Of a stretch of 64,000 nt of DNA, positions 1-64,000 are shown piece by piece. The stretch comes from Micromonospora sp. WMMD1128 (GTDB taxonomy: Bacteria > Actinomycetota > Actinomycetes > Mycobacteriales > Micromonosporaceae): positions 5,110,001 through 5,174,000 of the forward strand of contig NZ_CP114902.1 in the NCBI RefSeq assembly GCF_027497235.1, in the 5' to 3' direction. The position numbers and the translations under genes were made by a program. The notes beneath the pieces are model-generated. The model was not told the DNA's origin. It made no database searches and worked only from the letters and a program-made list of their open reading frames with translations. Each line of letters begins with the position of its first letter. The stretch's first letter is position 1.

Positions 1-167
1 TTCGCGGCGTTGGTGAACGCCTCCCGCCAGCGCTGGTCGCCGGCCGCGGCGCCGTCGAGCGTCGCCACGGTCACCGGCCGGTCCTGCCCGTCGAGTGCCG
101 CCCAGCCCCGGCCGACCTGGCACTCCCCGAGCACCTCGGTGAACCTGTACGGACCTTCCGGCTGCAT
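1..167 (-). CDS. Partial gene: N-terminus of a possible kinase-like protein
   Basis: Only the first 55 codons are present; the gene runs off the left edge. The ATG at 167-165 is preceded by a GGAGGAG ribosome site. The peptide starts MQPEGPYRFTEVLGECQVG and continues with GRGWAALDGQDRPVTVATL, a glycine-containing strand followed by a VTVATL strand. This recalls the N-lobe of protein kinase-like proteins of actinomycetes, but no catalytic residue falls inside the window, so the function is a guess. It lies downstream of the toxin and immunity genes in the same direction, 72 bp after the immunity gene, and could be co-transcribed with them. Confidence 0.5.
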   Translation of the reverse strand, partial: MQPEGPYRFTEVLGECQVGRGWAALDGQDRPVTVATLDGAAAGDQRWREAFTNAA

Positions 168-239
168 CCCCACTCCTCCGCTCGCCCGCCGTGCGGATAC
201 TACCGAGAGGACGCTCGCCGGCTGGTCCGCCCACGCTGC

Positions 240-716
240 TCATCCGCGCGGCGGCAGCCCGAGCGTTTCCGGGAATGTCGCCACCTGGTAAAGGTCGCGG
301 ACGTGCGCCTCCGCCGCCCGTAACGCCTCCGCGAGCGTCAGGCCCTCGGACGCTCGGCGGTGGAGGGTGTGCGAGCCGGCGGCGAAGGTCCCCATCGGCT
401 GGTCGAGGTGGGCCTCGATGACCGATGTGACATGGCACGCGGACGGGGTGAAGCCGAGGGTGAGACGGATGGAGATCTCGTTGCTCAGGAAGGGGTGCAG
501 CGAGATCGGCATCCGGATCGTCTTGCGGATGTCCGCCTGCTGCACCCCGTCCTGCTCGGTGCTGAGGATCAGGTGGGGGTAGAGACCACTGTCCGGCCCG
601 AAGTCGTAGTCGAGCGTGACGCCGGTCGCGAAGTCGCCCAACTCCCGGTCGCACCGGCCGAGCGACGCCACGACGTCGCTTGCGACCGCCTCGGGTGCCG
701 CGTCCCACTCGCGCAC
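240..716 (-). CDS. Candidate immunity protein for the upstream toxin
   Basis: This 158-residue, apparently cytoplasmic protein has no signal peptide or membrane segment. It begins at GTG 716, only 29 bp after the stop codon of the large toxin gene, on the same strand. I recognise no family. It is acidic in its first half (CDRELGDF, LDYDFGPDSG) and has a strand-rich middle. A small cytoplasmic gene directly after the toxin-domain end is the standard place for an immunity gene in polymorphic toxin systems, and that position is the whole basis of the call. No strong ribosome site precedes the GTG, so translation may be coupled to the toxin or may begin at the in-frame CTG at 725. Confidence 0.55.
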   Translation of the reverse strand: MREWDAAPEAVASDVVASLGRCDRELGDFATGVTLDYDFGPDSGLYPHLILSTEQDGVQQADIRKTIRMPISLHPFLSNEISIRLTLGFTPSACHVTSVIEAHLDQPMGTFAAGSHTLHRRASEGLTLAEALRAAEAHVRDLYQVATFPETLGLPPRG

Positions 717-745
717 GGAGCTCAGACCCCCACCGTGTCCTCTGC

Positions 746-3700
746 TTAGTACGCCTTGATGGTCTTCACCACCCAGGCGCCCTTGTGTCCCTGGTAGCCC
801 TTGTCGATCCGCTTGAGGACCAGCGTGACCGTGTACGCGTCCTTGGGTGTGGTCTCACCCTTCTTCGCGACCCGGCCCACAGGGTAACTGAACCGCTTGG
901 TGTATTCGATCTCCGCGCCGGACTGCGACTTCGCCGCCCACTTGTTGATCTTGTCGATGTTGTCGGCGACAACCGCGTCCACGGTCTGCTGGTAGGTGTC
1001 GCCGTTGAGGGTGGACGCCACACCCTTGGCCTTCGGGTCCGTGTCGGCACGCGTCGTGATCTCGGCGTCGGTCTTCCCCACGTGGTCCTTCGGGTGTGCG
1101 CCCGCGACCCCGTGATCGAGATCGATCTTGCCGCAGTTGTGGGCGAGCACCGAGACGTTGCCGGCGAAGACGTAGTAGGTGTGCAGGTCCGCGACGTTGA
1201 GGTTGTAGACGGTGGTCCGCTCGGTGCGGGTCTCGACCTTGTCGACCTCGACGTGGCGCCCGTCCGCGGTGAGCAGCGACTGCCCCTGCCTCAGCTCGCC
1301 GGCCTTGACCCAGGCGTTGGCGTCGGTGGTCCAGAACGGGTGGTTCCAGGTGGCCGTGAGCGTCTCGGTCGCGGTGCCCCGGTCGCCGTCGGTGTCGATG
1401 GTGACCTTCGCCAGCACCTTGGTGCCCGAGCCCTTGATGGTCTCGATCACCCGGCCGGTCGCCGAGACGCCGACGAGCGCGTTCGCCGAGCGGACCTCGT
1501 CGCCGACGCGCAGCCGCTCGATGGCCTTACGACTGCCGTCGGCGAGCAGCACCTTCGTGCCCGGCGTGAAACTGTTCGGCACGTTGTCGCACTTCTTGGC
1601 GAGTTCGTCGAACACCCGCCACGCGTCGCGGAACTTGTCCCCGAGCCGACCCATGTTGATCCCGGCCGGCACCCAACCGGCGATCGGGATCGCACTGAGA
1701 CCGGAGAGCACACCGCCCACCCAGTCACCCCGGGCGAAGGAGATGCCGGCGTCCACCCCGTCGCACGCCTCGCCGTACGCCGGCACCAGGCCGCACACCG
1801 CGAGAACGAGCTGCACGACGTCGAGGATCAGGTCCGGGTTGTCCTTGACGAACTCCTTGATGTCGTCGACCATCTCGCAGCCGGGCCCGGTGTTCAGCCC
1901 GGCGGTGGTGCACTTGCCCGGCCGGACGAGCGCGTCGGCGAAGTCGACGTAGACCTTCGCGCACTCCGCGGTGAGCTGGGACGGCTGCACCATGCAGCTC
2001 CAGGTCCGGTGCTGCTCCAGCGCCGTACCGTTGCCGTCCCAGGCGCTGCCCGGCGCGGTGTTCCGCTGGGCGGCCTCCCACTCCTTCAGCTTGGTGTTGT
2101 AGATCTGCTCCGCTTCCCGGGCCGCCTGGTTCGCGGCGGCGGCGTCGGCGCCGGCCTGCTTCGCCGCCTGCCGGGCGTCCCGGGCGGCCTGCGCGGCCCC
2201 CGCGGCGTCCTGGCGGGCCCGCTTCGCCGCCGCACCGGCCGTGGCGGCGGACTGGGCGGCCTGGTTGGCGCTGGCCTGGGCGGAGTTCGCGGCGTTACGC
2301 GCCGTGGTGGCGGACTGGGCCGCCTGGTCCGCGGAGTTCTTCGCCGCGACCGCCGAGGTGTTCGCGTCGTTCGCGTACTCCGCGGCCTTGTCCGCCGACG
2401 CCTTCGCCTGGTCGGCGTACGTCTTCGCCTCCGCCGCCTTACCCGCCGCCACCGCCGCGACCCGATTCGCCTCGGCCGCGTCCGACACCGCCGACTGGGC
2501 GTACCGCTGCGCCTCCGCGATCAACGTCTGCACCGCCGCCACGTGCGCGATCTGCTCCTGATCCCGCTGCGCGGCCTGGTAGCGGCCAGCCGTCAGGAAA
2601 TACGAGATGTACGACGGCGGCCCCGCCAGAGCCACCTGCCCGGCCGCCTTCACCTGCGGCCCACCGGCATCCATCGTCCGGTAGACCTCAAGCCGCTCAT
2701 CCGAGGTACGGGCCGAATACTGCCCCGAACGCAGGAACTCGTGCCGCTCCGCGGCCGTCCCCGCCAACGCCCGCTCCGCCGCCGCCGTCACCGTCGGCCC
2801 GGACGTCTCCAGAATCTTGTAGATCGCCAACCGATCGGCCGTCGACTTACCCGCATAGTTCCGCGTCCGCAGGAACGCCTGCACCGCCGCGTCGTCACCG
2901 GCCAACGCCGCCTGCGCCGCCGTCTTCTCGTTCCCGTCCGGCAACGTGTCGACCAGGTGCCACACCCGCGCCCGATCATCCTGACCCACCGCGACCCGAC
3001 GACCGTCGGTCAACCACGACCGCAGCTCCACCTCACCACCGGTCAACGCCTCCGACGCCGACGCCTTGGTGTGCTCGCCACCGCTGGTCAACAGGTTGAT
3101 CGCGGCGCGCCGGCCCCGGTCGAGCATGACCGCGGTGGTGGCACCCGACGCGGTCGCCTCGCTGAGCAGCTGACGGGTGGCCGGGTCGACCCGGTCCTCC
3201 TCCGCGGTGTCCCACAGCAACTTGCGGTTCCACGCCACCACGTCACCCACCGCGGCGTTCTTCGCCTGCTCGAACGCCTGCGCGTCCTGCGCCGCCAACA
3301 CACCCTGCTCGGTGGACTCCGCCAACCGCGCGTCATCCTCCTCACGCGCCAGCCGCTCCAACTCGACAGCCTTGTTCGCCGCCTCCACCGCCGTGTTCGC
3401 CGCCTGCACCGCAGCCGCCGCATGCTTCGCCGACTCCGCCGCCGCCTTCGCCGCGTCACCCGCCGCCGCAGCCGCCGCCTCCGCCGCATCCGCCGCCGCC
3501 TCCGCATGCGCCGCCGCCCGCCGCGCGAACTCGAACGCCTCATCCGACGCCTTCGCCGCCGCCACCGCCAACGCGTACGCCCGATCCGCCGCCCGCGACG
3601 CCGCCGCCGCCTGCGCCTGCGCCCGCGCCGCCGCATCCCGCGCCCGCTTCGCCTGCGCCTCGGAGACGCCGGCCTGCGCGCCCGCCTTCCGCGCTTCCGC

Positions 3701-4981
3701 CGCCGCCGCGTCCGCGTTGGCGCTCGCGCCCTTCGCCGCGGTGCTCGCCGACTTCGCCTGGGCCAGCGCACGGTCCCGCTGGGCCCGCACCTGATCCAGC
3801 TCGCGCGCCTTGCGGGCCGCGTCCCGGGCCTGCTGGGCGGCCTGCCGAGCCGCCGCGGCCTTGCCCGCGTCCGTCCGGGCGTCCGCCGCGGCCCGCTGCG
3901 CACGCGCGGCGGCCTGCGCGGTCAGGGAGGCGGCGGTGGTCGCCTTCCGGGCGGCGTCGGACGCCACCCGCGCCGCCCGCATGGCGGCGTTCGAGGCGCT
4001 CACCGCGTCCCGAGCGGCGTCGGCGGCACCGTCCGCCGCGTCGGCGGCCCGACCGGCGGCGGCCGACGCCTTGGCCGCGGCCCCGCCCGCCGCGGCGGTC
4101 TCGTCCGCCGCGATCTTGGCCTGCTTCTTGGCCTCCTCGGCCGCGTTCGCCGCCCGGTTCGATGCCTCCGTCGCGGCGAGCGACTCCCGGGCGGTGGTCT
4201 CGCTGGCCTGCTTCGCCTGCTCGGTCAGGCTGCGGATGGAAGCCAGTTCCTTGTCCCGCGCGCGAGCGACGAACTGGCCGGCGGTGATGAACTCCCGCAG
4301 GTCGTCGGCCGAGCCCTGGAGGGCCTGGGCGGCTGCCGTGTCGAGCACCGGACCGGAGTTGTTGGCCCCGCCGGTGAGCATCTGAGTCGCCGCCAGCCGG
4401 TCGTCCGCGACCGCCGCCGCGTCCCGCCCCTCGGCGAGGAACTCGGTGAGCTGCTCCGGGGTGCCGTCGAGCGCCTTCTGCGCGGCGGCCCGCATGGTCG
4501 GCCCGCCGGATTCGAGCAGGCGGTAGGCCCGTACCCGCTCGTCCGCGGCCCACGGCGCGCGCCAGCCCCCGTCGACGTACGCCTGGACGTCCGCCGGCGA
4601 TCCGGCCAGGGCCTGGAGTGCGCCGGCCCGCATCGCCGGACCGTCCATCGAGGCGAGCGACTCCGCCGCGGCACGCGCGTCGGCGGCCCACGCCTCGTCC
4701 ACCCCGCCCTCGAGAAACGTACGTATCGCGGCATCGTCGGCCAGCAGCATCTCGGCGGCGGCGCGCTTGACCGAGGGGGTGCCCTCGGTCACGTAGGTGA
4801 CGAGCACCTCCCGGGCCACCGCCGGGTCCCACGGATATTCCTCGTCCTCGGCGCTCGCCGGCGCCGCCTGAATGAACGATCCGACAAGCACCGCCGTCGT
4901 CGCGACGGCGACGCGTCGCACCCATCCGGGTGACAGTCGATGATTTTTGAAAAGCGCAGCCCGCATTGACTGTGCAGTCAC
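746..4981 (-). CDS. Secreted polymorphic toxin with ALF repeats, Hint domain and RNase A-like toxin
   Basis: The protein has 1411 residues. Residues 1-44 look like a long signal peptide ending ASA. Two blocks of ALF-type repeats (about 46-245 and 585-800; units such as ALAGTAAERHEFLRSGQY) alternate with very Ala-rich coiled coils (about 247-585 and 805-970). A hydrophobic pre-toxin region follows (about 1040-1130). The Hint domain (about 1136-1284) starts NSFTPGTKVLLADG and ends VLAHNC, with Ser in place of the usual Cys at the first position and an intact His-Asn-Cys end for self-cleavage. The last 127 residues (HVGKTDAEI, GVAST, VTLVLK, VVKTIKAY) resemble the bacterial RNase A-like toxin domain of CdiA-type proteins, so tRNA or other RNA cleavage is likely. 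GTG 4981 follows GGGGG; ATG 4966 is an alternative start. Confidence 0.8.
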   Translation of the reverse strand: MTAQSMRAALFKNHRLSPGWVRRVAVATTAVLVGSFIQAAPASAEDEEYPWDPAVAREVLVTYVTEGTPSVKRAAAEMLLADDAAIRTFLEGGVDEAWAADARAAAESLASMDGPAMRAGALQALAGSPADVQAYVDGGWRAPWAADERVRAYRLLESGGPTMRAAAQKALDGTPEQLTEFLAEGRDAAAVADDRLAATQMLTGGANNSGPVLDTAAAQALQGSADDLREFITAGQFVARARDKELASIRSLTEQAKQASETTARESLAATEASNRAANAAEEAKKQAKIAADETAAAGGAAAKASAAAGRAADAADGAADAARDAVSASNAAMRAARVASDAARKATTAASLTAQAAARAQRAAADARTDAGKAAAARQAAQQARDAARKARELDQVRAQRDRALAQAKSASTAAKGASANADAAAAEARKAGAQAGVSEAQAKRARDAAARAQAQAAAASRAADRAYALAVAAAKASDEAFEFARRAAAHAEAAADAAEAAAAAAGDAAKAAAESAKHAAAAVQAANTAVEAANKAVELERLAREEDDARLAESTEQGVLAAQDAQAFEQAKNAAVGDVVAWNRKLLWDTAEEDRVDPATRQLLSEATASGATTAVMLDRGRRAAINLLTSGGEHTKASASEALTGGEVELRSWLTDGRRVAVGQDDRARVWHLVDTLPDGNEKTAAQAALAGDDAAVQAFLRTRNYAGKSTADRLAIYKILETSGPTVTAAAERALAGTAAERHEFLRSGQYSARTSDERLEVYRTMDAGGPQVKAAGQVALAGPPSYISYFLTAGRYQAAQRDQEQIAHVAAVQTLIAEAQRYAQSAVSDAAEANRVAAVAAGKAAEAKTYADQAKASADKAAEYANDANTSAVAAKNSADQAAQSATTARNAANSAQASANQAAQSAATAGAAAKRARQDAAGAAQAARDARQAAKQAGADAAAANQAAREAEQIYNTKLKEWEAAQRNTAPGSAWDGNGTALEQHRTWSCMVQPSQLTAECAKVYVDFADALVRPGKCTTAGLNTGPGCEMVDDIKEFVKDNPDLILDVVQLVLAVCGLVPAYGEACDGVDAGISFARGDWVGGVLSGLSAIPIAGWVPAGINMGRLGDKFRDAWRVFDELAKKCDNVPNSFTPGTKVLLADGSRKAIERLRVGDEVRSANALVGVSATGRVIETIKGSGTKVLAKVTIDTDGDRGTATETLTATWNHPFWTTDANAWVKAGELRQGQSLLTADGRHVEVDKVETRTERTTVYNLNVADLHTYYVFAGNVSVLAHNCGKIDLDHGVAGAHPKDHVGKTDAEITTRADTDPKAKGVASTLNGDTYQQTVDAVVADNIDKINKWAAKSQSGAEIEYTKRFSYPVGRVAKKGETTPKDAYTVTLVLKRIDKGYQGHKGAWVVKTIKAY

Positions 4982-5016
4982 AGCAACCCCCGTGGAAGCG
5001 AGACAAGACAGCCGGA

Positions 5017-5045
5017 ATGCTATCGATCAGCAGCAGTGTCCACAA
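5017..5045 (-). promoter_or_regulatory. Toxin gene promoter
   Basis: On the minus strand, TTGTGG (5045-5040) and TAGCAT (5022-5017) are separated by 17 bases, followed by a 35-base leader to GTG 4981. The same layout (TTGTGC, 17 bases, TAGCGT, 34-base leader with almost the same sequence) recurs at 6102-6040 in front of the toxin-gene relict, which supports the reading. Confidence 0.6.
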
Positions 5046-5060
5046 GGCCCGGTCGGACGC

Positions 5061-5098
5061 AATGATGGGCCGCCACCAATTGGCGACGGCCCATCATT
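5061..5098 (-). terminator. Hairpin after the small secreted-protein gene
   Basis: A perfect 12-bp inverted repeat (AATGATGGGCCG at 5061-5072 against 5087-5098) encloses a loop centred on CCAATTGG. It lies just downstream of the minus-strand gene at 5112-5606 and just upstream of the toxin promoter, so it probably insulates the two genes. The T-run TTTTGT follows the hairpin only on the plus strand. Confidence 0.6.
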
Positions 5099-5111
5099 TT
5101 GTATCGCCCGG

Positions 5112-5606
5112 TCAGTTCACCCGAAGCTCGACCAGGATGGCCTGCGGCAGGTTACCGCCCTCGCCCGGGTCGATCGGCACCGGCCGGTTCGGCGGGATGG
5201 TGAACTTCTTGTCGCCGTCCGGCAGTTTCGCCGTCGCCTCGACGGTCTCGTTGCCGGCCCGGATCCCGAAGGTCCCCGGGATCTCCAGGGTGAGATAGCC
5301 GGATGCGCCCAGCACCTTGAAGCAGTGGTAGAACCCGGAGACGTCGGGGATCTGCTCCACCTGGATCTCACCCACGGCGCACGGCTGGTCGTCGTCGATC
5401 GGCCGGGTCGCCGTCCACATGATGTGGCCGTCGCCCCTGAACAGCTTGATCCCGTGGTCCGCCAGGATCTTGTCGGCGCCCGGGTAGTTGAAGTCCTCCT
5501 CAAGGGAGGGCGGGGTGTCCGCCGCCGCCGACATGGTTGCCGGAACAATCACCGCGGCACCGCCGGCGGCCACCGTCGCCGCCACAGCCCATCGCGCGAT
5601 TTTCAT
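5112..5606 (-). CDS. Small secreted protein of unknown function
   Basis: The protein has 164 residues. A signal peptide is evident (MKIAR, then an Ala/Val core, cleavage near MSAAADTPP). The mature part is strand-rich with two cysteines (QPCAVGE and YHCFKV) that could form a disulfide, and a closing Pro/Gly-rich segment. ATG 5606 has a GGAGT ribosome site ten bases upstream. I recognise no family. It sits between the toxin gene and its relict, in the same direction, and is closed by the hairpin at 5061-5098. It may belong to the toxin locus or may be an unrelated exported protein. Confidence 0.7.
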   Translation of the reverse strand: MKIARWAVAATVAAGGAAVIVPATMSAAADTPPSLEEDFNYPGADKILADHGIKLFRGDGHIMWTATRPIDDDQPCAVGEIQVEQIPDVSGFYHCFKVLGASGYLTLEIPGTFGIRAGNETVEATAKLPDGDKKFTIPPNRPVPIDPGEGGNLPQAILVELRVN

Positions 5607-5687
5607 TTACCACTCCAATCAGGTTTGGCGCAGGAAGAACACCCACGGGTGACTTTCACATGCGCTCAGGCATTCAGGAAAAACCGT

Positions 5688-5723
5688 CGAGAGAACCGTC
5701 ACCGACCTCTTGACGTTCTCTCG
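5688..5723 (-). terminator. Intrinsic-type terminator upstream of the secreted-protein gene
   Basis: CGAGAGAACCGTCA (5688-5701) pairs with TGACGTTCTCTCG (5711-5723), leaving one bulged base and a 9-base loop. Read on the minus strand it is followed closely by a run of five T. It would stop transcripts from the relict promoter at 6040-6102 before they reach the gene at 5606, or could act as a leader attenuator for that gene. Confidence 0.55.
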
Positions 5724-5799
5724 AAAAGACCCGTGCGACGAGGAAAGGTGGCCGCATTTCGACACCCTCGGTGCGGTGCCGGCCCCGGCCTGCCGCCGC

Positions 5800-6039
5800 T
5801 TACGCGGCCCGTCCCCCGGCGAGCGCTCGCGCCACGGCGGGGCGGTTGCCCGCCCCGATGCGCTCATCGGACGCCCACATGGCCTGCCGGCCATCGGTGC
5901 GGAATGCCTCAACCTGATCGGAAGACCCGGCGACCGCCTGGGCGAGAGGCCGTTGATCTGCCTGCCGCGCCTCGGAGAGTCGCCCGCCCTGGGTGGGACT
6001 CGATCTGACGTGGACAGCATGCATCGACCGTGTAGTCAC
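5800..6039 (-). pseudogene. Decayed paralog of the ALF-repeat toxin gene
   Basis: From GTG 6039 a 79-codon frame starts VTTRSMHAVH, matching the toxin start VTAQSMRAAL in register, but no hydrophobic signal core follows. It ends after one ALF-like unit (QVEAFRTDGRQAMWASDERI, then VARALAG). Its promoter and leader (6040-6102) are nearly the same as those of the toxin gene. I read this as the front end of a second toxin-type gene that lost its signal peptide and everything downstream. It could instead be a small surviving gene, since the frame stays open to a TAA. Confidence 0.65.
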
Positions 6040-6102
6040 GGCAACCCCCGTGGAAGCGAGACAAGACAGGTGCACGCTATAGACCCCTGTCACCCTGCAC
6101 AA
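6040..6102 (-). repeat. Duplicate of the toxin promoter and leader
   Basis: The segment 6037-6068 matches 4979-5010 closely: both contain GCAACCCCCGTGGAAGCGAG followed by ACAAGACAG. Upstream, TAGCGT (6079-6074) and TTGTGC (6102-6097) keep the 17-base spacing of the toxin promoter. The two copies are about 1.06 kb apart and in the same orientation. Confidence 0.75.
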
Positions 6103-6181
6103 GCGGTCAAAGGGTGCTCACTCCCCGTCCGGTCCGGGCGCGCCGCTCCCAGCAGGGAAAACAGTTCCGAAGCGACCGGCC

Positions 6182-6211
6182 TTGCCAGGTGAAAGTTTTC
6201 ATGCATAGAGT
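6182..6211 (+). promoter_or_regulatory. Leaderless promoter of the hut regulator with an internal operator
   Basis: TTGCCA (6182-6187) and TAGAGT (6206-6211) are spaced by 18 bases, and GTG 6218 follows after six bases, so the transcript should be leaderless. Between the boxes lies the inverted repeat TGAAAGTTTTCA (6190-6201; 5-bp arms, 2-base spacer). Its position suggests autoregulation by the RpiR-type protein encoded directly downstream. Confidence 0.6.
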
Positions 6212-6217
6212 CGTGCC

Positions 6218-7066
6218 GTGAATGAAAGCGGTGCCTCCAGCGCCGATCGCCTGCTCGACCTCTTCCACGGCGTCCGGCTCACCCCGACCCAGCGGCGCAT
6301 CGCGCACTGCCTGGTGCGGCACGCGGGCGCGGCGGCCTACCTGTCCGCGGCCGAGGTGGCCGAGCTGGCAGGCGTCAGCCAACCGTCGGTGACCCGGTTC
6401 GCCATGGCGCTCGGGCACGACGGCTACCCCGCGCTGCGCCGCCGGCTGCGGGAGCTGAACGCGCCAGGCGCCGCCCAGCCGGCCGCCGCCGGGAACGCGC
6501 TGCAACGGGCGGTGCACGCCGAGATGGACAACCTCGACCGGCTCGCCGCCCAGCTCGCCGACGCCGACCGGGTCGCCGAGGTGGGCAAGCTCCTCGCGGC
6601 CAGCCGCCCGCTGCCGGTGCTCGGGTTGCGCGCCGCCGCGCCGCTTGCCGCATACTTCGCGTACTTCGCCGCCAAGGTGCACCCGGACGTGCGGGTCCTC
6701 GACGACGGGGGCAGCCTGCTCGCCGACCGCCTCGACCAGGCCGTCGCGGCCGGCGCCACCGCGCTGCTCGCGTTCGTGCTGCCCCGCTACCCCCGGGAGA
6801 CGCTCGACGCGCTGCGCGAGGCCCGCGACGCCGGGCTGACGGTGGTGGCGATCACCGACTCCCCGGTCAGCCCGGCCACCGACCACGCCGAGGTGGTGCT
6901 GCCCGCCGCCGTCGGCACCGACCTCGTCTTCGACCTGCACACCGCCCCGATGACCCTGGCCATGGTGGTGCTCCAGGCGATCTGCGACGCCGCGCCGGCC
7001 GAGGCTCAGGTCCGGCTCGAGGCGTTCGAGTCGTCCGCCGCCCGCCGCCAGTTGTTCCTCGGCTGA
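6218..7066 (+). CDS. RpiR/MurR-type regulator of histidine utilisation
   Basis: The protein has 282 residues. An N-terminal HTH_6 domain (about 8-85; LTPTQRRIAHCLV, then AEVAELAGVSQPSVTRFAMA) is followed by a C-terminal SIS domain (about 110-270; VLGLRAAAPLAAYFAYFAAK, then LAFVLPRYPRETLDALREA) that should bind a small metabolite. It is the first gene of the hut operon, 12 bases before hutU, so it probably senses a histidine-pathway intermediate. That ligand is inference, because RpiR proteins usually bind sugar phosphates. The GTG start fits a leaderless transcript, and a TGAAA-N2-TTTCA palindrome in its promoter suggests autoregulation. Confidence 0.85.
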   Translation: MNESGASSADRLLDLFHGVRLTPTQRRIAHCLVRHAGAAAYLSAAEVAELAGVSQPSVTRFAMALGHDGYPALRRRLRELNAPGAAQPAAAGNALQRAVHAEMDNLDRLAAQLADADRVAEVGKLLAASRPLPVLGLRAAAPLAAYFAYFAAKVHPDVRVLDDGGSLLADRLDQAVAAGATALLAFVLPRYPRETLDALREARDAGLTVVAITDSPVSPATDHAEVVLPAAVGTDLVFDLHTAPMTLAMVVLQAICDAAPAEAQVRLEAFESSAARRQLFLG

Positions 7067-7078
7067 GAGGAGTACGAG

Positions 7079-8758
7079 ATGCACCAGCCCGTCCGCGCCG
7101 CCCGCGGCACCGTACGCACCGCGAAGGGGTGGCCGCAGGAGGCCGCCCTGCGGATGCTGATGAACAACCTCGACCCGGAGGTGGCCGAGCGCCCGGAGGA
7201 CCTGGTGGTCTACGGCGGCACCGGGAAGGCGGCCCGGGACTGGCCGTCCTACCACGCGCTGGTGCGGACGCTCACCGAGCTGCGCGACGACGAGACGATG
7301 CTCGTGCAGTCCGGCCGGCCGGTCGGGGTGATGCGGACCCACGAGTGGGCGCCGCGGGTGCTGCTTGCCAACTCCAACCTGGTCGGCGACTGGGCCACCT
7401 GGCCGGAGTTCCGCCGGCTCGAGTCGCTGGGCCTGACCATGTACGGGCAGATGACCGCCGGCTCCTGGATCTACATCGGCACCCAGGGCATCCTCCAGGG
7501 CACCTACGAGACGTTCGCCGCGGTCGCCGAAAAGCTCGCCGGCGCCCACGGCGACGGGCAGCAATCCAGCGGCGGCACGCTGGCCGGCACCCTCACCCTC
7601 ACCGCCGGGTGCGGCGGGATGGGCGGGGCGCAGCCCCTGGCGGTCACCATGAACGGCGGCGTCTGCCTGATCGTGGACGTGGATCGCTCCCGGCTGGAGC
7701 GGCGGGCGCACGACCGCTACCTGGACGAGATCGCTGACTCGCTCGACGACGCGGTCGCCCGCGCGCTGGCCGCGAAGCGGGACCGGCGGGCGCTCAGCGT
7801 GGGCGTGGTCGGCAACGCGGCCACCGTCTTCCCCGAGCTGCTGGCGCGCGGCGTCGAGATCGACATCGTGACCGACCAGACCAGCGCGCACGACCCGCTG
7901 TCGTACCTGCCGGAGGGGGTGGAACTCGCGGACGCGCGGGACTACGCGGCGGCCAAGCCGGCCGAGTTCACCGACCGGGCGCGGGCGTCGATGGCGAAGC
8001 ACGTGGCGGCGATGGTCGGTTTCCTCGACGCGGGCGCGGAGGTCTTCGACTACGGCAACTCGATCCGCGGCGAGGCGAAGCTCGGCGGGTACGAGCGGGC
8101 GTTCGACTTCCCCGGCTTCGTGCCGGCGTACATCCGGCCGCTGTTCTGCGCGGGCAAGGGGCCGTTCCGCTGGGCGGCGCTCTCCGGCGACCCGCGCGAC
8201 ATCGCCGCCACCGACCGGGCGATCCTCGACCTGTTCCCGGAGAACGAGTCACTCGCGCGGTGGATGCGGATGGCCGGCGAGCGGGTCGCGTTCCAGGGCC
8301 TGCCGGCGCGGATCTGCTGGCTCGGCTACGGCGAGCGGGACAAGGCTGGGGTGCGGTTCAACGAGATGGTCGCCTCGGGCGAGTTGAGCGCGCCGGTGGT
8401 GATCGGCCGGGACCACCTGGACTGCGGCAGCGTGGCCAGCCCCTACCGGGAGACCGAGGCGATGGCCGACGGCTCCGACGCGATCGCCGACTGGCCGCTG
8501 CTCAACGCGCTCGTCAACACCGCCAGCGGGGCGTCCTGGGTGTCCATCCACCACGGCGGCGGCGTGGGCATCGGCCGGTCCATCCACGCCGGTCAGGTCT
8601 GCGTGGCCGACGGATCCGCGCTGGCCGGGCAGAAGATCGAGCGGGTGCTCACCAACGACCCGGCGATGGGCGTGATCCGGCACGTCGACGCCGGCTACGA
8701 CGACGCCCGCGAGGTCGCGGCGCGCACCGGCGTGCACGTCCCCATGGCCGAGGCGTGA
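7079..8758 (+). CDS. hutU: Urocanate hydratase
   Basis: The 559-residue enzyme has the usual family length. It adds water to urocanate to give imidazolonepropionate, the second step of histidine breakdown. Visible family signatures are [16 protein letters not shown], the NAD-binding stretch [12 protein letters not shown] and the active-site region [18 protein letters not shown] 7079 has GAGGAG eight bases upstream. The stop TGA (8756-8758) overlaps the GTG of the next gene. The gene ends exactly where an interspersed GGGGCCCC repeat begins. Confidence 0.97.
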
Positions 8759-9990
8759 GGAGGGGCCCCTTGTTAACGCATTCTGCATGGGAAGGGCCCC
8801 CGCCTAACCGGTTCCGGGAGCTGTGGGACGAGATCGCCCCGATCGGGCGGGACGGCGGCAGCGGCGGCTACCTGCGGTACGCGCTCAGCGAGCCGGAACG
8901 CGCCCTGCGGGGCTGGTTCCGGGAGCAGGCGGACCGGCGCGGCATGCCGGTCAGCGAGGACGGCAACGGCAACCTGTTCGCCTGGTGGGGCGACCCGGCG
9001 GCCGGCGACGCGGTGCTCACCGGCAGCCACTTCGACTCGGTGCCGCACGGCGGGGCGTACGACGGGCCGCTCGGCATCGTCAGCGCGTTCCTCGCCGTGG
9101 ACGAGCTGCGGGCCGCCCTGGTCACCCCGGACCGGCCGATCGTGGTGGCCGCCTTCGTGGAGGAGGAGGGCGCGCGGTTCGGCGTACCCTGCCTGGGGTC
9201 GAGGCTGCTCACCGGCGAGATCGACACCGAGCGCGCGGCCGGGTTGCGCGACCAGGCCGGGGTGAGCTTCGCCGAGGCGTTGGGCGAGCGGCCGGCGGGC
9301 GCCGACCCGGTCCTGCTCGGCCGCTTCGCGGCCGTCGTGGAGCTGCACGTCGAGCAGGGCCGCGCGCTCGTCGACGCGGACGCGCCGGTCGCAGTGGCGT
9401 CCGCGATCTGGCCGCACGGCAGGTGGCGGTTCGACGTCACCGGCGAGGGCGACCACGCCGGTACGACCCGGATGGCCGACCGCCGCGACCCGATGCTCAC
9501 CTTCGCGTTCACCGTGCTCGCGGCGAACAAGGAGGCCCGGCTGCGCGACGCGCACGCCACCGTGGGCCGGGTGTCGGTGGAGCCGAACGCGACGAACGCG
9601 ATCCCGTCCCGGGTCACCGGTTGGCTGGACGCGCGGGCCGCCGAGGCGGAGACGCTGTACGGTCTGGTCGAGGCGGTACGCGCCAAGGCCACCGAGCGGG
9701 CCCGCCGGGACGGCACGGCGCTCACCTGCACGCCGGAGTCGACGACCCCGCTCGTCGCGTTCGACGGCGGGCTGGCGCGGCGGCTGGCGACGCTGCTCGA
9801 CGCGCCGGTGCTGCCGACCGGTGCCGGACACGACGCCGGGGTGCTTGCGGCGCACCTGCCGACCGCGATGCTGTTCGTGCGCAACCCGACCGGGGTGTCG
9901 CACTCCCCGGCCGAGTCCGCCACCGACGCCGACTGCGCGGCCGGGGTGGCCGCCCTGGCCCGGGTGCTTGAGGAGCTGGCATGCCGCTGA
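8755..9990 (+). CDS. M20-family amidohydrolase (AllC-like), probably acting on N-formylglutamate
   Basis: The protein has 411 residues from GTG 8755, which overlaps the hutU stop as GTGA. Metal and substrate signatures of the allantoate amidohydrolase/N-carbamoyl-amino-acid hydrolase group are visible: [33 protein letters not shown] and SHSPAE. In this operon HutF yields N-formylglutamate and no HutG is present, so this enzyme most likely releases formate to give glutamate; that assignment is inference. The first 18 or so codons are read through a repeat element (8758-8808), and family-like sequence begins only at [22 protein letters not shown] 8770 or CTG 8821 are other possible starts. Confidence 0.85.
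8758..8808. repeat. Interspersed GGGGCCCC/TTAAC element, copy 1
   Basis: The element has two arms, AGGAGGGGCCCCTTGTTAAC and GGGAAGGGCCCCCGCCTAAC, separated by 11 bases. It shares this layout with copies at 35694-35747 and 52754-52806. Here it occupies the hutU/amidohydrolase junction and is translated in frame as the new N-terminus of the amidohydrolase. Confidence 0.85.
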
Positions 9991-11333
9991 CCCGCTGGCT
10001 GGCCGAGTACGCCTGGCTGCCCGACCACGCCGAGCCGACAGCGGACGTGCTGATCGAGGCGACGGACGGGCGGCTCACCGCGGTCACGCCGCTGACCGGC
10101 GGCGGTCCGCCGGCCGCCGGGGTGGCGGTGGACGCGACCCGGCTGCCCGGGCTGACGCTGCCCGGCCTGGCCAACGCCCACTCGCACGCGTTCCACCGGG
10201 CGCTGCGCGGGCGCACCCACGCCGGTCGGGGCGACTTCTGGTCCTGGCGGGACCTGATGTACGCGGTGGCCGCCCGCCTCGACCCGGACTCCTACCTGGC
10301 GCTGGCCCGGGCCGCGTACGCGGAGATGGCGCTCGCCGGGATCACCTGCGTGGGCGAGTTCCACTACCTGCACCACGGCCCCGGCGGCACCCCGTACGAC
10401 GACCCGAACGCGATGTCCGCCGCGCTGGTGGAGGCCGCCGCGCACGCCGGGATCCGGCTCACCCTGCTGGACGCCGCCTACCTGACCGGGAGCGTGGACG
10501 GCGCGGAACTGGTCGGGCCGCAGCGCCGGTTCGGCGACGGCGACGCGCTGCGCTGGGCGGAGCGGGTCGACGCGTTCCGCCCGGCCGACGGGCACGTCCG
10601 GCGCGGCGCGGCGATCCACTCGGTGCGCGCGGTGCCGGCCGGGCAGCTCGCCACCGTCGCCGGCTGGGCCGACCGGCACGGGCTGCCGCTGCACGTGCAC
10701 CTCTCCGAGCAGCCGGCCGAGAACGACGCCTGTCGGGCCGTGCACGGCCGCACCCCGACCCGCCTGCTCGCCGACCACGGCGTGCTGGGCCGGCACACCA
10801 CCGCCGTACACGCCACCCACCCGACCGCCGCCGACGTCACGCTGCTCGGCGACAGCGGCACCGGCGTCTGCCTCTGCCCCACCACCGAGCGGGACCTGGC
10901 CGACGGGATCGGACCGGCCCGGCGGATCGCCGAGGCGGGCAGCCCGATCAGCCTGGGCAGCGACAGCCACGCCGTGGTCGACCTGTTCGAGGAGGCCCGC
11001 GCGGTGGAGCTGGACGAGCGGCTGCGCACCCGGAAGCGGGGGCACTTCGGCGCCGCCGAACTGCTCGCCGCCGCGACCGTCACCGGCCACGCCGCGCTCG
11101 GCTGGGGCGACGCCGGCCGGCTCGCCGTCGGCGACCGGGCGGACCTGGTGACGGTACGCCTGGACAGCGCCCGCACCGCCGGGGTGCCACCGGTGGGCGT
11201 GTTCTTCGCGGCCACCGCCGCCGACGTGACGCAGGTGGTGGTGGACGGCCGGACCGTGGTGGCCGACGGCCGGCACCTGACCGTGGACGTCCCCACCGAG
11301 TTGCGGGACGCGATCGCGGCGGTGCTCTCATGA
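9981..11333 (+). CDS. hutF: Formimidoylglutamate deiminase
   Basis: The 450-residue amidohydrolase-superfamily enzyme hydrolyses N-formimidoylglutamate to N-formylglutamate and ammonia. Metal-binding signatures are [16 protein letters not shown] near residue 68, [11 protein letters not shown] near 240 and [10 protein letters not shown] near 330. ATG 9981 overlaps the previous stop by ten bases, so translation is probably coupled. The long form with the conserved SEQP segment separates it from imidazolonepropionase, its paralog immediately downstream. Confidence 0.93.
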
Positions 11334-12496
11334 TCGGCAGCCTGCTGGTGGACAACATCGGCGAGCTGGTCACCAACGACGGCCGCAACGGCGACCCGCT
11401 GGGGGTCCGGCGCGACGCCGCCGTGCTGATCGAGGACGGGCAGGTGGCCTGGGTCGGTCCGGCCCGCTACGCGCCCGCCGCCGACCGGCGGCTCGACGCG
11501 GGCGGCGCGGCCGTGCTGCCCGGCTTCGTGGACAGCCACGCCCACCTGGTCTTCGCCGGGGACCGGGCGGCCGAGTTCGCCGCCCGGATGGCCGGCGCGC
11601 CCTACACCGGCGGCGGCATCCGCACCACCGTGGGCGCCACCCGCGCCGCCTCCGACGACGACCTGCGTGCCGCGGTGGGCCGGCTGCGCGCGGAGATGCT
11701 GCGGCAGGGCACCACCACCGTCGAGATCAAGAGCGGGTACGGGCTGACCGTCGCCGACGAGGCCCGCTCGCTGCGGATCGCCGGCGAGTTCACCGACGAC
11801 ACCACGTTCCTCGGCGCGCACGTGGTCCCCGCCGAGTACGCCGACCGCCCGGACGACTACGTGGGCCTGGTGTGCGGGCCGATGCTGGCCGCCGCCGCGC
11901 CGTACGCCCGCTGGATCGACGTGTTCTGCGAGCGGGGCGCGTTCGACGCCGACCACGCCCGGGCGATCCTCGCCTGCGGGCAGGCCGCCGGGTTGGGCGT
12001 CCGGCTGCACGCCAACCAGCTCGGACCCGGACCGGGTGTGCGGCTCGGAGTGGAACTCGACGCGGCGAGCGTGGACCACTGCACCCACCTGTCCGACGCC
12101 GACGTGGACGCGCTCGCCGGCGCGGAGACGGTCGCCACGCTGCTGCCCGGAGCCGAGTTCTCCACCAGGTCGCCCTACCCGGACGCCCGCCGGCTGCTCG
12201 ACGCGGGCGTGACCGTGGCGCTGGCGACCGACTGCAACCCCGGCTCGTCGTACACCTCGTCGATGCCGTTCTGCGTCGCGCTCGCCGTACGCGAGATGCG
12301 GATGACCCCGGCGGAGGCGGTGTGGGCCGCGACCGCCGGCGGGGCGGCGGCGCTGCGCCGCACCGACGTCGGCCGGCTGACCCCCGGGTCCCGGGCCGAC
12401 CTGGTCGTCCTCGACGCGCCGACCCACCTGCACCTGGCCTACCGGCCGGGGGTGCCACTGATCCGCCAGGTTCTGCACAACGGAGTGCCGCGATGA
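11330..12496 (+). CDS. hutI: Imidazolonepropionase
   Basis: The 388-residue enzyme opens the imidazolone ring to give formimidoylglutamate. It shows the amidohydrolase metal motif [12 protein letters not shown], the HutI signature [14 protein letters not shown] and the late metal-binding Asp region [19 protein letters not shown] 11330 overlaps the hutF stop as ATGA. The length is close to the family norm of about 400 residues. Confidence 0.96.
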
Positions 12497-14031
12497 CCAC
12501 CGTCACCATCCTGCCCACCGGGGTCACCCCGGCCGACGTGCTCGCGGTCGCCCGCGGCGCCGCGACGGTCGGGCTCGACCCCGCCGCCGTCGAGGCCATG
12601 GCCACCAGTCGGTCCATCGTGGACGGCATCGAGGCCGCCGGCCGCCCGGTGTACGGCGTCTCCACCGGCTTCGGGGCGCTCGCCAACACGTTCGTCGCGC
12701 CCGAACGGCGGGCCGAGTTGCAGCACGCGCTGATCCGCTCGCACGCGGCCGGGGTTGGCGCGCCGATGCCCCGCGAGGTGGTGCGGGCCATGATGCTGCT
12801 GCGGGTACGCTCGCTCGCCCTCGGCCGCTCCGGCGTCCGCCCGCTCGTCGCCGAGGCCCTGGTCGACCTGCTCAACCACGAGATCACCCCGTGGGTGCCG
12901 GAGCACGGCTCGCTCGGCGCGTCGGGTGACCTGGCGCCGCTGGCGCACTGCGCGCTGGCGCTGCTCGGCGAGGGCTGGGTGCTCGGCCCGGCCGGGGAAC
13001 GGCTCGACGCGGCCGGGGCGCTGCGCCGGGCCGGGCTGACCCCGATCGAGCTGGCCGCCAAGGAGGGGCTGGCACTGATCAACGGCACCGACGGCATGCT
13101 CGGCATGCTGCTGCTGGCCGTGGCGGACGCCCGGCACCTGTTCGCCATGGCCGACGTCACCGCCGCGCTCGCCATCGAGGCGATGCTCGGCTCGGAGCGG
13201 CCGTTCCGGCCCGAGCTGCACGCCATCCGCCCGCACCCCGGCCAGGCCGCCTCGGCCGCGAACATCCACCGGCTGTTGCAGGGTTCGGCGGTGATGGACT
13301 CACACCGCGACGACCTGGCGCACGCGGTGCAGGACGCGTACTCGATGCGCTGCGCGCCGCAGGTGGCCGGCGCGGCCCGGGACACGCTCGACTTCGTCGA
13401 GGTGGTGGCCGGCCGGGAGCTGCGGTCGGTGGTGGACAACCCGGTGGTGCTGCCGGACGGGCGGGTCGAGTCGACGGGCAACTTCCACGGCGCGCCGCTC
13501 GGCTTCGCCGCCGACTACCTGGCCATCGCCGCCGCCGAGGTGGGCGCGATCGCCGAACGCCGGGTGGACCGGCTGCTCGACGTGGCCCGCAACCGGGACC
13601 TGCCCGCGTTCCTCTCCCCCGACGCCGGGGTGAACTCCGGGCTGATGATCGCCCAGTACACGGCGGCCGGCATCGTCGCGGAGAACCGCCGGCTGGCCGC
13701 GCCCGCCTCGGTGGACTCGCTGCCCACGAGCGGCATGCAGGAGGACCACGTCTCGATGGGCTGGGCGGCCACCAGGAAGCTGCGTACCGTGCTGGACAAC
13801 CTGACCAGCCTGCTCGCGGTGGAGCTGCTGGCGGCGGTACGCGGACTCCAGCTCCGCGCGCCGCTGGAGCCGTCCCCGGCCGGCCGGGCCGCGCTTGACG
13901 CGCTCGGCGACACGATCGGCGCCCCGGGGCCGGACGTGTTCCTCGCCCCGCTGATGGAGGCGGCCCGGGCCGTGATCGCCACCCCCACCCTGCGCACCGC
14001 AATCGAGCACCACCTCGGCCCCCTCCGCTGA
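12493..14031 (+). CDS. hutH: Histidine ammonia-lyase
   Basis: The 512-residue enzyme removes ammonia from histidine to give urocanate, the first step of the pathway. The self-forming MIO cofactor comes from Ala143-Ser144-Gly145 within [14 protein letters not shown]. Other family blocks are YGVSTGFG near residue 53 and [11 protein letters not shown] near 279. ATG 12493 overlaps the hutI stop as ATGA. It is the last gene of the operon and is closed by a long hairpin 24 bases downstream. Confidence 0.97.
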
Positions 14032-14055
14032 GCCTCCCGCGCTGGACCCCGCGCA

Positions 14056-14109
14056 GATTCACGGAAAGCGTGGCTATCCACGCGCGAATAGCCACGCTTT
14101 CCGTGAATC
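14056..14109. terminator. 22-bp perfect hairpin between hutH and rdgB
   Basis: The arms 14056-14077 and 14088-14109 are perfectly complementary over 22 bp (starting GATTCACGGAAAGCGTGG) with a 10-base loop. It lies between two convergent genes and should end transcription from both sides. There is no T-run, as is common in high-GC actinomycetes. Confidence 0.8.
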
Positions 14110-14147
14110 AGGGCCGGGCGGGCGCGGCGGGCGGGCGCGGCGGGTGG

Positions 14148-14771
14148 TTAAGGGGTGGGTGGGAGCACCTTGGCGATCAGCTTGGCCAGCTCGCGCAGGG
14201 CCTTGCCGCGGTGGCTCACCGCGTCCTTCTCCTCGGGGGTCAGTTCGGCGTTCGTGCGGGTCTGCCCGTCGCCCAGGAAGATCGGGTCGTAGCCGAAGCC
14301 GCCCTCGCCGCGCGGCGCGCGCAGCAGCCGCCCGGGCTGCCGGCCGTCGACCAGGTGTTCCTTGCCACCCGGCAGCACCAACGCGACGGTGCACACGAAC
14401 GCGGCGCCGCGATGCTCGTCCGGCACGTCGCCCACCTGGTCCAGCAGGAGCTGGAGGTTGGCGCGGTCGTCGCCGTGCCGGCCGGACCAGCGGGCGCTGA
14501 ACACGCCGGGCATGCCGTTCAGCGCGTCCACCGCGATGCCGGAGTCGTCGGCGATCGTCGGCAGGCCGGTGCGCCGGCAGCCCTCCCGCGCCTTGATCAG
14601 CGCGTTCTCGCCGAACGTGAGACCGGTCTCCGGCAGCTCCGGATATTCCTCGACGTCGTCGAGGCCGAGCAGGGCGACCCGGTGGGCGCCGAGCGCGCCG
14701 TCCAGGATCCGCTGCAACTCGACGAGCTTCTTACGGTTGCGGGTGGCCAGGAGCACCTTGGTGTCGGTCAC
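14148..14771 (-). CDS. rdgB: XTP/dITP diphosphatase (RdgB/HAM1 family)
   Basis: The 207-residue house-cleaning enzyme removes dITP and XTP from the nucleotide pool. It has the family start [15 protein letters not shown], the central block [11 protein letters not shown], the catalytic segment [22 protein letters not shown] and the C-terminal block GFGYDPIF followed by SHRGKAL. ATG 14771 overlaps the rph stop by four bases. The rph-rdgB pair is a conserved actinobacterial arrangement. Confidence 0.95.
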
Positions 14772-15496
14772 AGGTTGAGCGCCTTCCGCTGCGCGTCGGC
14801 CAGTTCCGAGCAGCCCGCCACGCCCAGGTCGAGCAGGGCGTCGAGCTGGTCGCGGGCGAAGACGCCGGCCTCGCCCGTCCCCTGCACCTCGACGAAGTCA
14901 CCGGTGCCGGTGCAGACCACGTTCATGTCCACCTCGGCGGTCACGTCCTCGGCGTAGCAGAGGTCGAGCATCGGCTCGCCGCCGATCACGCCGACGCTCA
15001 CCGCGCCCACCGAGCGGTGCATCACCTTCTCCACCCGGCCGGTGAGCGACTTGCGTTCGGCCAGCCAGGTGACCGCGTCGTACAGGGCGACGTACGCGCC
15101 GGTGATGGCCGCGGTGCGGGTGCCGCCGTCGGCCTGGAGCACGTCGCAGTCGAGCACGACCGAGTTCTCGCCGAGCGCCTTGAGGTCGACGCAGGCGCGC
15201 AGGCTGCGACCGATCAGCCGGGAGATCTCGTGCGTCCGGCCGCCGATCTTGCCCCGGACGCTCTCCCGGTCCGAGCGGGTGTTGGTGGCCCGGGGCAGCA
15301 TCGCGTACTCGGCGGTCACCCAGCCGAGCCCGGAACCCTTGCGCCAGCGGGGCACGCCCTCGGTGACGCTCGCCGTGCAGAGCACCCGGGTCGCGCCGAA
15401 CTCGACGAGCACCGAACCCTCCGGGTGGGTGCTCCAGCCGCGGGTCAGGGTCACCGGTCGGAGTTGGTCGGGCCGCCGCCCGTCAGGTCGCGCCAT
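14768..15496 (-). CDS. rph: Ribonuclease PH
   Basis: The 242-residue phosphorolytic 3'-5' exoribonuclease trims tRNA precursors. It carries the family start [14 protein letters not shown], the block [30 protein letters not shown] and the substrate-binding stretch [22 protein letters not shown] 15496 lies six bases after TAGGGT (15508-15503), so the transcript is probably leaderless. It overlaps rdgB downstream by four bases. Confidence 0.95.
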
Positions 15497-15562
15497 GCCT
15501 GCACCCTATGCGGTACGCCGATCGCACCGCCTGCCGGTGCCCGCCGGCCCGCGACCGCGTCG

Positions 15563-16309
15563 TCAGACGTCGTAGCCGGCGCCGGCCCGGACCACCTCGA
15601 TCGGCCCGGCGTACGCCCCGGCCGCCGACTCCACGGTGTGCGACTCGCTGCCCCAGGCGGGGACGAGATGGGTGAGCAGCAGCCGGCCCACTCCCGCCTT
15701 GGTGGCCGCCTCGCCGGCCTCGCGGCCGGTCAGGTGCAGGTCGGGCGGGTTGTCCATCCCGTCGAGGTAGCTGGCCTCGCAGAGGAAGGCGTCGGCGCCC
15801 TGGGCCAGGCGCAGCAGCGCCTCACAGGGCGCGGTGTCCGACGAGTAGCAGAACACCCGGCCGTCGTGCTCCAGCCGCACCCCGTACGTCTCGATGGGGT
15901 GGTTCATCCGGTCGACGGTCGCGGTGAACGGGCCGATCGGGAACGTGCCGGGCTGGAGGCCGTAGAACTGGTAGACGTCGTCGACCGTGGCGTCCTCCTG
16001 CCCGTACGCGGTGGCCAGCCGGTCCGGCGCGCCGGAGGGCGCGTACATCGGCAGCGGCGGGTAGGGGCCGTCCGGGGCGTACCGGCGCACCACCACGTAC
16101 GACACGGCGTCAAGCATGTGATCGCAGTGCAGGTGGGTGAGGAGCACGGCGTCGGGCGAGTGCAACCCGACGTAACGCTGGAGCGTGGAGAGCGACCCCG
16201 GACCGAAGTCGATCAGGAGGCGGAATCCCTCCGCTTCGAGCAGGTAGGCCGAGCAGGGTGATTCGGGGCCCGGAAAGCTGCCGGCACAGCCGAGGACGGT
16301 CAGTCGCAT
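15563..16309 (-). CDS. Metallo-beta-lactamase-fold hydrolase (possible cyclic-nucleotide phosphodiesterase)
   Basis: The 248-residue protein has the metal motif LTHLHCDHMLD (HxHxDH) near residue 60, further ligands in MNHPIETYGVRL and CYSSDTAPCEAL, and a late LLLTHLVPAWG. The same gene stands before rph and rdgB in mycobacteria, where, as I recall, the ortholog was described as an atypical class II cAMP phosphodiesterase. cAMP turnover is therefore possible here, transferred by position and family only. It lies 66 bases upstream of rph. Confidence 0.85.
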   Translation of the reverse strand: MRLTVLGCAGSFPGPESPCSAYLLEAEGFRLLIDFGPGSLSTLQRYVGLHSPDAVLLTHLHCDHMLDAVSYVVVRRYAPDGPYPPLPMYAPSGAPDRLATAYGQEDATVDDVYQFYGLQPGTFPIGPFTATVDRMNHPIETYGVRLEHDGRVFCYSSDTAPCEALLRLAQGADAFLCEASYLDGMDNPPDLHLTGREAGEAATKAGVGRLLLTHLVPAWGSESHTVESAAGAYAGPIEVVRAGAGYDV

Positions 16310-16491
16310 CCGGTTGCCTCGATCTCACGGTGGGTAGTCGACGCGTCGGCAGCCGCCCCGCCGTTGATCACCATCGACGCGCTCGCCACGCTGCGCAGCC
16401 TACGCGGCAGCCCGGTCGGGCAAGAATCATCTACCGGAAGTTGTCATCAACGTGACACCCATACACGTCCGGATCCGGGACAACACGGCGA

Positions 16492-16523
16492 TCCGGCCGG
16501 AGGGGGCGTCCCCACCGGCCGGA
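16492..16523 (-). terminator. Terminator of the clpS-cysM operon
   Basis: TCCGGCCGG (16492-16500) pairs with CCGGCCGGA (16515-16523), and the loop carries an inner GGGG/CCCC pair. It begins 14 bases beyond the cysM stop on the minus strand. Confidence 0.65.
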
Positions 16524-16536
16524 CCACCGCGGGCCG

Positions 16537-17514
<978 letters not shown>

Positions 17515-17889
17515 CTAGCGGGTTACGGTGGCGCGCGCCGAGACCGCGTGCGACGCGATCGCCGCTGCCGCGGCGCTGTGCGAGGCGATCGCCGCTGCCG
17601 CGGCGAAGCCGAACGCGCCACCCGCCACGGCGGGCAGGATGGTCACGCTGTCGCCGTCGTTCAGCTTGGCGTCGAGCGCGCCGAGGAAGCGGACGTCCTC
17701 GTCGTTGACGTAGACGTTGACGAACCGGTGCAGCGCGCCGGCCTCGGTGACCAGACGTCCGCGCAGGCCGGCGTGCCGGGAGTCCAGGTCGGTGAGCAGG
17801 TCGGCGAGCGTGTCGCCGGTGCCCTCGACGACCTTCGCGCCGCCGGTGTAGCTGCGCAGGATGGTGGGGATGCGAACCTCGATGGCCAT
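17515..17889 (-). CDS. cysO: Sulfur carrier protein CysO with a C-terminal extension beyond the diglycine
   Basis: The ubiquitin-like protein has 124 residues from ATG 17889, which has GAGGAG upstream. Residues 1-91 match the ThiS/MoaD fold of CysO and end ILPAVAGG, where CysO normally stops so that Gly-Gly can be activated. Here 33 residues follow, with two tandem copies of an AAAAAIASH unit produced by a 30-base DNA duplication (17549-17605). If the tail is real the carrier must be processed before use, and the JAMM protease gene mec lies 68 bases upstream in the same operon. A sequencing error near the diglycine is the main alternative, but the tail reads cleanly to a TAG. Confidence 0.88.
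   Translation of the reverse strand: MAIEVRIPTILRSYTGGAKVVEGTGDTLADLLTDLDSRHAGLRGRLVTEAGALHRFVNVYVNDEDVRFLGALDAKLNDGDSVTILPAVAGGAFGFAAAAAIASHSAAAAAIASHAVSARATVTR
17549..17605. repeat. 30-base tandem duplication inside the cysO tail
   Basis: The segments 17549-17575 and 17579-17605 share the core GCGATCGCCGCTGCCGCGGC at a period of 30 bases, so the duplication keeps the frame. It encodes the two AAAAAIASH units of the CysO extension. Confidence 0.85.
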
Positions 17890-17957
17890 GGTGTCTCGTA
17901 CTCCTCGTTCAGGGTCGTGCCGGGTGACGGAAAGGGAAGGGCGTGCCGGTGCTGGGG

Positions 17958-18446
17958 TCAGCGGCCGGAACACTCGTAGTCGACCGTCGCCGGGCTCTGC
18001 CCGAACATGTAGGACTGGACGGCGTTCGGGTCCACAGCGGCGTCCACGATCTCGACCGGCTCCTCGGTGACCACGCCGTCGACGATCCGGAAGGAACGGA
18101 TCTCCTCGGCGTCGGGCTCACGGGTCGAGACGAGCAGGTAGTGCGCGCCCGGCTCGCCGGCGAAGGAGACGTCCGTGCGGGACGGGTATGCCTCCGTCGC
18201 GGTGTGCGAGTGGTAGATCACGACCGGCTCCTCGTCGCGGTCGTCCATCTCGCGCCACACCCGCAGGTGCTCCATCGAGTCGAACTCGTAGAAGGTCATG
18301 GAACGGGCGGCGTTGTCCATCGGGATGTGCCGGGTCGGGGTGTCGCTGCCGACGGGACCGGCGACCACGCCGCACGCCTCGTCCGGATGGTCCCGACGCG
18401 CGTGCGCCACGATCGCGTCGATGATCGACCGGTCGATGCTCAGCAC
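17958..18446 (-). CDS. mec: JAMM/MPN+ metallopeptidase Mec, CysO-cysteine protease
   Basis: The 162-residue protein has a complete JAMM zinc site: Glu23 (PDEACGVVAG), His79 and His81 with Asp92 in HSHTATEAYPSRTD. In mycobacteria this enzyme hydrolyses the CysO-cysteine adduct to free cysteine and regenerate CysO. Its second potential task here, trimming the CysO tail, is discussed under findings. GTG 18446 lies seven bases after TAGGCT (18459-18454), which suggests a leaderless internal promoter separate from the clpS promoter. Confidence 0.93.
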   Translation of the reverse strand: MLSIDRSIIDAIVAHARRDHPDEACGVVAGPVGSDTPTRHIPMDNAARSMTFYEFDSMEHLRVWREMDDRDEEPVVIYHSHTATEAYPSRTDVSFAGEPGAHYLLVSTREPDAEEIRSFRIVDGVVTEEPVEIVDAAVDPNAVQSYMFGQSPATVDYECSGR

Positions 18447-18501
18447 GCCGACCAGCCTAGCGCCTGGCGCTGGCGAGCGGCGAGGTGGCGACCGTCACCA
18501 C

Positions 18502-19005
18502 TCAGTCGATGAGCGCGTTGAGCAGGGACTCCTGGAGATATCCGAGATAGGCGTAGACCGACAGTTGGAACACCCGGGACGAAGCCGGGTCGGTGGCGAC
18601 CGCGTCGTCGAGCTCCTCACCCAGGTCGGTGCCGTCCTTGATCTCCAGCCGCACGCCCATCGCCAGCCGGGCGTCGTTGAGCGCCCGCAGCCACGCCTCC
18701 GCCGCCTCCGCGTCCAGCCGCACCTCACCGCCGTCGTCGCCGTCGGGGAGCGCGGCGAGGATCGCGCCGGCCTGGTCGATCTTCGCGGTCTTGAGGTCAC
18801 CCTCGGTGTAGCGGCGGAACTCGGCGGTGCCGGCGTCGTCGTCCGGGTAGACCTCGGGGAAGAGCCGGCCGACCACCGGGTCGCCGTGGTCGAACCCGTC
18901 GGTGAGCAGGCCGACCACCTCGGAGGCGACCTTGCGCAGCACCCGCACCTCGTCGACGGCGAAACTGGCCACGTAGCGGTCGCCCCGGCGACGGAACATG
19001 CTCAT
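18502..19005 (-). CDS. DUF2017-family protein
   Basis: The 167-residue cytoplasmic protein starts [15 protein letters not shown], is acidic in its middle ([16 protein letters not shown]) and helical at the end ([17 protein letters not shown]). ATG 19005 overlaps the clpS stop by four bases. In actinobacteria a protein of this kind regularly follows clpS, which points to a role around the Clp protease or its adaptor, though no function is established to my knowledge. Confidence 0.85.
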
Positions 19006-19301
19006 GATCTCTCCACCGTCGCCCACAGTCCGTACGCGTGCAGTTGCGCCGCGTCGTGCTCCATCCGCTCCCGGGCCCCGCTGGAGACCACCGCCTTGCC
19101 CTTGTGGTGCACGTCCAGCATGAGCCGCTCCGCCTTCTCCCGGCTGTATCCGAAGAGCTTCTGGAACACCCAGGTCACGTACGTCATCAGGTTGACCGGA
19201 TCGTCCCAGACGATCGTCACCCATGGCCGGTCGGAGACCGGCACCTCGTCGGTGTCCGGCGTCTCGACCGGCGCAACCTGTGGAGCCGCCATGCCCCCCA
19301 T
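19002..19301 (-). CDS. clpS: ATP-dependent Clp protease adaptor ClpS
   Basis: The 99-residue adaptor hands N-degron substrates to ClpAP/ClpCP. The core is intact: [20 protein letters not shown], then [20 protein letters not shown] with the binding-pocket Asn-Leu-Met and the later His-His. ATG 19301 (MGGMAAP) has GGTGG nearby; ATG 19292 is nearly as good. Longer upstream reading is only random high-GC frame. It begins the run clpS-DUF2017-mec-cysO-cysM. Confidence 0.93.
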
Positions 19302-19407
19302 CGTGCCACCGGATCCGGGGATCCGATGAACCGGAACGGCGCGGCGGCCGGGATCGCCCGCCGGGACCGCGGACACGGGGTCGGGACCGGCGACGACGGC
19401 CCCCGGC

Positions 19408-20958
19408 TCAGGCGAGCAGGATGCCGTGGTCGACAGCATCGGCGAGCACCGCGCCAAGCGAGAGCCGGATCACCTCGAAGCGGCGGGACACCTCGCGGGA
19501 CACGTCGAGTTCGACCTCCCGCAGGGCGCGCTGCGCCCAGGACCGGGCGACGTTCGGGTCGTCGTTGCCGGGTGCCCGCCAGTGCTGCCAGCAGCCGCCG
19601 TTGAGCGCCACGCCGATCGGCGGGAGCACCTCGTCGCGCTCCGCGCCGGGCAGGCCGGCAAGGGCGTCCAGGGCCCCGGCGCCGGACAGCGCGGCGACCC
19701 CGGCCGTGCTGGTGACCAGGAGTACCCGGTCCAGCTCCCGACCGTCCGGGTGGTCGGCCAGGCCCCCGCGCACGGCGTGGGTGATCCGGCGGCGTACGCC
19801 CTCGGCGAGCGGACCGCCGAAGGTGCGGGCGGCGGCGTCGTCGAGGATGCTCCGGACCGCCTCGTCGCACTGCGCGGTGGCGAGCATCGACAACGCCTCC
19901 AGCTCACGGTCGAGCAACTGCGGCAGCCCGGCGCAACCGACCCCGAAGACGATCTCCTGCACCACCCGCAGGTGGATGTTCGCCAGCTCCAGCGCGAGGT
20001 GCTGGCGGATCCGCTGGGCGCAGGAGCGGGTTTGGCGGTCCAGCCGGTCGCCCAGATCGGCCGGGTCGACGCCGGCCAGCACCGGCACCCGGCCGTGCGT
20101 GCCGGGCGGCTCCGGCGGGCGGGCGGCGGCCCGGCGCAGCCCCTCGTCCACGGCCCAGCCGACAAGCGCCCGGCGCAGGTGCGGCAGCCCCGCCGGGCGG
20201 GCCGGGAACCACTGGGCCGCCGCGAGCGCCGGCACCGCGGCCAGCAGCGCCGCGCGGTGGGCCGCGATGGAGACCACCACCGGGTCGAGCCGGCCGGCGG
20301 AACCGAGCCGGACGGACGGCACGGACACCCCCGTACCCACCGCCGTCCCGCCGTCCGGCGCCGCCACCCCGCCGCTGACCCCGGGGGTGACGGCGAAGAA
20401 CACCGTGACCCGGGCGTGCGCCACCTCGGCCAGCAGGTGCAGCTCGCCGGCGCTGAACGTCTGGTCGGCGGAGATCACGAAGAGCAACGCCCCGGCCCGG
20501 CCCACGGCGTCCCGCAGCACCCGGCCACCGGCCACGCCGAGGGCGGTGGTGTCCGGCGCGTCGAGCACCGCGAAGTGCCGCAGCAGCACCTCGGGCAGGC
20601 TGAGCTCGACCCGGCGCGGCGGCCGGGCCAGCGCGGGGCCGGCGGCGAGCGGGTCGGGGCTGTAGGCGTGCGGCTGGCGGTAGCCCGGCACGTACGCCGC
20701 CCGGGTGGCGACCGAAGCGTAATTGACAAGCAGGTGGCTGCCGCTCGGCACGACCAGGGTCCCGGCCGGCGTGCCGAGCAGACCGGCGATCAGCTCACGC
20801 CGGCCCGCGCCGGCCGGGCCGGCCACGACGACGGCGAGCGGCTCGCCCGGCCCAGGTTCGGTCAGGCCGAACCGGATGGGCAGCGGGACGCACCGCGGTG
20901 GGTCGGCGCGCCCGCCCGGATCGGGCACGTCGACCGCAGGGAGCGGACCCGGCTTCAT
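19408..20958 (-). CDS. Large degenerate P-loop (GTPase-like) protein
   Basis: The protein has 516 residues from ATG 20958, with GGGAGG seven bases before it. Near residue 45 is a Walker-like loop [11 protein letters not shown] in which the Lys and following Ser/Thr of GKS/T are replaced by Arg-Arg. A DxPD-like element ([12 protein letters not shown]) follows, and FVISADQTF resembles a GTPase core strand. The C-terminal half is helical with no predicted membrane span. The layout recalls actinobacterial dynamin-like or GTPase-like proteins, but nucleotide hydrolysis looks doubtful. It is divergent from the LuxR-type gene. An upstream hairpin (20978-21000) may be its operator. Confidence 0.6.
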
Positions 20959-21151
20959 CAGGCGGCCTCCCGGTGAGGCGACCGGGCCGGACCCGGTCGC
21001 GGGGATTTTCCCTGGCAGGGATGTCCGAAGCGTACGGGTGTCGCGCATCCGACACCGAACACATCTGCTACTCACGAATAACGGGCGAATTACTCAACTT
21101 CGCTGCGTGACCATCCGCGCACGACCGGATCATCATCGATATGCTGCGTCG

Positions 21152-23824
21152 ATGAGCAGGTGGAAGTTCGTCGGCCGAACGGATGAACTCCACCGTCTGT
21201 TGTCGGCGATCGGCGGCCCGGACGGCCGAGGGCTGCTGTTCAGCGGCGACGCGGGGGTCGGCAAGAGTCGCCTGCTGCGGGAGGGGGTGGCCGCGCTCTC
21301 CCCCGAGCGGTACGCGATCTGGTCGGTCGCCGCCAGCGCCACCACGGCCGCCCTGCCCTTCGGCGGGCTGGTCCAGATGCTCCCCGCCGCCCAGCCGCAG
21401 GGCCTCTCCCCCGCCGGGATCCTGCGCTGGGGTGTGGACCTGCTCCAGGAGCAGGCCGCCGGCCGCCCGATCGTGCTGGCCATCGACGACGCGCACCTGC
21501 TCGACCCGCCCTCGGCGGCGCTCGTACACCTGATCGCCCGCGCGGAGAACGCCCGGGTGATCGGGACGCTGCGCAACGGCGAGCAGATCCCGCTGCCGAT
21601 CCGCGCCCTGTGGACCGACGACCTGGCCGACCTGGTCGAGTTGGGTCCGCTCGACCGTGGCGAGACCACCGGGCTGCTCGCCGCGATCCTCGGTGGCCCG
21701 GTCGACGCCGGCTCCTCCGACCGGCTGTTCCGGCTCTCCGCCGGCAACCCGCTGCTGCTGCGCGAGCTGGTGCTGGCCGCCGACCACGAGCTCCGGCGCA
21801 CGTACGGGATCTGGAAGTGGACCGGCCGGCTGGAGCTGGCGCCCAGCCTCACCGACCTGATCGACGCCCGGATCGGCCAGCTCACCCCCGGGGTCCGGGC
21901 GGTGGTGGAGCTGGTCGCCTTCGGCGAGCCGCTGGGGCTGCACCTGCTGGAGCAGGCGGTCGAGCCGACCGACGTGGAGGTGGCCGAGGAGCGCGGGCTC
22001 ATCGCCATGGTCCGCGACGACAGGCGCCTCGACGTCCGCCTGGCCCACCCGCTCTACGGCGAGGTGATGCGCCGGCACTGCCCGGTCAGCCGCACCCGCC
22101 GGCTCCAGGCCACCCTGGCCGGGTTGCTGGAACAGGTCGGCAAGCGCCGTCGGGACGACCTGCTCCGGGTCGCGGTGTGGCGGCTCGACTCGGGTACGGC
22201 GCAGAACGTGGAGCTGCTGCTGGACGCGGCCGTGCAGGCGTTCGGCCGGTACGACGTGCCGCTTGCCACCCGGCTGGCCCGGGCCGCGCTGGAGGCCGGC
22301 GGCGGCACGGACGCGGCGGAGCTGCTCGCCACCATCCTGATGTTCGGTGACCGGCCGGAGGAGGCGCTCCGGGTGCTCGACCAGGTCGCCGGGGAGATCC
22401 GCGACGACCGGCGGCGCAGCCGTTGGTTGACCGTCCGGGGCATGGTCAGCTACTGGGGGCTCAACCGCGAGTCCACGGTGGAGGAGATCGCCGCCCGCGG
22501 CGCGGAGCTGACCGACCCCGCGGACCGGGCCCGGGTGCGCGCCTTCGAGGCCATCATGCGGTTGCACCGGATGGACATCGACGTCGCGGTGCGGCTGGCC
22601 CAGGAGGTGCTGGACCGCCCGGCCGCCCCGATGGCCGCCCGGGAACTCGCCCGCTGCACCCTCGCCCACCTCCAGGCCGCCCAGGGGCGATACCACCGCA
22701 GCGCGACCGCGATCGCCCGGGTGCAGGCCGAGGCGGCGTGCTGGCGGTCCGACATGCCCTACCTCCAGCTCGCCATGGAGCTGGCCCGGGGCACCCGGCT
22801 GGCGCTCTCCGGCGACCTGGCCGGCATCGACGCGATCGTCACCGACGAGTTCGCCGACCTGGCCGGCGCCGGCGACTTCCGGCTCGGCACCGGCTACCTG
22901 GCCATCCTCCAGGCGTACGCGGCGCGACTGCGCGGGCGCGGCGGAGACGCGCTCAAGACCAGCCTGGGCGCCTGCGCGGTGCTCGCCACCAGCCGGGTGT
23001 ACGCCGGGCTGGCGCACGCCGAACGCGCCCAGGCCGCGGCGTTGTGCGGGGACGCGGAGCACGCGACCGAGGCGATGGCCGAGGCGGACCGGACGCACGC
23101 GCCCGGGATGGCCGTCCTCTACCCGTGGCTGGAACAGGCCCGGGGCGCGACGCAGGCGGCGGCCGGCGACCTGCCCGGCGCCACCAAGCACCTCTGCGCG
23201 CTTGCCGACCGGCTGCGCGAGGACGGCCTCTCCGGCCACGAGCTGCTCGTCCTGCTCGACCTGGTCCGGTTCGACCAGGCCGCCGCGCCGGTGGGGCCGA
23301 CCTGCACCGACGGCGGCCGGCGCACGGTGGCGCAGCGCCTGGCCGAGCTTTCCGAGCAGGTCGACGGCGTGTTGCCGCCGCTTGTCGCCAGATACGGCCG
23401 GGCCGCGTCCCACGGCTCCCCGGACGACCTGCTCGCGGTGGCCGACGGCTTCGCCGACCGCGAGCTGGTCGTCTGGGCGGCCGAGGCGACCGCGATGGCG
23501 TTGCACCGGATGCGGGACGCCCGCGCCGGCGAGCCCGGGCCGGTCCGGGAACGCCTCGCCGACCTGCTGCGCCGCTGCGACGAGATCTCCACGCCGGCGC
23601 TGCGGCTGCTCCGCCCCGCGCTCAGCGACCGCGAGTGGGAGATCGCCCACCTCGCCGCCGCGGGGCTGACCAGCCGCGCCATCGCCGCCCGGCTCTATCT
23701 CTCCACCCGCACCGTGGAGAACCACCTGCAGCGCGTCTACAGCAAGCTCGGCGTCGCCCGACGCGGCGAGCTGCGGGCCGCGCTGCGCTCGATGCCGGGG
23801 CACGAGGGCACGGATCCGGCCTGA
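21152..23824 (+). CDS. Large LuxR-family ATPase transcriptional regulator (LAL type)
   Basis: The protein has 890 residues. The N-terminal AAA/STAND ATPase has Walker A GDAGVGKSR (Lys38) and Walker B VLAIDDAHLL near residue 113. A long helical, TPR-like middle follows, and residues 823-886 form a LuxR HTH (LSDREWEIAHLAAAGLTSRA, then STRTVENHLQRVYSKLGV). Such regulators act as inducer-dependent activators; no target is evident here. ATG 21152 lies six bases after TATGCT (21140-21145), so a leaderless start is likely. Apparent coding sequence upstream of this ATG is a frame shadow of the divergent gene. Confidence 0.9.
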   Translation: MSRWKFVGRTDELHRLLSAIGGPDGRGLLFSGDAGVGKSRLLREGVAALSPERYAIWSVAASATTAALPFGGLVQMLPAAQPQGLSPAGILRWGVDLLQEQAAGRPIVLAIDDAHLLDPPSAALVHLIARAENARVIGTLRNGEQIPLPIRALWTDDLADLVELGPLDRGETTGLLAAILGGPVDAGSSDRLFRLSAGNPLLLRELVLAADHELRRTYGIWKWTGRLELAPSLTDLIDARIGQLTPGVRAVVELVAFGEPLGLHLLEQAVEPTDVEVAEERGLIAMVRDDRRLDVRLAHPLYGEVMRRHCPVSRTRRLQATLAGLLEQVGKRRRDDLLRVAVWRLDSGTAQNVELLLDAAVQAFGRYDVPLATRLARAALEAGGGTDAAELLATILMFGDRPEEALRVLDQVAGEIRDDRRRSRWLTVRGMVSYWGLNRESTVEEIAARGAELTDPADRARVRAFEAIMRLHRMDIDVAVRLAQEVLDRPAAPMAARELARCTLAHLQAAQGRYHRSATAIARVQAEAACWRSDMPYLQLAMELARGTRLALSGDLAGIDAIVTDEFADLAGAGDFRLGTGYLAILQAYAARLRGRGGDALKTSLGACAVLATSRVYAGLAHAERAQAAALCGDAEHATEAMAEADRTHAPGMAVLYPWLEQARGATQAAAGDLPGATKHLCALADRLREDGLSGHELLVLLDLVRFDQAAAPVGPTCTDGGRRTVAQRLAELSEQVDGVLPPLVARYGRAASHGSPDDLLAVADGFADRELVVWAAEATAMALHRMRDARAGEPGPVRERLADLLRRCDEISTPALRLLRPALSDREWEIAHLAAAGLTSRAIAARLYLSTRTVENHLQRVYSKLGVARRGELRAALRSMPGHEGTDPA

Positions 23825-23840
23825 ACTCTAGGCTGGGGTG

Positions 23841-25127
23841 GTGAGCACCCTTCGCCCCGCGCTGTTGACCGACCAGTACGAGCTGACCATGGTCAGCGCC
23901 GCGCTCTCCGACGGCACCGCCGACCGGCGCTGCGTCTTCGAGGTGTTCAGCCGGCGGCTCCCGGCCGGCCGCCGCTACGGAGTGGTCGCCGGCACCGGCC
24001 GGCTGATCGAGATGATCCGCGACTTCCGGTTCGACCCGGCCGAGATCGACTACCTCCGCCGCACCGGGGTGGTCGACGAGCGGGCCGCACAGTGGCTCGC
24101 CGACTACCGCTTCACCGGCGACGTCGACGGCTACGCCGAGGGCGAGCTGTTCTTCCCCGGCTCGCCGATCCTCACCGTGTCGGGCACGTTCGCCGAGTGC
24201 GTGGTGCTGGAGACGCTCGTGCTGTCGGTGCTCAACCACGACTGCGCGATCGCCGCGGCGGCGGCCCGGATGGTCACCGCCGCCCGGGGCCGCGCGCTCA
24301 TCGAGATGGGGTCCCGCCGGGCGCACGAGGAGGCCGCGGTGGCCGCCGCGCGGTCGGCTTACCTCGCCGGGTTCCGGTTCACCTCCAACCTGGCCGCCGG
24401 GGAGCGCTACGGCATCCCGACCGCGGGCACCGCCGCGCACGCGTTCACCCTGCTGCACGACGACGAACGGGCGGCGTTCGCGTCCCAGGTAGCCACGCTG
24501 GGCAAGGACACCACGCTGCTCGTCGACACGTACGACATCGCCCAGGGCATCCGTAACGCGATCGCGGTGGCAGGTCCGGAGCTGCGGGCGGTCCGGATCG
24601 ACTCCGGTGACCTCGCGGTGATCGCCCAGCAGTCCCGCGAGCTGCTCGACTCGCTCGGCGCCACCGAAACCAAGATCATCGTCTCGGGTGACCTGGACGA
24701 GTACGCGATCGCCGCACTCGCCGCCGAGCCGGTCGACATGTACGGCGCCGGCACCGCGGTGGTGACCGGCTCCGGCGCGCCCACCGCCGGGCTGGTCTAC
24801 AAGCTGGTCGAGGTGGAGGGGCGGCCGGTGGTCAAGCGCTCCGAGCACAAGGCCACCATCGGCGGCCGGAAGGTGGCCGTCCGCCGGCACAAGCCGACCG
24901 GCACCGCCACCGAGGAGGTCGTCGTCCCGCAGGGGGTGCCCGACCGGCAGCCCAACGACCGGCTGCTCCAACACTCGTACGTGGTGTCCGGCGAACCGGT
25001 GCCGCTGCCCACCCTGGACGAGTCCCGGGAGCACCTGCGGCAGTGCCTGATCTCCATCCCGTGGGAGGGGCTCAAGCTCTCCGGCGGCGACCCCGCCGTG
25101 CCGCTGACCGTCGTACCCGCGACCTGA
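23841..25127 (+). CDS. pncB: Nicotinate phosphoribosyltransferase
   Basis: The 428-residue enzyme makes nicotinate mononucleotide from nicotinate and PRPP in NAD salvage. Family blocks include LLTDQYELTM at the start, GSRRAHEEAA, FTSNLAAGERYGIPTAGTAAH (a segment with the catalytic His) and SGDLDEYAI. GTG 23841 lies six bases after TAGGCT (23829-23834), suggesting a leaderless start; GTG 23838 is directly adjacent. pncA follows 15 bases downstream, so the two steps of nicotinamide salvage are co-expressed. Confidence 0.94.
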   Translation: MSTLRPALLTDQYELTMVSAALSDGTADRRCVFEVFSRRLPAGRRYGVVAGTGRLIEMIRDFRFDPAEIDYLRRTGVVDERAAQWLADYRFTGDVDGYAEGELFFPGSPILTVSGTFAECVVLETLVLSVLNHDCAIAAAAARMVTAARGRALIEMGSRRAHEEAAVAAARSAYLAGFRFTSNLAAGERYGIPTAGTAAHAFTLLHDDERAAFASQVATLGKDTTLLVDTYDIAQGIRNAIAVAGPELRAVRIDSGDLAVIAQQSRELLDSLGATETKIIVSGDLDEYAIAALAAEPVDMYGAGTAVVTGSGAPTAGLVYKLVEVEGRPVVKRSEHKATIGGRKVAVRRHKPTGTATEEVVVPQGVPDRQPNDRLLQHSYVVSGEPVPLPTLDESREHLRQCLISIPWEGLKLSGGDPAVPLTVVPAT

Positions 25128-25142
25128 GGAAGGATCGACCAG

Positions 25143-25724
25143 ATGGCTAACGCCCTGATCATCGTGGACGTGCAGAACGACTTCTGCGAGGGCGGCTCCC
25201 TCGCGGTCGGCGGCGGGGCCGGGGTGGCCGGCGACATCTCCCGGCTGCTCGCCGCCGACCCGGGCCGGTGGGACCACGTGGTCGCGACGAAGGACTACCA
25301 CATCGACCCGGGCGCGCACTTCGGCGACCCGCCGGACTTCGTCGACTCGTGGCCCCGGCACTGCGTGGTCGGCACGTCCGGCTCCGAGTTCCACCCCGAG
25401 CTGGAGACCGGCCGGGTGGAGGCGGTCTTCCACAAGGGCGAGCACGCGGCGGCGTACTCGGGCTTCGAGGGGCACGCGCCCGACGGCGAGGGCCTGGCCG
25501 ACTGGCTGCGCCGCCACGACGTGGACCGGGTCGACGTGGTCGGCATCGCCACCGACCACTGCGTCCGCGCGACCGCGCTGGACGCCGCGCGGGAGGGTTT
25601 CCGCACCACCGTGCTGCTGGACCTGACCGCCGCCGTCGCGCCGGAGACGCTCGACGTGGCGCTGCGCGCGCTCGACGGCGCCGGGGTGACCATGGTGGGT
25701 GAGCCTGTGATCAGGACCGCTTGA
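25143..25724 (+). CDS. pncA: Nicotinamidase (isochorismatase fold)
   Basis: The 193-residue enzyme deamidates nicotinamide to nicotinate, the substrate of PncB upstream. The catalytic Asp is in IIVDVQNDFCEGGSL, the metal ligands in TKDYHIDPGAHF, the catalytic Lys in FHKGEHAAAYSGFEG and the nucleophilic Cys in ATDHCVRATALDA. ATG 25143 has GAGGAAGG upstream. Length and all active-site residues fit the family. Confidence 0.94.
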   Translation: MANALIIVDVQNDFCEGGSLAVGGGAGVAGDISRLLAADPGRWDHVVATKDYHIDPGAHFGDPPDFVDSWPRHCVVGTSGSEFHPELETGRVEAVFHKGEHAAAYSGFEGHAPDGEGLADWLRRHDVDRVDVVGIATDHCVRATALDAAREGFRTTVLLDLTAAVAPETLDVALRALDGAGVTMVGEPVIRTA

Positions 25725-25786
25725 CCGGGTAATCACTTGCCACTGTCGTACCCGACGCCCAGGATGGCGCGGGAGGTACGGCCGTC

Positions 25787-27001
25787 GTGAACATGAAGCC
25801 CTACCGGGAGGCGCTCGCCCTGCCCGGCCTGCGGTCGCTGCTGCTGGTGTCGGTGCTGGCCCGCATCCCGCTGACCGCGGTCGGGGTGACGCTCACCTTC
25901 TACGTGGTGCTCGACCTGGGGCGGGGCTACGGCGCCGCCGGCCTGGTCGGCGCCGCCGCGACCGTCGGCGCCGCGCTCGGCGCCCCGCTGCTGGGCCGGC
26001 TGGTCGACCGCCGGGGGCTGCGGCCGGTGCTGCTGCTCACCACGGTCGCCGAGGCCGTGTTCTGGGCTGCCGCACCCACCCTGTCCTACCCGGTGCTGCT
26101 GCCCACCGCGTTCCTGGCCGGGCTGCTCGCCCTGCCGGTCTTCTCGTTGGTCCGCCAGTCGATCGCCGCGCTGGTCCCGGTGGAGCAACGCCGTCCGGCG
26201 TACGCGCTGGACTCCATGTCGGTGGAGCTGTCGTTCATGGTCGGCCCGGCCCTCGCGGTGGCCCTGGCCACCGCCGTCACACCGCGCCTCACGCTCTGGG
26301 CGGTGGGTGCCGGGATCGTCGCCTCCGGCGTCTGCTTCTGGCTGCTGGATCCGCCGACCCGGGCGGCCGACGAGCCGGCCGGGCCGCAACGCCCGGTGCC
26401 CCGCCGGGAGTGGCTCACCCCGCGCCTGCTCGCCGTGCTGGCGGTCAGCCTGGCCGCCACCCTGGTGCTGGGCGGCACCGACGTGGCCGTGGTGGCGGTG
26501 CTCCGCGCCGGCGGTGAGGTCGGCTGGACCGGCGCGGTGCTGGCCGCCTGGGCGGTCGCCTCCCTGGTCGGCGGCTTCGCCTACGGCGCGGTCAGTCGCT
26601 CGTTCCCGCCGCTGGCGCTGATGGCGGCGCTCAGCCTCACCACGATCCCGGTGGGCCTGGGCGGGTCGCACTGGTGGCTGCTCTGCCTCGCGCTGATCCC
26701 GACCGGTGCGCTCTGCGCACCCACCATCGCCTCCACCGCGGACGCGGTGAGCCGGCTGGTCCCGGCCGGCGTCCGGGGCATGGCCATGGGTCTGCACGGT
26801 TCCGCCGTCACCGTCGGCATCGCCCTGGGCGCGCCGCTCGCCGGCGCGGTGATCGACGCGTCCGCGCCGGCCTGGGGCTTCGCGGTGACCGGCGCGATTG
26901 GCGTCCTGGTGGCCCTGGCGGTCCTGCCGGTCGAGCTGCGCCACCGCCGCGCCCGGTCCGCGGCGACCTCCGAACCCGACCTGGCGTCCGTCACCCCCTG
27001 A
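25787..27001 (+). CDS. MFS transporter
   Basis: The 404-residue membrane protein has about 12 hydrophobic segments, an MFS-like loop after helix 2 (GRLVDRRGLRPVLLL) and a short Arg-rich C-terminal tail. GTG 25787 has GGGAGG upstream. The mix of hydrophobic helices without a large periplasmic loop suggests a small-molecule or drug efflux role, but the substrate cannot be read from sequence. It stands alone, 62 bp after pncA. Confidence 0.88.
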   Translation: MNMKPYREALALPGLRSLLLVSVLARIPLTAVGVTLTFYVVLDLGRGYGAAGLVGAAATVGAALGAPLLGRLVDRRGLRPVLLLTTVAEAVFWAAAPTLSYPVLLPTAFLAGLLALPVFSLVRQSIAALVPVEQRRPAYALDSMSVELSFMVGPALAVALATAVTPRLTLWAVGAGIVASGVCFWLLDPPTRAADEPAGPQRPVPRREWLTPRLLAVLAVSLAATLVLGGTDVAVVAVLRAGGEVGWTGAVLAAWAVASLVGGFAYGAVSRSFPPLALMAALSLTTIPVGLGGSHWWLLCLALIPTGALCAPTIASTADAVSRLVPAGVRGMAMGLHGSAVTVGIALGAPLAGAVIDASAPAWGFAVTGAIGVLVALAVLPVELRHRRARSAATSEPDLASVTP

Positions 27002-27092
27002 GCCGCTCCACCGACCGGCAGCATCCGCTGGTCACAGGTTCGACACGGTGTGCGGGGGTGGGGCCACGCTGGGTGGGGAGTGCGGGTGACGA

Positions 27093-27106
27093 TGGGAGCG
27101 TTCCCA
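27093..27106. promoter_or_regulatory. CebR-like operator upstream of the secreted hydrolase
   Basis: TGGGAGCGTTCCCA differs at one base from the 14-bp palindrome TGGGAGCGCTCCCA bound by the cellobiose-responsive repressor CebR in streptomycetes. It ends 25 bases before GTG 27132. Confidence 0.75.
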
Positions 27107-27131
27107 AGACGCCCCTTCGGGAGGACTCGCC

Positions 27132-27893
27132 GTGCAGCGCATCGTGTCCCGCCTGGTCGCACTCGCCCTGGTCACGGCGTCGGCCGCCTGCGCCGAGGCC
27201 ACACCGGCACCCGAGCCGACCGGGCTCGGCGTCGGCGTCGGCTGTCCCGCGTTGGCCGGCAGCGGCAGACAGGTGGTGTTCGGCGACGAGATCCAGGCCG
27301 AGCTGGGCGGTGTCCTCCTCGGCTCCGGCCCCACCGGCGTGGTGCTGGCGCACATGGCCGCGGGTGACGTGTGCCAGTGGCTGCCGTACGGGCGGGAGTT
27401 GGCCGACCGGGGCTACCGGGTGCTCGCCTTCGACTTCGCCGGTTCCGAGGGCTCGCGGGCGCACGGGGTGTCGCTGGCCCAGCAGGTCACCGCGGCAGCC
27501 GACGCGCTGCGGGCGGACGGTGCCAGCCGGGTCGTGTTGGCGGGCGGGTCGATGGGCGGCAGCGCGGTGCTGGCCGCCGCGCCGACCCTCGACCCCACGC
27601 CGGTCGCCGTCGTCGCGCTCTCCCCGCCCGCCGGCTACGGCGACGCCGACGCCCTCGCGGCCGTCCCGAAGATCACCTCGCCGGTCTTCTACGGGGTCGG
27701 GGAGTTGGAGACGAGCTTCGCGGAGTCGACCCGACGGCTCTACGACGCCACTCCGCCCACCACCGTCCGGCAACTCGTGCTGGCGCCCACCGCCGCGCAC
27801 GGGGTGAACCTGGTCGTCCCGGAGGCGGGCGGCGACGTCGACCTACGCGACCGCCTGGCCCAGTTCCTCACCACCCACGCCCCACCTTCCTGA
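27132..27893 (+). CDS. Exported alpha/beta hydrolase, probable lipoprotein
   Basis: The protein has 253 residues. A signal sequence ends ALVTASAACAEATP, where Cys could be a lipidation site, although the lipobox is not ideal. The hydrolase core shows the nucleophile elbow VLAGGSMGGSA (Ser in GxSxG), LAFDFAGSEGSR before it and a late His in APTAAHGVNLV. GTG 27132 has GGGAGG upstream. A CebR-like box 25 bases before the start suggests expression with cellulose or cellobiose utilisation, perhaps as an esterase acting on plant material; that is inference. Confidence 0.8.
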   Translation: MQRIVSRLVALALVTASAACAEATPAPEPTGLGVGVGCPALAGSGRQVVFGDEIQAELGGVLLGSGPTGVVLAHMAAGDVCQWLPYGRELADRGYRVLAFDFAGSEGSRAHGVSLAQQVTAAADALRADGASRVVLAGGSMGGSAVLAAAPTLDPTPVAVVALSPPAGYGDADALAAVPKITSPVFYGVGELETSFAESTRRLYDATPPTTVRQLVLAPTAAHGVNLVVPEAGGDVDLRDRLAQFLTTHAPPS

Positions 27894-27946
27894 CCGCGCG
27901 CGGTTGCCGCCGGGAAGTCGGGCGGGTACGGGTCGGCCACTTCTTC

Positions 27947-28016
27947 GATCTTGGACTTATGGTGCCAGGATATGCCGGTTTCGGGGTGGTATCGGAAGTG
28001 CCCCAAGTCCAAGATC
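27947..28016. repeat. Intergenic hairpin element family A, inverted copy
   Basis: GATCTTGGACTT (27947-27958) and its complement (28005-28016) bound a 46-base interior. Read on the minus strand it begins GGTCGCAGATCTTGGA, as does the plus-strand copy at 53620-53671, and AGATCTTGG is shared with 39678-39722. The 335-base gap 27894-28228 otherwise holds only the next inverted repeat and a terminator. Confidence 0.65.
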
Positions 28017-28063
28017 TGCGACCGCCCGAGGTCCGACCGGAAACAGACGCCGCTGCTGCACCA

Positions 28064-28140
28064 TGATCGACTCCACTTCGGCGAGGTGGCGGTATCCCCC
28101 ACCGCTCGACCCCACCACCTCGGCGGAACGGGTTCGATCA
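28064..28140. repeat. Intergenic hairpin element family B, 26-base imperfect arms
   Basis: Arms 28064-28089 and 28115-28140 pair with TGATCGA at the outer ends and GCGAGGTGG/CCACCTCGGC at the inner ends, with a few mismatches between. The left arm resembles 39840-39864 (ATGATC, ACTTCGG-like, GAGGTGG/GAAGTGG, GGTAT-like order). Confidence 0.6.
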
Positions 28141-28163
28141 AGCACTACCTCCCGCGGGGGAGA

Positions 28164-28209
28164 ACGCGACGGGCGCCGCGACCCGGAAGGGGTGCGGCGC
28201 CCGTCGCGT
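28164..28209 (-). terminator. Terminator of ctaD
   Basis: ACGCGACGGGCGCCGC (28164-28179) pairs perfectly over 16 bp with 28194-28209, with a 14-base loop. It begins 20 bases beyond the ctaD stop on the minus strand. Confidence 0.75.
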
Positions 28210-28228
28210 CGTTCGGGGCGGAGCGGTG

Positions 28229-30046
28229 TCAGCGCTGGTCGCGGTTGCCCGCGGTGTCCTCCTGGTAGCTGGCGCCACCATTGACCTCGCTGCTCAGCGG
28301 CTTGGCACCACCCTCGGGCGGGCCGGCCACGCTGTGCCCGGCGGCCAGCTCGGGGAACTTCAGGTCGAAGGCCGGCCGCTCGGAGCGGATCCGCGGCATC
28401 CGGTCGAAGTTGCGCAGCGGCGGCGGGCAGCTCGTGGCCCACTCGAGCGAGTTGCCGTGGCCCCAGGGGTCGTCGACCTCGACCACCGGGCCGGTCTTGT
28501 ACGACTTCCAGCAGTTCCAGATGAACGGCAGGGTCGAGATGCCGGTGATGAACGCGCCGATGGTGGAGACCATGTTCAGCGTGGTGAAGCCGTCGTCGGC
28601 CTGGTAGTCGGCGTAGCGGCGGGGCATGCCCTCGGCGCCGAGCCAGTGCTGCACCAGGAACGTGGTGTGGAAGCCGATCATGGTCAGCCAGAAGTGGACC
28701 TTGCCGAGCCGCTCGTCGAGCATCCGGCCGGTCATCTTCGGGAACCAGAAGTAGATGCCGGCGAAGACGGCGAACACGATGGTGCCGAACAGCACGTAGT
28801 GGAAGTGCGCCACCACGAAGTAGGAGTCGTGCAGGTGGAAGTCGATCGGCGGGCTGGCCAGCAGCACCCCGGTCAGGCCACCGAAGAGGAAGGTCACCAG
28901 GAAGCCGATGGCGAACAGCATCGGCGTCTCGAAGGTGATCTGGCCCCGCCACATGGTGCCGATCCAGTTGAAGAACTTCATGCCGGTGGGCACGGCGATC
29001 AGGTAGCTCAGGAAGCTGAAGAACGGCAGCAGCACCTGGCCGGTGGCGAACATGTGGTGCGCCCAGACGCTCATCGACAGCGCGGCGATGGCGACGGTGG
29101 CGGCGACCAGGCCCTTGTAGCCGAAGATCGGCTTGCGGGAGAAGACCGGGATGATCTCGGTGATGATGCCGAAGAACGGCAGCGCGACGATGTAGACCTC
29201 GGGGTGCCCGAAGAACCAGAACAGGTGCTGCCACAGCATCGGCCCACCGGTGGCCGGGTCGTACACGTGCGCGCCGATGATCCGGTCCGCGGCGAGCGCG
29301 AACAGCGCGGCGGCCAGCAGCGGGAAGACCAGGATCGCCAGCAGGCTGGTGACGAGCATGTTCCAGGTGAAGATCGGCATCCGGAACATGGTCATGCCGG
29401 GGGCGCGCAGGGTCAGGATCGTGGTGATCAGGTTGACCGCGCCGAGGATGGTGCCCAGACCGGAGATGGCCAGGCCGACCACCCACATGTTGGCGCCGAC
29501 GCCGGGCGAGTGCTCGGCGGTGCTCAGCGGCGTGTAGGCCGTCCAACCGAAGTCGGCCGCGCCACCGGGGCTGACGAAGCCGGCCACGGCCAGCGTGCCA
29601 CCGAAGAGGTAGAGCCAGTAGGCGAACGCGTTGAGCCGGGGGAACGACACGTCGGGCGCGCCGATCTGGAGCGGCACCACGTAGTTCGCGAAGGCGAACA
29701 CGATGGGCGTCGCGAAGAACAGCAGCATGATCGTGCCGTGCATGGTGAAGAGCTGGTTGTACTGCTCGGGCGACAGGAACTGCAGCCCCGGCCGCGCCAA
29801 CTCGGCACGCATGATCAGGGCCATCAGGCCACCGATCATGAAGAACGCGAACGCGGTGACCATGTACATGATCCCGATCTGCTTCGCGTCCGTGGTGCGC
29901 AGCAGCCGCGCGATGGCCGACCCCTTGACCGGCTCGCGGACCGGCCAGGGCCGGGTCACGACCGGCTTGGGTGCGACGGTGGTCACGAGTGGCCTCCGGT
30001 TCTGGGTTGTCCCGCTCGGCGCGCTGGTCATCGGCGCAGCCGTCAT
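28229..30046 (-). CDS. ctaD: Cytochrome c oxidase subunit I (aa3 type)
   Basis: The 605-residue integral membrane protein has 12 transmembrane helices and carries the low-spin haem and haem-CuB centre of the terminal oxidase. Ligand motifs are [11 protein letters not shown] (haem a), [10 protein letters not shown] (CuB His with the linked Tyr), [12 protein letters not shown] (CuB His-His) and [13 protein letters not shown] (haem ligands). Subunits II and III are not nearby, as is usual for actinobacterial ctaD. ATG 30046 lies eight bases after TATCCT (30060-30055), so the start is probably leaderless. The C-terminal tail after helix 12 is hydrophilic and about 70 residues long. Confidence 0.96.
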
Positions 30047-30114
30047 CCGCAAGGAGGATAGTCCCCGGTAGGTGACCCCGCCGTCGGGGGTGGGCGGCTA
30101 CGATCTCCGGTCTC

Positions 30115-31221
30115 TTACAGCGGGCCGGTGAGGAGCCGGTAGTGCTCCCCGAAGATCCGCCCGCCGCGTCCGCGCAGCAACGGGTCGCGCAGCGCCGGCG
30201 GCACGTCGCGGGTGCGGTTGCGGTCCCGGGTCCGGTCCCGCACCCAGCGGGTACGCGGCCGACGGCGACTCTCGTACGCGATCAGCGCGGCCTCGACGCT
30301 GCCGGCCGCCTTGAGCGACTCGGCGAGCACGACGGCGTCCTCCAACGCCATCGCCGCCCCCTGCGAGAGGGTAGGCGCGGTGGCGTGAGCGGCGTCACCG
30401 ACGAGCAGCACCCGTCCATGGAACCAGCGCCCCAGCTCGACCTCCTCGGTGCGCTCCGCGTGCACCGTCTCCAGCGCGGCGAGCACCTCGGGCACCGGCC
30501 CGCCGTAGCCGTCGAACAGCTCGTGCATCCGGGCCCGCGGGTCTGCCGGCACCGTGGCGCCGGCCTCGTCGGCATAGCAGTAGAGCCGGCCGGCGCCGAG
30601 CGGCACCGTCAGGAAGCCGGCCCGCTGGCCGAGCAGCGCGGTCCAGTCGGCGACCGGTGGGCCGCCGCATACCACGGCGCGGTAGATCACCTGCCCGGCG
30701 GGACGGGGTGGCCCGCCGAGGGCGGCCAGGGCGCGCACCGTGGAGCGCGGCCCGTCGGCGCCGACGACCAGGTCGTACTCCCCGCCGGTGCCGTCGGTGA
30801 AGCCGACCGCGACGCCGCCGGGCAGCGGTTCGACGGTGCTCACCTCGGCGCCGTGCCGGACGGCCCCGCCGGCGCCGGTGAGCAGCACCCGGTGCAGTTC
30901 GGCGCGGGGCAGGGCCCGGCATTCGCCCACCCCGGCCCAGAGCGCGTCGAGGTCCACCTCGCACAGCGGCGCCCCGTCGGCGTCGAGGAAGCGCTGCCGG
31001 TGGATCACCTGCCCGAGCGGTCGCAGCGGACCGTCCAGGTCGAGCCGGCGCATCGCGCGGGCCGCGTTGCCGGGAAGGTAGAGACCGGTGTCGACGCGTT
31101 CGGTGGGGGGCAGCCGCTCGGTGACGTCCGGTCGGAACCCCGCCAGGCGCAGCGCCCGGGCCACGGCGAGGCCCGCGATGCCGGCGCCGACGACGAGGAT
31201 GCGCAGGGGAGAACCACCCAT
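30115..31221 (-). CDS. FAD-dependent monooxygenase (class A hydroxylase type)
   Basis: The 368-residue flavoprotein has the dinucleotide fold RILVVGAGIAGLAVARAL at the start, the DG motif VVGADGPRSTVRAL and the GD motif VLLVGDAAHATAPTLSQGAA. These place it with aromatic hydroxylases and related oxidoreductases; the substrate is unknown. ATG 31221 has GGAGG 11 bases upstream; TTG 31266 would add 15 residues. It is not part of an obvious pathway cluster. Confidence 0.9.
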   Translation of the reverse strand: MGGSPLRILVVGAGIAGLAVARALRLAGFRPDVTERLPPTERVDTGLYLPGNAARAMRRLDLDGPLRPLGQVIHRQRFLDADGAPLCEVDLDALWAGVGECRALPRAELHRVLLTGAGGAVRHGAEVSTVEPLPGGVAVGFTDGTGGEYDLVVGADGPRSTVRALAALGGPPRPAGQVIYRAVVCGGPPVADWTALLGQRAGFLTVPLGAGRLYCYADEAGATVPADPRARMHELFDGYGGPVPEVLAALETVHAERTEEVELGRWFHGRVLLVGDAAHATAPTLSQGAAMALEDAVVLAESLKAAGSVEAALIAYESRRRPRTRWVRDRTRDRNRTRDVPPALRDPLLRGRGGRIFGEHYRLLTGPL

Positions 31222-31402
31222 CGTGGGGTACGCCTCCGGAGGGGGGTCGGAACGCGTCGGAGGCAAGACACTACTCGCCGCAACCGGGCGGCGGAAGTGC
31301 CGGTCGGCCCTGGTTCGCCCGCCCGTTCGTGTCGCGTAAAACGCTCATCTTAACCGGTTCATTTGCGGCAGAGTTTCAAACATGTAAATCTATGCTGGTC
31401 CA

Positions 31403-31416
31403 TGGGAGCGCTCCCG
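31403..31416. promoter_or_regulatory. CebR-like operator upstream of the GH12 cellulase
   Basis: TGGGAGCGCTCCCG matches 13 of 14 bases of the CebR palindrome. A -10-like TATGCT (31391-31396) puts the expected transcription start at or near the box, so a bound repressor would block initiation. A second palindrome, AACCGGTT (31352-31359), lies further upstream. Confidence 0.82.
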
Positions 31417-31467
31417 CACGTATCCCACCGACCGACCGGCGCCCCTCGCGCCGACCCAAGGAGCATC

Positions 31468-32598
31468 ATGCAGCGTCCACTCAGGGCCCTCGCCGCGGCC
31501 GGTCTTCTGGTCGCCGGCACCGTCGTCGCCGTCGCCCTCGGCGGCAGCGCCTCCGCCGACACCCAGATCTGCGAGCAGTACGGCTCGACCACGGTCGGCG
31601 GCCGGTACGTGGTCCAGAACAACCGCTGGGGCACCAGCGCCCAGCAGTGCATCAACGTCACCTCGTCCGGCTTCTCCATCACCCGGGCGGACGGCTCCGC
31701 GCCGACCAACGGAGCGCCGGTCTCCTACCCGTCGATCTTCTTCGGCTGCCACTACACCAACTGCTCCCCCGGCACGAACCTGCCGGCCCAGGTCAAGAAC
31801 ATCAGCAGCGCGCCGAGCAGCATCAGCTTCAACTACGTCGGCGGCGCGACCTACGACGCCGCGTACGACATCTGGCTCGACCCGTCGCCCAAGAAGGACG
31901 GCGTGAACCAGATGGAGATCATGATCTGGCTCAACCGGCAGGGCTCGATCCAGCCCATCGGCTCCCCCGTCGGCAACACCAACATCGCCGGCCGGAACTG
32001 GGAGGTCTGGCGGGGCAGCAACGGCTCCAACAACGTCATCTCGTACGTGTCGTCGTCCGCCGTCTCCAGCTACAGCTTCGACGCGATGGCGTTCATCAAC
32101 GACACCCGCAACCGGGGCGCGATCACCAACGACTGGTACCTGACCAGCGTCCAGGCCGGCTTCGAGCCGTGGCAGGGCGGCGTCGGGCTGGCGGTCACCT
32201 CGTTCTCGCAGAGCGTCAACCTCGGTGGCAACAACCCGCCGCCCACCAACGGGCCGACCACGCCGCCGCCGTCGGGCAACGCCGCCTGCACCGTGACCTA
32301 CAAGGCCAACACGTGGAACAGCGGCTTCACCGCCGACGTGACGGTCAAGAACACCGGCAACAGCACCATCAACGGCTGGACGATGAATTACAACCTGCCC
32401 TCCGGGCAGACGATCACCAGCTCGTGGAACGCCACCGTGACGCAGAGCGGCTCGGCGGTGACCGCGCGGAACCTCAACTACAACGGCACGCTGTCCCCCG
32501 GCGCGTCGACCAGCTTCGGCTACCAGGGGAACCTGAACGGCAGCTACTCGTCGCCGAGCAGCTTCACCCTCAACGGCACCACCTGCGCCCGGGGCTGA
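31468..32598 (+). CDS. Secreted GH12 endoglucanase with CBM2
   Basis: The protein has 376 residues. Residues 1-30 are a signal peptide ending GGSASA. Residues 31-250 form a GH12 beta-sandwich domain with nucleophile Glu150 (NQMEIMIWLN) and acid/base Glu233 (GFEPWQGG). A Pro/Thr linker (253-270) leads to a family 2 cellulose-binding module (271-376; CTVTYKANTWNSGFTADVTV and a closing Cys). It should cut beta-1,4-glucans outside the cell. ATG 31468 has AAGGAG five bases before it. A CebR-like operator sits about 50 bases upstream of the start. Confidence 0.95.
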   Translation: MQRPLRALAAAGLLVAGTVVAVALGGSASADTQICEQYGSTTVGGRYVVQNNRWGTSAQQCINVTSSGFSITRADGSAPTNGAPVSYPSIFFGCHYTNCSPGTNLPAQVKNISSAPSSISFNYVGGATYDAAYDIWLDPSPKKDGVNQMEIMIWLNRQGSIQPIGSPVGNTNIAGRNWEVWRGSNGSNNVISYVSSSAVSSYSFDAMAFINDTRNRGAITNDWYLTSVQAGFEPWQGGVGLAVTSFSQSVNLGGNNPPPTNGPTTPPPSGNAACTVTYKANTWNSGFTADVTVKNTGNSTINGWTMNYNLPSGQTITSSWNATVTQSGSAVTARNLNYNGTLSPGASTSFGYQGNLNGSYSSPSSFTLNGTTCARG

Positions 32599-32607
32599 CA
32601 CCGGGAC

Positions 32608-32643
32608 GTGCGGGGCGCGGTCCGTGCGGACCGCGCCCCGCAC
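32608..32643. terminator. Bidirectional terminator between cellulase and reductase
   Basis: A perfect 17-bp inverted repeat (GTGCGGGGCGCGGTCCG and its complement) has only two bases between the arms. It stands between convergent genes, starting ten bases after the cellulase stop. Confidence 0.8.
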
Positions 32644-32654
32644 CATGTGCCGGC

Positions 32655-33437
32655 TCAGCCGGCGAGGGCGTCGATGTCGCGCATCTCCTCGGCGGTCAGC
32701 GAGAACCCGAACACGTCGGCGTTGGCCCGGATCCGCTCCGGCGTGACCGACTTCGGGATGACCACGATCTCGTGGTCGATGTGCCAGCGCAGCACCACCT
32801 GGGCCGGCGAGACGTCGTGCGCCTGGGCGATGCGCACCAGCACCGGGTCGGACAGGTCGCTCGTCGCGAGCGGGCTGTAGCCCTCAAGCGTCACCCCCCG
32901 GTCCCGGTGGGCGACGTGCGTCCCCCTGTCGTACTGCGACGGGCTCCAGCGGATCTGGTTGACCGCGGGCGTCTCCTCGGTGGCCTGGATCAGCTCGTCG
33001 AGCTGCGCGATCGAGTAGTTGCTCACCCCGACGGCGCGGGCCAGGTTCTCGTCGCGGGCGGCGAGCATCTCCCGCCACAGCGGGATGCTGTCCCCCGGCG
33101 CCGACGGCGGCCAGTGCACCAGCCACAGGTCGACATACTCGACACCCAGCGCGGCGAGGCTCGACTCGATGGTCTCCCGCTCCCGGCCCACCCGGTCCGG
33201 CGGCAGCTTCGTGGTGATGAAGAGGTCCTCCCGGCGCAGCCCGCTCTCCGCGACCGCGCGCCCGACCTCCTTCTCGTTGCCGTACATCGTGGCGGTGTCC
33301 AGGTGCCGGTAACCGGCGTCCAGCGCGGCGAGCACGGCCTGGTAACCGTCCTCGCCGGTGGCCCGCCAGGTGCCGAAACCGAGCAGCGGGATCCGGACGT
33401 CGCCCGGGAGCGGGAGGGTGGGTTGGTCGAGGTCCAT
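32655..33437 (-). CDS. Aldo/keto reductase
   Basis: The 260-residue NADPH-dependent reductase has the catalytic tetrad regions LDAGYRHLDTATMYGNEKEV (Asp, Tyr), FITTKLPPDR (Lys) and VDLWLVHWP (His), and a C-terminal nucleotide-binding VVIPKSVTPERIRAN. The length is typical of the AKR5-like bacterial group. ATG 33437 lies seven bases after TAGAAC (33450-33445), suggesting a leaderless start. It is divergent from the LigD-like gene with 70 bp between starts. Confidence 0.92.
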   Translation of the reverse strand: MDLDQPTLPLPGDVRIPLLGFGTWRATGEDGYQAVLAALDAGYRHLDTATMYGNEKEVGRAVAESGLRREDLFITTKLPPDRVGRERETIESSLAALGVEYVDLWLVHWPPSAPGDSIPLWREMLAARDENLARAVGVSNYSIAQLDELIQATEETPAVNQIRWSPSQYDRGTHVAHRDRGVTLEGYSPLATSDLSDPVLVRIAQAHDVSPAQVVLRWHIDHEIVVIPKSVTPERIRANADVFGFSLTAEEMRDIDALAG

Positions 33438-33507
33438 GCCGACCGTTCTACCCGTGATCGTCGCCGGCATTCCGGCGGGCGGGCCGGGTCTGACGGAGAA
33501 TGCGGGG

Positions 33508-34542
33508 ATGGCGGACCGGCTGGCGGACTACCGGCGCAAGCGGGACGCCGCGCGTACCCCGGAACCGGTGCCCGAACGGGCCCCGGCCCGGAAGCGGGCC
33601 GCGCGGCGCGCCCCCCGCTTCGTCATCCAGCAGCACCACGCCCGCAGCCTGCACTGGGACCTGCGGCTGGAGCACGACGGCGTGCTGGCCTCCTGGGCGG
33701 TGCCGCGCGGCCTGCCCCGCGACCCGGGCCGTAACCACCTCGCCGTCCACACCGAGGACCACCCGATGGAATACCTGACGTTCCACGGCGAGATCCCCGC
33801 CGGGGAGTACGGCGGCGGGCGGATGACGGTGCACGACACCGGCACCTACCGCGCGGAGAAGTGGCGTGACGACGAGGTGGTCGTGGTGCTGGACGGGCGG
33901 CGCACGAAGGGCCGGTACGTCCTGTTCGCCACCGGCGGCCGGGGCCGGGACTGGATGGTCCGGCGCACCGACCCGGCGCCGGCGGGCTGGACACCGATGC
34001 CCGAGCTGGTCCGCCCGATGCGACCCGCCGAGGGCCGGCGGCTGCCGCGCGACGCCGACGCCTGGGGGTACGAGCCGCGCTGGGCGGGCGTGCGGGCGAT
34101 GGCGTACGTCTCCGGCGGCCGACTGCGGCTGCTCGACGGCGACGACGCGGAGATCACCGGGGCGTACCCCTGGTTGCGGGCCATGGCCGAGGAGCTGGCG
34201 CCCACCGAGGTGGTGCTCGACGGCGTGCTGGTGCGCATCGACCCGGCCGGGCGGGTCAAGCCGCCCAGCAAGCGGGACGGCCAGTTCCTCGCCGTCGACC
34301 TGCTCTGGCTGGAGGGCGTGACCAGCCTGGACGTGCCGTACGCGCAGCGCCGCGAGCTGCTCGACTCGCTGGCGCTCGCCGGCCCGCACTGGCAGACTCC
34401 GCCGTGGTTCCCGGGAGTCGGCGCGGACGCCCTGCGGGCCGCCCGTGAGCAGAAGCTCCCGGGAGTGGTGGCGAAGCGCCTCGACTCCCCCTACGAGCCG
34501 GGCCGGCGCAGCCGGCACTGGCTGAGCATCGACGCGAGCTGA
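33508..34542 (+). CDS. LigD-like protein: intact 3'-phosphoesterase domain, inactivated ligase domain
   Basis: The protein has 344 residues. Residues 36-150 are a LigD 3'-phosphoesterase domain with its metal/active-site residues in place (QQHHARSLHWDLRLE with His43, His49, Asp51, Arg53; EDHP with His85). Residues 165-344 follow the adenylation domain of ATP-dependent DNA ligases, but motif I (ExKxDGxR) reads EPRWAGVR, so the catalytic Lys is Arg191 and the Asp is Ala193. Motif III LDGEIV-like reads LDGVLVR, and the EGVVAKR motif reads PGVVAKR. Ligation should be impossible. A role in trimming or binding DNA ends is plausible. No Ku gene is nearby. Confidence 0.85.
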   Translation: MADRLADYRRKRDAARTPEPVPERAPARKRAARRAPRFVIQQHHARSLHWDLRLEHDGVLASWAVPRGLPRDPGRNHLAVHTEDHPMEYLTFHGEIPAGEYGGGRMTVHDTGTYRAEKWRDDEVVVVLDGRRTKGRYVLFATGGRGRDWMVRRTDPAPAGWTPMPELVRPMRPAEGRRLPRDADAWGYEPRWAGVRAMAYVSGGRLRLLDGDDAEITGAYPWLRAMAEELAPTEVVLDGVLVRIDPAGRVKPPSKRDGQFLAVDLLWLEGVTSLDVPYAQRRELLDSLALAGPHWQTPPWFPGVGADALRAAREQKLPGVVAKRLDSPYEPGRRSRHWLSIDAS

Positions 34543-34550
34543 GGACCATC

Positions 34551-35744
34551 GTGCACCTGACGCACCTGGAGTGCCCGCGCTGCGGCCTGGAACACCCCGC
34601 CGACAAGTTGCAGAACCTGTGCGGGTGCGGCTCCCCGCTGCTGGCCCGCTACGACCTGGCCACGGTCGCCGCCACGGTGGCCCCGGAGCAGTTCGGGCTC
34701 CGCCCGGCCGACCTGTGGCGCTACCGGGAGCTGCTGCCGGTGGCGGATCCCCGGTTCGTCACCACGCTCGGCGAGGGCTGGACGCCGCTGTGGCACGCCC
34801 CGGCGTACGGCCACGAGATCGGGGTCGACGAGCTGATCGTCAAGGACGAGGGGCTGATGCCGACCGGGTCGTTCAAGGCCCGGGGCGCGGCGGTCGGCGT
34901 GAGCCGGGCCCGGGAGCTGGGCGTCGAGCGGATCGCCATGCCGACCAACGGCAACGCCGGGGCGGCCTGGGCGACGTACGCGGCCCGGGCCGGCATCGGC
35001 GCGACCATCGCCATGCCGTTGGCCGCGCCCACCATCTGCCGGCAGGAGTGCGTCGCCGCCGGGGCCGACCTGCGGCTGGTCGACGGCCTGATCAACGACG
35101 CCGGCCGGGAGATCGCCGGGCTGATCGCCGGGTCGAACGGACGGATCTTCGACGCCGGCACACTACGCGAGCCGTACCGGCTCGAAGGCAAGAAGACCAT
35201 GGGGTACGAGATCGTCGAGCAGCTCGGCTGGCAGGTGCCCGACGTCATCATCTATCCGACCGGTGGCGGTGTCGGGCTGATCGGCATCCACAAGGCGCTG
35301 CACGAGCTGCGCGAGCTGGGTTGGGTCTCCGACCGGCTGCCCCGGCTGGTGGCGGTGCAGTCCACCGGCTGCGCGCCGATCGTGCGCGCGTTCGCGGCCG
35401 GCGAGGCGCGGGCCACCCCGTGGGCGGACGCGAAGACCGTCGCGTTCGGCATCACCGTGCCCGCTCCGCTCGGCGACGAGCTGGTCCTGAGCGCGCTCCG
35501 GGACAGCGCCGGCACCGCGATCGCGGTGGACGACGCGGAGATCCTCACCGACCTGCGCGACTTCGCCGCCCGGGAGGGGCTGCTGCTGTGTCCGGAGGGC
35601 GCGGCCTGCCTGACCGCCGCCCGGCACCTGCGCGCCGGCGGCTGGATCCGCCCCGGCGAGCGCGTCGTCGTCCTCAACACCGGCGCCGGGTGTAAGGAGG
35701 GGCCCCTTCTTAACACTTTCGGTAGAGGAGGGGCCCCTTCTTAA
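34551..35744 (+). CDS. thrC: Threonine synthase
   Basis: The 397-residue PLP enzyme converts O-phosphohomoserine to threonine. The N-terminus has a small Cys4 element (CPRCGLEH, CGCGSPLLARYDL), the PLP Lys lies in MPTGSFKARGAAVG and the phosphate loop is PTGGGVGLIG. The start follows the LigD-like gene by nine bases; no SD is obvious, GTG 34551 being used. The natural C-terminus appears lost: after LNTGAG the last 16 or so residues (KEGPLLNTFGRGGAPS) and the stop codon come from an interspersed repeat. Threonine-synthase-like deaminases share the fold, so the reaction is probable rather than certain. Confidence 0.88.
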   Translation: MHLTHLECPRCGLEHPADKLQNLCGCGSPLLARYDLATVAATVAPEQFGLRPADLWRYRELLPVADPRFVTTLGEGWTPLWHAPAYGHEIGVDELIVKDEGLMPTGSFKARGAAVGVSRARELGVERIAMPTNGNAGAAWATYAARAGIGATIAMPLAAPTICRQECVAAGADLRLVDGLINDAGREIAGLIAGSNGRIFDAGTLREPYRLEGKKTMGYEIVEQLGWQVPDVIIYPTGGGVGLIGIHKALHELRELGWVSDRLPRLVAVQSTGCAPIVRAFAAGEARATPWADAKTVAFGITVPAPLGDELVLSALRDSAGTAIAVDDAEILTDLRDFAAREGLLLCPEGAACLTAARHLRAGGWIRPGERVVVLNTGAGCKEGPLLNTFGRGGAPS

Positions 35745-35747
35745 CAC
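35694..35747. repeat. Interspersed GGGGCCCC/TTAAC element, copy 2
   Basis: Two nearly identical arms, AAGGAGGGGCCCCTTCTTAA (35694) and GAGGAGGGGCCCCTTCTTAA (35725), are separated by a short spacer with CTTTCGGT. This is the most regular of the three copies. It supplies the C-terminal codons and the stop of threonine synthase. Confidence 0.88.
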
Positions 35748-35774
35748 GAGAAAACACGAGCGCGCACGAGCGCG

Positions 35775-36167
35775 TCAGGACGTCGGCGGCTCGTCCTTGC
35801 CCGCTTCCTCGGCGGCGTCCGCCTCCTCCTTCGTCCGGTGCACCGCGCCGTCGGCGTGCTCCGGCGGCCCGTACACGGTGTAGAGCACCAGCGGGTTCGG
35901 CCCGGTGTTGACGAAGTTGTGCTTCGTGCCGGACGGCACGACCACCAGGTCGCCGGCGACGACCTCCTGCTTCTCCCCGGCCACCCGCGCCTCGCCGGTG
36001 CCGCTGACGAAGGTGAGGATCTGGTCGATGCCCTCGTGCACCTCCTCGCCGATCTCGCCGCCCGGCGGGATGGTCATGATGACCAGCTGCGTGTGCTCCC
36101 CGGTCCAGAGCACGCGGCGGAAGTCGGGACTCTTCTCGGCGACGGTCGCGATCGTGAAATGCTCCAT
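35775..36167 (-). CDS. Cupin-domain protein
   Basis: The 130-residue single-cupin protein has motif 1 PGGEIGEEVHEGIDQILTFV, which carries the usual Glu and His, though the first His of HxH is not evident, and motif 2 GDLVVVPSGTKHNFVN with its His. It probably binds a metal, but the substrate is unknown. The last 25 residues are acidic and disordered (EEADAAEEAGKDE). ATG 36167 lies six bases after TATGAC on the minus strand, so the start is probably leaderless. The 247-base gap upstream (36168-36414) shows no further gene. Confidence 0.85.
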   Translation of the reverse strand: MEHFTIATVAEKSPDFRRVLWTGEHTQLVIMTIPPGGEIGEEVHEGIDQILTFVSGTGEARVAGEKQEVVAGDLVVVPSGTKHNFVNTGPNPLVLYTVYGPPEHADGAVHRTKEEADAAEEAGKDEPPTS

Positions 36168-36414
36168 GGCCCGGTCATACCCCGTTCGCGTGCCCGCCAC
36201 GCCGGGAGTGACGGATGGCGGAATTCCCCACGCCGGCCAGGTTTGGATCCGCTCCGGACGGGCAACTGCCGTCGACAAGACCGGCGCGGGTTGGGCCGGT
36301 CGAGCCAGGTCCCCGCTGACGTACCGCCGTACGGCTGCGACGGTGGGAGACGGCCAGAGCGCGGCGACGCTACGACCTGACGGTCGTGCGGCGCCGTGCG
36401 CTCGTTGTGCCGGG

Positions 36415-36819
36415 TCAGGCGAGCACGGCCAGGTGGAACGGGCGGTCCGCGTGCCCGCTGGCCGCGTGCGTCTCGACGAAGACCGCGTTGGCGATGCCGG
36501 CCCGGGGCGCCACCGTGAGCACACCCTGCTGGGCGAGCCCGCCGCCGGTGGCCGGACCCACCGTGCCGACGTACGCCGCCCGGGCGACGTCCTGGTCGAA
36601 GGCGACCTGGTACATCCCGGCGGCGAGCCGGGTGGCCGACGTGGCGCCGAGGCCGCGGACCAGCGTGCCGTTCGCGTCGACCACGGCGAACAGGACGCGG
36701 GCGGTCGCCGGCAGTCCGGCCGCCCCGTTCGAGTTGATCTCGGTGTCGACCCGTGCGACCTCCGGCACGCTCGGGGTGGGCTGGCCGGTCGCTCCCCTCC
36801 TCGATCTGGGGCTGGACAT
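36415..36819 (-). CDS. Hypothetical beta-rich protein
   Basis: The 134-residue protein begins MSSPRSRRGATGQPTPSV and shows no signal peptide. The central part (ARVLFAVVDANGTLVRGLGA, YQVAFDQDVARAAYVGTVG, IANAVFVETHAASG) has the alternating pattern of a beta-sandwich. I recognise no family. ATG 36819 has AGGGGA a few bases upstream; GTG 36837 is an in-frame alternative. It stands alone between small unknown genes. Confidence 0.6.
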   Translation of the reverse strand: MSSPRSRRGATGQPTPSVPEVARVDTEINSNGAAGLPATARVLFAVVDANGTLVRGLGATSATRLAAGMYQVAFDQDVARAAYVGTVGPATGGGLAQQGVLTVAPRAGIANAVFVETHAASGHADRPFHLAVLA

Positions 36820-36984
36820 CGTGGTCCCCTCTCCCACCGGACGCCGGCGGAAGGCGTCCGTGGTGCGCCAGGCGATCAGCGCCGATCACTCTCCTGCTTC
36901 CGAAGCTATGCCGGCGCACCACCCACCAACCACTGACAGCACTGTCCGATCAAGGACAGTCAACGGCTGTGAGCTGCGAAAACG

Positions 36985-37452
36985 TCAGTCGTCCGAGTCT
37001 CGGGTCGGCACCTGGCCGCGGCACCGCAGCCGAAGCTCGTACTCCTGACCGCCGCCCACGAAGCGCACCTCGACGTGATCGTCCGGCCCCGCCTCGGCGT
37101 CCTTCGTCCGATATCCGGGCGCCGGGGACCAGGTCACCACGCGGACCCCGCCGGGCACGCACTCGGCGAGCACACTGCCGCCGGGCGTCACGAAGTCCCG
37201 CCGCGCGCCGGTCGCGGCCGGCGCGCCCGACCGCGGGCCGGCCGTCGTCGCCGCCGGGTTCGCACCGGTCGGGCTCGGCACACCCGGATCGGGTACGGCG
37301 AGCGCCCGCGCCACGTCCCGCTCGGTGCGTACCCCACCGGCCGTACCGGTGATGCCCGCGCCCACCAGGTCGACGGCGGCCAACCCGACGAGCGTGGCGG
37401 CGACGGTGGTGGCCAACCAGCCCGTGACGGCGAGGAGGGTACGGCGGTCCAT
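36985..37452 (-). CDS. Small exported or membrane-anchored protein
   Basis: The 155-residue protein has an uncleaved-type N-terminal membrane segment (LLAVTGWLATTVAATLVGLA), a Pro/Ala/Thr-rich spacer (about 52-85) and an extracellular domain with two cysteines (AECVPGGVRVVTW, LRLRCRGQVP) likely to form a disulfide. The pattern matches many small actinobacterial envelope proteins of unknown role. It is divergent from the two-component system at 37556, which might regulate it. Confidence 0.7.
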   Translation of the reverse strand: MDRRTLLAVTGWLATTVAATLVGLAAVDLVGAGITGTAGGVRTERDVARALAVPDPGVPSPTGANPAATTAGPRSGAPAATGARRDFVTPGGSVLAECVPGGVRVVTWSPAPGYRTKDAEAGPDDHVEVRFVGGGQEYELRLRCRGQVPTRDSDD

Positions 37453-37555
37453 GCCCCGAGTGTGCCCCGCGACCGGGTTGGGCGGGTCTCCGGGCGAGGC
37501 TAAGGTCCGGTTAAGGAGCCTCGGCGGCGTCCCCGGCGAGGGCTACTCTGCCTGC

Positions 37556-38248
37556 GTGGCGCGCCTGCTGCTCATCGAGGACGACCTGACCATCCGCACC
37601 CCGCTGCTGCGCGCCCTACGCGAGTTCGGGCACGCCGTCGCGGCGGCGTCGACCGCCCTGGACGGGCTGCGCGACGCCCTCGACGACCGGCCCGACCTGG
37701 TCGTGCTCGACCTCGGCCTGCCCGATCTGGACGGCGGCGAGTTGCTGCGGATGTTGCGCGCGGTAAGCGCGGTGCCGGTCGTGGTGGCGACCGCCCGCGA
37801 CGACGAGGTCGAGATCGTCCGCCTGCTCGACGCGGGCGCCGACGACTACCTGGTGAAGCCGTTCACCGCCGCCCAACTGGACGCGCGGGTCCGCGCGGTG
37901 CTGCGACGCGCCGCGAGTGGCGGCGCGACCGAGACCGCGCTCGTGGTCGGCGGGCTGCGGATCGACAGGCGCGCACGCCAGGTCACGCTCGACGGCGCGC
38001 CGGTGGAGCTGACCCCCCGCGAGTTCGACCTGTTGCATCATCTGGCCGGCCGGCCCGGGCAGGTCGTCACCAAACGGGAGTTGCTCACCGAGGTCTGGCG
38101 GATCCCGTACGGCGGCGCCGACAAGACCGTCGACGTACACCTGTCCTGGTTGCGCCGCAAGCTCGGCGAGAGCGCCCAGGCGCCGCGCTACCTGCACACG
38201 GTGCGCGGCGTCGGGGTGCGGCTGGACGTGCCGGGGCGCGACGGGTGA
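37556..38248 (+). CDS. OmpR-family response regulator
   Basis: The 230-residue protein has a receiver domain (phosphoacceptor Asp in LVVLDLGLPDLDGGELL, Lys in DDYLVKPFTAAQL) and a C-terminal winged helix (ELTPREFDLLHHLAGRPGQV to LHTVRGVGVRLD). GTG 37556 lies six bases after TACTCT (37544-37549), suggesting a leaderless start and excluding the longer frame upstream. The stop overlaps the start of the kinase gene as GTGA. Confidence 0.93.
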   Translation: MARLLLIEDDLTIRTPLLRALREFGHAVAAASTALDGLRDALDDRPDLVVLDLGLPDLDGGELLRMLRAVSAVPVVVATARDDEVEIVRLLDAGADDYLVKPFTAAQLDARVRAVLRRAASGGATETALVVGGLRIDRRARQVTLDGAPVELTPREFDLLHHLAGRPGQVVTKRELLTEVWRIPYGGADKTVDVHLSWLRRKLGESAQAPRYLHTVRGVGVRLDVPGRDG

Positions 38249-39522
38249 GGGGCCGGTTGACCCTCCTGGTCGCGGCCGTCGGGGTGCTCGTCATGATCGC
38301 GTTCCTGGTGCCGCTCGCGGTGCTGGTGCGTACCGTCGCCGCGGACCGCGCGACCGCCCGGGCCACCGCCGACGTGCAGCGCCTGGTCGCGGTCGTCGGC
38401 ACGGCCGCACCGGAGACCGTCGGGCTGACCGTGGACCAGCTCGCCACCGACACCGGCCGTGAGGTGAGCGTCTACCTCGCCGACGGAACCGTGCTCGGCG
38501 CGCGGGCGCCGCGCACCCCGGCGGTCGCGCTGGCCGCCCGGGGGCAGAGCCTGACCGTCGAGTCCGACGCCGGGCGGGAGGTGGTCGTCGCGGTGCAGGG
38601 TCGCCCGGAGGGGACCGGCGTCATTCGTACCGTCGTCCCCCCGGCCGAGCTGACCGCCGGCGTGACCCGCGCCTGGCTGGTCCTGGCGCTGCTCGGCGCG
38701 TTGCTCGTGCTTGTCGGCCTCGTGGTCGCCGACCGGCTGGCCGGCACCCTGGTCCGGCCGATCTCGGCGCTGTCCGCCGTCTCCCACCGGCTCGCGAACG
38801 CCGAACTCGACGCCCGCGTCGAACCGGCCGGGCCGGCCGAGCTGCGGGAGGTCGCCGGCGCGTTGAACCACCTCGCCGAACGGATCCAGGTGCTGCTGCG
38901 CGAGGAACGCGAGCAGGTGGCCGACCTGTCGCACCGCTTGCGTACCCCGTTGACAGCGTTGCGGCTGGAGGCCGAGTCGTTGCGGGACCGCGACGACGCC
39001 GCCCGCCTGACCGCCGCGGTCGACGGCCTGGAACGGGCCGTGACCGGCGTGATCCGGCAGGCCCGGTGGCGCAGCACGGCGGTGGCCGGGGGCAGCTGCG
39101 ACGCGGCGGCCGTGGTCGGCGAACGGGTGACGTTCTGGTCGGTGCTCGCGGAGGACACCGGCCGGGTCGTGACGCTCGACCTCGCTCCCGGCCCGCTGCC
39201 GGTGCGGCTGGGCGGTGACGAGCTGGCCGCCGCCGTGGACGCGCTGCTGGGCAACGTGTTCGCCCACACGCCCGACGGCACCCCGTTCACGGTGCGGCTC
39301 GCGGCGGAGGATGACGAGGCGGCGCTGACCGTGGCCGACCGCGGCCCGGGGCTGCCGCCCGGCCCGGTGCGGCGGGGGGCCAGCCGGGCCGGGTCGACCG
39401 GGCTCGGCCTGGACATCGCCGAGCGGGCCGCCCGTGCGGGCGGCGGCCGGCTGGAGCTGTCGACGAACGCGGGCGGCGGGGCCCGGGTGGTGCTCCGGCT
39501 GGACGTCGCGCGTCCGCACTGA
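38245..39522 (+). CDS. Sensor histidine kinase partner
   Basis: The 425-residue membrane kinase has two transmembrane helices (about 4-30 and 145-170) flanking a short extracellular sensor region, then HAMP (RPISALSAVSHRLANAELDA), HisKA with the phospho-His in QVADLSHRLRTPLTALRLEA and an HATPase domain (GNVFAHTPDGTPF, DRGPGLPPG, STGLGLDIAERA). The first conserved Asn of the N-box is in LLGNVFAH. It overlaps the response regulator gene and so is made with it. The signal is unknown; the PepSY protein downstream may be a target. Confidence 0.93.
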   Translation: MRGRLTLLVAAVGVLVMIAFLVPLAVLVRTVAADRATARATADVQRLVAVVGTAAPETVGLTVDQLATDTGREVSVYLADGTVLGARAPRTPAVALAARGQSLTVESDAGREVVVAVQGRPEGTGVIRTVVPPAELTAGVTRAWLVLALLGALLVLVGLVVADRLAGTLVRPISALSAVSHRLANAELDARVEPAGPAELREVAGALNHLAERIQVLLREEREQVADLSHRLRTPLTALRLEAESLRDRDDAARLTAAVDGLERAVTGVIRQARWRSTAVAGGSCDAAAVVGERVTFWSVLAEDTGRVVTLDLAPGPLPVRLGGDELAAAVDALLGNVFAHTPDGTPFTVRLAAEDDEAALTVADRGPGLPPGPVRRGASRAGSTGLGLDIAERAARAGGGRLELSTNAGGGARVVLRLDVARPH

Positions 39523-39594
39523 CCGTCCCGCCGTGTCGCGCTGCGGCTGACTCGTTCCCGCTCCCCCGCCTCTTGAACTCAAGCTCTCCCTAGG

Positions 39595-39722
39595 CGCCGC
39601 TAACTTCATGATCACGCAGGTTGGGGGCGGGGGCGGTTATCGAGTGACGGAGCGCGTCGTGCTTCCGGGATCGGTGAGATCTTGGTGCGGAATGGCCCTT
39701 CTAGGGGCGTTTTCATACCAAG
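39595..39722. repeat. Intergenic repeats: AACTTCATGATCA motif and family A hairpin
   Basis: GCCGCTAACTTCATGATCA at 39595-39613 matches the arms of 53691-53745. At 39681-39722, CTTGGT and ACCAAG enclose an inner GCCC...GGGGC hairpin with the same order as 53630-53671. These lie in the 622-base gap 39523-40144, where I see no gene. Confidence 0.55.
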
Positions 39723-39847
39723 TCACCTGGTCTCTTCGGGACGCCGCGCAGGCGTGAAAACGGGCAACCGGCCGCACGGTGGTCTGCTCTCCGGCCGGGT
39801 CTCGTGCGCGCAAGGGCGGCCGGCGGTCGTTTCGGCCATGATCAACA

Positions 39848-39906
39848 CCAGTTCGGTGAAGTGGTGGCATCGCCGGTGGTCGGATACCCCCACTTCACCG
39901 AACTGG
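39848..39906. repeat. Intergenic hairpin element family B, 17-bp perfect arms
   Basis: CCAGTTCGGTGAAGTGG (39848-39864) and its exact complement (39890-39906) enclose 25 bases. The left arm and the bases before it (CATGATCA) resemble the left arm at 28060-28089. Confidence 0.65.
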
Positions 39907-40144
39907 CGTCCGGCCGACCGACGTCTCCCGAGCACCGCGGGCATCAAGACGGCCAAACGGGTGCAAGCTGGGTCAGTTTACCGGTCAGATCTCCAGCGGT
40001 CGGGGAGTGGATGATCGACCTCGCGAAGGGGTGTCCTCCGGTCCGCCGCCGGCAGCCCTTAACCCCGCCTTGTCTTTCGGCTAGCGCGACGCTCACCGCC
40101 CGGCGCGCATCGTCGACGGCAGGAATCGAGGAAAGGTGGTGACC

Positions 40145-40828
40145 ATGCGACGCACTTCCCTGGTGCTCGCGGCGGCCGGTGGGGTCGCCGTGCTGGCGGT
40201 GACCGGCGTGGCGCTCGGCGTGACCGCGGCGGACCGGTCGAGCGGGCGTTCCACACCGGCCGCCGTGACGGTGGCGGACGACCCGGCCCGGGTCGGTGAC
40301 GACGATTCGGCCGGAACGGCGCCCGGCGACGACAACCCGGCTCGGTCGGCGAACGGGGCCGAGGACGATCCGGCCCGGTCGACGAACGGAGGCGACGACA
40401 ATCCGGCCCGTGCGGCGACGGCCGACGACGGGTCGGCCCCGGCCGCCACGAGCGGTGAGGACAACCCGGCCCGGCAGGGCCGGGACGACGACGGCACGGG
40501 CACCGCCCCGGCGGCCGGCCGCGCGGTGAGCCGGCAGCGGGCCGCCGAGGTGGCGCTGGCCCGTACCGGCGGCGGCCGGGTCACCGAGATCGAGGCGGAG
40601 ACCGAGCACGGCCGTCCGGCGTGGAGCGTGAAGGTCGTCCGGGACGGATGGCGGCACGAGGTCAAGGTCGACCGGGGCACCGGCGCGGTCCTGGCGGCCG
40701 AGCGGCTACGGCCCGACGCCGACGACCGGGGCGGACGCGACGACCACAGCGGACGCGACGACCGGGGCACGGACGACCGGAGCGACGACCACGGCCACGA
40801 TCACGGCGACGATCGCGACGACGACTGA
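40145..40828 (+). CDS. Secreted PepSY-domain protein with acidic repeats and a His/Asp-rich tail
   Basis: The protein has 227 residues. An N-terminal signal segment (LVLAAAGGVAVLAVTGVALG) is followed by an acidic low-complexity region with repeated DDNPAR/DDPAR units (about 45-120). A PepSY domain follows (about 130-185; AAEVALARTGGGRVTEIEAE, WSVKVVRDGWRHEVKVD). The tail (about 190-227) is almost only Asp, Arg, His and Gly and looks able to bind metal ions. ATG 40145 has GAAAGG in front. It lies downstream of the OmpR/HK pair, a placing common for PepSY proteins, so regulation by that pair is a reasonable inference. Confidence 0.8.
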   Translation: MRRTSLVLAAAGGVAVLAVTGVALGVTAADRSSGRSTPAAVTVADDPARVGDDDSAGTAPGDDNPARSANGAEDDPARSTNGGDDNPARAATADDGSAPAATSGEDNPARQGRDDDGTGTAPAAGRAVSRQRAAEVALARTGGGRVTEIEAETEHGRPAWSVKVVRDGWRHEVKVDRGTGAVLAAERLRPDADDRGGRDDHSGRDDRGTDDRSDDHGHDHGDDRDDD

Positions 40829-40847
40829 CGTGACGATCGGGGGCCGG

Positions 40848-40890
40848 AGGGCCGGGGGCCGGGCGCGGAGCGATCTCCGTACCCGGCCCT
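40848..40890. terminator. Bidirectional terminator between PepSY and expansin genes
   Basis: AGGGCCGGG (40848-40856) pairs with CCCGGCCCT (40882-40890), with an inner CGGAG-CGAT-CTCCG hairpin at 40866-40879. It lies between convergent genes. Confidence 0.7.
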
Positions 40891-40897
40891 GCCGTTC

Positions 40898-42262
40898 TCA
40901 CCGCAGCGTGCACCGCAGCTCGGACGGCGCCTGGTTGTCGCCGGAGGCGACCAGGCCCCAACTGGTGGAACCGCCGGCCGGTAGGGCGCCGTTCCAGGCC
41001 GCGTTCGTGGCGGTCACCCGCGCGCCGGTCTGGGTCGCGGCGGCGTTCCACGCGTTCACCAACCGCTGCCCGCCGGCGAAGACGACCTCACTGCTCCATC
41101 CGGTGGCGGCGGACGTGCCGGTGTTGCGCACGGTCACCTCGGCCTGGAAACCGCCCGCCCACGCGCCGGTGACCGTCCAGGTCGCCGCGCACCCCGTACC
41201 GGACGGGGGCGTGCCGGTGGGCGTCGGGCTCGGCGAAACCGTCGGGCTGGGCGAGATGGTCGGGCTCGGCGACACGGTCGGGCTGGGCGACACGGTCGGG
41301 CTGGGCGACGCGGTCGGCGACCCCGTCGAGCCGTCCGACGTGGTGTAGGCGACCGGCGTGTACGCGGCCGAGCAGGTGCCGCCGCACGAGGACGGCAGCG
41401 AGAACCGGTACACCCGGCCGCCGTTGATCAGCGCGCCGGTGACGTCCCGCACCCGGATCTGGAAGTCGGTGCCGTCCGCGCCGAGCACGTACGCCTGACC
41501 CATGTCGCTGTTCATGGTGGCGGCCCGCCACACGCCGCCGGACAGGTACTCCACCCCGTGGATGCCGTTGGCCAGGTGGGAGACCGCGATGGCCGGCCAG
41601 TAGCGTTGCGCGCCACGCAGGAACGCGATCCGGATGTCGCCGGAGTAGCCGGGCGCCGGCACGAACGACCAGGAGACCCGGCGGTTGTTCCAGTGGTTCG
41701 GATAGAGGTCACCGACCGGGACGCCGTCGCGGGCGAAGCGGTTCAGGGCGCCGGTGGACAGGTCCAGGTGGTTGCGGTCGTCCCGGCACCAGGCGTTGCC
41801 GTCGCCGCAGGAGTCGGCAACCACCATGGTCAGGGTCGCCCCGTTGTAGCCGTCGGCGACCCAGGATCCGTTGCGGCAGAACGGTTGCCCCGGCGCGCCG
41901 TCGTTGGTGCCGGTGCAGCGGTCGCCGATGGTCACCTGGACGAACCGGCCGCAGTTGAGTCCGTTGTTCCACAGCCCGATCCGGTCCGCCTGCGCCGGCG
42001 GCAGCGGCCGGACCGGATAGGACGTGTAGTCGCCGGGCATGTCATAGACGTTGAGCGCGACGAAGTCCGGCGCGTCCAGTTCGGACTGCGGCAGGCCGCA
42101 GCCGCCGTACGGGGAGCCGAGTCCGTCGAAGTGGGTGGCGTTGCCGGTCACCGGCGCGGGTGGGTCGTCGACCGCGAGCGCGGGCAGTTGACCGGCGACG
42201 AGCAACGCGGTCGCGGCGGCGGCCAGGGCCGCGGCGGACCGGAGGCGGGACTGCGGGGTCAT
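40898..42262 (-). CDS. Secreted expansin-like protein with CBM2
   Basis: The protein has 454 residues. A signal peptide (1-30) precedes a double-psi beta-barrel domain (about 38-180; ATHFDGLGSPYGGCGLPQSE, VTIGDRCTGTNDGAPGQPFC, MVVADSCGDGNAWC) with several disulfide cysteines. An expansin-type second domain follows (about 195-300). A Ser-Pro-Thr linker built from an 18-base DNA repeat (about 308-349) leads to a C-terminal CBM2 (about 354-454). Expansins loosen cellulose networks without hydrolysis, so this fits the cellulose theme of the window. ATG 42262 has GGAAGG upstream. No CebR-like box is visible before it. Confidence 0.85.
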   Translation of the reverse strand: MTPQSRLRSAAALAAAATALLVAGQLPALAVDDPPAPVTGNATHFDGLGSPYGGCGLPQSELDAPDFVALNVYDMPGDYTSYPVRPLPPAQADRIGLWNNGLNCGRFVQVTIGDRCTGTNDGAPGQPFCRNGSWVADGYNGATLTMVVADSCGDGNAWCRDDRNHLDLSTGALNRFARDGVPVGDLYPNHWNNRRVSWSFVPAPGYSGDIRIAFLRGAQRYWPAIAVSHLANGIHGVEYLSGGVWRAATMNSDMGQAYVLGADGTDFQIRVRDVTGALINGGRVYRFSLPSSCGGTCSAAYTPVAYTTSDGSTGSPTASPSPTVSPSPTVSPSPTISPSPTVSPSPTPTGTPPSGTGCAATWTVTGAWAGGFQAEVTVRNTGTSAATGWSSEVVFAGGQRLVNAWNAAATQTGARVTATNAAWNGALPAGGSTSWGLVASGDNQAPSELRCTLR

Positions 42263-42444
42263 GGGTTGGCCTTCCAGGCGGGCCGACCCGTGGCACGGGT
42301 CGGCTCAGGAGTGGTGGTTGCCCGTCCTGCCCGGCCGTGCCCGCCCAACCATGCCACCACCGCGACACTCGACGTGTCAATGTCATCCACGCCGTCCGCG
42401 CGAGCGGCTGGTGACGCAGAGCAATCGAACCGCTACATTGAAGT

Positions 42445-43545
42445 ATGGTCCTCGCACCCGAAGGCCGACCGCCGGACCCGGTCTACCGTCCCGTGCTGTC
42501 CGGCCGGCGGGGTGAGTTGGAAGCTCTGACCCACCTCGACGACACCGTCGCCGCGCTGCTCGCACCGGTCGTCGACGTCCTCGCGAACGATCCGGGCACG
42601 GTCGACGCACTCGGGCGGCTGCCCGCCGGGGTCGTGCCCGCGGTGGACGTGTCGGCGCTGCCGGACGCCCCGGAACACGATCCGGTGCGCTGGGGCGTAC
42701 CCGTGGTGCCGGTGATCGGCCTCGCGGAGAGTGACCGGCGGCTGGCGGCCCACGGGGCGGCGGCCCGGGCCTGGGCGGGGCGGGCGGTGATCCGGCTGCG
42801 CACCGGCCCGGACCGGGTCGGCCCGGATGCCGCCACCACGGCCGTGGAGCGGGTGTGGCGGTCGACCGGGTTGGTGCCGGAGCAGTGTGACCTGCTGCTG
42901 GACGCGGGTGACGTGTGCTGCCTGGCCGACGTCCGGATTGCCGAGCCACGGGTGCGGCGCGCGGCCCAGTGGGCCCGCCGGCACGCCTGGCGTTCGGTGA
43001 CCGTGGCGGCGGGCGGGATGCCGCCGGCGCTGTCCCGACTCCCGACCGACGAGCCGGTTCGCCTGGACCGCTACGACTGGCTGCTCTGGCAGCGCCTGGC
43101 CGATCTGCGGCTGGGGTACGGCGACTACGGCGTGGGTTGCGCGGCGCGCGGCGCGGACGCCCCGGGCGACCGGCTGCCGACGCTGCGCTGGACGGCGGGC
43201 GGGGCGTGGTGGATCTACCGTTGGTGCCGGCGGGGCGGGCGGGGCGACGAGCGCTTCGCCGACCTGTGCCGCACGCTCGTGGCCGCGCCGCACTGGCCGG
43301 CGGCCGGCGCCGGCTTCTCCTGGGGCGACCACGAGGTCCTGCGCCGGGCCCGGCGCGGTGCCGGGGCGGGTTCGGAGTCCTCCTGGATCGCCTGGAGCAC
43401 GTCGCACCACCTGGCGTACGTGCTGGCCGCGCTGGCCCGGACCGACCGGGAGCCGAGCGGCTCCTGGCGGGCCGACCAGGACATCCTGGAGCGGGGGCGT
43501 GCCGGCCGGCCGCAGCGCGGCGGGGAGTCCCGCCGCGCCGGCTGA
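42445..43545 (+). CDS. Beta-family protein (beta_protein Pfam-like)
   Basis: The 366-residue cytoplasmic protein starts YRPVLSGRRGELEALTHL, a signature I associate with the phage/bacterial beta protein family. Strand-rich blocks follow (VVPVIGLAESDRRLA, DLLLDAGDVCCLADV), then an aromatic-rich C-terminal half (WTAGGAWWIYRWCRRGG, SSWIAWSTSHHLAYVLAAL). Its function is unknown. ATG 42445 lies five bases after TACATT (42434-42439), suggesting a leaderless start. A phage origin is possible for the family, but no other phage gene is near. Confidence 0.65.
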   Translation: MVLAPEGRPPDPVYRPVLSGRRGELEALTHLDDTVAALLAPVVDVLANDPGTVDALGRLPAGVVPAVDVSALPDAPEHDPVRWGVPVVPVIGLAESDRRLAAHGAAARAWAGRAVIRLRTGPDRVGPDAATTAVERVWRSTGLVPEQCDLLLDAGDVCCLADVRIAEPRVRRAAQWARRHAWRSVTVAAGGMPPALSRLPTDEPVRLDRYDWLLWQRLADLRLGYGDYGVGCAARGADAPGDRLPTLRWTAGGAWWIYRWCRRGGRGDERFADLCRTLVAAPHWPAAGAGFSWGDHEVLRRARRGAGAGSESSWIAWSTSHHLAYVLAALARTDREPSGSWRADQDILERGRAGRPQRGGESRRAG

Positions 43546-43546
43546 G

Positions 43547-43828
43547 TCAGTCCTGCTCGGTGAAACCGAACTGGACGACGCCCTCGTCGTCGACGACCGC
43601 GTCGACGGAGGTGTCGTTGAGCAGCTCGGCGGCGTCGGAGTCCAGGAAGATCCGCGCCCCCTCGGTGTCCACCACCTGGTCGCCCTGCACGGGCTGCGGC
43701 ACCAACTCGATGGAGAGCGAGCCGGCGTCGGTGTCGGCGGCGATACGCAGCCCACCCGCGTCGGCCAGGTCCTGCTGGGCGGCGAGGTCACGGATCACCA
43801 GAACGGCGTTGTCGGTCATGGTCAGCAT
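43547..43828 (-). CDS. IscA/HesB-like protein without cysteines
   Basis: The 93-residue protein follows the IscA/HesB pattern (LVIRDLAAQQDLADAGGLRI, QPVQGDQVVDTEGARIFLD) but contains no cysteine, whereas Fe-S carriers of this fold need three. It therefore cannot bind a cluster in the usual way. ATG 43828 has GAGGAG seven bases upstream. The stop lies one base beyond that of the convergent beta-family gene. Confidence 0.75.
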   Translation of the reverse strand: MLTMTDNAVLVIRDLAAQQDLADAGGLRIAADTDAGSLSIELVPQPVQGDQVVDTEGARIFLDSDAAELLNDTSVDAVVDDEGVVQFGFTEQD

Positions 43829-44069
43829 GGCGGAACTCCTCGTGGCTGGTGAGAATTCGCGGGCGACTCGGCCCACGCGGTCGGCTCGCGACCGGCAGAA
43901 GCGGACGAAACGTCGTTCGCCGCACGGAAGCGGGGCGGTCGGACCGGCCCCTCACCACCCACGGTGCCCCCTGCCGGTGGATCCGTCAAATAGAGCGACG
44001 TGATCGGCCGCGGCCGACGTGAACTGGCGTTTTCCCACCGGCCGGCCGGCCGGTCCATAAGCTCGGGCC

Positions 44070-44786
44070 ATGGACGACCCACGCAGGTACGCCGCCGAGT
44101 TCATCGGCTCGCTGCTGCTGATCTTCTTCGGCGTGGGCAGCGCCGTCTTCGCCCGGGTCCAGGGTGGTGTGGTGGTCGTGGCCCTGGCCTTCGGCTTCAC
44201 CATGCTGGCGCTCGTCTACGCGATGGGACCGCTCTCCGGCAGCCACATCAACCCGGCGGTGACGCTCGGCGTGCTGCTCTCCGGGAAGATCTCCCCGCTG
44301 GGCGCGGTGGCGTACTGGATCGCGCAGTTCGCCGGCGCGACGGTGGCCGCGTTCGTGATCTGGGCCCTCACCCGATGGGGTGACGTGGTCGACCAGACCG
44401 GCGCGCTCGGCACCAACGGGTACGGCGCGCACATCAACCTGGGTGGCGCCGCCGTGCTGGAGACGGTGCTGACGTTCCTGTTCGTCCTAGTGGTGCTGGT
44501 GGTGACCGGTCGCGGCGAACACGCCGCGTTCGCCGGGGTGCCGATCGGTCTCGCCCTGGCCGCCGCACACCTGGTCGGGCTCACCCTGGACGGCACCTCG
44601 GTCAACCCGGCGCGGTCGTTCGGCCCGGCCCTGTTCCAGGGCGGCAGCGCGCTGCGCCAGCTCTGGGTGTTCATCGTCTTCCCGCTGCTCGGTGGCGCGC
44701 TTGCCGCCCTGGTCGCGCCGCTGGTCCTGCGCCCGGGGGCGGGCGGGCGTGGCGCGGCGGAACGGGTGGTCACTCCACGCCCCTGA
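44070..44786 (+). CDS. Aquaporin (MIP family)
   Basis: The 238-residue membrane channel has six transmembrane helices and both NPA loops: GSHINPAVTLG near residue 60 and GTSVNPARSFGPALF near 175. The Arg after the second NPA belongs to the selectivity filter, and the AqpZ-like length points to a water channel, though glycerol transport cannot be excluded by eye. ATG 44070 lies six bases after TAAGCT (44058-44063), suggesting a leaderless start. The C-terminal tail is short and Arg/Gly-rich. Confidence 0.93.
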   Translation: MDDPRRYAAEFIGSLLLIFFGVGSAVFARVQGGVVVVALAFGFTMLALVYAMGPLSGSHINPAVTLGVLLSGKISPLGAVAYWIAQFAGATVAAFVIWALTRWGDVVDQTGALGTNGYGAHINLGGAAVLETVLTFLFVLVVLVVTGRGEHAAFAGVPIGLALAAAHLVGLTLDGTSVNPARSFGPALFQGGSALRQLWVFIVFPLLGGALAALVAPLVLRPGAGGRGAAERVVTPRP

Positions 44787-44803
44787 GACCGGCGGACCGA
44801 CGC

Positions 44804-45115
44804 TCAGGCGCCGGGGCGGTAGGGGTGCGGCTCGGCGGTGGGGTCGCCGCGCTCGACCAGCGCGTCGATCTCGGCGGGCGGCAGCCCGCGCAGTGCGAGC
44901 ACCCGCCGCCCCCAGCGGTGCAGCCGGCACGGGTACGGGCTGGCGTCGTTGCGGCAGATCGTCCCGCCGGACCAGGTCCGGGGCGCGTGCACCACCACCG
45001 CCCGCACCGCGAACTGGACGTCCTCGACCGTCACGTAGGGCGGCAGCGGAATCTCCCGCAACACGCCGCCGTCGGCGGGAGGGCGGGCGGGGGCGACGGG
45101 CGCGAGGCGGCTCAT
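44804..45115 (-). CDS. Small CRND-motif protein, short paralog
   Basis: The 103-residue cytoplasmic protein has a core VTVEDVQFAVRAVVVHAPRT, then GGTICRNDASPYPCRLHRWG, RRVL and IDALVERG. Nearly the same core occurs in the protein at 52826-53449 (PEDVRLAVRAVVVHA, CRNDGAAFPCRLHRWG, RRVLETHG, IDALIRHG). The paired cysteines with His suggest a metal site or a disulfide; I know no function. ATG 45115 has GGAGG eight bases before it. It lies just upstream, in the same direction, of the two ectodomain proteins. Confidence 0.75.
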   Translation of the reverse strand: MSRLAPVAPARPPADGGVLREIPLPPYVTVEDVQFAVRAVVVHAPRTWSGGTICRNDASPYPCRLHRWGRRVLALRGLPPAEIDALVERGDPTAEPHPYRPGA

Positions 45116-45221
45116 CGGTCAAGCCTCCACAAAGGATGGTGGGACGGGACATCGGAAAGGTACGCCGCCCGGCCCGGCCCACGACGGACAAACTGTCCCG
45201 GCGCGACGGCCCCGTGTGCGG

Positions 45222-46100
45222 TCAGCGCAGCGCCACGGCCTGGAGACTGACGTTGCCACACTGCCCGAGCGACTCCTCCACGGTCCAGCTCACCAGCAGC
45301 TTCGCGCCGCGTGGCGCCCGGAACCGGAGGGTGAAGTCGGCGGTGAGCGCGGTGTGCGGGTCCTCCATCCGGATCGTGCTCACCGGGCCACCGGTCACCC
45401 GCACGTCGAGCCGGCCGCGTGCCATCCAGAGCCCCGCGTAGAGGTGCACGGTGCGCGGTTGGCCGTTACCGGCCACCGTCAGCCGGAAGCTGCTGCCCCG
45501 GTCGCAGGCGTAGACCCCGGACATGGTGCCGCTGTCCGAGGCCACCGGGACGCCGTCCCGCCAGGCGTACTCCTCCGGGTTGTTGCGGTAGCTCACCCGT
45601 TTGCCCCGGCCGCCCTCGTCCCGGATCTCGCCGGAGCCGCCCTTCTTGCGGACCGTCCGGTCGGCGCCGAGCAGTCCCCACTGGACCCAGTCGACGGCGC
45701 CCACAGCGGTGAGGTCGACCAGGGCAGGCACCTCGGCGCGGCTGACCTCGACGGTCGGTGGGGCCACCGTGGACGGAGGCGCGGTGGACGGTGACGGGCT
45801 CGGCGACGGCGTCCGCTGCCGCGGTCGCAGGCCGGGGGTGGCGACCGCGGCGTCGCCCTCGCTCGGCAGCCCGACCCGGCCGGTCGGCGCCACCGGCAGC
45901 ATCGCGTTCTCCTCGCGCGGCGAGTCGTGCCGCTCGGTGCCGAGGTAGGCCACGAGCGCCGCCAGGCAGAGGAACGCGGCCAGGCCCTCCAGCATCAGCC
46001 GCCGCCGGCGCCGCAGCCGGCGCAACGCGGACCGGGTACGCGGGCGGCCCTCTCGGTGCGAGCCGGGGCCGGTTCGCGAACGGTCCTCCTCGCCCACCAC
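45222..46100 (-). CDS. Single-pass membrane protein with DW-WG ectodomain, paralog 1
   Basis: The protein has 292 residues. A basic cytoplasmic start (about 1-35) leads to one transmembrane helix (MLEGLAAFLCLAALVAYLG), a Ser/Pro-rich stalk (about 85-115) and a beta-rich ectodomain (about 120-292). Landmarks are VDWVQWGLLGADRTVRKKGG, GEIRDEGG, WRDGVPVASDSGTMSGVY, LTVAGNGQPRTVHLY, FRAPRGAKLLVSW and VSLQAVALR. The next gene encodes the same ectodomain. The fold looks like a carbohydrate- or ligand-binding beta-sandwich, and no catalytic residues stand out. GTG 46100 and GTG 46097 both follow GGAGG; 46097 has better spacing. Confidence 0.72.
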   Translation of the reverse strand: MVGEEDRSRTGPGSHREGRPRTRSALRRLRRRRRLMLEGLAAFLCLAALVAYLGTERHDSPREENAMLPVAPTGRVGLPSEGDAAVATPGLRPRQRTPSPSPSPSTAPPSTVAPPTVEVSRAEVPALVDLTAVGAVDWVQWGLLGADRTVRKKGGSGEIRDEGGRGKRVSYRNNPEEYAWRDGVPVASDSGTMSGVYACDRGSSFRLTVAGNGQPRTVHLYAGLWMARGRLDVRVTGGPVSTIRMEDPHTALTADFTLRFRAPRGAKLLVSWTVEESLGQCGNVSLQAVALR

Positions 46101-46240
46101 ACCCTCCGCTTCGTGTCCCGCGGCGACGCCGGAAGCGGCGGAGCGCGACGGGCTTCACGCTGTCACCGGCCGGCCGTTTGCGCCATATGTGAACCGACGG
46201 GCGTTTCCAGTTCGTTACCAAGAGGTAGCTGAGCCGGCGG

Positions 46241-47767
46241 TCAGCTTACCGTGATCGCTTCCAACGACACCCCGTCGTTCTGCCCGCCGGTCACCGAGAG
46301 CGCCCGCCAACTGATCAGCAGCCGCTCGCCGCGCGGTGCCCGGAAGTGGACGACGTACTGGTAGAACTGGTCGCCCCGGGCGAGCGCCACCTCCCGGACC
46401 GCCGGGTCGCCACCGCCGGAAAGCGAGACGTCGAGCCGCGCCCCGGCCGAGAAGACGCCGACGAACAGGCGTACGGTCCGCAGGTCTCCGCTGCCGGCCA
46501 CGGCGAGCGTGAACCTCTTCCCGGCGCCGCGTTGGAAGACGCCCGCCCGGGTGCCCTCCTGCCGTGCCACCGGGGTCCCGTCGGTCCAACTGAGACCCGA
46601 CACCCCCGCGTTGTGTTCCAGCCGCTCGCCGCCCGGGTCCTCGATCTCGCCGGTGCCGCGCTGCTTGCGCTGGACGCTGTCCGCGCCGCTGCCACCCCAG
46701 TGCCGCCAGTCCCGCGTGCCGAGCAGGGTGAGCGACACCGACGGCGGCACCGACTGCTGGTCCAGGTTGAGCAGCGGCCCGCCGGGCAGGGCCGGGTCGC
46801 CGGTGACCGGCACGACGGTGGGGGGCGCCGCCGTCGGCGGCTGCGTCGAGACCGTCGGCGCCGCGACCGGCGCGGTGCTCCGACGATGCTCCGGCGCCGG
46901 TGACCGGGCGGAGTAGGCAAGCGCCACCACCGAGACGGTGAGCGCGGCGGTGGCCAGGAGGACCCGCCGGCGCCGCCGCCGGACCCGGGCCGCGCCGACG
47001 CGGGTGGACGCGGTCCCGGACGCCGGCCGGGCCGCGGGCCGGCGACCGCGCGGCAGGCGGCTGGATGCCGCGCGCAGCCGGGTCGCGAGCGGGCCGGTCA
47101 GGCCGACGAGCCGTGTCCGGAGGCTCTCCGGGGCGGTGTGCCGGCCGGGTGTCGCCGGTCGCCCGCCGCCGTCCTTGAACGGGTAACCGCCGGCCGGCCG
47201 GGGCCGCGCCGGGGCCTCCCGCGAGACGGCCCGACCGGATCCCGGCGTCCGCCGGCCGGGTGCCGGACCGACCACGTCGAGCCCGATCGGAGCCGGCCCG
47301 ACCAGCGGAGCGTGCCCGGAACCAGGGCCGCTCAGCCCGGACCCGGGGCCGCCGCTCAGCCCGGACCCGGGGCCGCCGCTCAGCCCGGACCCGGGGCCGC
47401 CACTCAGCCCGGACCCGGGGCCGCCACTCAGCCCGGGCCCGGGGTCGCCACTCAGCCCGGGCCCGGGGTCGCCACTCAGCCCGCGCCCGGGGTCGCTCGA
47501 CGCGGCACCGCCGGCCGCCGGGCCGACGAGCGGAGGTCCGATCGGAGAAGGGCCGACGAGCGGGGGTTCGACAAGCGCAGGACCGACGGGCGGAGAGCGG
47601 GTCGGCTCGGGTTCGGTCGGCTCGGGTTCGGTCGCGGCGAGGTCCGGATCTCCGGGCAGGCGACGCGGGCCGGCGGGCGGCGGCGGCGTGGCGGGCGGCT
47701 CGACCGGCACGTCGGGCAGCCAGCCACCCACCCGGATCCCGGCCTGCGTGATCTCGTCCTCAGCCAC
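46241..47767 (-). CDS. Single-pass membrane protein with DW-WG ectodomain, paralog 2, with a long repetitive cytoplasmic region
   Basis: The protein has 508 residues. Residues 1-270 are low-complexity and presumably cytoplasmic, including PTEPEPT repeats and about six SGGPGSGL-like octapeptides from a 24-base DNA repeat (47326-47490). A basic stretch precedes one transmembrane helix (VLLATAALTVSVVALAYSA), a Pro/Thr stalk and an ectodomain matching paralog 1 (TRDWRHWGGSGADSVQRKQR, GEIEDPGG, WTDGTPVARQEG, FRAPRGERLLISW, VSLEAITVS). GTG 47767 has AGGGAGGGG upstream. The order suggests an operon into paralog 1 after 140 bases. The function is unknown. Confidence 0.72.
   Translation of the reverse strand: MAEDEITQAGIRVGGWLPDVPVEPPATPPPPAGPRRLPGDPDLAATEPEPTEPEPTRSPPVGPALVEPPLVGPSPIGPPLVGPAAGGAASSDPGRGLSGDPGPGLSGDPGPGLSGGPGSGLSGGPGSGLSGGPGSGLSGGPGSGLSGPGSGHAPLVGPAPIGLDVVGPAPGRRTPGSGRAVSREAPARPRPAGGYPFKDGGGRPATPGRHTAPESLRTRLVGLTGPLATRLRAASSRLPRGRRPAARPASGTASTRVGAARVRRRRRRVLLATAALTVSVVALAYSARSPAPEHRRSTAPVAAPTVSTQPPTAAPPTVVPVTGDPALPGGPLLNLDQQSVPPSVSLTLLGTRDWRHWGGSGADSVQRKQRGTGEIEDPGGERLEHNAGVSGLSWTDGTPVARQEGTRAGVFQRGAGKRFTLAVAGSGDLRTVRLFVGVFSAGARLDVSLSGGGDPAVREVALARGDQFYQYVVHFRAPRGERLLISWRALSVTGGQNDGVSLEAITVS
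47326..47490. repeat. 24-base tandem repeat inside the paralog 2 gene
   Basis: Units such as CCGCTCAGCCCGGACCCGGG recur about every 24 bases, roughly six times, with minor variation. They encode Ser-Gly-Gly-Pro-Gly-Ser-Gly-Leu type octapeptides, so copy-number changes would keep the reading frame. Confidence 0.8.
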
Positions 47768-47943
47768 CGCCCCTCCCTCGGCTGCCGGAGCCGGCGGCCG
47801 TCAACGCGGTCCACCGCAGGGCAGGATGACACACGCCTCGATCTTCGAGAAGTCGTCGGCGCGGGCCAATTTTCCCGACGGCCGGCACCTGCCGCGCGTC
47901 GGTCCGGCGAAAACCCTCGCCCCCTCGCCGAGGCGGCGGGCTG

Positions 47944-48053
47944 CGGACGGCGGACGGCGGGCGGCGGGCGGCGGGCGGCGGGCGGCGGGCGGCGGGCGGC
48001 GGGCGCCGAGGCAAGCCGGTGAGGCGACGAGGCGGCAAGCCGGTGAGGCGACG
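47944..48053. repeat. Heptanucleotide run and a 20-base direct repeat
   Basis: About nine copies of CGGGCGG (first two CGGACGG) occupy 47944-48006. They are followed by GGCAAGCCGGTGAGGCGACG twice (48010-48029 and 48034-48053). The stretch fills most of the 303-base gap between the pentapeptide-repeat gene stop and GTG 47767. No gene is evident in it. Confidence 0.85.
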
Positions 48054-48070
48054 CCGCTGTCCCGGCGAAC

Positions 48071-48664
48071 TCAGCCGACCTGGAAGCCGAGTGCGTGGGC
48101 CAGCGCCACGGCCTGCTCGACGTCGACCCGCGCCCCGGCGCGCTCGACAGTGGTCGGGTCGAGCCCGGACAAATCGCTGCCGCGCAGGTCGGCGCGGGTC
48201 AGCTTGGCGCCGCGCAGTTGGGCGCCGGACAGGTCGACCCCGGTGAGCACCGCGCCGGTCAGGTCGGCGCCGGACAGGTCGACCTCACGCATCCGCACGT
48301 CGGTGATCCGCGCCCCGCGCAGGTCGGCTCCGGGCAGGGCGACGAAGGACCAGTCGCCCCGGTCGACCCGCAGCGGGCGCATGTCGCACCTGTCGAAGCT
48401 GCTGCCGACCAGCTTGCAGCCGGTGAACTCGGCCTCGAACAGGTTGCACCGGGTGAACGTGCAGCGGGTGAACGCCGAGTCGGTGTGCCGGGAGGCGTTG
48501 AACGCCACGGTGCCGAAGACGCACTCGGTGAAGACGGCGCCTCGGGTGGCCGCCTCGGTGAGGTCGACGTCGAAGAACTCGCACCGCACGAAGTGCCTGT
48601 CGACCAACTCTTCGGCGTACCAGTCCTGCTGGCGGTAGGTGGCGTCCTCGACCGGCTCCGGCAT
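48071..48664 (-). CDS. Pentapeptide-repeat protein
   Basis: The 197-residue protein is built from A(D/N)LxX-type pentapeptides, clearest at 120-175 (ADLRGARITDVRMREVDLSG, ADLTGAVLTGVDLSGAQLRG) and more degenerate earlier. It should fold as a right-handed quadrilateral beta-helix. Some relatives (Qnr, MfpA) mimic DNA and protect gyrase; nothing here shows that role. ATG 48664 lies seven bases after TAGGGT (48677-48672), which makes this the best start. The gene is divergent from the serine hydrolase at 48730. Confidence 0.88.
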   Translation of the reverse strand: MPEPVEDATYRQQDWYAEELVDRHFVRCEFFDVDLTEAATRGAVFTECVFGTVAFNASRHTDSAFTRCTFTRCNLFEAEFTGCKLVGSSFDRCDMRPLRVDRGDWSFVALPGADLRGARITDVRMREVDLSGADLTGAVLTGVDLSGAQLRGAKLTRADLRGSDLSGLDPTTVERAGARVDVEQAVALAHALGFQVG

Positions 48665-48729
48665 GCCGTCGACCCTAGTGCCGGCGGCCGACACTTCCGA
48701 CCAGGCGTACCGGCGGGTAGGTTCGCTGC

Positions 48730-49962
48730 GTGAGCGTCGCAGTGAGCACCGATCCCGGCCGTGTCGGCTTCGATCCCGCCCGGTTGGCGCGGATCGACGA
48801 GCACTTCGCCCGCTACGTCGACGACGGCCGGCTCGCCGGCTGGCAGATCGTGGTCACCCGCCGCGGCGAGGTCGCCCACTCCACGGCGTACGGGCTGCGC
48901 GACCGGGAGGCCGGCACGCCGGTCGAGGCGGACACGCTGTGGCGGATCTACTCGATGACCAAGCCGATCACCTCGGTCGCCGCGATGATGCTCTGGGAGG
49001 AGGGCCGGTTCGAGCTGACCGACCCGATCAGCCGCTGGCTGCCGGAGTTCGCCGACGTCCGGGTCTACGACAAGGGTTCGGTGCTCAAGCCGTACACCGT
49101 GCCGGCGACCGAGCCGGTGCGGATCTGGCACCTGCTCACCCACACCGCCGGCCTGACGTACGGCTTCGCCCAGGTCTCGGTGGTCGACGGCCTCTACCGG
49201 GCGGCCGGTTTCGACCTGGGCGTGCCGGCGGGGGCGGACCTCGCCGCGGCGTCCGCCGGCCTGGCCCGGCTGCCGCTGCTCTTCCAGCCCGGCACGAGCT
49301 GGAACTACGGCGTCTCCACCGACGTGCTCGGCCGCCTGGTCGAGGTGGTGTCCGGCCAGTCGCTCGACGCCTTCTTCTCCGAGCGGATCCTCCGTCCGCT
49401 CGGGATGACCGACACCAGGTGGTGGGTGGACGCGGCGGACGCCAAGCGGCTGGCCGCGCTCTACACCCCGCACCCGGCGACCGGCCAGGCGGTACGCGCC
49501 GACCAGATCGGCCGGGCCGCGCTGGCGGAGCCGGGCTGGCACTCCGGCGGCGGCGGGCTGGTGTCCACGGCCGCCGACTACCACCGTTTCACCCAGTTCC
49601 TGCTGCGCGGCGGCGAGCTGGACGGGGTCCGCCTGCTCGGCCCGCGCACGCTGAGCTTCATGACCCGCAACCACCTGCCCGGCAACCGGGACCTCGCCTC
49701 GTTCTCGCCGGACGGCTTCGCCGAGACCGTCCTCGACGGGATCGGTTTCGGGCTGGGCTTCGCCGTGGTGCTGGACCCGGTCCCGGCGCGGGTGCCGAGC
49801 AGCGTCGGCCAGTACTACTGGGGCGGCATGGCCAGCACCGCGTTCTGGGTGGACCCGGTGGAGGAGGTCACCGCGCTGCTCTTCACCCAGCTCATGCCGT
49901 CGAGCGTCTATCCGCTGCGCAGCCAGTTGCGCCAGCTCGTCTATTCGGCGCTCGTCGACTGA
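48730..49962 (+). CDS. Serine hydrolase of the beta-lactamase/EstB family
   Basis: The 410-residue protein has the nucleophile motif YSMTKPITS (SxxK), the Tyr motif TSWNYGVSTDVLG and HSGGGGLVSTA toward the end. The absence of a signal peptide points to a cytoplasmic esterase or transpeptidase-like enzyme rather than a secreted beta-lactamase. GTG 48730 lies six bases after TAGGTT (48718-48723), suggesting a leaderless start. The 65 bases between it and the pentapeptide-repeat gene hold both promoters. Confidence 0.9.
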   Translation: MSVAVSTDPGRVGFDPARLARIDEHFARYVDDGRLAGWQIVVTRRGEVAHSTAYGLRDREAGTPVEADTLWRIYSMTKPITSVAAMMLWEEGRFELTDPISRWLPEFADVRVYDKGSVLKPYTVPATEPVRIWHLLTHTAGLTYGFAQVSVVDGLYRAAGFDLGVPAGADLAAASAGLARLPLLFQPGTSWNYGVSTDVLGRLVEVVSGQSLDAFFSERILRPLGMTDTRWWVDAADAKRLAALYTPHPATGQAVRADQIGRAALAEPGWHSGGGGLVSTAADYHRFTQFLLRGGELDGVRLLGPRTLSFMTRNHLPGNRDLASFSPDGFAETVLDGIGFGLGFAVVLDPVPARVPSSVGQYYWGGMASTAFWVDPVEEVTALLFTQLMPSSVYPLRSQLRQLVYSALVD

Positions 49963-50025
49963 CCGCCCCCGGCCGGTTCGGCGGAACGGCACCCGGGCGG
50001 CGGTCCGCTGCCTAGCCTGTGAGAC

Positions 50026-50667
50026 ATGAGCGACATCGTCGTGTTCGGCGCGGGTGGGACGGCGGGCTCCCGGATCGCCGCCGAGGCCGTCGAGCGGGGG
50101 CACCGGGTCACCGCGGCGGTCCGCCGGCCGGAGGCGGTCGGCTACCTGCCGCCGGGCGTCCGCACGGTGACCGGCGACGCGACCTCGGCGCGGAGCGTAC
50201 GCGAGCTGGCCGAGGGCGCGGACGTGCTGGTGGTGGCGATCGGCGGCGGTGAGCGCGAGTTGTGGCGCGACGCCGCCCGGACGCTCGTCGACACGCTGCG
50301 CGACCTGCCCGACCCGCCCCGGGTGATCCACGTCGGCGGTGGCGCGACGCTGCTCACTCCGGCGGGCACCCGCTATCTGGACGAACCGGACTTCCCGGCC
50401 GACTACCGCGACTCGGCCGAGGGTCAGGCCGACGCCCTGGAGTTCTACCGCTCCAGCGCCGACGGGGTGACCTGGACGTACGTCTCACCGCCACCGCTGG
50501 AGTTCCACCCCGGCGAGCGGACCGGGCACTACCGCACCGGCACCGACCACCCGGTGACCGACGCGCAGGGCCGCTCGGTGCTCACCTACGAGGACCTGGC
50601 CGTGGCGGTCGTCGACGAGATCGAGAGCCCGAGGTTCGGCAACGCGCGGTTCACCGCCGCGTACTGA
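50026..50667 (+). CDS. NAD(P)-binding oxidoreductase (atypical SDR)
   Basis: The 213-residue protein has an N-terminal Rossmann motif IVVFGAGGTAGSRIAAEAVE and the typical VTAAVRRPEAV and VTGDATSARSV strands of NAD(P)H-binding SDR-like proteins. No YxxxK catalytic pair is evident, so it may be a reductase of the NmrA-like type or a redox sensor. ATG 50026 lies seven bases after TAGCCT (50013-50018), suggesting a leaderless start. Its stop abuts that of the convergent PPOX gene. Confidence 0.88.
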   Translation: MSDIVVFGAGGTAGSRIAAEAVERGHRVTAAVRRPEAVGYLPPGVRTVTGDATSARSVRELAEGADVLVVAIGGGERELWRDAARTLVDTLRDLPDPPRVIHVGGGATLLTPAGTRYLDEPDFPADYRDSAEGQADALEFYRSSADGVTWTYVSPPPLEFHPGERTGHYRTGTDHPVTDAQGRSVLTYEDLAVAVVDEIESPRFGNARFTAAY

Positions 50668-51132
50668 TCAGTCGGCCAGCCGGGCCGGGAACCCACCGGT
50701 GGCGATCGGACCCCAGGACTCGATCGTCACCCGGATCAGCGACTTGCCCTGCGCGACCATGGCGGCCCGGTATTCGTCCCAGTCCGGGTGCTCGCCGGAG
50801 ATGCTGCGGAAGTAGTCGACCAGCGGCTCCACCGCCGCCGGCAGGTCGAGCACCTCGGCCACGCCGTCGACCTGCACCCACGGGCCGTCCCAGTCGTCGG
50901 AGAGCACGCACGCCGAGACGCGCGGGTCGCGGCGGATGTTCGTCACCTTGGCCCGCTCCGGGTAGGTGGAGATGACGAGCCGTCCCTCCGCGTCGACGCC
51001 GCAGGAGACCGGCGAGGACTGGGGGCGGCCGTCGGCGCGGGTGGTCATGAGCACGACGCGGTGCCGGGGGCGGAGGAACTCGGTCAGGGCGTCCCGGTCG
51101 ACCCGGGTGTTGCGGGCGATGCTGCGTGGCAT
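50668..51132 (-). CDS. PPOX-class (F420/FMN) oxidoreductase
   Basis: The 154-residue split beta-barrel protein has family blocks RHRVVLMTTRADGRPQSSPV, VISTYPERAKVTNIRRDPRV and WVQVDGVAEVLD. It is typical of actinobacterial F420-dependent PPOX proteins, whose substrates are mostly unknown. ATG 51132 lies six bases after TAGAAC (51144-51139), suggesting a leaderless start. The stop is immediately next to the convergent gene without overlap. Confidence 0.9.
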   Translation of the reverse strand: MPRSIARNTRVDRDALTEFLRPRHRVVLMTTRADGRPQSSPVSCGVDAEGRLVISTYPERAKVTNIRRDPRVSACVLSDDWDGPWVQVDGVAEVLDLPAAVEPLVDYFRSISGEHPDWDEYRAAMVAQGKSLIRVTIESWGPIATGGFPARLAD

Positions 51133-51163
51133 CCCACGGTTCTACCAGGCCGGCGGGCGAATC

Positions 51164-51805
51164 TCAGCGCGGACGGGCGGCGGCCCGGCGCGGGGAGACC
51201 TGCTCGGGCACGCGCGGGCGGGCGGTGGGCCGCCAGGCACGGCCGTTGGCATAGATCACCCGGAAACCGAGGTACGCGGCGAGCGGCGCCCAGTGCGCGG
51301 AGCCCATGCGCAGCTCGGCGGCGTTGTGCCGCTGCCCGTTGGCCAGCACGTCGAGCAGCACGGTCTCGAAGGCGGCCGACTCGACCCAGTCCACGTCGCG
51401 GGTGAAGCCACAGATCAACGCCGCGCCGGTGACGTCGAGGAAGCCGCGGAGCGTGGCGTCGGAGGCGCGCAGCACCGAGCAGCTGCCGAAGTAGAGACGC
51501 CGCCCCTCGCAGCGACCGGCCATCCGCTCGGCCACGTCGGACAGCTCGACCGAGTCCCAGTCGGTGAGGCAGAGCCGGCTCGGCTCGCCGTGCATGGCGA
51601 AGAAGCCGACCCGGTGGTCCGCGTACTGCTTCAGCAGCCAGCGGTCGAGGAAGTAGAACAGCTCGTCCCGGGTGGCGGCGTCCTTGTGGATGTAGCGGAT
51701 CCGGCCCAGCCGTTCGAGCAGTTCGAGTGTGGGCAGGACGGACCCCCGCTCGTTGAGGTCGCGGTGCCACTGCCCCTCGACGCAGAACACGCCGCCACGT
51801 GCCAA
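51164..51805 (-). CDS. Caspase-like candidate (DUF6642-like)
   Basis: The 213-residue protein starts at TTG 51805, chosen because GGGGAGG stands six bases before it; longer frames run through that site. It opens MARGGVFCVEGQWHRDL. Residues GFFAMHGEPSRLCLTDW supply a His-Gly and RRLYFGSCSVLRAS a Ser-Cys at the ends of hydrophobic strands, the layout of caspase/CHAT proteases. A family name of DUF6642 is from memory. No partner gene, substrate or membrane segment is evident. The Arg/Pro-rich C-terminal tail looks disordered. Confidence 0.65.
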   Translation of the reverse strand: MARGGVFCVEGQWHRDLNERGSVLPTLELLERLGRIRYIHKDAATRDELFYFLDRWLLKQYADHRVGFFAMHGEPSRLCLTDWDSVELSDVAERMAGRCEGRRLYFGSCSVLRASDATLRGFLDVTGAALICGFTRDVDWVESAAFETVLLDVLANGQRHNAAELRMGSAHWAPLAAYLGFRVIYANGRAWRPTARPRVPEQVSPRRAAARPR

Positions 51806-51975
51806 CGCCCACCTCCCCGCGCGAGGGTCGCCGCCCGGGTCGGTCCGGGCCCGGGAGCTGACGTTACCCGCCCCTCCCGCCCTCGCCGAATGAGAACAAT
51901 TTCCGCTTATCGCCACGAAAGCGCTCACGGGGTGTCACGGTGAGGAGGAATCCACTTTCACACCGGGAGGCTCCT

Positions 51976-52752
51976 GTGCGCGTCAACACCCTGAAGCGGG
52001 CGGCCGTCGCGTTCGCGCTGGCCCTGCCCGGGGCCGCCGTCGCGACCGCCGTCGCCGCGCCGCCGGCCCACGCCGACGGCTGCTACACCTGGCCCCGCAC
52101 CCTCACCCAGGGACGATCGGGCACCGACGTCCGCGAGCTCCAGATCCGGGTGGCCGGCTGGGCCGGGTACGGCGACATCGTCCACATCGACGGTCAGTAC
52201 GGCCCGGAGACCGCCGCCGCGGTCAAGCGCTTCCAGGCCGCGTACGGGCTGCGGGTCGACGGCATCGCCGGCCCGCAGACGTACGCCAAGATCTACGCCC
52301 TGCAGGACGACGACTGCACGCCGAAGCACTTCAGCTACGCCGAGTTGGACAACGGCTGCGGCAAGGGCGGGTGGAGCGGTGGTCCGCTCTCGTCGTCGGC
52401 CACCCGGACGAACGCGCTGCGCACCATGTGGAAGCTGGAGGCGCTGCGCCGCAGCCTCGGCGACAAACCGCTCTACGTCACGAGCGGATTCCGCAGTGTC
52501 GCCTGCAACCGGCAGGTCGGCGGCGCCGCCGGCAGCCAGCACCTGTACGGCGACGCGGCCGACCTGACCTCACGCAGCCGGACGCTGTGCGAGGTCGCCC
52601 GGTCGGCCCGCGACCAGGGCTTCAGCGGCATCTTCGGACCCGGCTACCCGGACCACGGCGACCACGTGCACGTGGACTCGCGCCGGGAGAACAAGCAGGA
52701 CGGGCTGGCCAACACCACCGACTGGTCGGCCGCCGACTGCGGCGTCAACTGA
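51976..52752 (+). CDS. Secreted M15 peptidase with peptidoglycan-binding domain
   Basis: The protein has 258 residues. A signal peptide ends PPAHA. A PG_binding_1 domain follows (about 45-110; LTQGRSGTDVRELQIRVAGW, IDGQYGPETAAAVKRFQAAY), then a peptidase M15 zinc domain (about 120-258) with ligands in GSQHLYGDAADL and DHVHVD. It should cut peptide links in cell-wall peptidoglycan outside the membrane. GTG 51976 has GGGAGG five bases before it. The gene ends at repeat copy 3, whose hairpin probably terminates it. Confidence 0.92.
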   Translation: MRVNTLKRAAVAFALALPGAAVATAVAAPPAHADGCYTWPRTLTQGRSGTDVRELQIRVAGWAGYGDIVHIDGQYGPETAAAVKRFQAAYGLRVDGIAGPQTYAKIYALQDDDCTPKHFSYAELDNGCGKGGWSGGPLSSSATRTNALRTMWKLEALRRSLGDKPLYVTSGFRSVACNRQVGGAAGSQHLYGDAADLTSRSRTLCEVARSARDQGFSGIFGPGYPDHGDHVHVDSRRENKQDGLANTTDWSAADCGVN

Positions 52753-52753
52753 C

Positions 52754-52806
52754 AAGGCGGGGCCCCCTATTAACGCCTTTTGTATAGGAGGGGGCCCCGC
52801 TTAACA
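52754..52806. repeat. Interspersed GGGGCCCC/TTAAC element, copy 3, with a terminator-like hairpin
   Basis: Two arms with GGGGCCCC and a following TTAAC flank the spacer CGCCTTTTGTATA. GCGGGGCCCCC (52757-52767) and GGGGGCCCCGC (52790-52800) can also pair over 11 bp. It lies between two convergent genes and could end both transcripts. Confidence 0.85.
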
Positions 52807-52825
52807 CCCCGGTCGAGCGGCGGGG

Positions 52826-53449
52826 TCAACTCGCCCGGGGCCAGCTCGGGCGAGTGGCGGGTGCCGGCCGGCCGGCGGCGGGACGCGGTCCGGGCCGTAC
52901 CGGCGGCGCGGCGACTCGCGGGACGGGGCCGCGTGGCGCCTGGCCGGCGACCGGAACGGCGGTGCCCGGCCGGGCCGCCTGACCCACGCCCGGCCGGGCA
53001 GTCTGGGGCGAACCCGGTCGGGCCGCCTGCGCGGTGCCGGGTCGGGCAGCCTGGCCGGGGCCCGGTCGGGCCACCTGGCCGGCACCCGGTCGGGCCACCT
53101 GGCCGGCGCCGGGTCGGGCCGACGGGCCAGCGCCGGGTCGGGCCGACGGGCCGCTCAGCACGAACGGGAACGGCACGTGCACGAACGGGTTGCCGTGCCG
53201 GATCAGCGCGTCGATCTGACGCTCGTTGAGACCGTGTGTCTCCAGCACCCGACGCCCCCAACGGTGCAACCGGCACGGGAACGCCGCCCCGTCGTTGCGG
53301 CACTTCGGCCCCGCGGGCCATTCCTCGGCGGCGTGCACCACCACCGCCCGCACCGCGAGGCGGACGTCCTCGGGGGTCAACGACGCCGGTACCGGCACGT
53401 CGCCCAGGATCTGGTCGATGGGATCCCTCGACTGCTCACCAACTCGCAC
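52826..53449 (-). CDS. CRND-motif protein, long paralog with an ARPG repeat tail
   Basis: The 207-residue protein starts at GTG 53449, with GGGAGG seven bases before it. Residues 1-100 carry the same core as the small protein at 44804-45115 (PEDVRLAVRAVVVHA, KCRNDGAAFPCRLHRWG, RRVLETHG, IDALIRHGNP). The second half is low complexity, with about ten GQxARPGx-type repeats from a roughly 24-base DNA unit (52925-53160), and ends rich in Pro, Arg and Ala. The tail probably is disordered. No function is known to me. Confidence 0.75.
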   Translation of the reverse strand: MRVGEQSRDPIDQILGDVPVPASLTPEDVRLAVRAVVVHAAEEWPAGPKCRNDGAAFPCRLHRWGRRVLETHGLNERQIDALIRHGNPFVHVPFPFVLSGPSARPGAGPSARPGAGQVARPGAGQVARPGPGQAARPGTAQAARPGSPQTARPGVGQAARPGTAVPVAGQAPRGPVPRVAAPPVRPGPRPAAGRPAPATRPSWPRAS

Positions 53450-53620
53450 GGCAGGCCTCCCGCAGCTCGGCAGCGGTGCGGCGGACCGGCCGCACCACAT
53501 CCTCGCCCACTGGTACGGCCGGACACCGGCGACAGTTCAATCGCGCCCCGCGTTGAGCAGTTCCTCGGGCCCGAGCACCATCACCGCGGACGAGGTCGGC
53601 CTCTGGGATCGTTCGTACCG

Positions 53621-53671
53621 GTCGCAGATCTTGGAAGCTCCCGGCCCCTCAAGGGGCACTTTCCTTCCAAG
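53621..53671. repeat. Intergenic hairpin element family A, plus-strand copy
   Basis: CTTGGAAG (53630-53637) pairs with CTTCCAAG (53664-53671) around an inner GCCCCT-CA-AGGGGC hairpin (53644-53657). The preceding GGTCGCAGATCTTGGA equals the start of the inverted copy at 27947-28030. Confidence 0.65.
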
Positions 53672-53690
53672 GTCTCCACCCGACCACGCC

Positions 53691-53745
53691 GATCATGAGG
53701 TTAGCGGTGACGAAACGGACAAACGGTGCCGCCAACTTCATGATC
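53691..53745. repeat. Inverted repeat with GATCATGA(A/G)GTT arms
   Basis: Arms 53691-53707 and 53729-53745 pair over 17 bases with two mismatches around 21 bases. The right-arm sequence GCCAACTTCATGATCA resembles GCTAACTTCATGATCA at 39598-39613. The 352-base gap 53450-53801 holds this, the family A element and a G-rich run, but no gene. Confidence 0.65.
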
Positions 53746-53801
53746 AACCCGGCAGCGGGGGTGGGACGGGGGTGCGGGCGGGGGTGCGGGTGGGGGTGGG
53801 G

Positions 53802-54470
53802 TCATAGCAGGTTGGCGTCCTGCACCAGCAGCGCCACCTGCACGCGGTTGTTCAGGTCGAGCTTGGCGAGCAGCCGGGAGACGTACGCCTTCACCGTCGC
53901 CACGCTCATGAACAGCTCGGCGGAGATCTCCGCGTTGGTCCGCCCACGGCCCAGCAGCAGTGCGACCTCCCGTTCCCGCTCGGACAACCCGTCCAGCAGC
54001 CGCATCGCCCGATCCCGTTTGGGATCCGGGCCCGGTGCCGGCGCGGCGCCGGTGACGTGCGCGATCAGCTTGCGGGTCACCGCCGGAGACAGCGTCGCCT
54101 CCCCCGCCGCGACCCGGCGCACCGCCGCCACGATCTCGGCCGGCGGGGTGTCCTTGAGCAGGAAACCGCTCGCCCCGGCCCGCAACGCCCGCAGCACCTG
54201 CTCGTCGGCGTCGAACGTGGTCAGCACCAGCACCTCGGGCGGGTCCGCCGCCGCCCGCAGCGCCTCGGTCGCGATCAGCCCGTCCACCCGGGGCATCCGG
54301 ATGTCCATCAGCACCACGTCCGGGGCGTGCGCGGCGACCGCCGCGGGCACCTCCGAGCCGTCGGCGGCCTCGCCCACCACGACCAGGTCGGGAACGCCGC
54401 CGAGGATCATCGACAGCGCACCCCGGACCAGCGGATCGTCATCGACGATCAACACCCGCACCGGACTCAT
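53802..54470 (-). CDS. NarL/LuxR-type response regulator
   Basis: The 222-residue protein has a receiver domain (acidic pocket in RVLIVDDDPLVRGAL, phosphoacceptor Asp in DVVLMDIRMPRVDG, Lys in GFLLKDTPPAEI) and a LuxR HTH (GLSEREREVALLLGRGRTNA, ATVKAYVSRLLAKLDL). ATG 54470 overlaps the stop of its kinase gene as ATGA. It probably controls the divergent ABC exporter at 55839, as in many similar loci. Confidence 0.94.
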   Translation of the reverse strand: MSPVRVLIVDDDPLVRGALSMILGGVPDLVVVGEAADGSEVPAAVAAHAPDVVLMDIRMPRVDGLIATEALRAAADPPEVLVLTTFDADEQVLRALRAGASGFLLKDTPPAEIVAAVRRVAAGEATLSPAVTRKLIAHVTGAAPAPGPDPKRDRAMRLLDGLSEREREVALLLGRGRTNAEISAELFMSVATVKAYVSRLLAKLDLNNRVQVALLVQDANLL

Positions 54471-55705
54471 GAGGGGATCGTCCAGGGCAGCCAGGCGGTC
54501 AGCCGGAAGTTGCCGTCGGAGTCCCGTCCGTGGTCGAGCCGGCCGCCGGCCAGGGTGACCCGCTCGGCGACCCCGACCAGCCCGGTGCCGGTGCCGGGGA
54601 TCGACGTGACCGGCCCGCCGACCGGCCACGGGTTGCTGATCTCGACCGCGAGCCCGTCGCCGGGAGCGCCGGACAGCCGGACCGTCACCACCGCGCCCGG
54701 CGCGTGCTTGCGGGCGTTGGTCAGCCCCTCCTGCACGATCCGGTACGCGCTGCGCCCGATCGCCACCGGCACCGCGTCCGGTTCGGTCACCTCGTCGACC
54801 ACGCTGACGCGTACCCCGGCGTCACGACTTTCGGCGACCAGCGCGGGCACGTCGCCGAGCGTCGGCTGCGGCCGTTCCGGGGTGGCCTCGGCACGCACCT
54901 CGGTCCGCAGCACCCCGATCACCTCGCGCAGGTCCTGGAGGGCGGCGTGCGCGCTGGCGCGGATCACACCGGCCGCCCGGGCGACCTCCTCCGGGGGCGC
55001 GTCCGGGCGGAACTCCAGCGCCCCGGCGTGCAGGCTGAGCAGCGAGATCCGGTGGGCGAGCACGTCGTGCATCTCCCGGGCGATCCGGCCGCGTTCGAGC
55101 CGGCGGGCCTGGTCGAGCCGGAGCTGCTGCTCGGCCTCGGCCCGCTCGGCGCGGTCGCGCAGCGACACCACCAACTGGCGGCGGGCCCGGACGAACAGCG
55201 CCCAGGCCACCGCGACGCCGATGAACAGTGCGGTCCAGGCCACGGCAGCCCAGGGCGGCAGCGCCGGGGAGGGGCGTAGCGTCTCGTAGGGCAGCGCGGT
55301 GACCACGTTCCAGCCGACGAGCGCCAGCCCGATCGGCAGCGGCCGGTGCACCAGCACGGTGAACAGCACGACCAGCAGCACCACGCCGGCGGTGATCGAG
55401 AAGAGCGTCAGCGGCGCGGTGGCCACCGCCAGCCCCACCGGCCAGCGGCGGCGCAGCCAGAGCCCGCCGGTGGCCAGCAGGCCGGCGATCAGGTCCACCC
55501 CGATCAGCCAGTCCGGCCCGGCGTTCAACGCGAAGTCCGGGCTGCCGCTGACCGCGTCCTCGTGGGCGATGAGCACCCAGCCCAGCGAGATCAGGAACAG
55601 CAGCCCGTCGACGAACCAGTCCCGCGGGGTCCGGCGGGCGGACCGGGCGGGCACCAGGGAGCCCGGCAGGAGCCAGGGATGATCGGGTGCGACGGCGCTG
55701 CTCAC
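54467..55705 (-). CDS. HisKA_3-type sensor histidine kinase
   Basis: The 412-residue kinase has about five or six transmembrane helices (residues 35-185), a short coiled coil (RARRQLVVSLRDRAERAEAE), the phospho-His in RGRIAREMHDVLAHRISLLS and an HATPase domain ending VEISNPWPVG, GTGLVGVAERVTLAGG. GTG 55705 lies seven bases after TAGCAT (55718-55713), suggesting a leaderless start. The membrane-embedded sensor with little outside loop suits detection of membrane-active compounds, which would fit the neighbouring exporter. Confidence 0.93.
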   Translation of the reverse strand: MSSAVAPDHPWLLPGSLVPARSARRTPRDWFVDGLLFLISLGWVLIAHEDAVSGSPDFALNAGPDWLIGVDLIAGLLATGGLWLRRRWPVGLAVATAPLTLFSITAGVVLLVVLFTVLVHRPLPIGLALVGWNVVTALPYETLRPSPALPPWAAVAWTALFIGVAVAWALFVRARRQLVVSLRDRAERAEAEQQLRLDQARRLERGRIAREMHDVLAHRISLLSLHAGALEFRPDAPPEEVARAAGVIRASAHAALQDLREVIGVLRTEVRAEATPERPQPTLGDVPALVAESRDAGVRVSVVDEVTEPDAVPVAIGRSAYRIVQEGLTNARKHAPGAVVTVRLSGAPGDGLAVEISNPWPVGGPVTSIPGTGTGLVGVAERVTLAGGRLDHGRDSDGNFRLTAWLPWTIPS

Positions 55706-55838
55706 CTGCCCAATGCTAGGGAGCCGACCGGACCGGCGCCCAGCTACCAAAGTCGACGCCTACGGTGAACCGAGGTCGGTACGGGCACCGACCGCCGGCC
55801 GCAGCGAACGGCCGGGCGGCCCCGGCAGGCTTCTCGGC

Positions 55839-56738
55839 ATGATTGACGTCGACCACCTGACCAAACGGTACGGCCCGCACGTCGCCGTCGAGGACGTCAC
55901 GTTCCGGTGCGAACCGGGCACCGTGACCGGTTTCCTCGGCCCGAACGGCGCCGGCAAGTCCACCACGATGCGCATGATCTGCGGAATGACGCCGCCCAGC
56001 TCGGGCGGGGCCACCGTGGCCGGCCGGCCCTACCGGCAGCTGCCGAACCCGGGGCGGGAGATCGGCGTGCTGCTCGACGCCTCGGCCCAGCACGCCGGGC
56101 GCACCGGCCGGGAGACGCTCACCCTGGCCGCCCGCACCATGGGCGTGGACCGGGAGCAGGTCGCGGCGAAACTCGACCTGGTCGGGTTGAACGGCACCGC
56201 CGCGCGGCGGCGGGTCGGCGCGTACTCCCTGGGCATGCGGCAGCGGCTCGGCCTGGCGGTGGCGCTGCTGGGCGACCCCCGGGTGCTGATCCTGGACGAG
56301 CCGGCCAACGGCCTCGACCCGGAGGGCATCTACTGGATGCGCGGCCTGCTGCGCGACTACGCCGACCGGGGCGGCACCGTGCTTCTCTCCTCGCACCTGT
56401 TGCGCGAGGTGGAGGCGGTGGCCGACCGGCTGGTGGTGATCGGCGGCGGCCAGGTGGTCGCCCAGGGCGGCAAGGACGAGCTGCTGGCCGGCGCCGGCAC
56501 CCTGGTCCGCGCCCGGGACCAGCACGCCCTGCGCCTCACCCTGGACCGGGCCGCGCTGCCGGCCACCGCCGGCACCGACGGCGGCTTCGTCGTCCGCGCC
56601 GAGCCGGGAGCCGTCGGTCAGGCCGCGGCCGACGCCGGGCTGGTCCTCACCGAGCTGCGGCCCGCCGGCACCGGCGGGCTGGAGCAACTCTTCCTCACCC
56701 TCACCGCCGGCTCGTCGACCAAGGAGGCCGTCCGATGA
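55839..56738 (+). CDS. ABC transporter ATP-binding protein
   Basis: The 299-residue ATPase has Walker A GFLGPNGAGKSTTMRMI, signature YSLGMRQRLGLAVALLGDP, Walker B VLILDEPANGLDPEG and the switch His in LLSSHLLREVE. It belongs to the CcmA/NatA-like exporter ATPases. The C-terminal 80 residues form the accessory domain common in drug or bacitracin exporters. ATG 55839 is placed at the start of family similarity; no strong ribosome site is seen. The permease gene overlaps its stop as ATGA. Confidence 0.94.
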   Translation: MIDVDHLTKRYGPHVAVEDVTFRCEPGTVTGFLGPNGAGKSTTMRMICGMTPPSSGGATVAGRPYRQLPNPGREIGVLLDASAQHAGRTGRETLTLAARTMGVDREQVAAKLDLVGLNGTAARRRVGAYSLGMRQRLGLAVALLGDPRVLILDEPANGLDPEGIYWMRGLLRDYADRGGTVLLSSHLLREVEAVADRLVVIGGGQVVAQGGKDELLAGAGTLVRARDQHALRLTLDRAALPATAGTDGGFVVRAEPGAVGQAAADAGLVLTELRPAGTGGLEQLFLTLTAGSSTKEAVR

Positions 56739-57529
56739 CCACCGCCACCACCACCGCTCCCCCCGCCGCCCAGGCGCGGCACGAGCCGGCCGCCGCCGGC
56801 CCCTCGCTGGCCCGGCTGACCGAGGTGGAGCTGCGCAAGCTCGCCGACACCCGGGCCGGACGCTGGCTGCTGATCACGATCGGGCTGATCGCGGTCGCCA
56901 TCGTGGTGGTGCAGCTCTTCGTCACCGACGCGCCGGAACAGACGTTCGCCGCGTTCTTCGAGCCGTCGCTGCTGCCGGTCGGGCTGCTCCTGCCGGTGCT
57001 GGGCATCCTCTCGATCACCGGCGAGTGGTCCCAGCGCACCGCGCTGACCACGTTCGCGCTGGTGCCACGCCGGGAGCGGGTGATCGTCGCCAAGCTCGCC
57101 GCGGTGGTGCTGGCCGCGCTCGGCTCGGTGCTGGTCAGCCTCGCCGTCGCCGTCGCCGGCACGCTCGCCGCCAAGGCCACCGGTGGGGCCGGCGCCTGGA
57201 CGTTCGACTGGCAGATGCTGCCGTACGCGGCGGTGTTCCAGGTGGCGAACGTGCTGCTGGGCGCCGGGTTCGGTCTGCTGCTGTTGAGCACGCCGCTGGC
57301 GATCGTCACCTACCTGCTGCTGCCGACCGTGTGGAGCGTGCTGGCCGCGATGATCGAGGGGCTGCGGGAGCCGGCCCGCTGGCTGGACACCACCTCCACG
57401 ATGGAGCCGCTGCTGGGGTCGGACGTGACGGCCGGGCAGTGGGGCCGGCTCGGGGTCTCGTTGGCGGTCTGGGTGCTCCTGCCGCTGGTCGCCGGGCTGA
57501 TCCGTACCCTCCGCCGCGAGGTGTCCTGA
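56735..57529 (+). CDS. ABC transporter permease
   Basis: The 264-residue membrane protein has an Ala/Thr-rich cytoplasmic start followed by about six transmembrane helices (ITIGLIAVAIVVVQLF, LPVGLLLPVLGILSI, VVLAALGSVLVSLAVAVAG and others). It belongs to the ABC-2 type permeases and pairs with the ATPase directly upstream. The TGEWSQRTALTTFALVP loop after helix 2 is typical. Substrate unknown; the adjacent two-component system suggests a stress or antibiotic response. Confidence 0.9.
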   Translation: MTTATTTAPPAAQARHEPAAAGPSLARLTEVELRKLADTRAGRWLLITIGLIAVAIVVVQLFVTDAPEQTFAAFFEPSLLPVGLLLPVLGILSITGEWSQRTALTTFALVPRRERVIVAKLAAVVLAALGSVLVSLAVAVAGTLAAKATGGAGAWTFDWQMLPYAAVFQVANVLLGAGFGLLLLSTPLAIVTYLLLPTVWSVLAAMIEGLREPARWLDTTSTMEPLLGSDVTAGQWGRLGVSLAVWVLLPLVAGLIRTLRREVS

Positions 57530-57542
57530 CCCGTGGCGGTCC

Positions 57543-59003
57543 TCAGGTGACGATCACCGCGGCCAGGGTGGCGAAGGCGGCGGAGAGCGCCACGCCGGTC
57601 CACCGTCGCCACGGCGGCGCCCCGGCGACGGCCGGCAATCCGCGCCAGCGACGGACCGCGAGCGCCGCGGCGACCCCGGTCAGCGCCGCTCCCAGCGGCC
57701 AGAGCCAGCCGGGCACGATCGACCAGTCGCCGAGCCGGTGGCCGAGGGCGAGGTAGAGCACCGCCCAGACAGCGGCGGAGAGCAGGGTGAGCCGGTCCGG
57801 CCCGCGTCGGGCGGTGCTCCACAGCGACAGGCCGCCGAGGAAGGTGAACGCCAGCGCCAGGATCGCGCCGATCCAGCGGGGCAGACCTGTCGACTCGCTC
57901 GCCGCGTCACCGCGGACACCGAGCAGCCGCAGGCCGAGCGCGTCGACGTCGCGGGCAGTGTTGGCGAGCACCACGATCCCCCGGCCGGCGGTGCGGTCGT
58001 ATCCGACGTACGCCCGGAAGCCGCCGGTGCCGCCGTTGTGCCAGACGATCTCCCGGTCGCCGTACCGGCTGGTGAACCAGCCGTAGCCGATCCGGCGCCC
58101 GCCCTCGTCGGCGAAGCGGGGGGTGGCGGCGTCGGCCCCGGGCGCGGTGCCGGCGAGCATCGCGGCGGTGAGCCGGGCCAGGTCCTCGGCGGTGGACCAG
58201 ACGCCGACGCCGGCCGGGGCGTAGCCCGCGCCCAGCCACTCCGCGGTGGGTCGGCCACCGGTGGTGGCGCCCTCGGCGCGGCCGGCGGGCAGCTGGCCCC
58301 GGTCGGTGGCGACGACGGTGGCGGTCATGCCCAGTGGGCCGAGCACGTCGCGCCGGACCAGCTCCGGGTAGCCGACGCCGGCCTGCGCGGCAAGTCCCTG
58401 GCCGAGCAGCGACGGGCCGAGATTGGAGTACGAGACCGTGCCGCGCTCGCCGTCCCGCTCGGTGCCGGCGGCGTCGGCCACGACCCGGTCCACGTCGTCA
58501 CCGGCGTACGCGTTGCCGGCGGTGACCGACGCCCACCAGTTCCGGGCCAGCGCGGCCGGGCCGGTCGGCAGCCGGGGCAGCCCGGAACGGTGGCTGGCCA
58601 GCTCGGCGAGGGTGGCCTCGCCGGCCGGGCCGGTCACCTCGGGCAGGACGGTGCGGAGTGGGTCGTCGGGGCGGACCGCGCCGGCCGCCACCCGGCGGGC
58701 CAGGAGCATGCCGGTGAGCGGCTTGCCGACCGAGCCGATCTCGAACGGGGTGCCCGGCTCGACGGCCGGCCCACCGGGCGCCCGGTCGCCGAGGCCGGCG
58801 ACGCGGACCCGACCGCTCTCGATCGAGGCCACCGCGAGACCGCGCCAACCCCGCGGGTCGTCGACGGCGGCGCGGACGGTCGCGGCCAGGTCGGCGTCGC
58901 CGGTCTGTCGCGGGCCGAGTTCCGGGGCGCGGGGCATCAGGCCGGTGGCGACGGCCGCCGCGACGAGGCCGGCGACGGCGGTGAGGACGGTCGGGGTACG
59001 CAT
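57543..59003 (-). CDS. Exported serine hydrolase with C-terminal membrane helices
   Basis: The protein has 486 residues. A signal or anchor segment (1-25) leads to a beta-lactamase-fold domain (about 30-365) with SxxK in FEIGSVGKPLTGML, the YxN-type motif VSYSNLGPSLLG and the HxG-like WHNGGTGGF. Residues 375-486 form about four transmembrane helices. Such proteins remodel or hydrolyse cell-wall peptides or esters outside the membrane. ATG 59003 has GGAAGG upstream. It follows the winged-helix gene by 32 bases and is probably controlled by it. Confidence 0.9.
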   Translation of the reverse strand: MRTPTVLTAVAGLVAAAVATGLMPRAPELGPRQTGDADLAATVRAAVDDPRGWRGLAVASIESGRVRVAGLGDRAPGGPAVEPGTPFEIGSVGKPLTGMLLARRVAAGAVRPDDPLRTVLPEVTGPAGEATLAELASHRSGLPRLPTGPAALARNWWASVTAGNAYAGDDVDRVVADAAGTERDGERGTVSYSNLGPSLLGQGLAAQAGVGYPELVRRDVLGPLGMTATVVATDRGQLPAGRAEGATTGGRPTAEWLGAGYAPAGVGVWSTAEDLARLTAAMLAGTAPGADAATPRFADEGGRRIGYGWFTSRYGDREIVWHNGGTGGFRAYVGYDRTAGRGIVVLANTARDVDALGLRLLGVRGDAASESTGLPRWIGAILALAFTFLGGLSLWSTARRGPDRLTLLSAAVWAVLYLALGHRLGDWSIVPGWLWPLGAALTGVAAALAVRRWRGLPAVAGAPPWRRWTGVALSAAFATLAAVIVT

Positions 59004-59035
59004 GGTGCTGCCTTCCGTCGGGGGTGGGTGGGCGG

Positions 59036-59548
59036 TCAGCGGCGGGCGGCGGTGAGGATGGCAAGCAGCGGCACCACCCGCTCGGCTGGGATGTCGTAGT
59101 GTCCGCGGGCCCCGCTGCGCAGCCAGCCGGCGGCGGCGAGCTGCCGCAGGTGGTGGTGGAGTTGCCCGGTGGTGCCGAGGCCGTCGAGGTCGGCCAGCTC
59201 GGCGGTGCCGTGCCGACCGCCAAGGATCTCGCGCAGCAGCCGCAGCCGGACCGGGTGGGCCAGCGCGGTGAGCGTGCCGGCCAGCGCCGGCCAGTCGCCG
59301 TCGAGCAGGTCGTCGACGCCGGCGCCGTACTGCCAGTCGTAGTGCCGGTCGGCGGTGCGCACGGTGCCGGTGTAGAGCACCGCGCCGGCGCTGTCGGTCG
59401 GGAGCCGCCGCTTGAGCCCGTCGAGCGCCCAGAACACTTCCGCCGGGTCGGCCTCGCCGGCCGCCGGGTCCGGCGCCGTCGCCCGGCCGGCGACCAGCCG
59501 GGCCACCTGGGCTTCGAGGGCCGCCAACCGTTCCTCCACGCTCGCCAT
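59036..59548 (-). CDS. Winged-helix regulator (ArsR-like)
   Basis: The protein has 170 residues. An N-terminal coiled segment (VEERLAALEAQVARLVAG) precedes a winged helix (about 95-165; ALAHPVRLRLLREILGG, GTTGQLHHHLRQLAAAGWLR). ATG 59548 lies six bases after TAGCTT (59560-59555), with TTGCAC at 59584-59579 and 18 bases between them. The palindrome ACGTA-N2-TACGT (59568-59579) lies between these boxes, indicating autoregulation. The serine hydrolase gene downstream is probably in the same transcript. Confidence 0.88.
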   Translation of the reverse strand: MASVEERLAALEAQVARLVAGRATAPDPAAGEADPAEVFWALDGLKRRLPTDSAGAVLYTGTVRTADRHYDWQYGAGVDDLLDGDWPALAGTLTALAHPVRLRLLREILGGRHGTAELADLDGLGTTGQLHHHLRQLAAAGWLRSGARGHYDIPAERVVPLLAILTAARR

Positions 59549-59554
59549 GACCCA

Positions 59555-59584
59555 AAGCTACGCTAGTACGTAGGTACGTGCAAA
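59555..59584 (-). promoter_or_regulatory. Promoter and operator of the winged-helix regulator
   Basis: TTGCAC (59584-59579), 18 bases and TAGCTT (59560-59555) precede ATG 59548 by six bases. The palindrome ACGTAGGTACGT (59568-59579) overlaps the end of the -35 box and the spacer. Confidence 0.65.
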
Positions 59585-59696
59585 CGAAGGAAGCCGCATC
59601 CCGCGGGGGATCGTGGCTTTTCGGCATCAGACCGAACCGTTCGGGCATGTTCTTCGTACAGACCAGTGGGTCGTGGGCGCGCAACTCGGAGGCACA

Positions 59697-60620
59697 GTGT
59701 CAGTGGTTCGGACTGATCCATTCGCGGGGACGATCCTCCAGGTGGGCGTCCTGGCGGGTCTCGCCGGCACCGTCGGCCTGGGCCGGGCGGGCTGGGCCGC
59801 CGGCCTCGTCTACGGGATGGTGCTGCTCGCCGTGCTCGACCGTGGCCGGCGCCGCTCGGGCGCGGACCGGCTCGGACCCGCCGACTGGGTGACGCTGGGC
59901 CGGGCGACGCTGGCCGGCGGCGTGACCGCGCTCGTGGTCGACTCGTTCAGCCGACCGATCGCGGTTCCGGTGCTGGTCGGGCTCACCGCGGTCGCGCTCT
60001 CCCTCGACTGGGTCGACGGGCAGGTGGCCCGGCGCACCGGCACGGTGAGTGCGCTCGGCGCCCGGTTCGACATGGAGGTCGACTCCTTCCTCGTCCTGGT
60101 GCTCTGCGCGTACGTGACCGGCCAGGTGGGACCGTGGGTGCTGGTGATCGGCGCGATGCGGTACGCCTTCGTCGCGGCCGGCTGGGCGCTGCCCTGGCTG
60201 CACGGTTCGTTGCCGCCCCGCTACTGGCGCAAGACCGTCGCCGCGACCCAGGGCATCGCGCTGGCCGTGGTGGCGGCCGGGGTGCTGCCGGCGCCGCTGG
60301 CCGTCGCGGTGCTCGCCGGCGCGCTCGCGCTGCTCGTCGAGTCGTTCGGCCGCGACGTGTTCTGGCTGTGGCGGCACCGCGCCGGGACTGCTCACCCGGC
60401 GGTCGCCCGGCTGGAGGTCGCGCGCCCGGAGATCGCCCGCCCGGAGGTCGTGCGCCCGGAGGTCGTGCGCCCGGCGGCGGCCCGCCCGGCAGCCGCCCGT
60501 CCGGAGGTCGTGCGCCCGGCGGCGATGCGCGCTCCCGTGTCGGCGGCTCGCCGGTCCGGCTGGGAGCCCGACGCCCCCGTGCTCGTCGGCCGCGCCGAGG
60601 TCGGCGGGCGACGCTCGTGA
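59697..60620 (+). CDS. CDP-alcohol phosphatidyltransferase family membrane enzyme
   Basis: The 307-residue protein has about six transmembrane helices and a complete catalytic motif DGQVARRTGTVSALGARFD followed by MEVD, matching DGx2ARx8Gx3Dx3D (about residues 108-130). It should join a phospho-alcohol head group to a lipid. The C-terminal 70 residues are cytoplasmic and made of ARPEV-like pentapeptides. GTG 59697 has GGAGG four bases before it; GTG 59703 is also possible. It overlaps the sulfatase-like gene as GTGA, so both probably serve one envelope lipid or glycopolymer. Confidence 0.92.
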   Translation: MSVVRTDPFAGTILQVGVLAGLAGTVGLGRAGWAAGLVYGMVLLAVLDRGRRRSGADRLGPADWVTLGRATLAGGVTALVVDSFSRPIAVPVLVGLTAVALSLDWVDGQVARRTGTVSALGARFDMEVDSFLVLVLCAYVTGQVGPWVLVIGAMRYAFVAAGWALPWLHGSLPPRYWRKTVAATQGIALAVVAAGVLPAPLAVAVLAGALALLVESFGRDVFWLWRHRAGTAHPAVARLEVARPEIARPEVVRPEVVRPAAARPAAARPEVVRPAAMRAPVSAARRSGWEPDAPVLVGRAEVGGRRS

Positions 60621-62338
60621 CCGGCGACGCCCCGACCACGCCCGAGCCGAACCACCCGACCGGCGACGCTCCGACCACGCCCGACGCCGCCACGACCGAC
60701 GCCGCCGCGAGCCAGGCCGCCGACGTGGGGGGCCGGCGCCGCCGGATCCGATCCGTGGCGGCCACCACGCTGGCCGCCGGGCTCGTGCTTGTCGCGCTCG
60801 TCGCGCCGACCGACGTCAACGACCTCACCCCCGCCGCGTTCCTGCGCATCCCGGTGGAGGGGCTGGTCGCGGTCGCCCTGCTCCTGGTGCTGCCGCCGAG
60901 ACCGCGCCGGATCGTGGCCACGGTGCTCGGCGTGCTGCTCGGCCTGGTCCTCGTCCTGAAGATCACCGATCTGGGCTTCTCCACCGTCCTGGACCGCCCC
61001 TTCGACCTGATCTCCGACTGGGCCTTCCTCGCCGCCGGCGCGGAGTTCCTGTCCGAGTCGTACGGGTCGGCCGCCGAGGTGGGCGCCGTGGCGGTGGCCG
61101 TGGTCGCGGTCCTCGCCGTACCGGTGCTGGTGACGCTCTCGGTGCGGCGGCTCGCCCGGGTGGTGGCCGGCCATCGGGCGGTGAGCGCCCGCGCCGCCGC
61201 CGCGCTCGCCGCCGCATGGGTCGCCTGCGCCGTGCTCGGCGCGCAGATCGTGCCGGGGCTGCCGGTCGCCGCCGACACCGTCGCGACCGGCGTCTATGAC
61301 CGCGGCCGGCAGGTGAACGCCGGCCTGCACGACCAGGAGCGGCTGCGTACCAAACTCGCCGGCGACCCGTTCCGGAACACCCCCGGCGACCAGTTGCTGA
61401 CCGGGTTGCGCGGCAAGGACGTCCTGGTCGCGTTCGTGGAGAGCTACGGCCGGGTGGCGGTGGAGGACCCGGAGCTGGCCCCTCAGGTGGACGCCGCGCT
61501 GGACGAGGGGACCCGCCGGCTCGGCGCGGCCGGCTACGGCAGCCGCAGCGCGTTCCTCACCTCGTCCACCACGGGCGGGGGCAGTTGGCTGGCCCACGCC
61601 ACGCTGATGACCGGCATCCGGGCCGACAACCAGCTCCGCTACACCAACCTGGTACACAGCGACCACCTGACGCTCAACGGCGCGTTCAAGCGCGCCGGGT
61701 GGCGCACCTCGCTCGTCATGCCGGCCCTCACCCGGGCCTGGCCGGAGGCCGACTTCTTCGCCGCCGACCAGGTCTACGGCGCAGACGACCTCGGCTACCG
61801 GGGGCCGACGTTCAGCTTCTCCTCGCCGCCGGACCAGTTCACGCTCGAGGCGTTCCAGCGTGCCGAGCGGACGCCCGGGCACGCCCCGGTGATGGCCGAG
61901 ATCCCGCTGCTCTCCAGTCACATCCCGTGGACGCCGGTGCCGAAGCTCGTCGACTGGGACTCCCTCGGCGACGGGTCGGTCTTCCAGGGCACCAACCACG
62001 CCGACCGCGCGGACGAGGGCACCCGCAGGGCGTACCGGAATTCGATCGTCTACTCACTGCGTACCCTGGTCTCCTACGTGGAGCGGTACGGCGACGACGA
62101 CCTGGTGCTGGTCTTCCTCGGCGACCACCAGCCGGCCCGGGCGATCACCGGCGAGGGTGCCGGCAAGGACGTGCCGATCACCATCGTGGCGAAGGATCCG
62201 GCCGTGCTCGACCAGATCTCCGGCTGGCGCTGGCAGGACGGCCTCAACCCCGGCCCGGACGCCCCGGTGTGGCCGATGGAGGCGTTCCGCGACCGGTTCC
62301 TGCGGGCCTTCGGACCGCAGTCCAGGACTCACAGTTAG
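60617..62338 (+). CDS. Membrane sulfatase/phosphoglycerol-transferase-like enzyme
   Basis: The protein has 573 residues. A disordered N-terminus (1-45) leads to about five transmembrane helices (50-225) and an extracellular alkaline-phosphatase-fold domain with VAFVESYGRVAV, the probable nucleophile Thr in LTSSTTGGGSWLAHATLM, and VFLGDHQPA as a late metal site. The layout resembles LtaS-like phosphoglycerol transferases and membrane sulfatases; transfer onto a lipid or wall polymer is more likely than sulfate release. GTG 60617 overlaps the upstream stop. FkbM follows after seven bases. Confidence 0.88.
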   Translation: MTGDAPTTPEPNHPTGDAPTTPDAATTDAAASQAADVGGRRRRIRSVAATTLAAGLVLVALVAPTDVNDLTPAAFLRIPVEGLVAVALLLVLPPRPRRIVATVLGVLLGLVLVLKITDLGFSTVLDRPFDLISDWAFLAAGAEFLSESYGSAAEVGAVAVAVVAVLAVPVLVTLSVRRLARVVAGHRAVSARAAAALAAAWVACAVLGAQIVPGLPVAADTVATGVYDRGRQVNAGLHDQERLRTKLAGDPFRNTPGDQLLTGLRGKDVLVAFVESYGRVAVEDPELAPQVDAALDEGTRRLGAAGYGSRSAFLTSSTTGGGSWLAHATLMTGIRADNQLRYTNLVHSDHLTLNGAFKRAGWRTSLVMPALTRAWPEADFFAADQVYGADDLGYRGPTFSFSSPPDQFTLEAFQRAERTPGHAPVMAEIPLLSSHIPWTPVPKLVDWDSLGDGSVFQGTNHADRADEGTRRAYRNSIVYSLRTLVSYVERYGDDDLVLVFLGDHQPARAITGEGAGKDVPITIVAKDPAVLDQISGWRWQDGLNPGPDAPVWPMEAFRDRFLRAFGPQSRTHS

Positions 62339-62345
62339 GAACGCC

Positions 62346-63107
62346 GTGACGGTGCTCGCACGGGCCTGGGGGATCACCAGGTCCCTGGCCATCTACCACG
62401 GTCAGCCGGCCAAACACCGGCGCGCCCGGGCCCTCTACGGCCGGTTCCTCTCCCCCGGCGACCTCGGCTTCGACATCGGCGCCCACGTCGGCGGGCGGGT
62501 ACGCACCTGGCGGCGGCTGGGCGCGCGGGTGGTCGCGGTCGAGCCGCAGCCGGACTGCCTGCGGGTGCTGCGCCTGGCCTTCGGGCGGGACGCCCGGGTC
62601 GTGATCGAACCGACCGCGGTCGGCGCCCGGCCCGGGCAGGCCCGGCTGGAGCTGTCGTCGGCGACGCCGACGGTGTCCACCATGTCGTCGTCCTGGATCG
62701 ACTCGGTCACCGCCGATCCGAGCTTCGCCGGGGTGCGGTGGGACCGGTCGGTCGAGGTGCCGGTGGTGACGCTCGACGACCTGATCGCCCGGCACGGCGT
62801 ACCGGCGTTCTGCAAGGTCGACGTGGAGGGCTTCGAGGTCGACGTGCTGGCCGGGCTGAGCCGGCCGGTGCGCGGGCTCTCCTTCGAGTACCTGCCACCG
62901 GCGCACGACGCCGCGCTCACCGCGCTCGATCTGGTGGAGCGGCTGGGCGCGCGGGCGGGCGGCTACCGCTACAACTACTCGCCGGTGGAGACGATGCGCT
63001 TCGCCGCCGACGAGTGGCTGGACGCCGCCGGCCTGGTGCGGCTGCTGGAGACGTACCGGCCGGCCGGCCGCTCCGGCGACGTCTACGCCCGGTTGGCGTC
63101 GGCCTGA
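62346..63107 (+). CDS. FkbM-family methyltransferase
   Basis: The 253-residue SAM-dependent enzyme has motif I LGFDIGAHVGGRV, the acidic VVAVEPQPDCLRVLRLAF and the FkbM block FCKVDVEGFEVDVLAGL. It probably methylates a sugar or lipid hydroxyl. The GTG 62346 start has AGGA upstream and lies seven bases after the sulfatase-like gene, making it the third member of the envelope operon. Confidence 0.92.
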   Translation: MTVLARAWGITRSLAIYHGQPAKHRRARALYGRFLSPGDLGFDIGAHVGGRVRTWRRLGARVVAVEPQPDCLRVLRLAFGRDARVVIEPTAVGARPGQARLELSSATPTVSTMSSSWIDSVTADPSFAGVRWDRSVEVPVVTLDDLIARHGVPAFCKVDVEGFEVDVLAGLSRPVRGLSFEYLPPAHDAALTALDLVERLGARAGGYRYNYSPVETMRFAADEWLDAAGLVRLLETYRPAGRSGDVYARLASA

Positions 63108-63122
63108 TCTAGGCTGGCGGCC

Positions 63123-63662
63123 ATGGCTCGCTACGCCGCCCTGCTGCGGGGCGTCAACGTCGGCAGCACCCGGCTGGCGATGGCGGACCTGCGCCGCGTC
63201 GTCACCGACCTCGGGCACACCGACGTCAAGACCTACCTCCAGAGCGGCAACGTGGTCTTCACGAGCCCGCCGGCCCGCGCCGAGACCCTGGCCGAGGGCA
63301 TCGCGAAGCGGCTCGCCGACGAGTTGGGCCTGCGGGTGCCGGTCCTGGTCCGCGACGGCGGGGAGCTGGCCGCCGTGGTCGCTGCCAGCCCGTACGCCGG
63401 GCGTCAGGACGACCCGACCCGGGTGCTCGTGGCGTTCCTGTCCGCCGCGCCCGAGCCGGCGCGGGTCGGCGAGCTGGCGGTGCCGGCCGGCGAGGACCTG
63501 GAGTACGCGGTGACCGGCCGGGAGGTGCACCTGCACTACCCGGCCGGCAACTACGGGCGGACGAAGTTCACCACCGCGTACCTGGAGAAGAGGTTGGGCG
63601 TGGTGGCGACGGCGCGCAACTGGAAGTCGGTGCTTGCCCTGCGCGACCTGACCGCCGACTGA
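63123..63662 (+). CDS. DUF1697-family protein
   Basis: The 179-residue protein starts YAALLRGVNVGSTRLAMADL and contains TYLQSGNVVFTS and the conserved NYGRTKFTTAYLEKRLGV and TARNWKSVLAL, all hallmarks of the widespread DUF1697 family. Its function is unknown. ATG 63123 lies seven bases after TAGGCT (63110-63115), suggesting a leaderless start separate from the FkbM operon. Confidence 0.92.
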   Translation: MARYAALLRGVNVGSTRLAMADLRRVVTDLGHTDVKTYLQSGNVVFTSPPARAETLAEGIAKRLADELGLRVPVLVRDGGELAAVVAASPYAGRQDDPTRVLVAFLSAAPEPARVGELAVPAGEDLEYAVTGREVHLHYPAGNYGRTKFTTAYLEKRLGVVATARNWKSVLALRDLTAD

Positions 63663-63669
63663 GCGCGGC

Positions 63670-64000
63670 TCAGAACCGGTATGCGGTGTGGTATTCGGGT
63701 ACCAGCACGCGGCTGCGCGGTGAGACCCGGCGCACCTCGGCGATCAGGGCGTCGAGGCGGGCGCGGTCGGTGGCGGCGACAGTCGGCGGGTTGACCAGCT
63801 CGGTCTCGAAGTTGTCCCAGTGCACCGGCACCACGGTCTTCGGGTGGTCGAGCGCGGCCATCAGCCGGGGCACGTAGTCGGCGACGGACGTGGTGGCGGC
63901 GGAGGCGATCATCGCGACGTCCGGCGCGAGCCCGGTCAGCTTGCGTTCGTCGAGGTCGCTGGCGCCCATGAAGAACACGGCCGGCCCGCCGTCGACCCGG
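63670..64000 (-). CDS. Partial MBL-fold metallo-hydrolase (C-terminal part)
   Basis: The last 109 or so codons of a gene running off the right edge are present. VFFMGASDLDERKLTGLAPD, MIASAATTSVADYVPRLMAA and VVPVHWDNFETELV, with its His, fit the C-terminal half of the beta-lactamase-like L-ascorbate-6-phosphate lactonase/UlaG-type group. The stop at 63670 is eight bases from the convergent DUF1697 gene. The active-site HxHxDH motif would lie outside the window. Confidence 0.8.
   Translation of the reverse strand, partial: RVDGGPAVFFMGASDLDERKLTGLAPDVAMIASAATTSVADYVPRLMAALDHPKTVVPVHWDNFETELVNPPTVAATDRARLDALIAEVRRVSPRSRVLVPEYHTAYRF

What the first reader, a model, noticed from the sequence alone, without database searches (positions are those of the whole stretch)
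17515..18446. CysO with its diglycine buried under a 33-residue tail next to the JAMM protease Mec
CysO must expose Gly-Gly for activation and normally ends there. Here ILPAVAGG is followed by an Ala-rich tail containing an in-frame 30-base tandem duplication. JAMM proteins of related carrier systems can trim residues after the diglycine, so Mec might mature this precursor before its known CysO-cysteine cleavage. That would make cysteine synthesis depend on a pro-carrier, a control layer I have not seen described for CysO.
Basis: partly seen in the sequence, partly recalled or inferred. Interest (0 to 1): 0.8.

Follow-up and report, generated by a model that had tools for sequence, protein, structure and literature searches.

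The report
Sulfur carrier CysO with conserved tail
In Micromonospora and many of its relatives, the small protein that carries sulfur for cysteine synthesis is encoded with a tail that hides its working end; the first part of that tail is tightly conserved and is probably cut off by the neighbouring protease Mec, a known kind of step with an unusually long and conserved tail.

Summary
The CysO gene (17889-17515, minus strand) encodes 33 residues after Gly-Gly, including a 30-bp tandem duplication. All 160 genus genomes read have residues after that position; 153 of 160 tails begin A[FL]GF[AV]A. The tail has two parts. Codons 1-9 (AFGFAAAAA) are under purifying selection (pN/pS 0.10; core 0.25). 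The distal part looks unconstrained (about 1), varies by 10-residue repeats, and stops 9-14 nt before cysM. In the window's genome Mec is the only Prok-JAB hit, and the two other ThiS-type carriers found end in bare GG. Best reading: Mec cuts after GG before MoeZ can load sulfur.

The novelty claim is too strong. Caps are common across the class (47 of 76 loci parsed), and a capped Streptomyces platensis carrier (GG-MV) beside a JAMM protease needed for thioacid production was published in 2018 (PMC6006322). Nothing found bears on regulation. The cut, the cutter and the tail's function remain inferred.

The parts
17617..17889 (-). cysO, 91-residue ThiS-type core ending ILPAVAGG (Gly-Gly codons 17617-17622)
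   Evidence: Pfam ThiS 1.6e-17 over residues 5-91; matches the CysO chain of 3dwg and 4n6e_B, both ending in GG
17587..17616 (-). conserved proximal tail, codons 1-10 AFGFAAAAAI
   Evidence: pN/pS 0.098 for codons 1-9 over 156 loci; A[FL]GF[AV]A in 153 of 160 genomes
17515..17586 (-). variable distal tail ASHSAAAAAIASHAVSARATVTR and stop TAG
   Evidence: pN/pS 0.93 for codons 11-15 and 1.01 for the last five codons, positions not strictly homologous
17548..17605 (-). 30-bp tandem duplication, 1.9 copies, spans both tail parts
   Evidence: Tandem Repeats Finder
17958..18446 (-). mec, JAMM metalloprotease, 162 aa, candidate maturase
   Evidence: Pfam Prok-JAB 7.9e-31; model matches JAMM and deubiquitinase structures
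16537..17502 (-). cysM, cysteine synthase that uses CysO thiocarboxylate in mycobacteria
   Evidence: closest PDB sequence 3dki_A, O-phosphoserine sulfhydrylase, E 1.1e-149, residues 1-321
18502..19005 (-). DUF2017 gene of the same run
   Evidence: Pfam DUF2017 4.4e-48
19002..19292 (-). clpS, its stop overlapping the DUF2017 start
   Evidence: Pfam ClpS 2e-22; overlap read

Best explanation
CysO is made as a capped precursor. Shown by sequence: residues after GG exist throughout the genus, the first 9-10 of them are under protein-level purifying selection, and the partners MoeZ, CysM and a single Prok-JAB protein (Mec) are encoded. Inferred: Mec, which in mycobacteria cuts cysteine from CysO-cysteine after the same Gly-Gly, also hydrolyses the Gly-Ala bond and frees a 33-residue peptide; only then can MoeZ thiocarboxylate the C-terminus and CysM use it. 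Less sure: the conserved AFGFAAAAA helix does more than block the end (presents the junction to Mec, or keeps the unfinished carrier inactive or soluble), while the distal repeats are tolerated spacer that takes the stop codon to the cysM ribosome-binding region.
For: GG kept in 159 of 160 genus genomes. Window genome: one Prok-JAB hit, one MoeZ over its NCBIfam cut-off, three ThiS-type carriers of which only CysO is capped. Mec found in 61 of 61 genus genomes, with no second Prok-JAB hit in 51; JAMM reading frame upstream of cysO in 159 of 159 parsed genus loci. Selection on tail codons 1-9. Outside the family the first cap residue is S, M, A or C in 78 of 85 capped distinct loci. Published: deletion of the JAMM gene ptmS1 abolishes thioacid products in S. 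platensis. Model: GG junction 90-95 has pLDDT under 50.
Against: No cleavage was observed. In S. platensis deletion of the capped carrier ptmS2 alone left the products, and in the passages I saw its cut by PtmS1 was not assayed; caps were removed in cloning. MoaX is cut after Gly-Gly by an unidentified protease, so another enzyme is possible. 10 of 61 genus genomes have a second Prok-JAB hit. By eye Mec shows no feature that goes with the tail: the 140-aa Actinoplanes copy (tailed) lacks the C-terminal stretch of the 162-aa copies. Cap residues follow clades and S, C, G and R lie one base from a stop codon.
Confidence: 0.7

Rival explanations
1. By-product of gene layout: loss of the old stop let the frame run on to the cysM ribosome-binding region, which couples translation, and Mec removes whatever happens to follow GG. 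The tail has no function.
For: The stop lies 9-14 nt before the cysM start in 156 of 159 loci, and the distal tail looks unconstrained; caps elsewhere are short and varied.
Against: Codons 1-9 are conserved as protein while synonymous sites vary; many loci with bare GG also have cysM close by. It may well be right for the distal part alone.
Confidence: 0.12
2. The tail is removed, but by another protease, and Mec only releases cysteine.
For: MoaX is cut after Gly-Gly in M. smegmatis by an unidentified protease (PMC4326299); non-JAMM proteases were not surveyed here.
Against: The JAMM gene adjoins the capped carrier and, in S. platensis, its deletion abolishes thioacid products; the window genome has one Prok-JAB hit.
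Confidence: 0.12
3. The tail stays on and tailed CysO is the working form in some other role.
For: Strong selection on the proximal tail could mean that it is part of the mature protein.
Against: GG kept in 159 of 160 and the partner set kept; tailed and bare CysO share the invariant PAVAGG end.
Confidence: 0.05
4. Sequencing or assembly error hides a stop after GG.
Against: 160 of 160 genus genomes have residues there.
Confidence: 0.01

Closest known systems
PtmS2 and PtmS1 of Streptomyces platensis (PMC6006322; section 7 read whole, other passages seen)
   Same: A sulfur carrier whose Gly-Gly is capped, encoded beside a JAMM protease, in a genome with one MoeZ-type activator; ptmS1 is needed for thioacid products
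   Different: Cap of two residues (MV) against 33 with a conserved proximal motif; role shown in a natural-product pathway, not in cysteine synthesis; that PtmS2 is a CysO is my inference from its 90-residue core and MV cap, as in Streptomyces locus L107
QbsE/QbsD of thioquinolobactin synthesis (through PMC6006322; the residues CF are recalled)
   Same: JAMM protease exposes the Gly-Gly of a capped carrier
   Different: Siderophore pathway, short cap
CysO-CysM-Mec pathway of mycobacteria (PMC3227635 passages; structures 3dwg, 3dki)
   Same: Same carrier, synthase and protease families and same gene order
   Different: The solved CysO chain ends at GG; in an unnamed genus of the same order 21 of 23 parsed CysO loci end at GG (25 held)
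MoaX of M. tuberculosis (PMC4326299, passages)
   Same: A carrier with internal Gly-Gly that must be cut there to work
   Different: The tail is a whole MoaE domain; the protease is unidentified
Operon type 4d of Iyer et al. 2006 (PMC1779556, passages)
   Same: ThiS/MoaD, JAB, cysteine synthase, ClpS and a helical protein; the window has clpS-DUF2017-mec-cysO-cysM
   Different: The passages I saw do not mention a tail on this carrier

Membership tests
CysO sulfur carriers | ThiS-type fold with a C-terminal Gly-Gly in the core | tested here: met
   Pfam ThiS 1.6e-17; closest PDB sequences 4n6e_B and 3dwg_C, E 4.4e-33 and 3.3e-29
CysO sulfur carriers | Gene beside cysM and mec | tested here: met
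   mec-cysO-cysM on one strand
CysO sulfur carriers | Free C-terminal Gly-Gly in the gene product as encoded | tested here: not met
   33 residues follow; so it is a CysO only after processing, or a capped CysO
CysO sulfur carriers | Thiocarboxylated by MoeZ and used by CysM | not testable with these tools
   needs biochemistry
JAMM proteases (Mec) | Prok-JAB domain with E...HSH-x7-S-x2-D motif | tested here: met
   Prok-JAB 7.9e-31; motif in 313 of 313 copies read; fold matches JAMM1 and Rpn11
Capped carrier plus JAMM maturase (PtmS2/PtmS1, QbsE/QbsD kind) | Carrier with residues after Gly-Gly, JAMM gene adjoining | tested here: met
Capped carrier plus JAMM maturase (PtmS2/PtmS1, QbsE/QbsD kind) | The JAMM protease removes the cap | not testable with these tools
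   inferred only
O-phosphoserine-dependent CysM | Closest solved relative is the M. tuberculosis O-phosphoserine sulfhydrylase over the full length | tested here: met
   3dki_A, E 1.1e-149, residues 1-321; the organism name is recalled; specificity residues were not checked
MoeZ activators | ThiF plus rhodanese, MoeZ equivalog over cut-off | tested here: met
   NF005902 739.6 bits against 647; ThiF and Rhodanese in Pfam

The most novel reading that the evidence does not exclude
The Micromonosporaceae CysO tail is a propeptide with a job of its own. The A[FL]GFAAAAA[IL] helix, kept more strictly than the carrier core, would act before the cut as a docking or shielding helix, or after it as a peptide released once per CysO made. 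The second tail residue is Phe or Leu in most genus genomes and clpS sits in the same gene run, so disposal through the ClpS N-degron route (recalled biology) after loss of the first Ala is one possible form; nothing here tests it.
Probability: 0.3. Interest if true: 0.75.

Novelty: new variant of a known kind. Interest (0 to 1): 0.5.

Why it matters
If Mec does both jobs, one protease opens the carrier and later releases its product at the same Gly-Gly, so in a large actinomycete family each new CysO molecule must be cut before it can carry sulfur. There is a practical side: recombinant CysO from these genera should be given its GG end, or be made with Mec, to be active. The GG-C ends seen in 11 loci of Geodermatophilus, Blastococcus and Modestobacter have the same sequence as a peptide-bonded CysO-cysteine, ready-made natural substrates on which to test Mec.

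Tried and rejected
Sequencing error: rejected, the tail is genus-wide. RNA or DNA element: rejected for codons 1-9, because synonymous sites vary freely (pS 0.35 in the genus, 0.51 in 30 loci of the Actinoplanes-type genus). Change of Mec with the tail: none seen, by eye only. Structure: the tail helix 92-122 has pLDDT about 50-70 and does not tell whether it packs on the core. The broad protein search scored 8000 candidates and listed 120, most of those with a source name being Micromonosporaceae, so it was not used for counts. Literature: Sasaki et al. 2014 on Amycolatopsis is not held; I recall that it describes a Mec-like protein acting on the C-terminus of carriers there, could not check it, and if so the precedent is closer still. 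The listings of eight searches showed no description of a long CysO tail; the library lacks most subscription papers.

Full report
What is there. The window's genome belongs to a genus whose members match named Micromonospora records (the genus loci and the named loci share contigs of equal length, for example 1,664,885 bases for M. saelicesensis). On the minus strand lie clpS, a DUF2017 gene, mec, cysO and cysM, the actinobacterial operon type listed as 4d by Iyer et al. 2006 (PMC1779556, passages). CysO has a 91-residue ThiS-type core ending PAVAGG, then 33 more residues and a TAG stop. The 30-bp duplication at 17548-17605 is real.

Genus survey. A protein search matched 160 of 160 genomes of the genus. 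I read the DNA of one locus from each of the 160. A script parsed 159; the last, L134, was read. GG is present in 159 of 160; the exception, L238, reads GA with a 112-residue frame after it and looks frame-shifted in a draft genome. The residue after that point is Ala in 159 of 160. The tail begins A[FL]GF[AV]A in 153 of 160; the seven others are L231 and L235-L240. Median tail length is 28 residues, range 2-67 without L238; the shortest is AR (L237). The cysO stop lies 9-14 nt before the cysM start in 156 of 159; in three the start was not found by the script.

Selection. Nei-Gojobori counts on 156 loci (of the 159, L225 and L237 were dropped for short tails and L238 for its frame) gave pN/pS 0.098 for tail codons 1-9 (pN 0.035, pS 0.354), 0.254 for the core (every second sequence, 78 loci), 0.93 for codons 11-15 (150 loci) and 1.01 for the last five codons; codons 1-9 read in shifted frames gave 3.4 and 3.5. 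The two distal figures do not rest on homologous positions, since repeats shift them, and pairs of related genomes are not independent. Resampling genomes gave 0.020-0.158 for tail 1-9 and 0.212-0.282 for the core, with the tail below the core in 100 of 100 replicates. In 30 loci of the Actinoplanes-type genus every tail begins ALGF[AV]AAAA and the ratio is 0.014 against 0.198 for the core. Those 30 are the best matches to a query that contained the tail, so they are a biased pick.

Family. I then searched one genome for each of 36 other genera of the family; 35 had a match and were read. By eye 24 of 35 tails have A[FL][GA][FLI] followed by an Ala-rich stretch or a close variant of it; 11 do not: four end at bare GG, and the caps of the others are AR, M, M, SVDRM, ALATWS, ALGSPPAE and AVLGGAVAGGAAALS. 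A quick tree of Mec, CysM and CysO cores of chosen loci (65 rows; one further locus, L344, was not parsed) needs 6 changes for the motif, its starred branches force 5, the shuffled mean is 20.7, and 0 of 500 shuffles are as low. I read this as one origin inside the family and a few losses; 19 of 59 inner branches are open, and the tree does not prove it.

Class. Of 217 genomes of the class, 174 had a match. I picked 80 of those loci by hand to spread over families; 76 were parsed: 29 end at GG, 8 have one extra residue, 25 have two, 14 have 3-49. Together with the named loci and the loci of one genus of the same order, 150 of 156 loci outside the family were parsed, 148 of them distinct: 63 bare and 85 capped. 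The first cap residue is S 26, M 21, A 20, C 11, G 4, R 2, T 1; S, M, A and C together make about 24% of any-frame codons downstream. Caps follow clades, so these are not independent cases, and C, S, G and R lie one base change from a stop codon. In the genus of the same order 21 of 23 parsed loci end at GG (25 held, 2 unparsed).

Controls inside genomes. The window's genome has three ThiS-type carriers by Pfam search: CysO with its tail, one before a thiazole-synthase-like gene ending SAAQGG, and one beside a MoaA-like gene ending PPFAGG (the neighbours are named from their sequence, not from a search). It has one Prok-JAB hit, Mec, and one ThiF hit over the cut-off, a MoeZ with a rhodanese domain. 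Of 61 genus genomes searched for Prok-JAB, 61 have a strong hit and 51 have no second. Among second, weaker carrier matches of other genera (24 loci, 21 parsed) 17 end at GG, 2 have an extra A, and 2 run in frame into a thioesterase-type domain. mec was found by tblastn in 154 and cysM in 157 of 160 further loci; the six without mec include loci cut short upstream, so absence is not shown.

Structure. The CysO model has a confident core, a junction at 90-95 with pLDDT under 50, and a tail helix 92-122 at about 50-70. That agrees with an accessible scissile bond but proves nothing. The Mec model (mean pLDDT 78.3) matches JAMM proteases and deubiquitinases.

Literature. Dong et al. 2018 (PMC6006322; section 7 read whole, other passages) report PtmS2 with GG-MV and PtmS3 with GG-C in Streptomyces platensis, state that capped carriers typically need a protease as QbsD shows, and find that inactivating the JAMM gene ptmS1, clustered with ptmS2, abolishes the thioacid products, whereas inactivating ptmS2 alone does not. 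They removed the caps during cloning for the enzyme assays, so in the text I saw the cut by PtmS1 was not assayed. I take PtmS2 for a CysO because its core ends at residue 90 and its cap is MV, as in Streptomyces locus L107; this is inference. Iyer et al. proposed that a JAB could free a fused ThiS/MoaD. MoaX is cut after Gly82 by an unidentified protease (PMC4326299). That MoeZ forms the CysO thiocarboxylate and Mec releases cysteine in mycobacteria is from PMC3227635 (passages). The listings of eight searches showed no report of a long CysO tail, in a library that lacks most subscription journals.

Judgement. Maturation by Mec is likely but is a known kind of step. No result bears on regulation. 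What deserves attention is the conserved proximal tail: it is kept as protein, not as DNA, and more strictly than the core, though Streptomyces carriers do with caps of two residues. Why it is kept is open.

Noticed in passing
L437:1441-2178 and L410:1471-2160: In two other genera of the family a second sulfur carrier runs in frame through ...PSVAGG into a thioesterase-type (4HBT) domain (Pfam ThiS and 4HBT in both). It would need a cut after Gly-Gly to act as carrier, like MoaX.
   Followed up: partly
L062, L066-L068, L073, L076, L077, L080, L082, L083, L088 (ends of the CysO ORFs): CysO ends GG-C in 11 loci of Geodermatophilus, Blastococcus and Modestobacter: the same sequence as CysO-cysteine with a peptide bond, the known product that Mec cuts.
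   Followed up: no
L252, L261, L262, L056 (CysO tails): Some tails repeat the end of CysO itself (for example ...VTILPAVAGG-SAMMPATLGKVTILPAVAGG in L261), so Gly-Gly occurs twice. Which one is used is unknown.
   Followed up: no
17611-17613 (second tail codon) and 19002-19292 (clpS): The second tail residue is Phe or Leu in most genus genomes, and clpS lies in the same gene run; Phe and Leu are N-degron residues for ClpS (recalled). No test was made.
   Followed up: no
L238 (end of CysO) and L242: Two genus loci lack the second Gly: L238 (G145) looks frame-shifted at the diglycine in a draft assembly, and L242, a second CysO-like gene of G069, ends AGAHSGSPPRRPW.
   Followed up: partly
47327-47496 and 47932-48005: Two other clean tandem arrays in the window: a 24-bp unit with 7.1 copies at 97% matches, and a 7-bp unit with 10.6 copies at 94%.
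   Followed up: no
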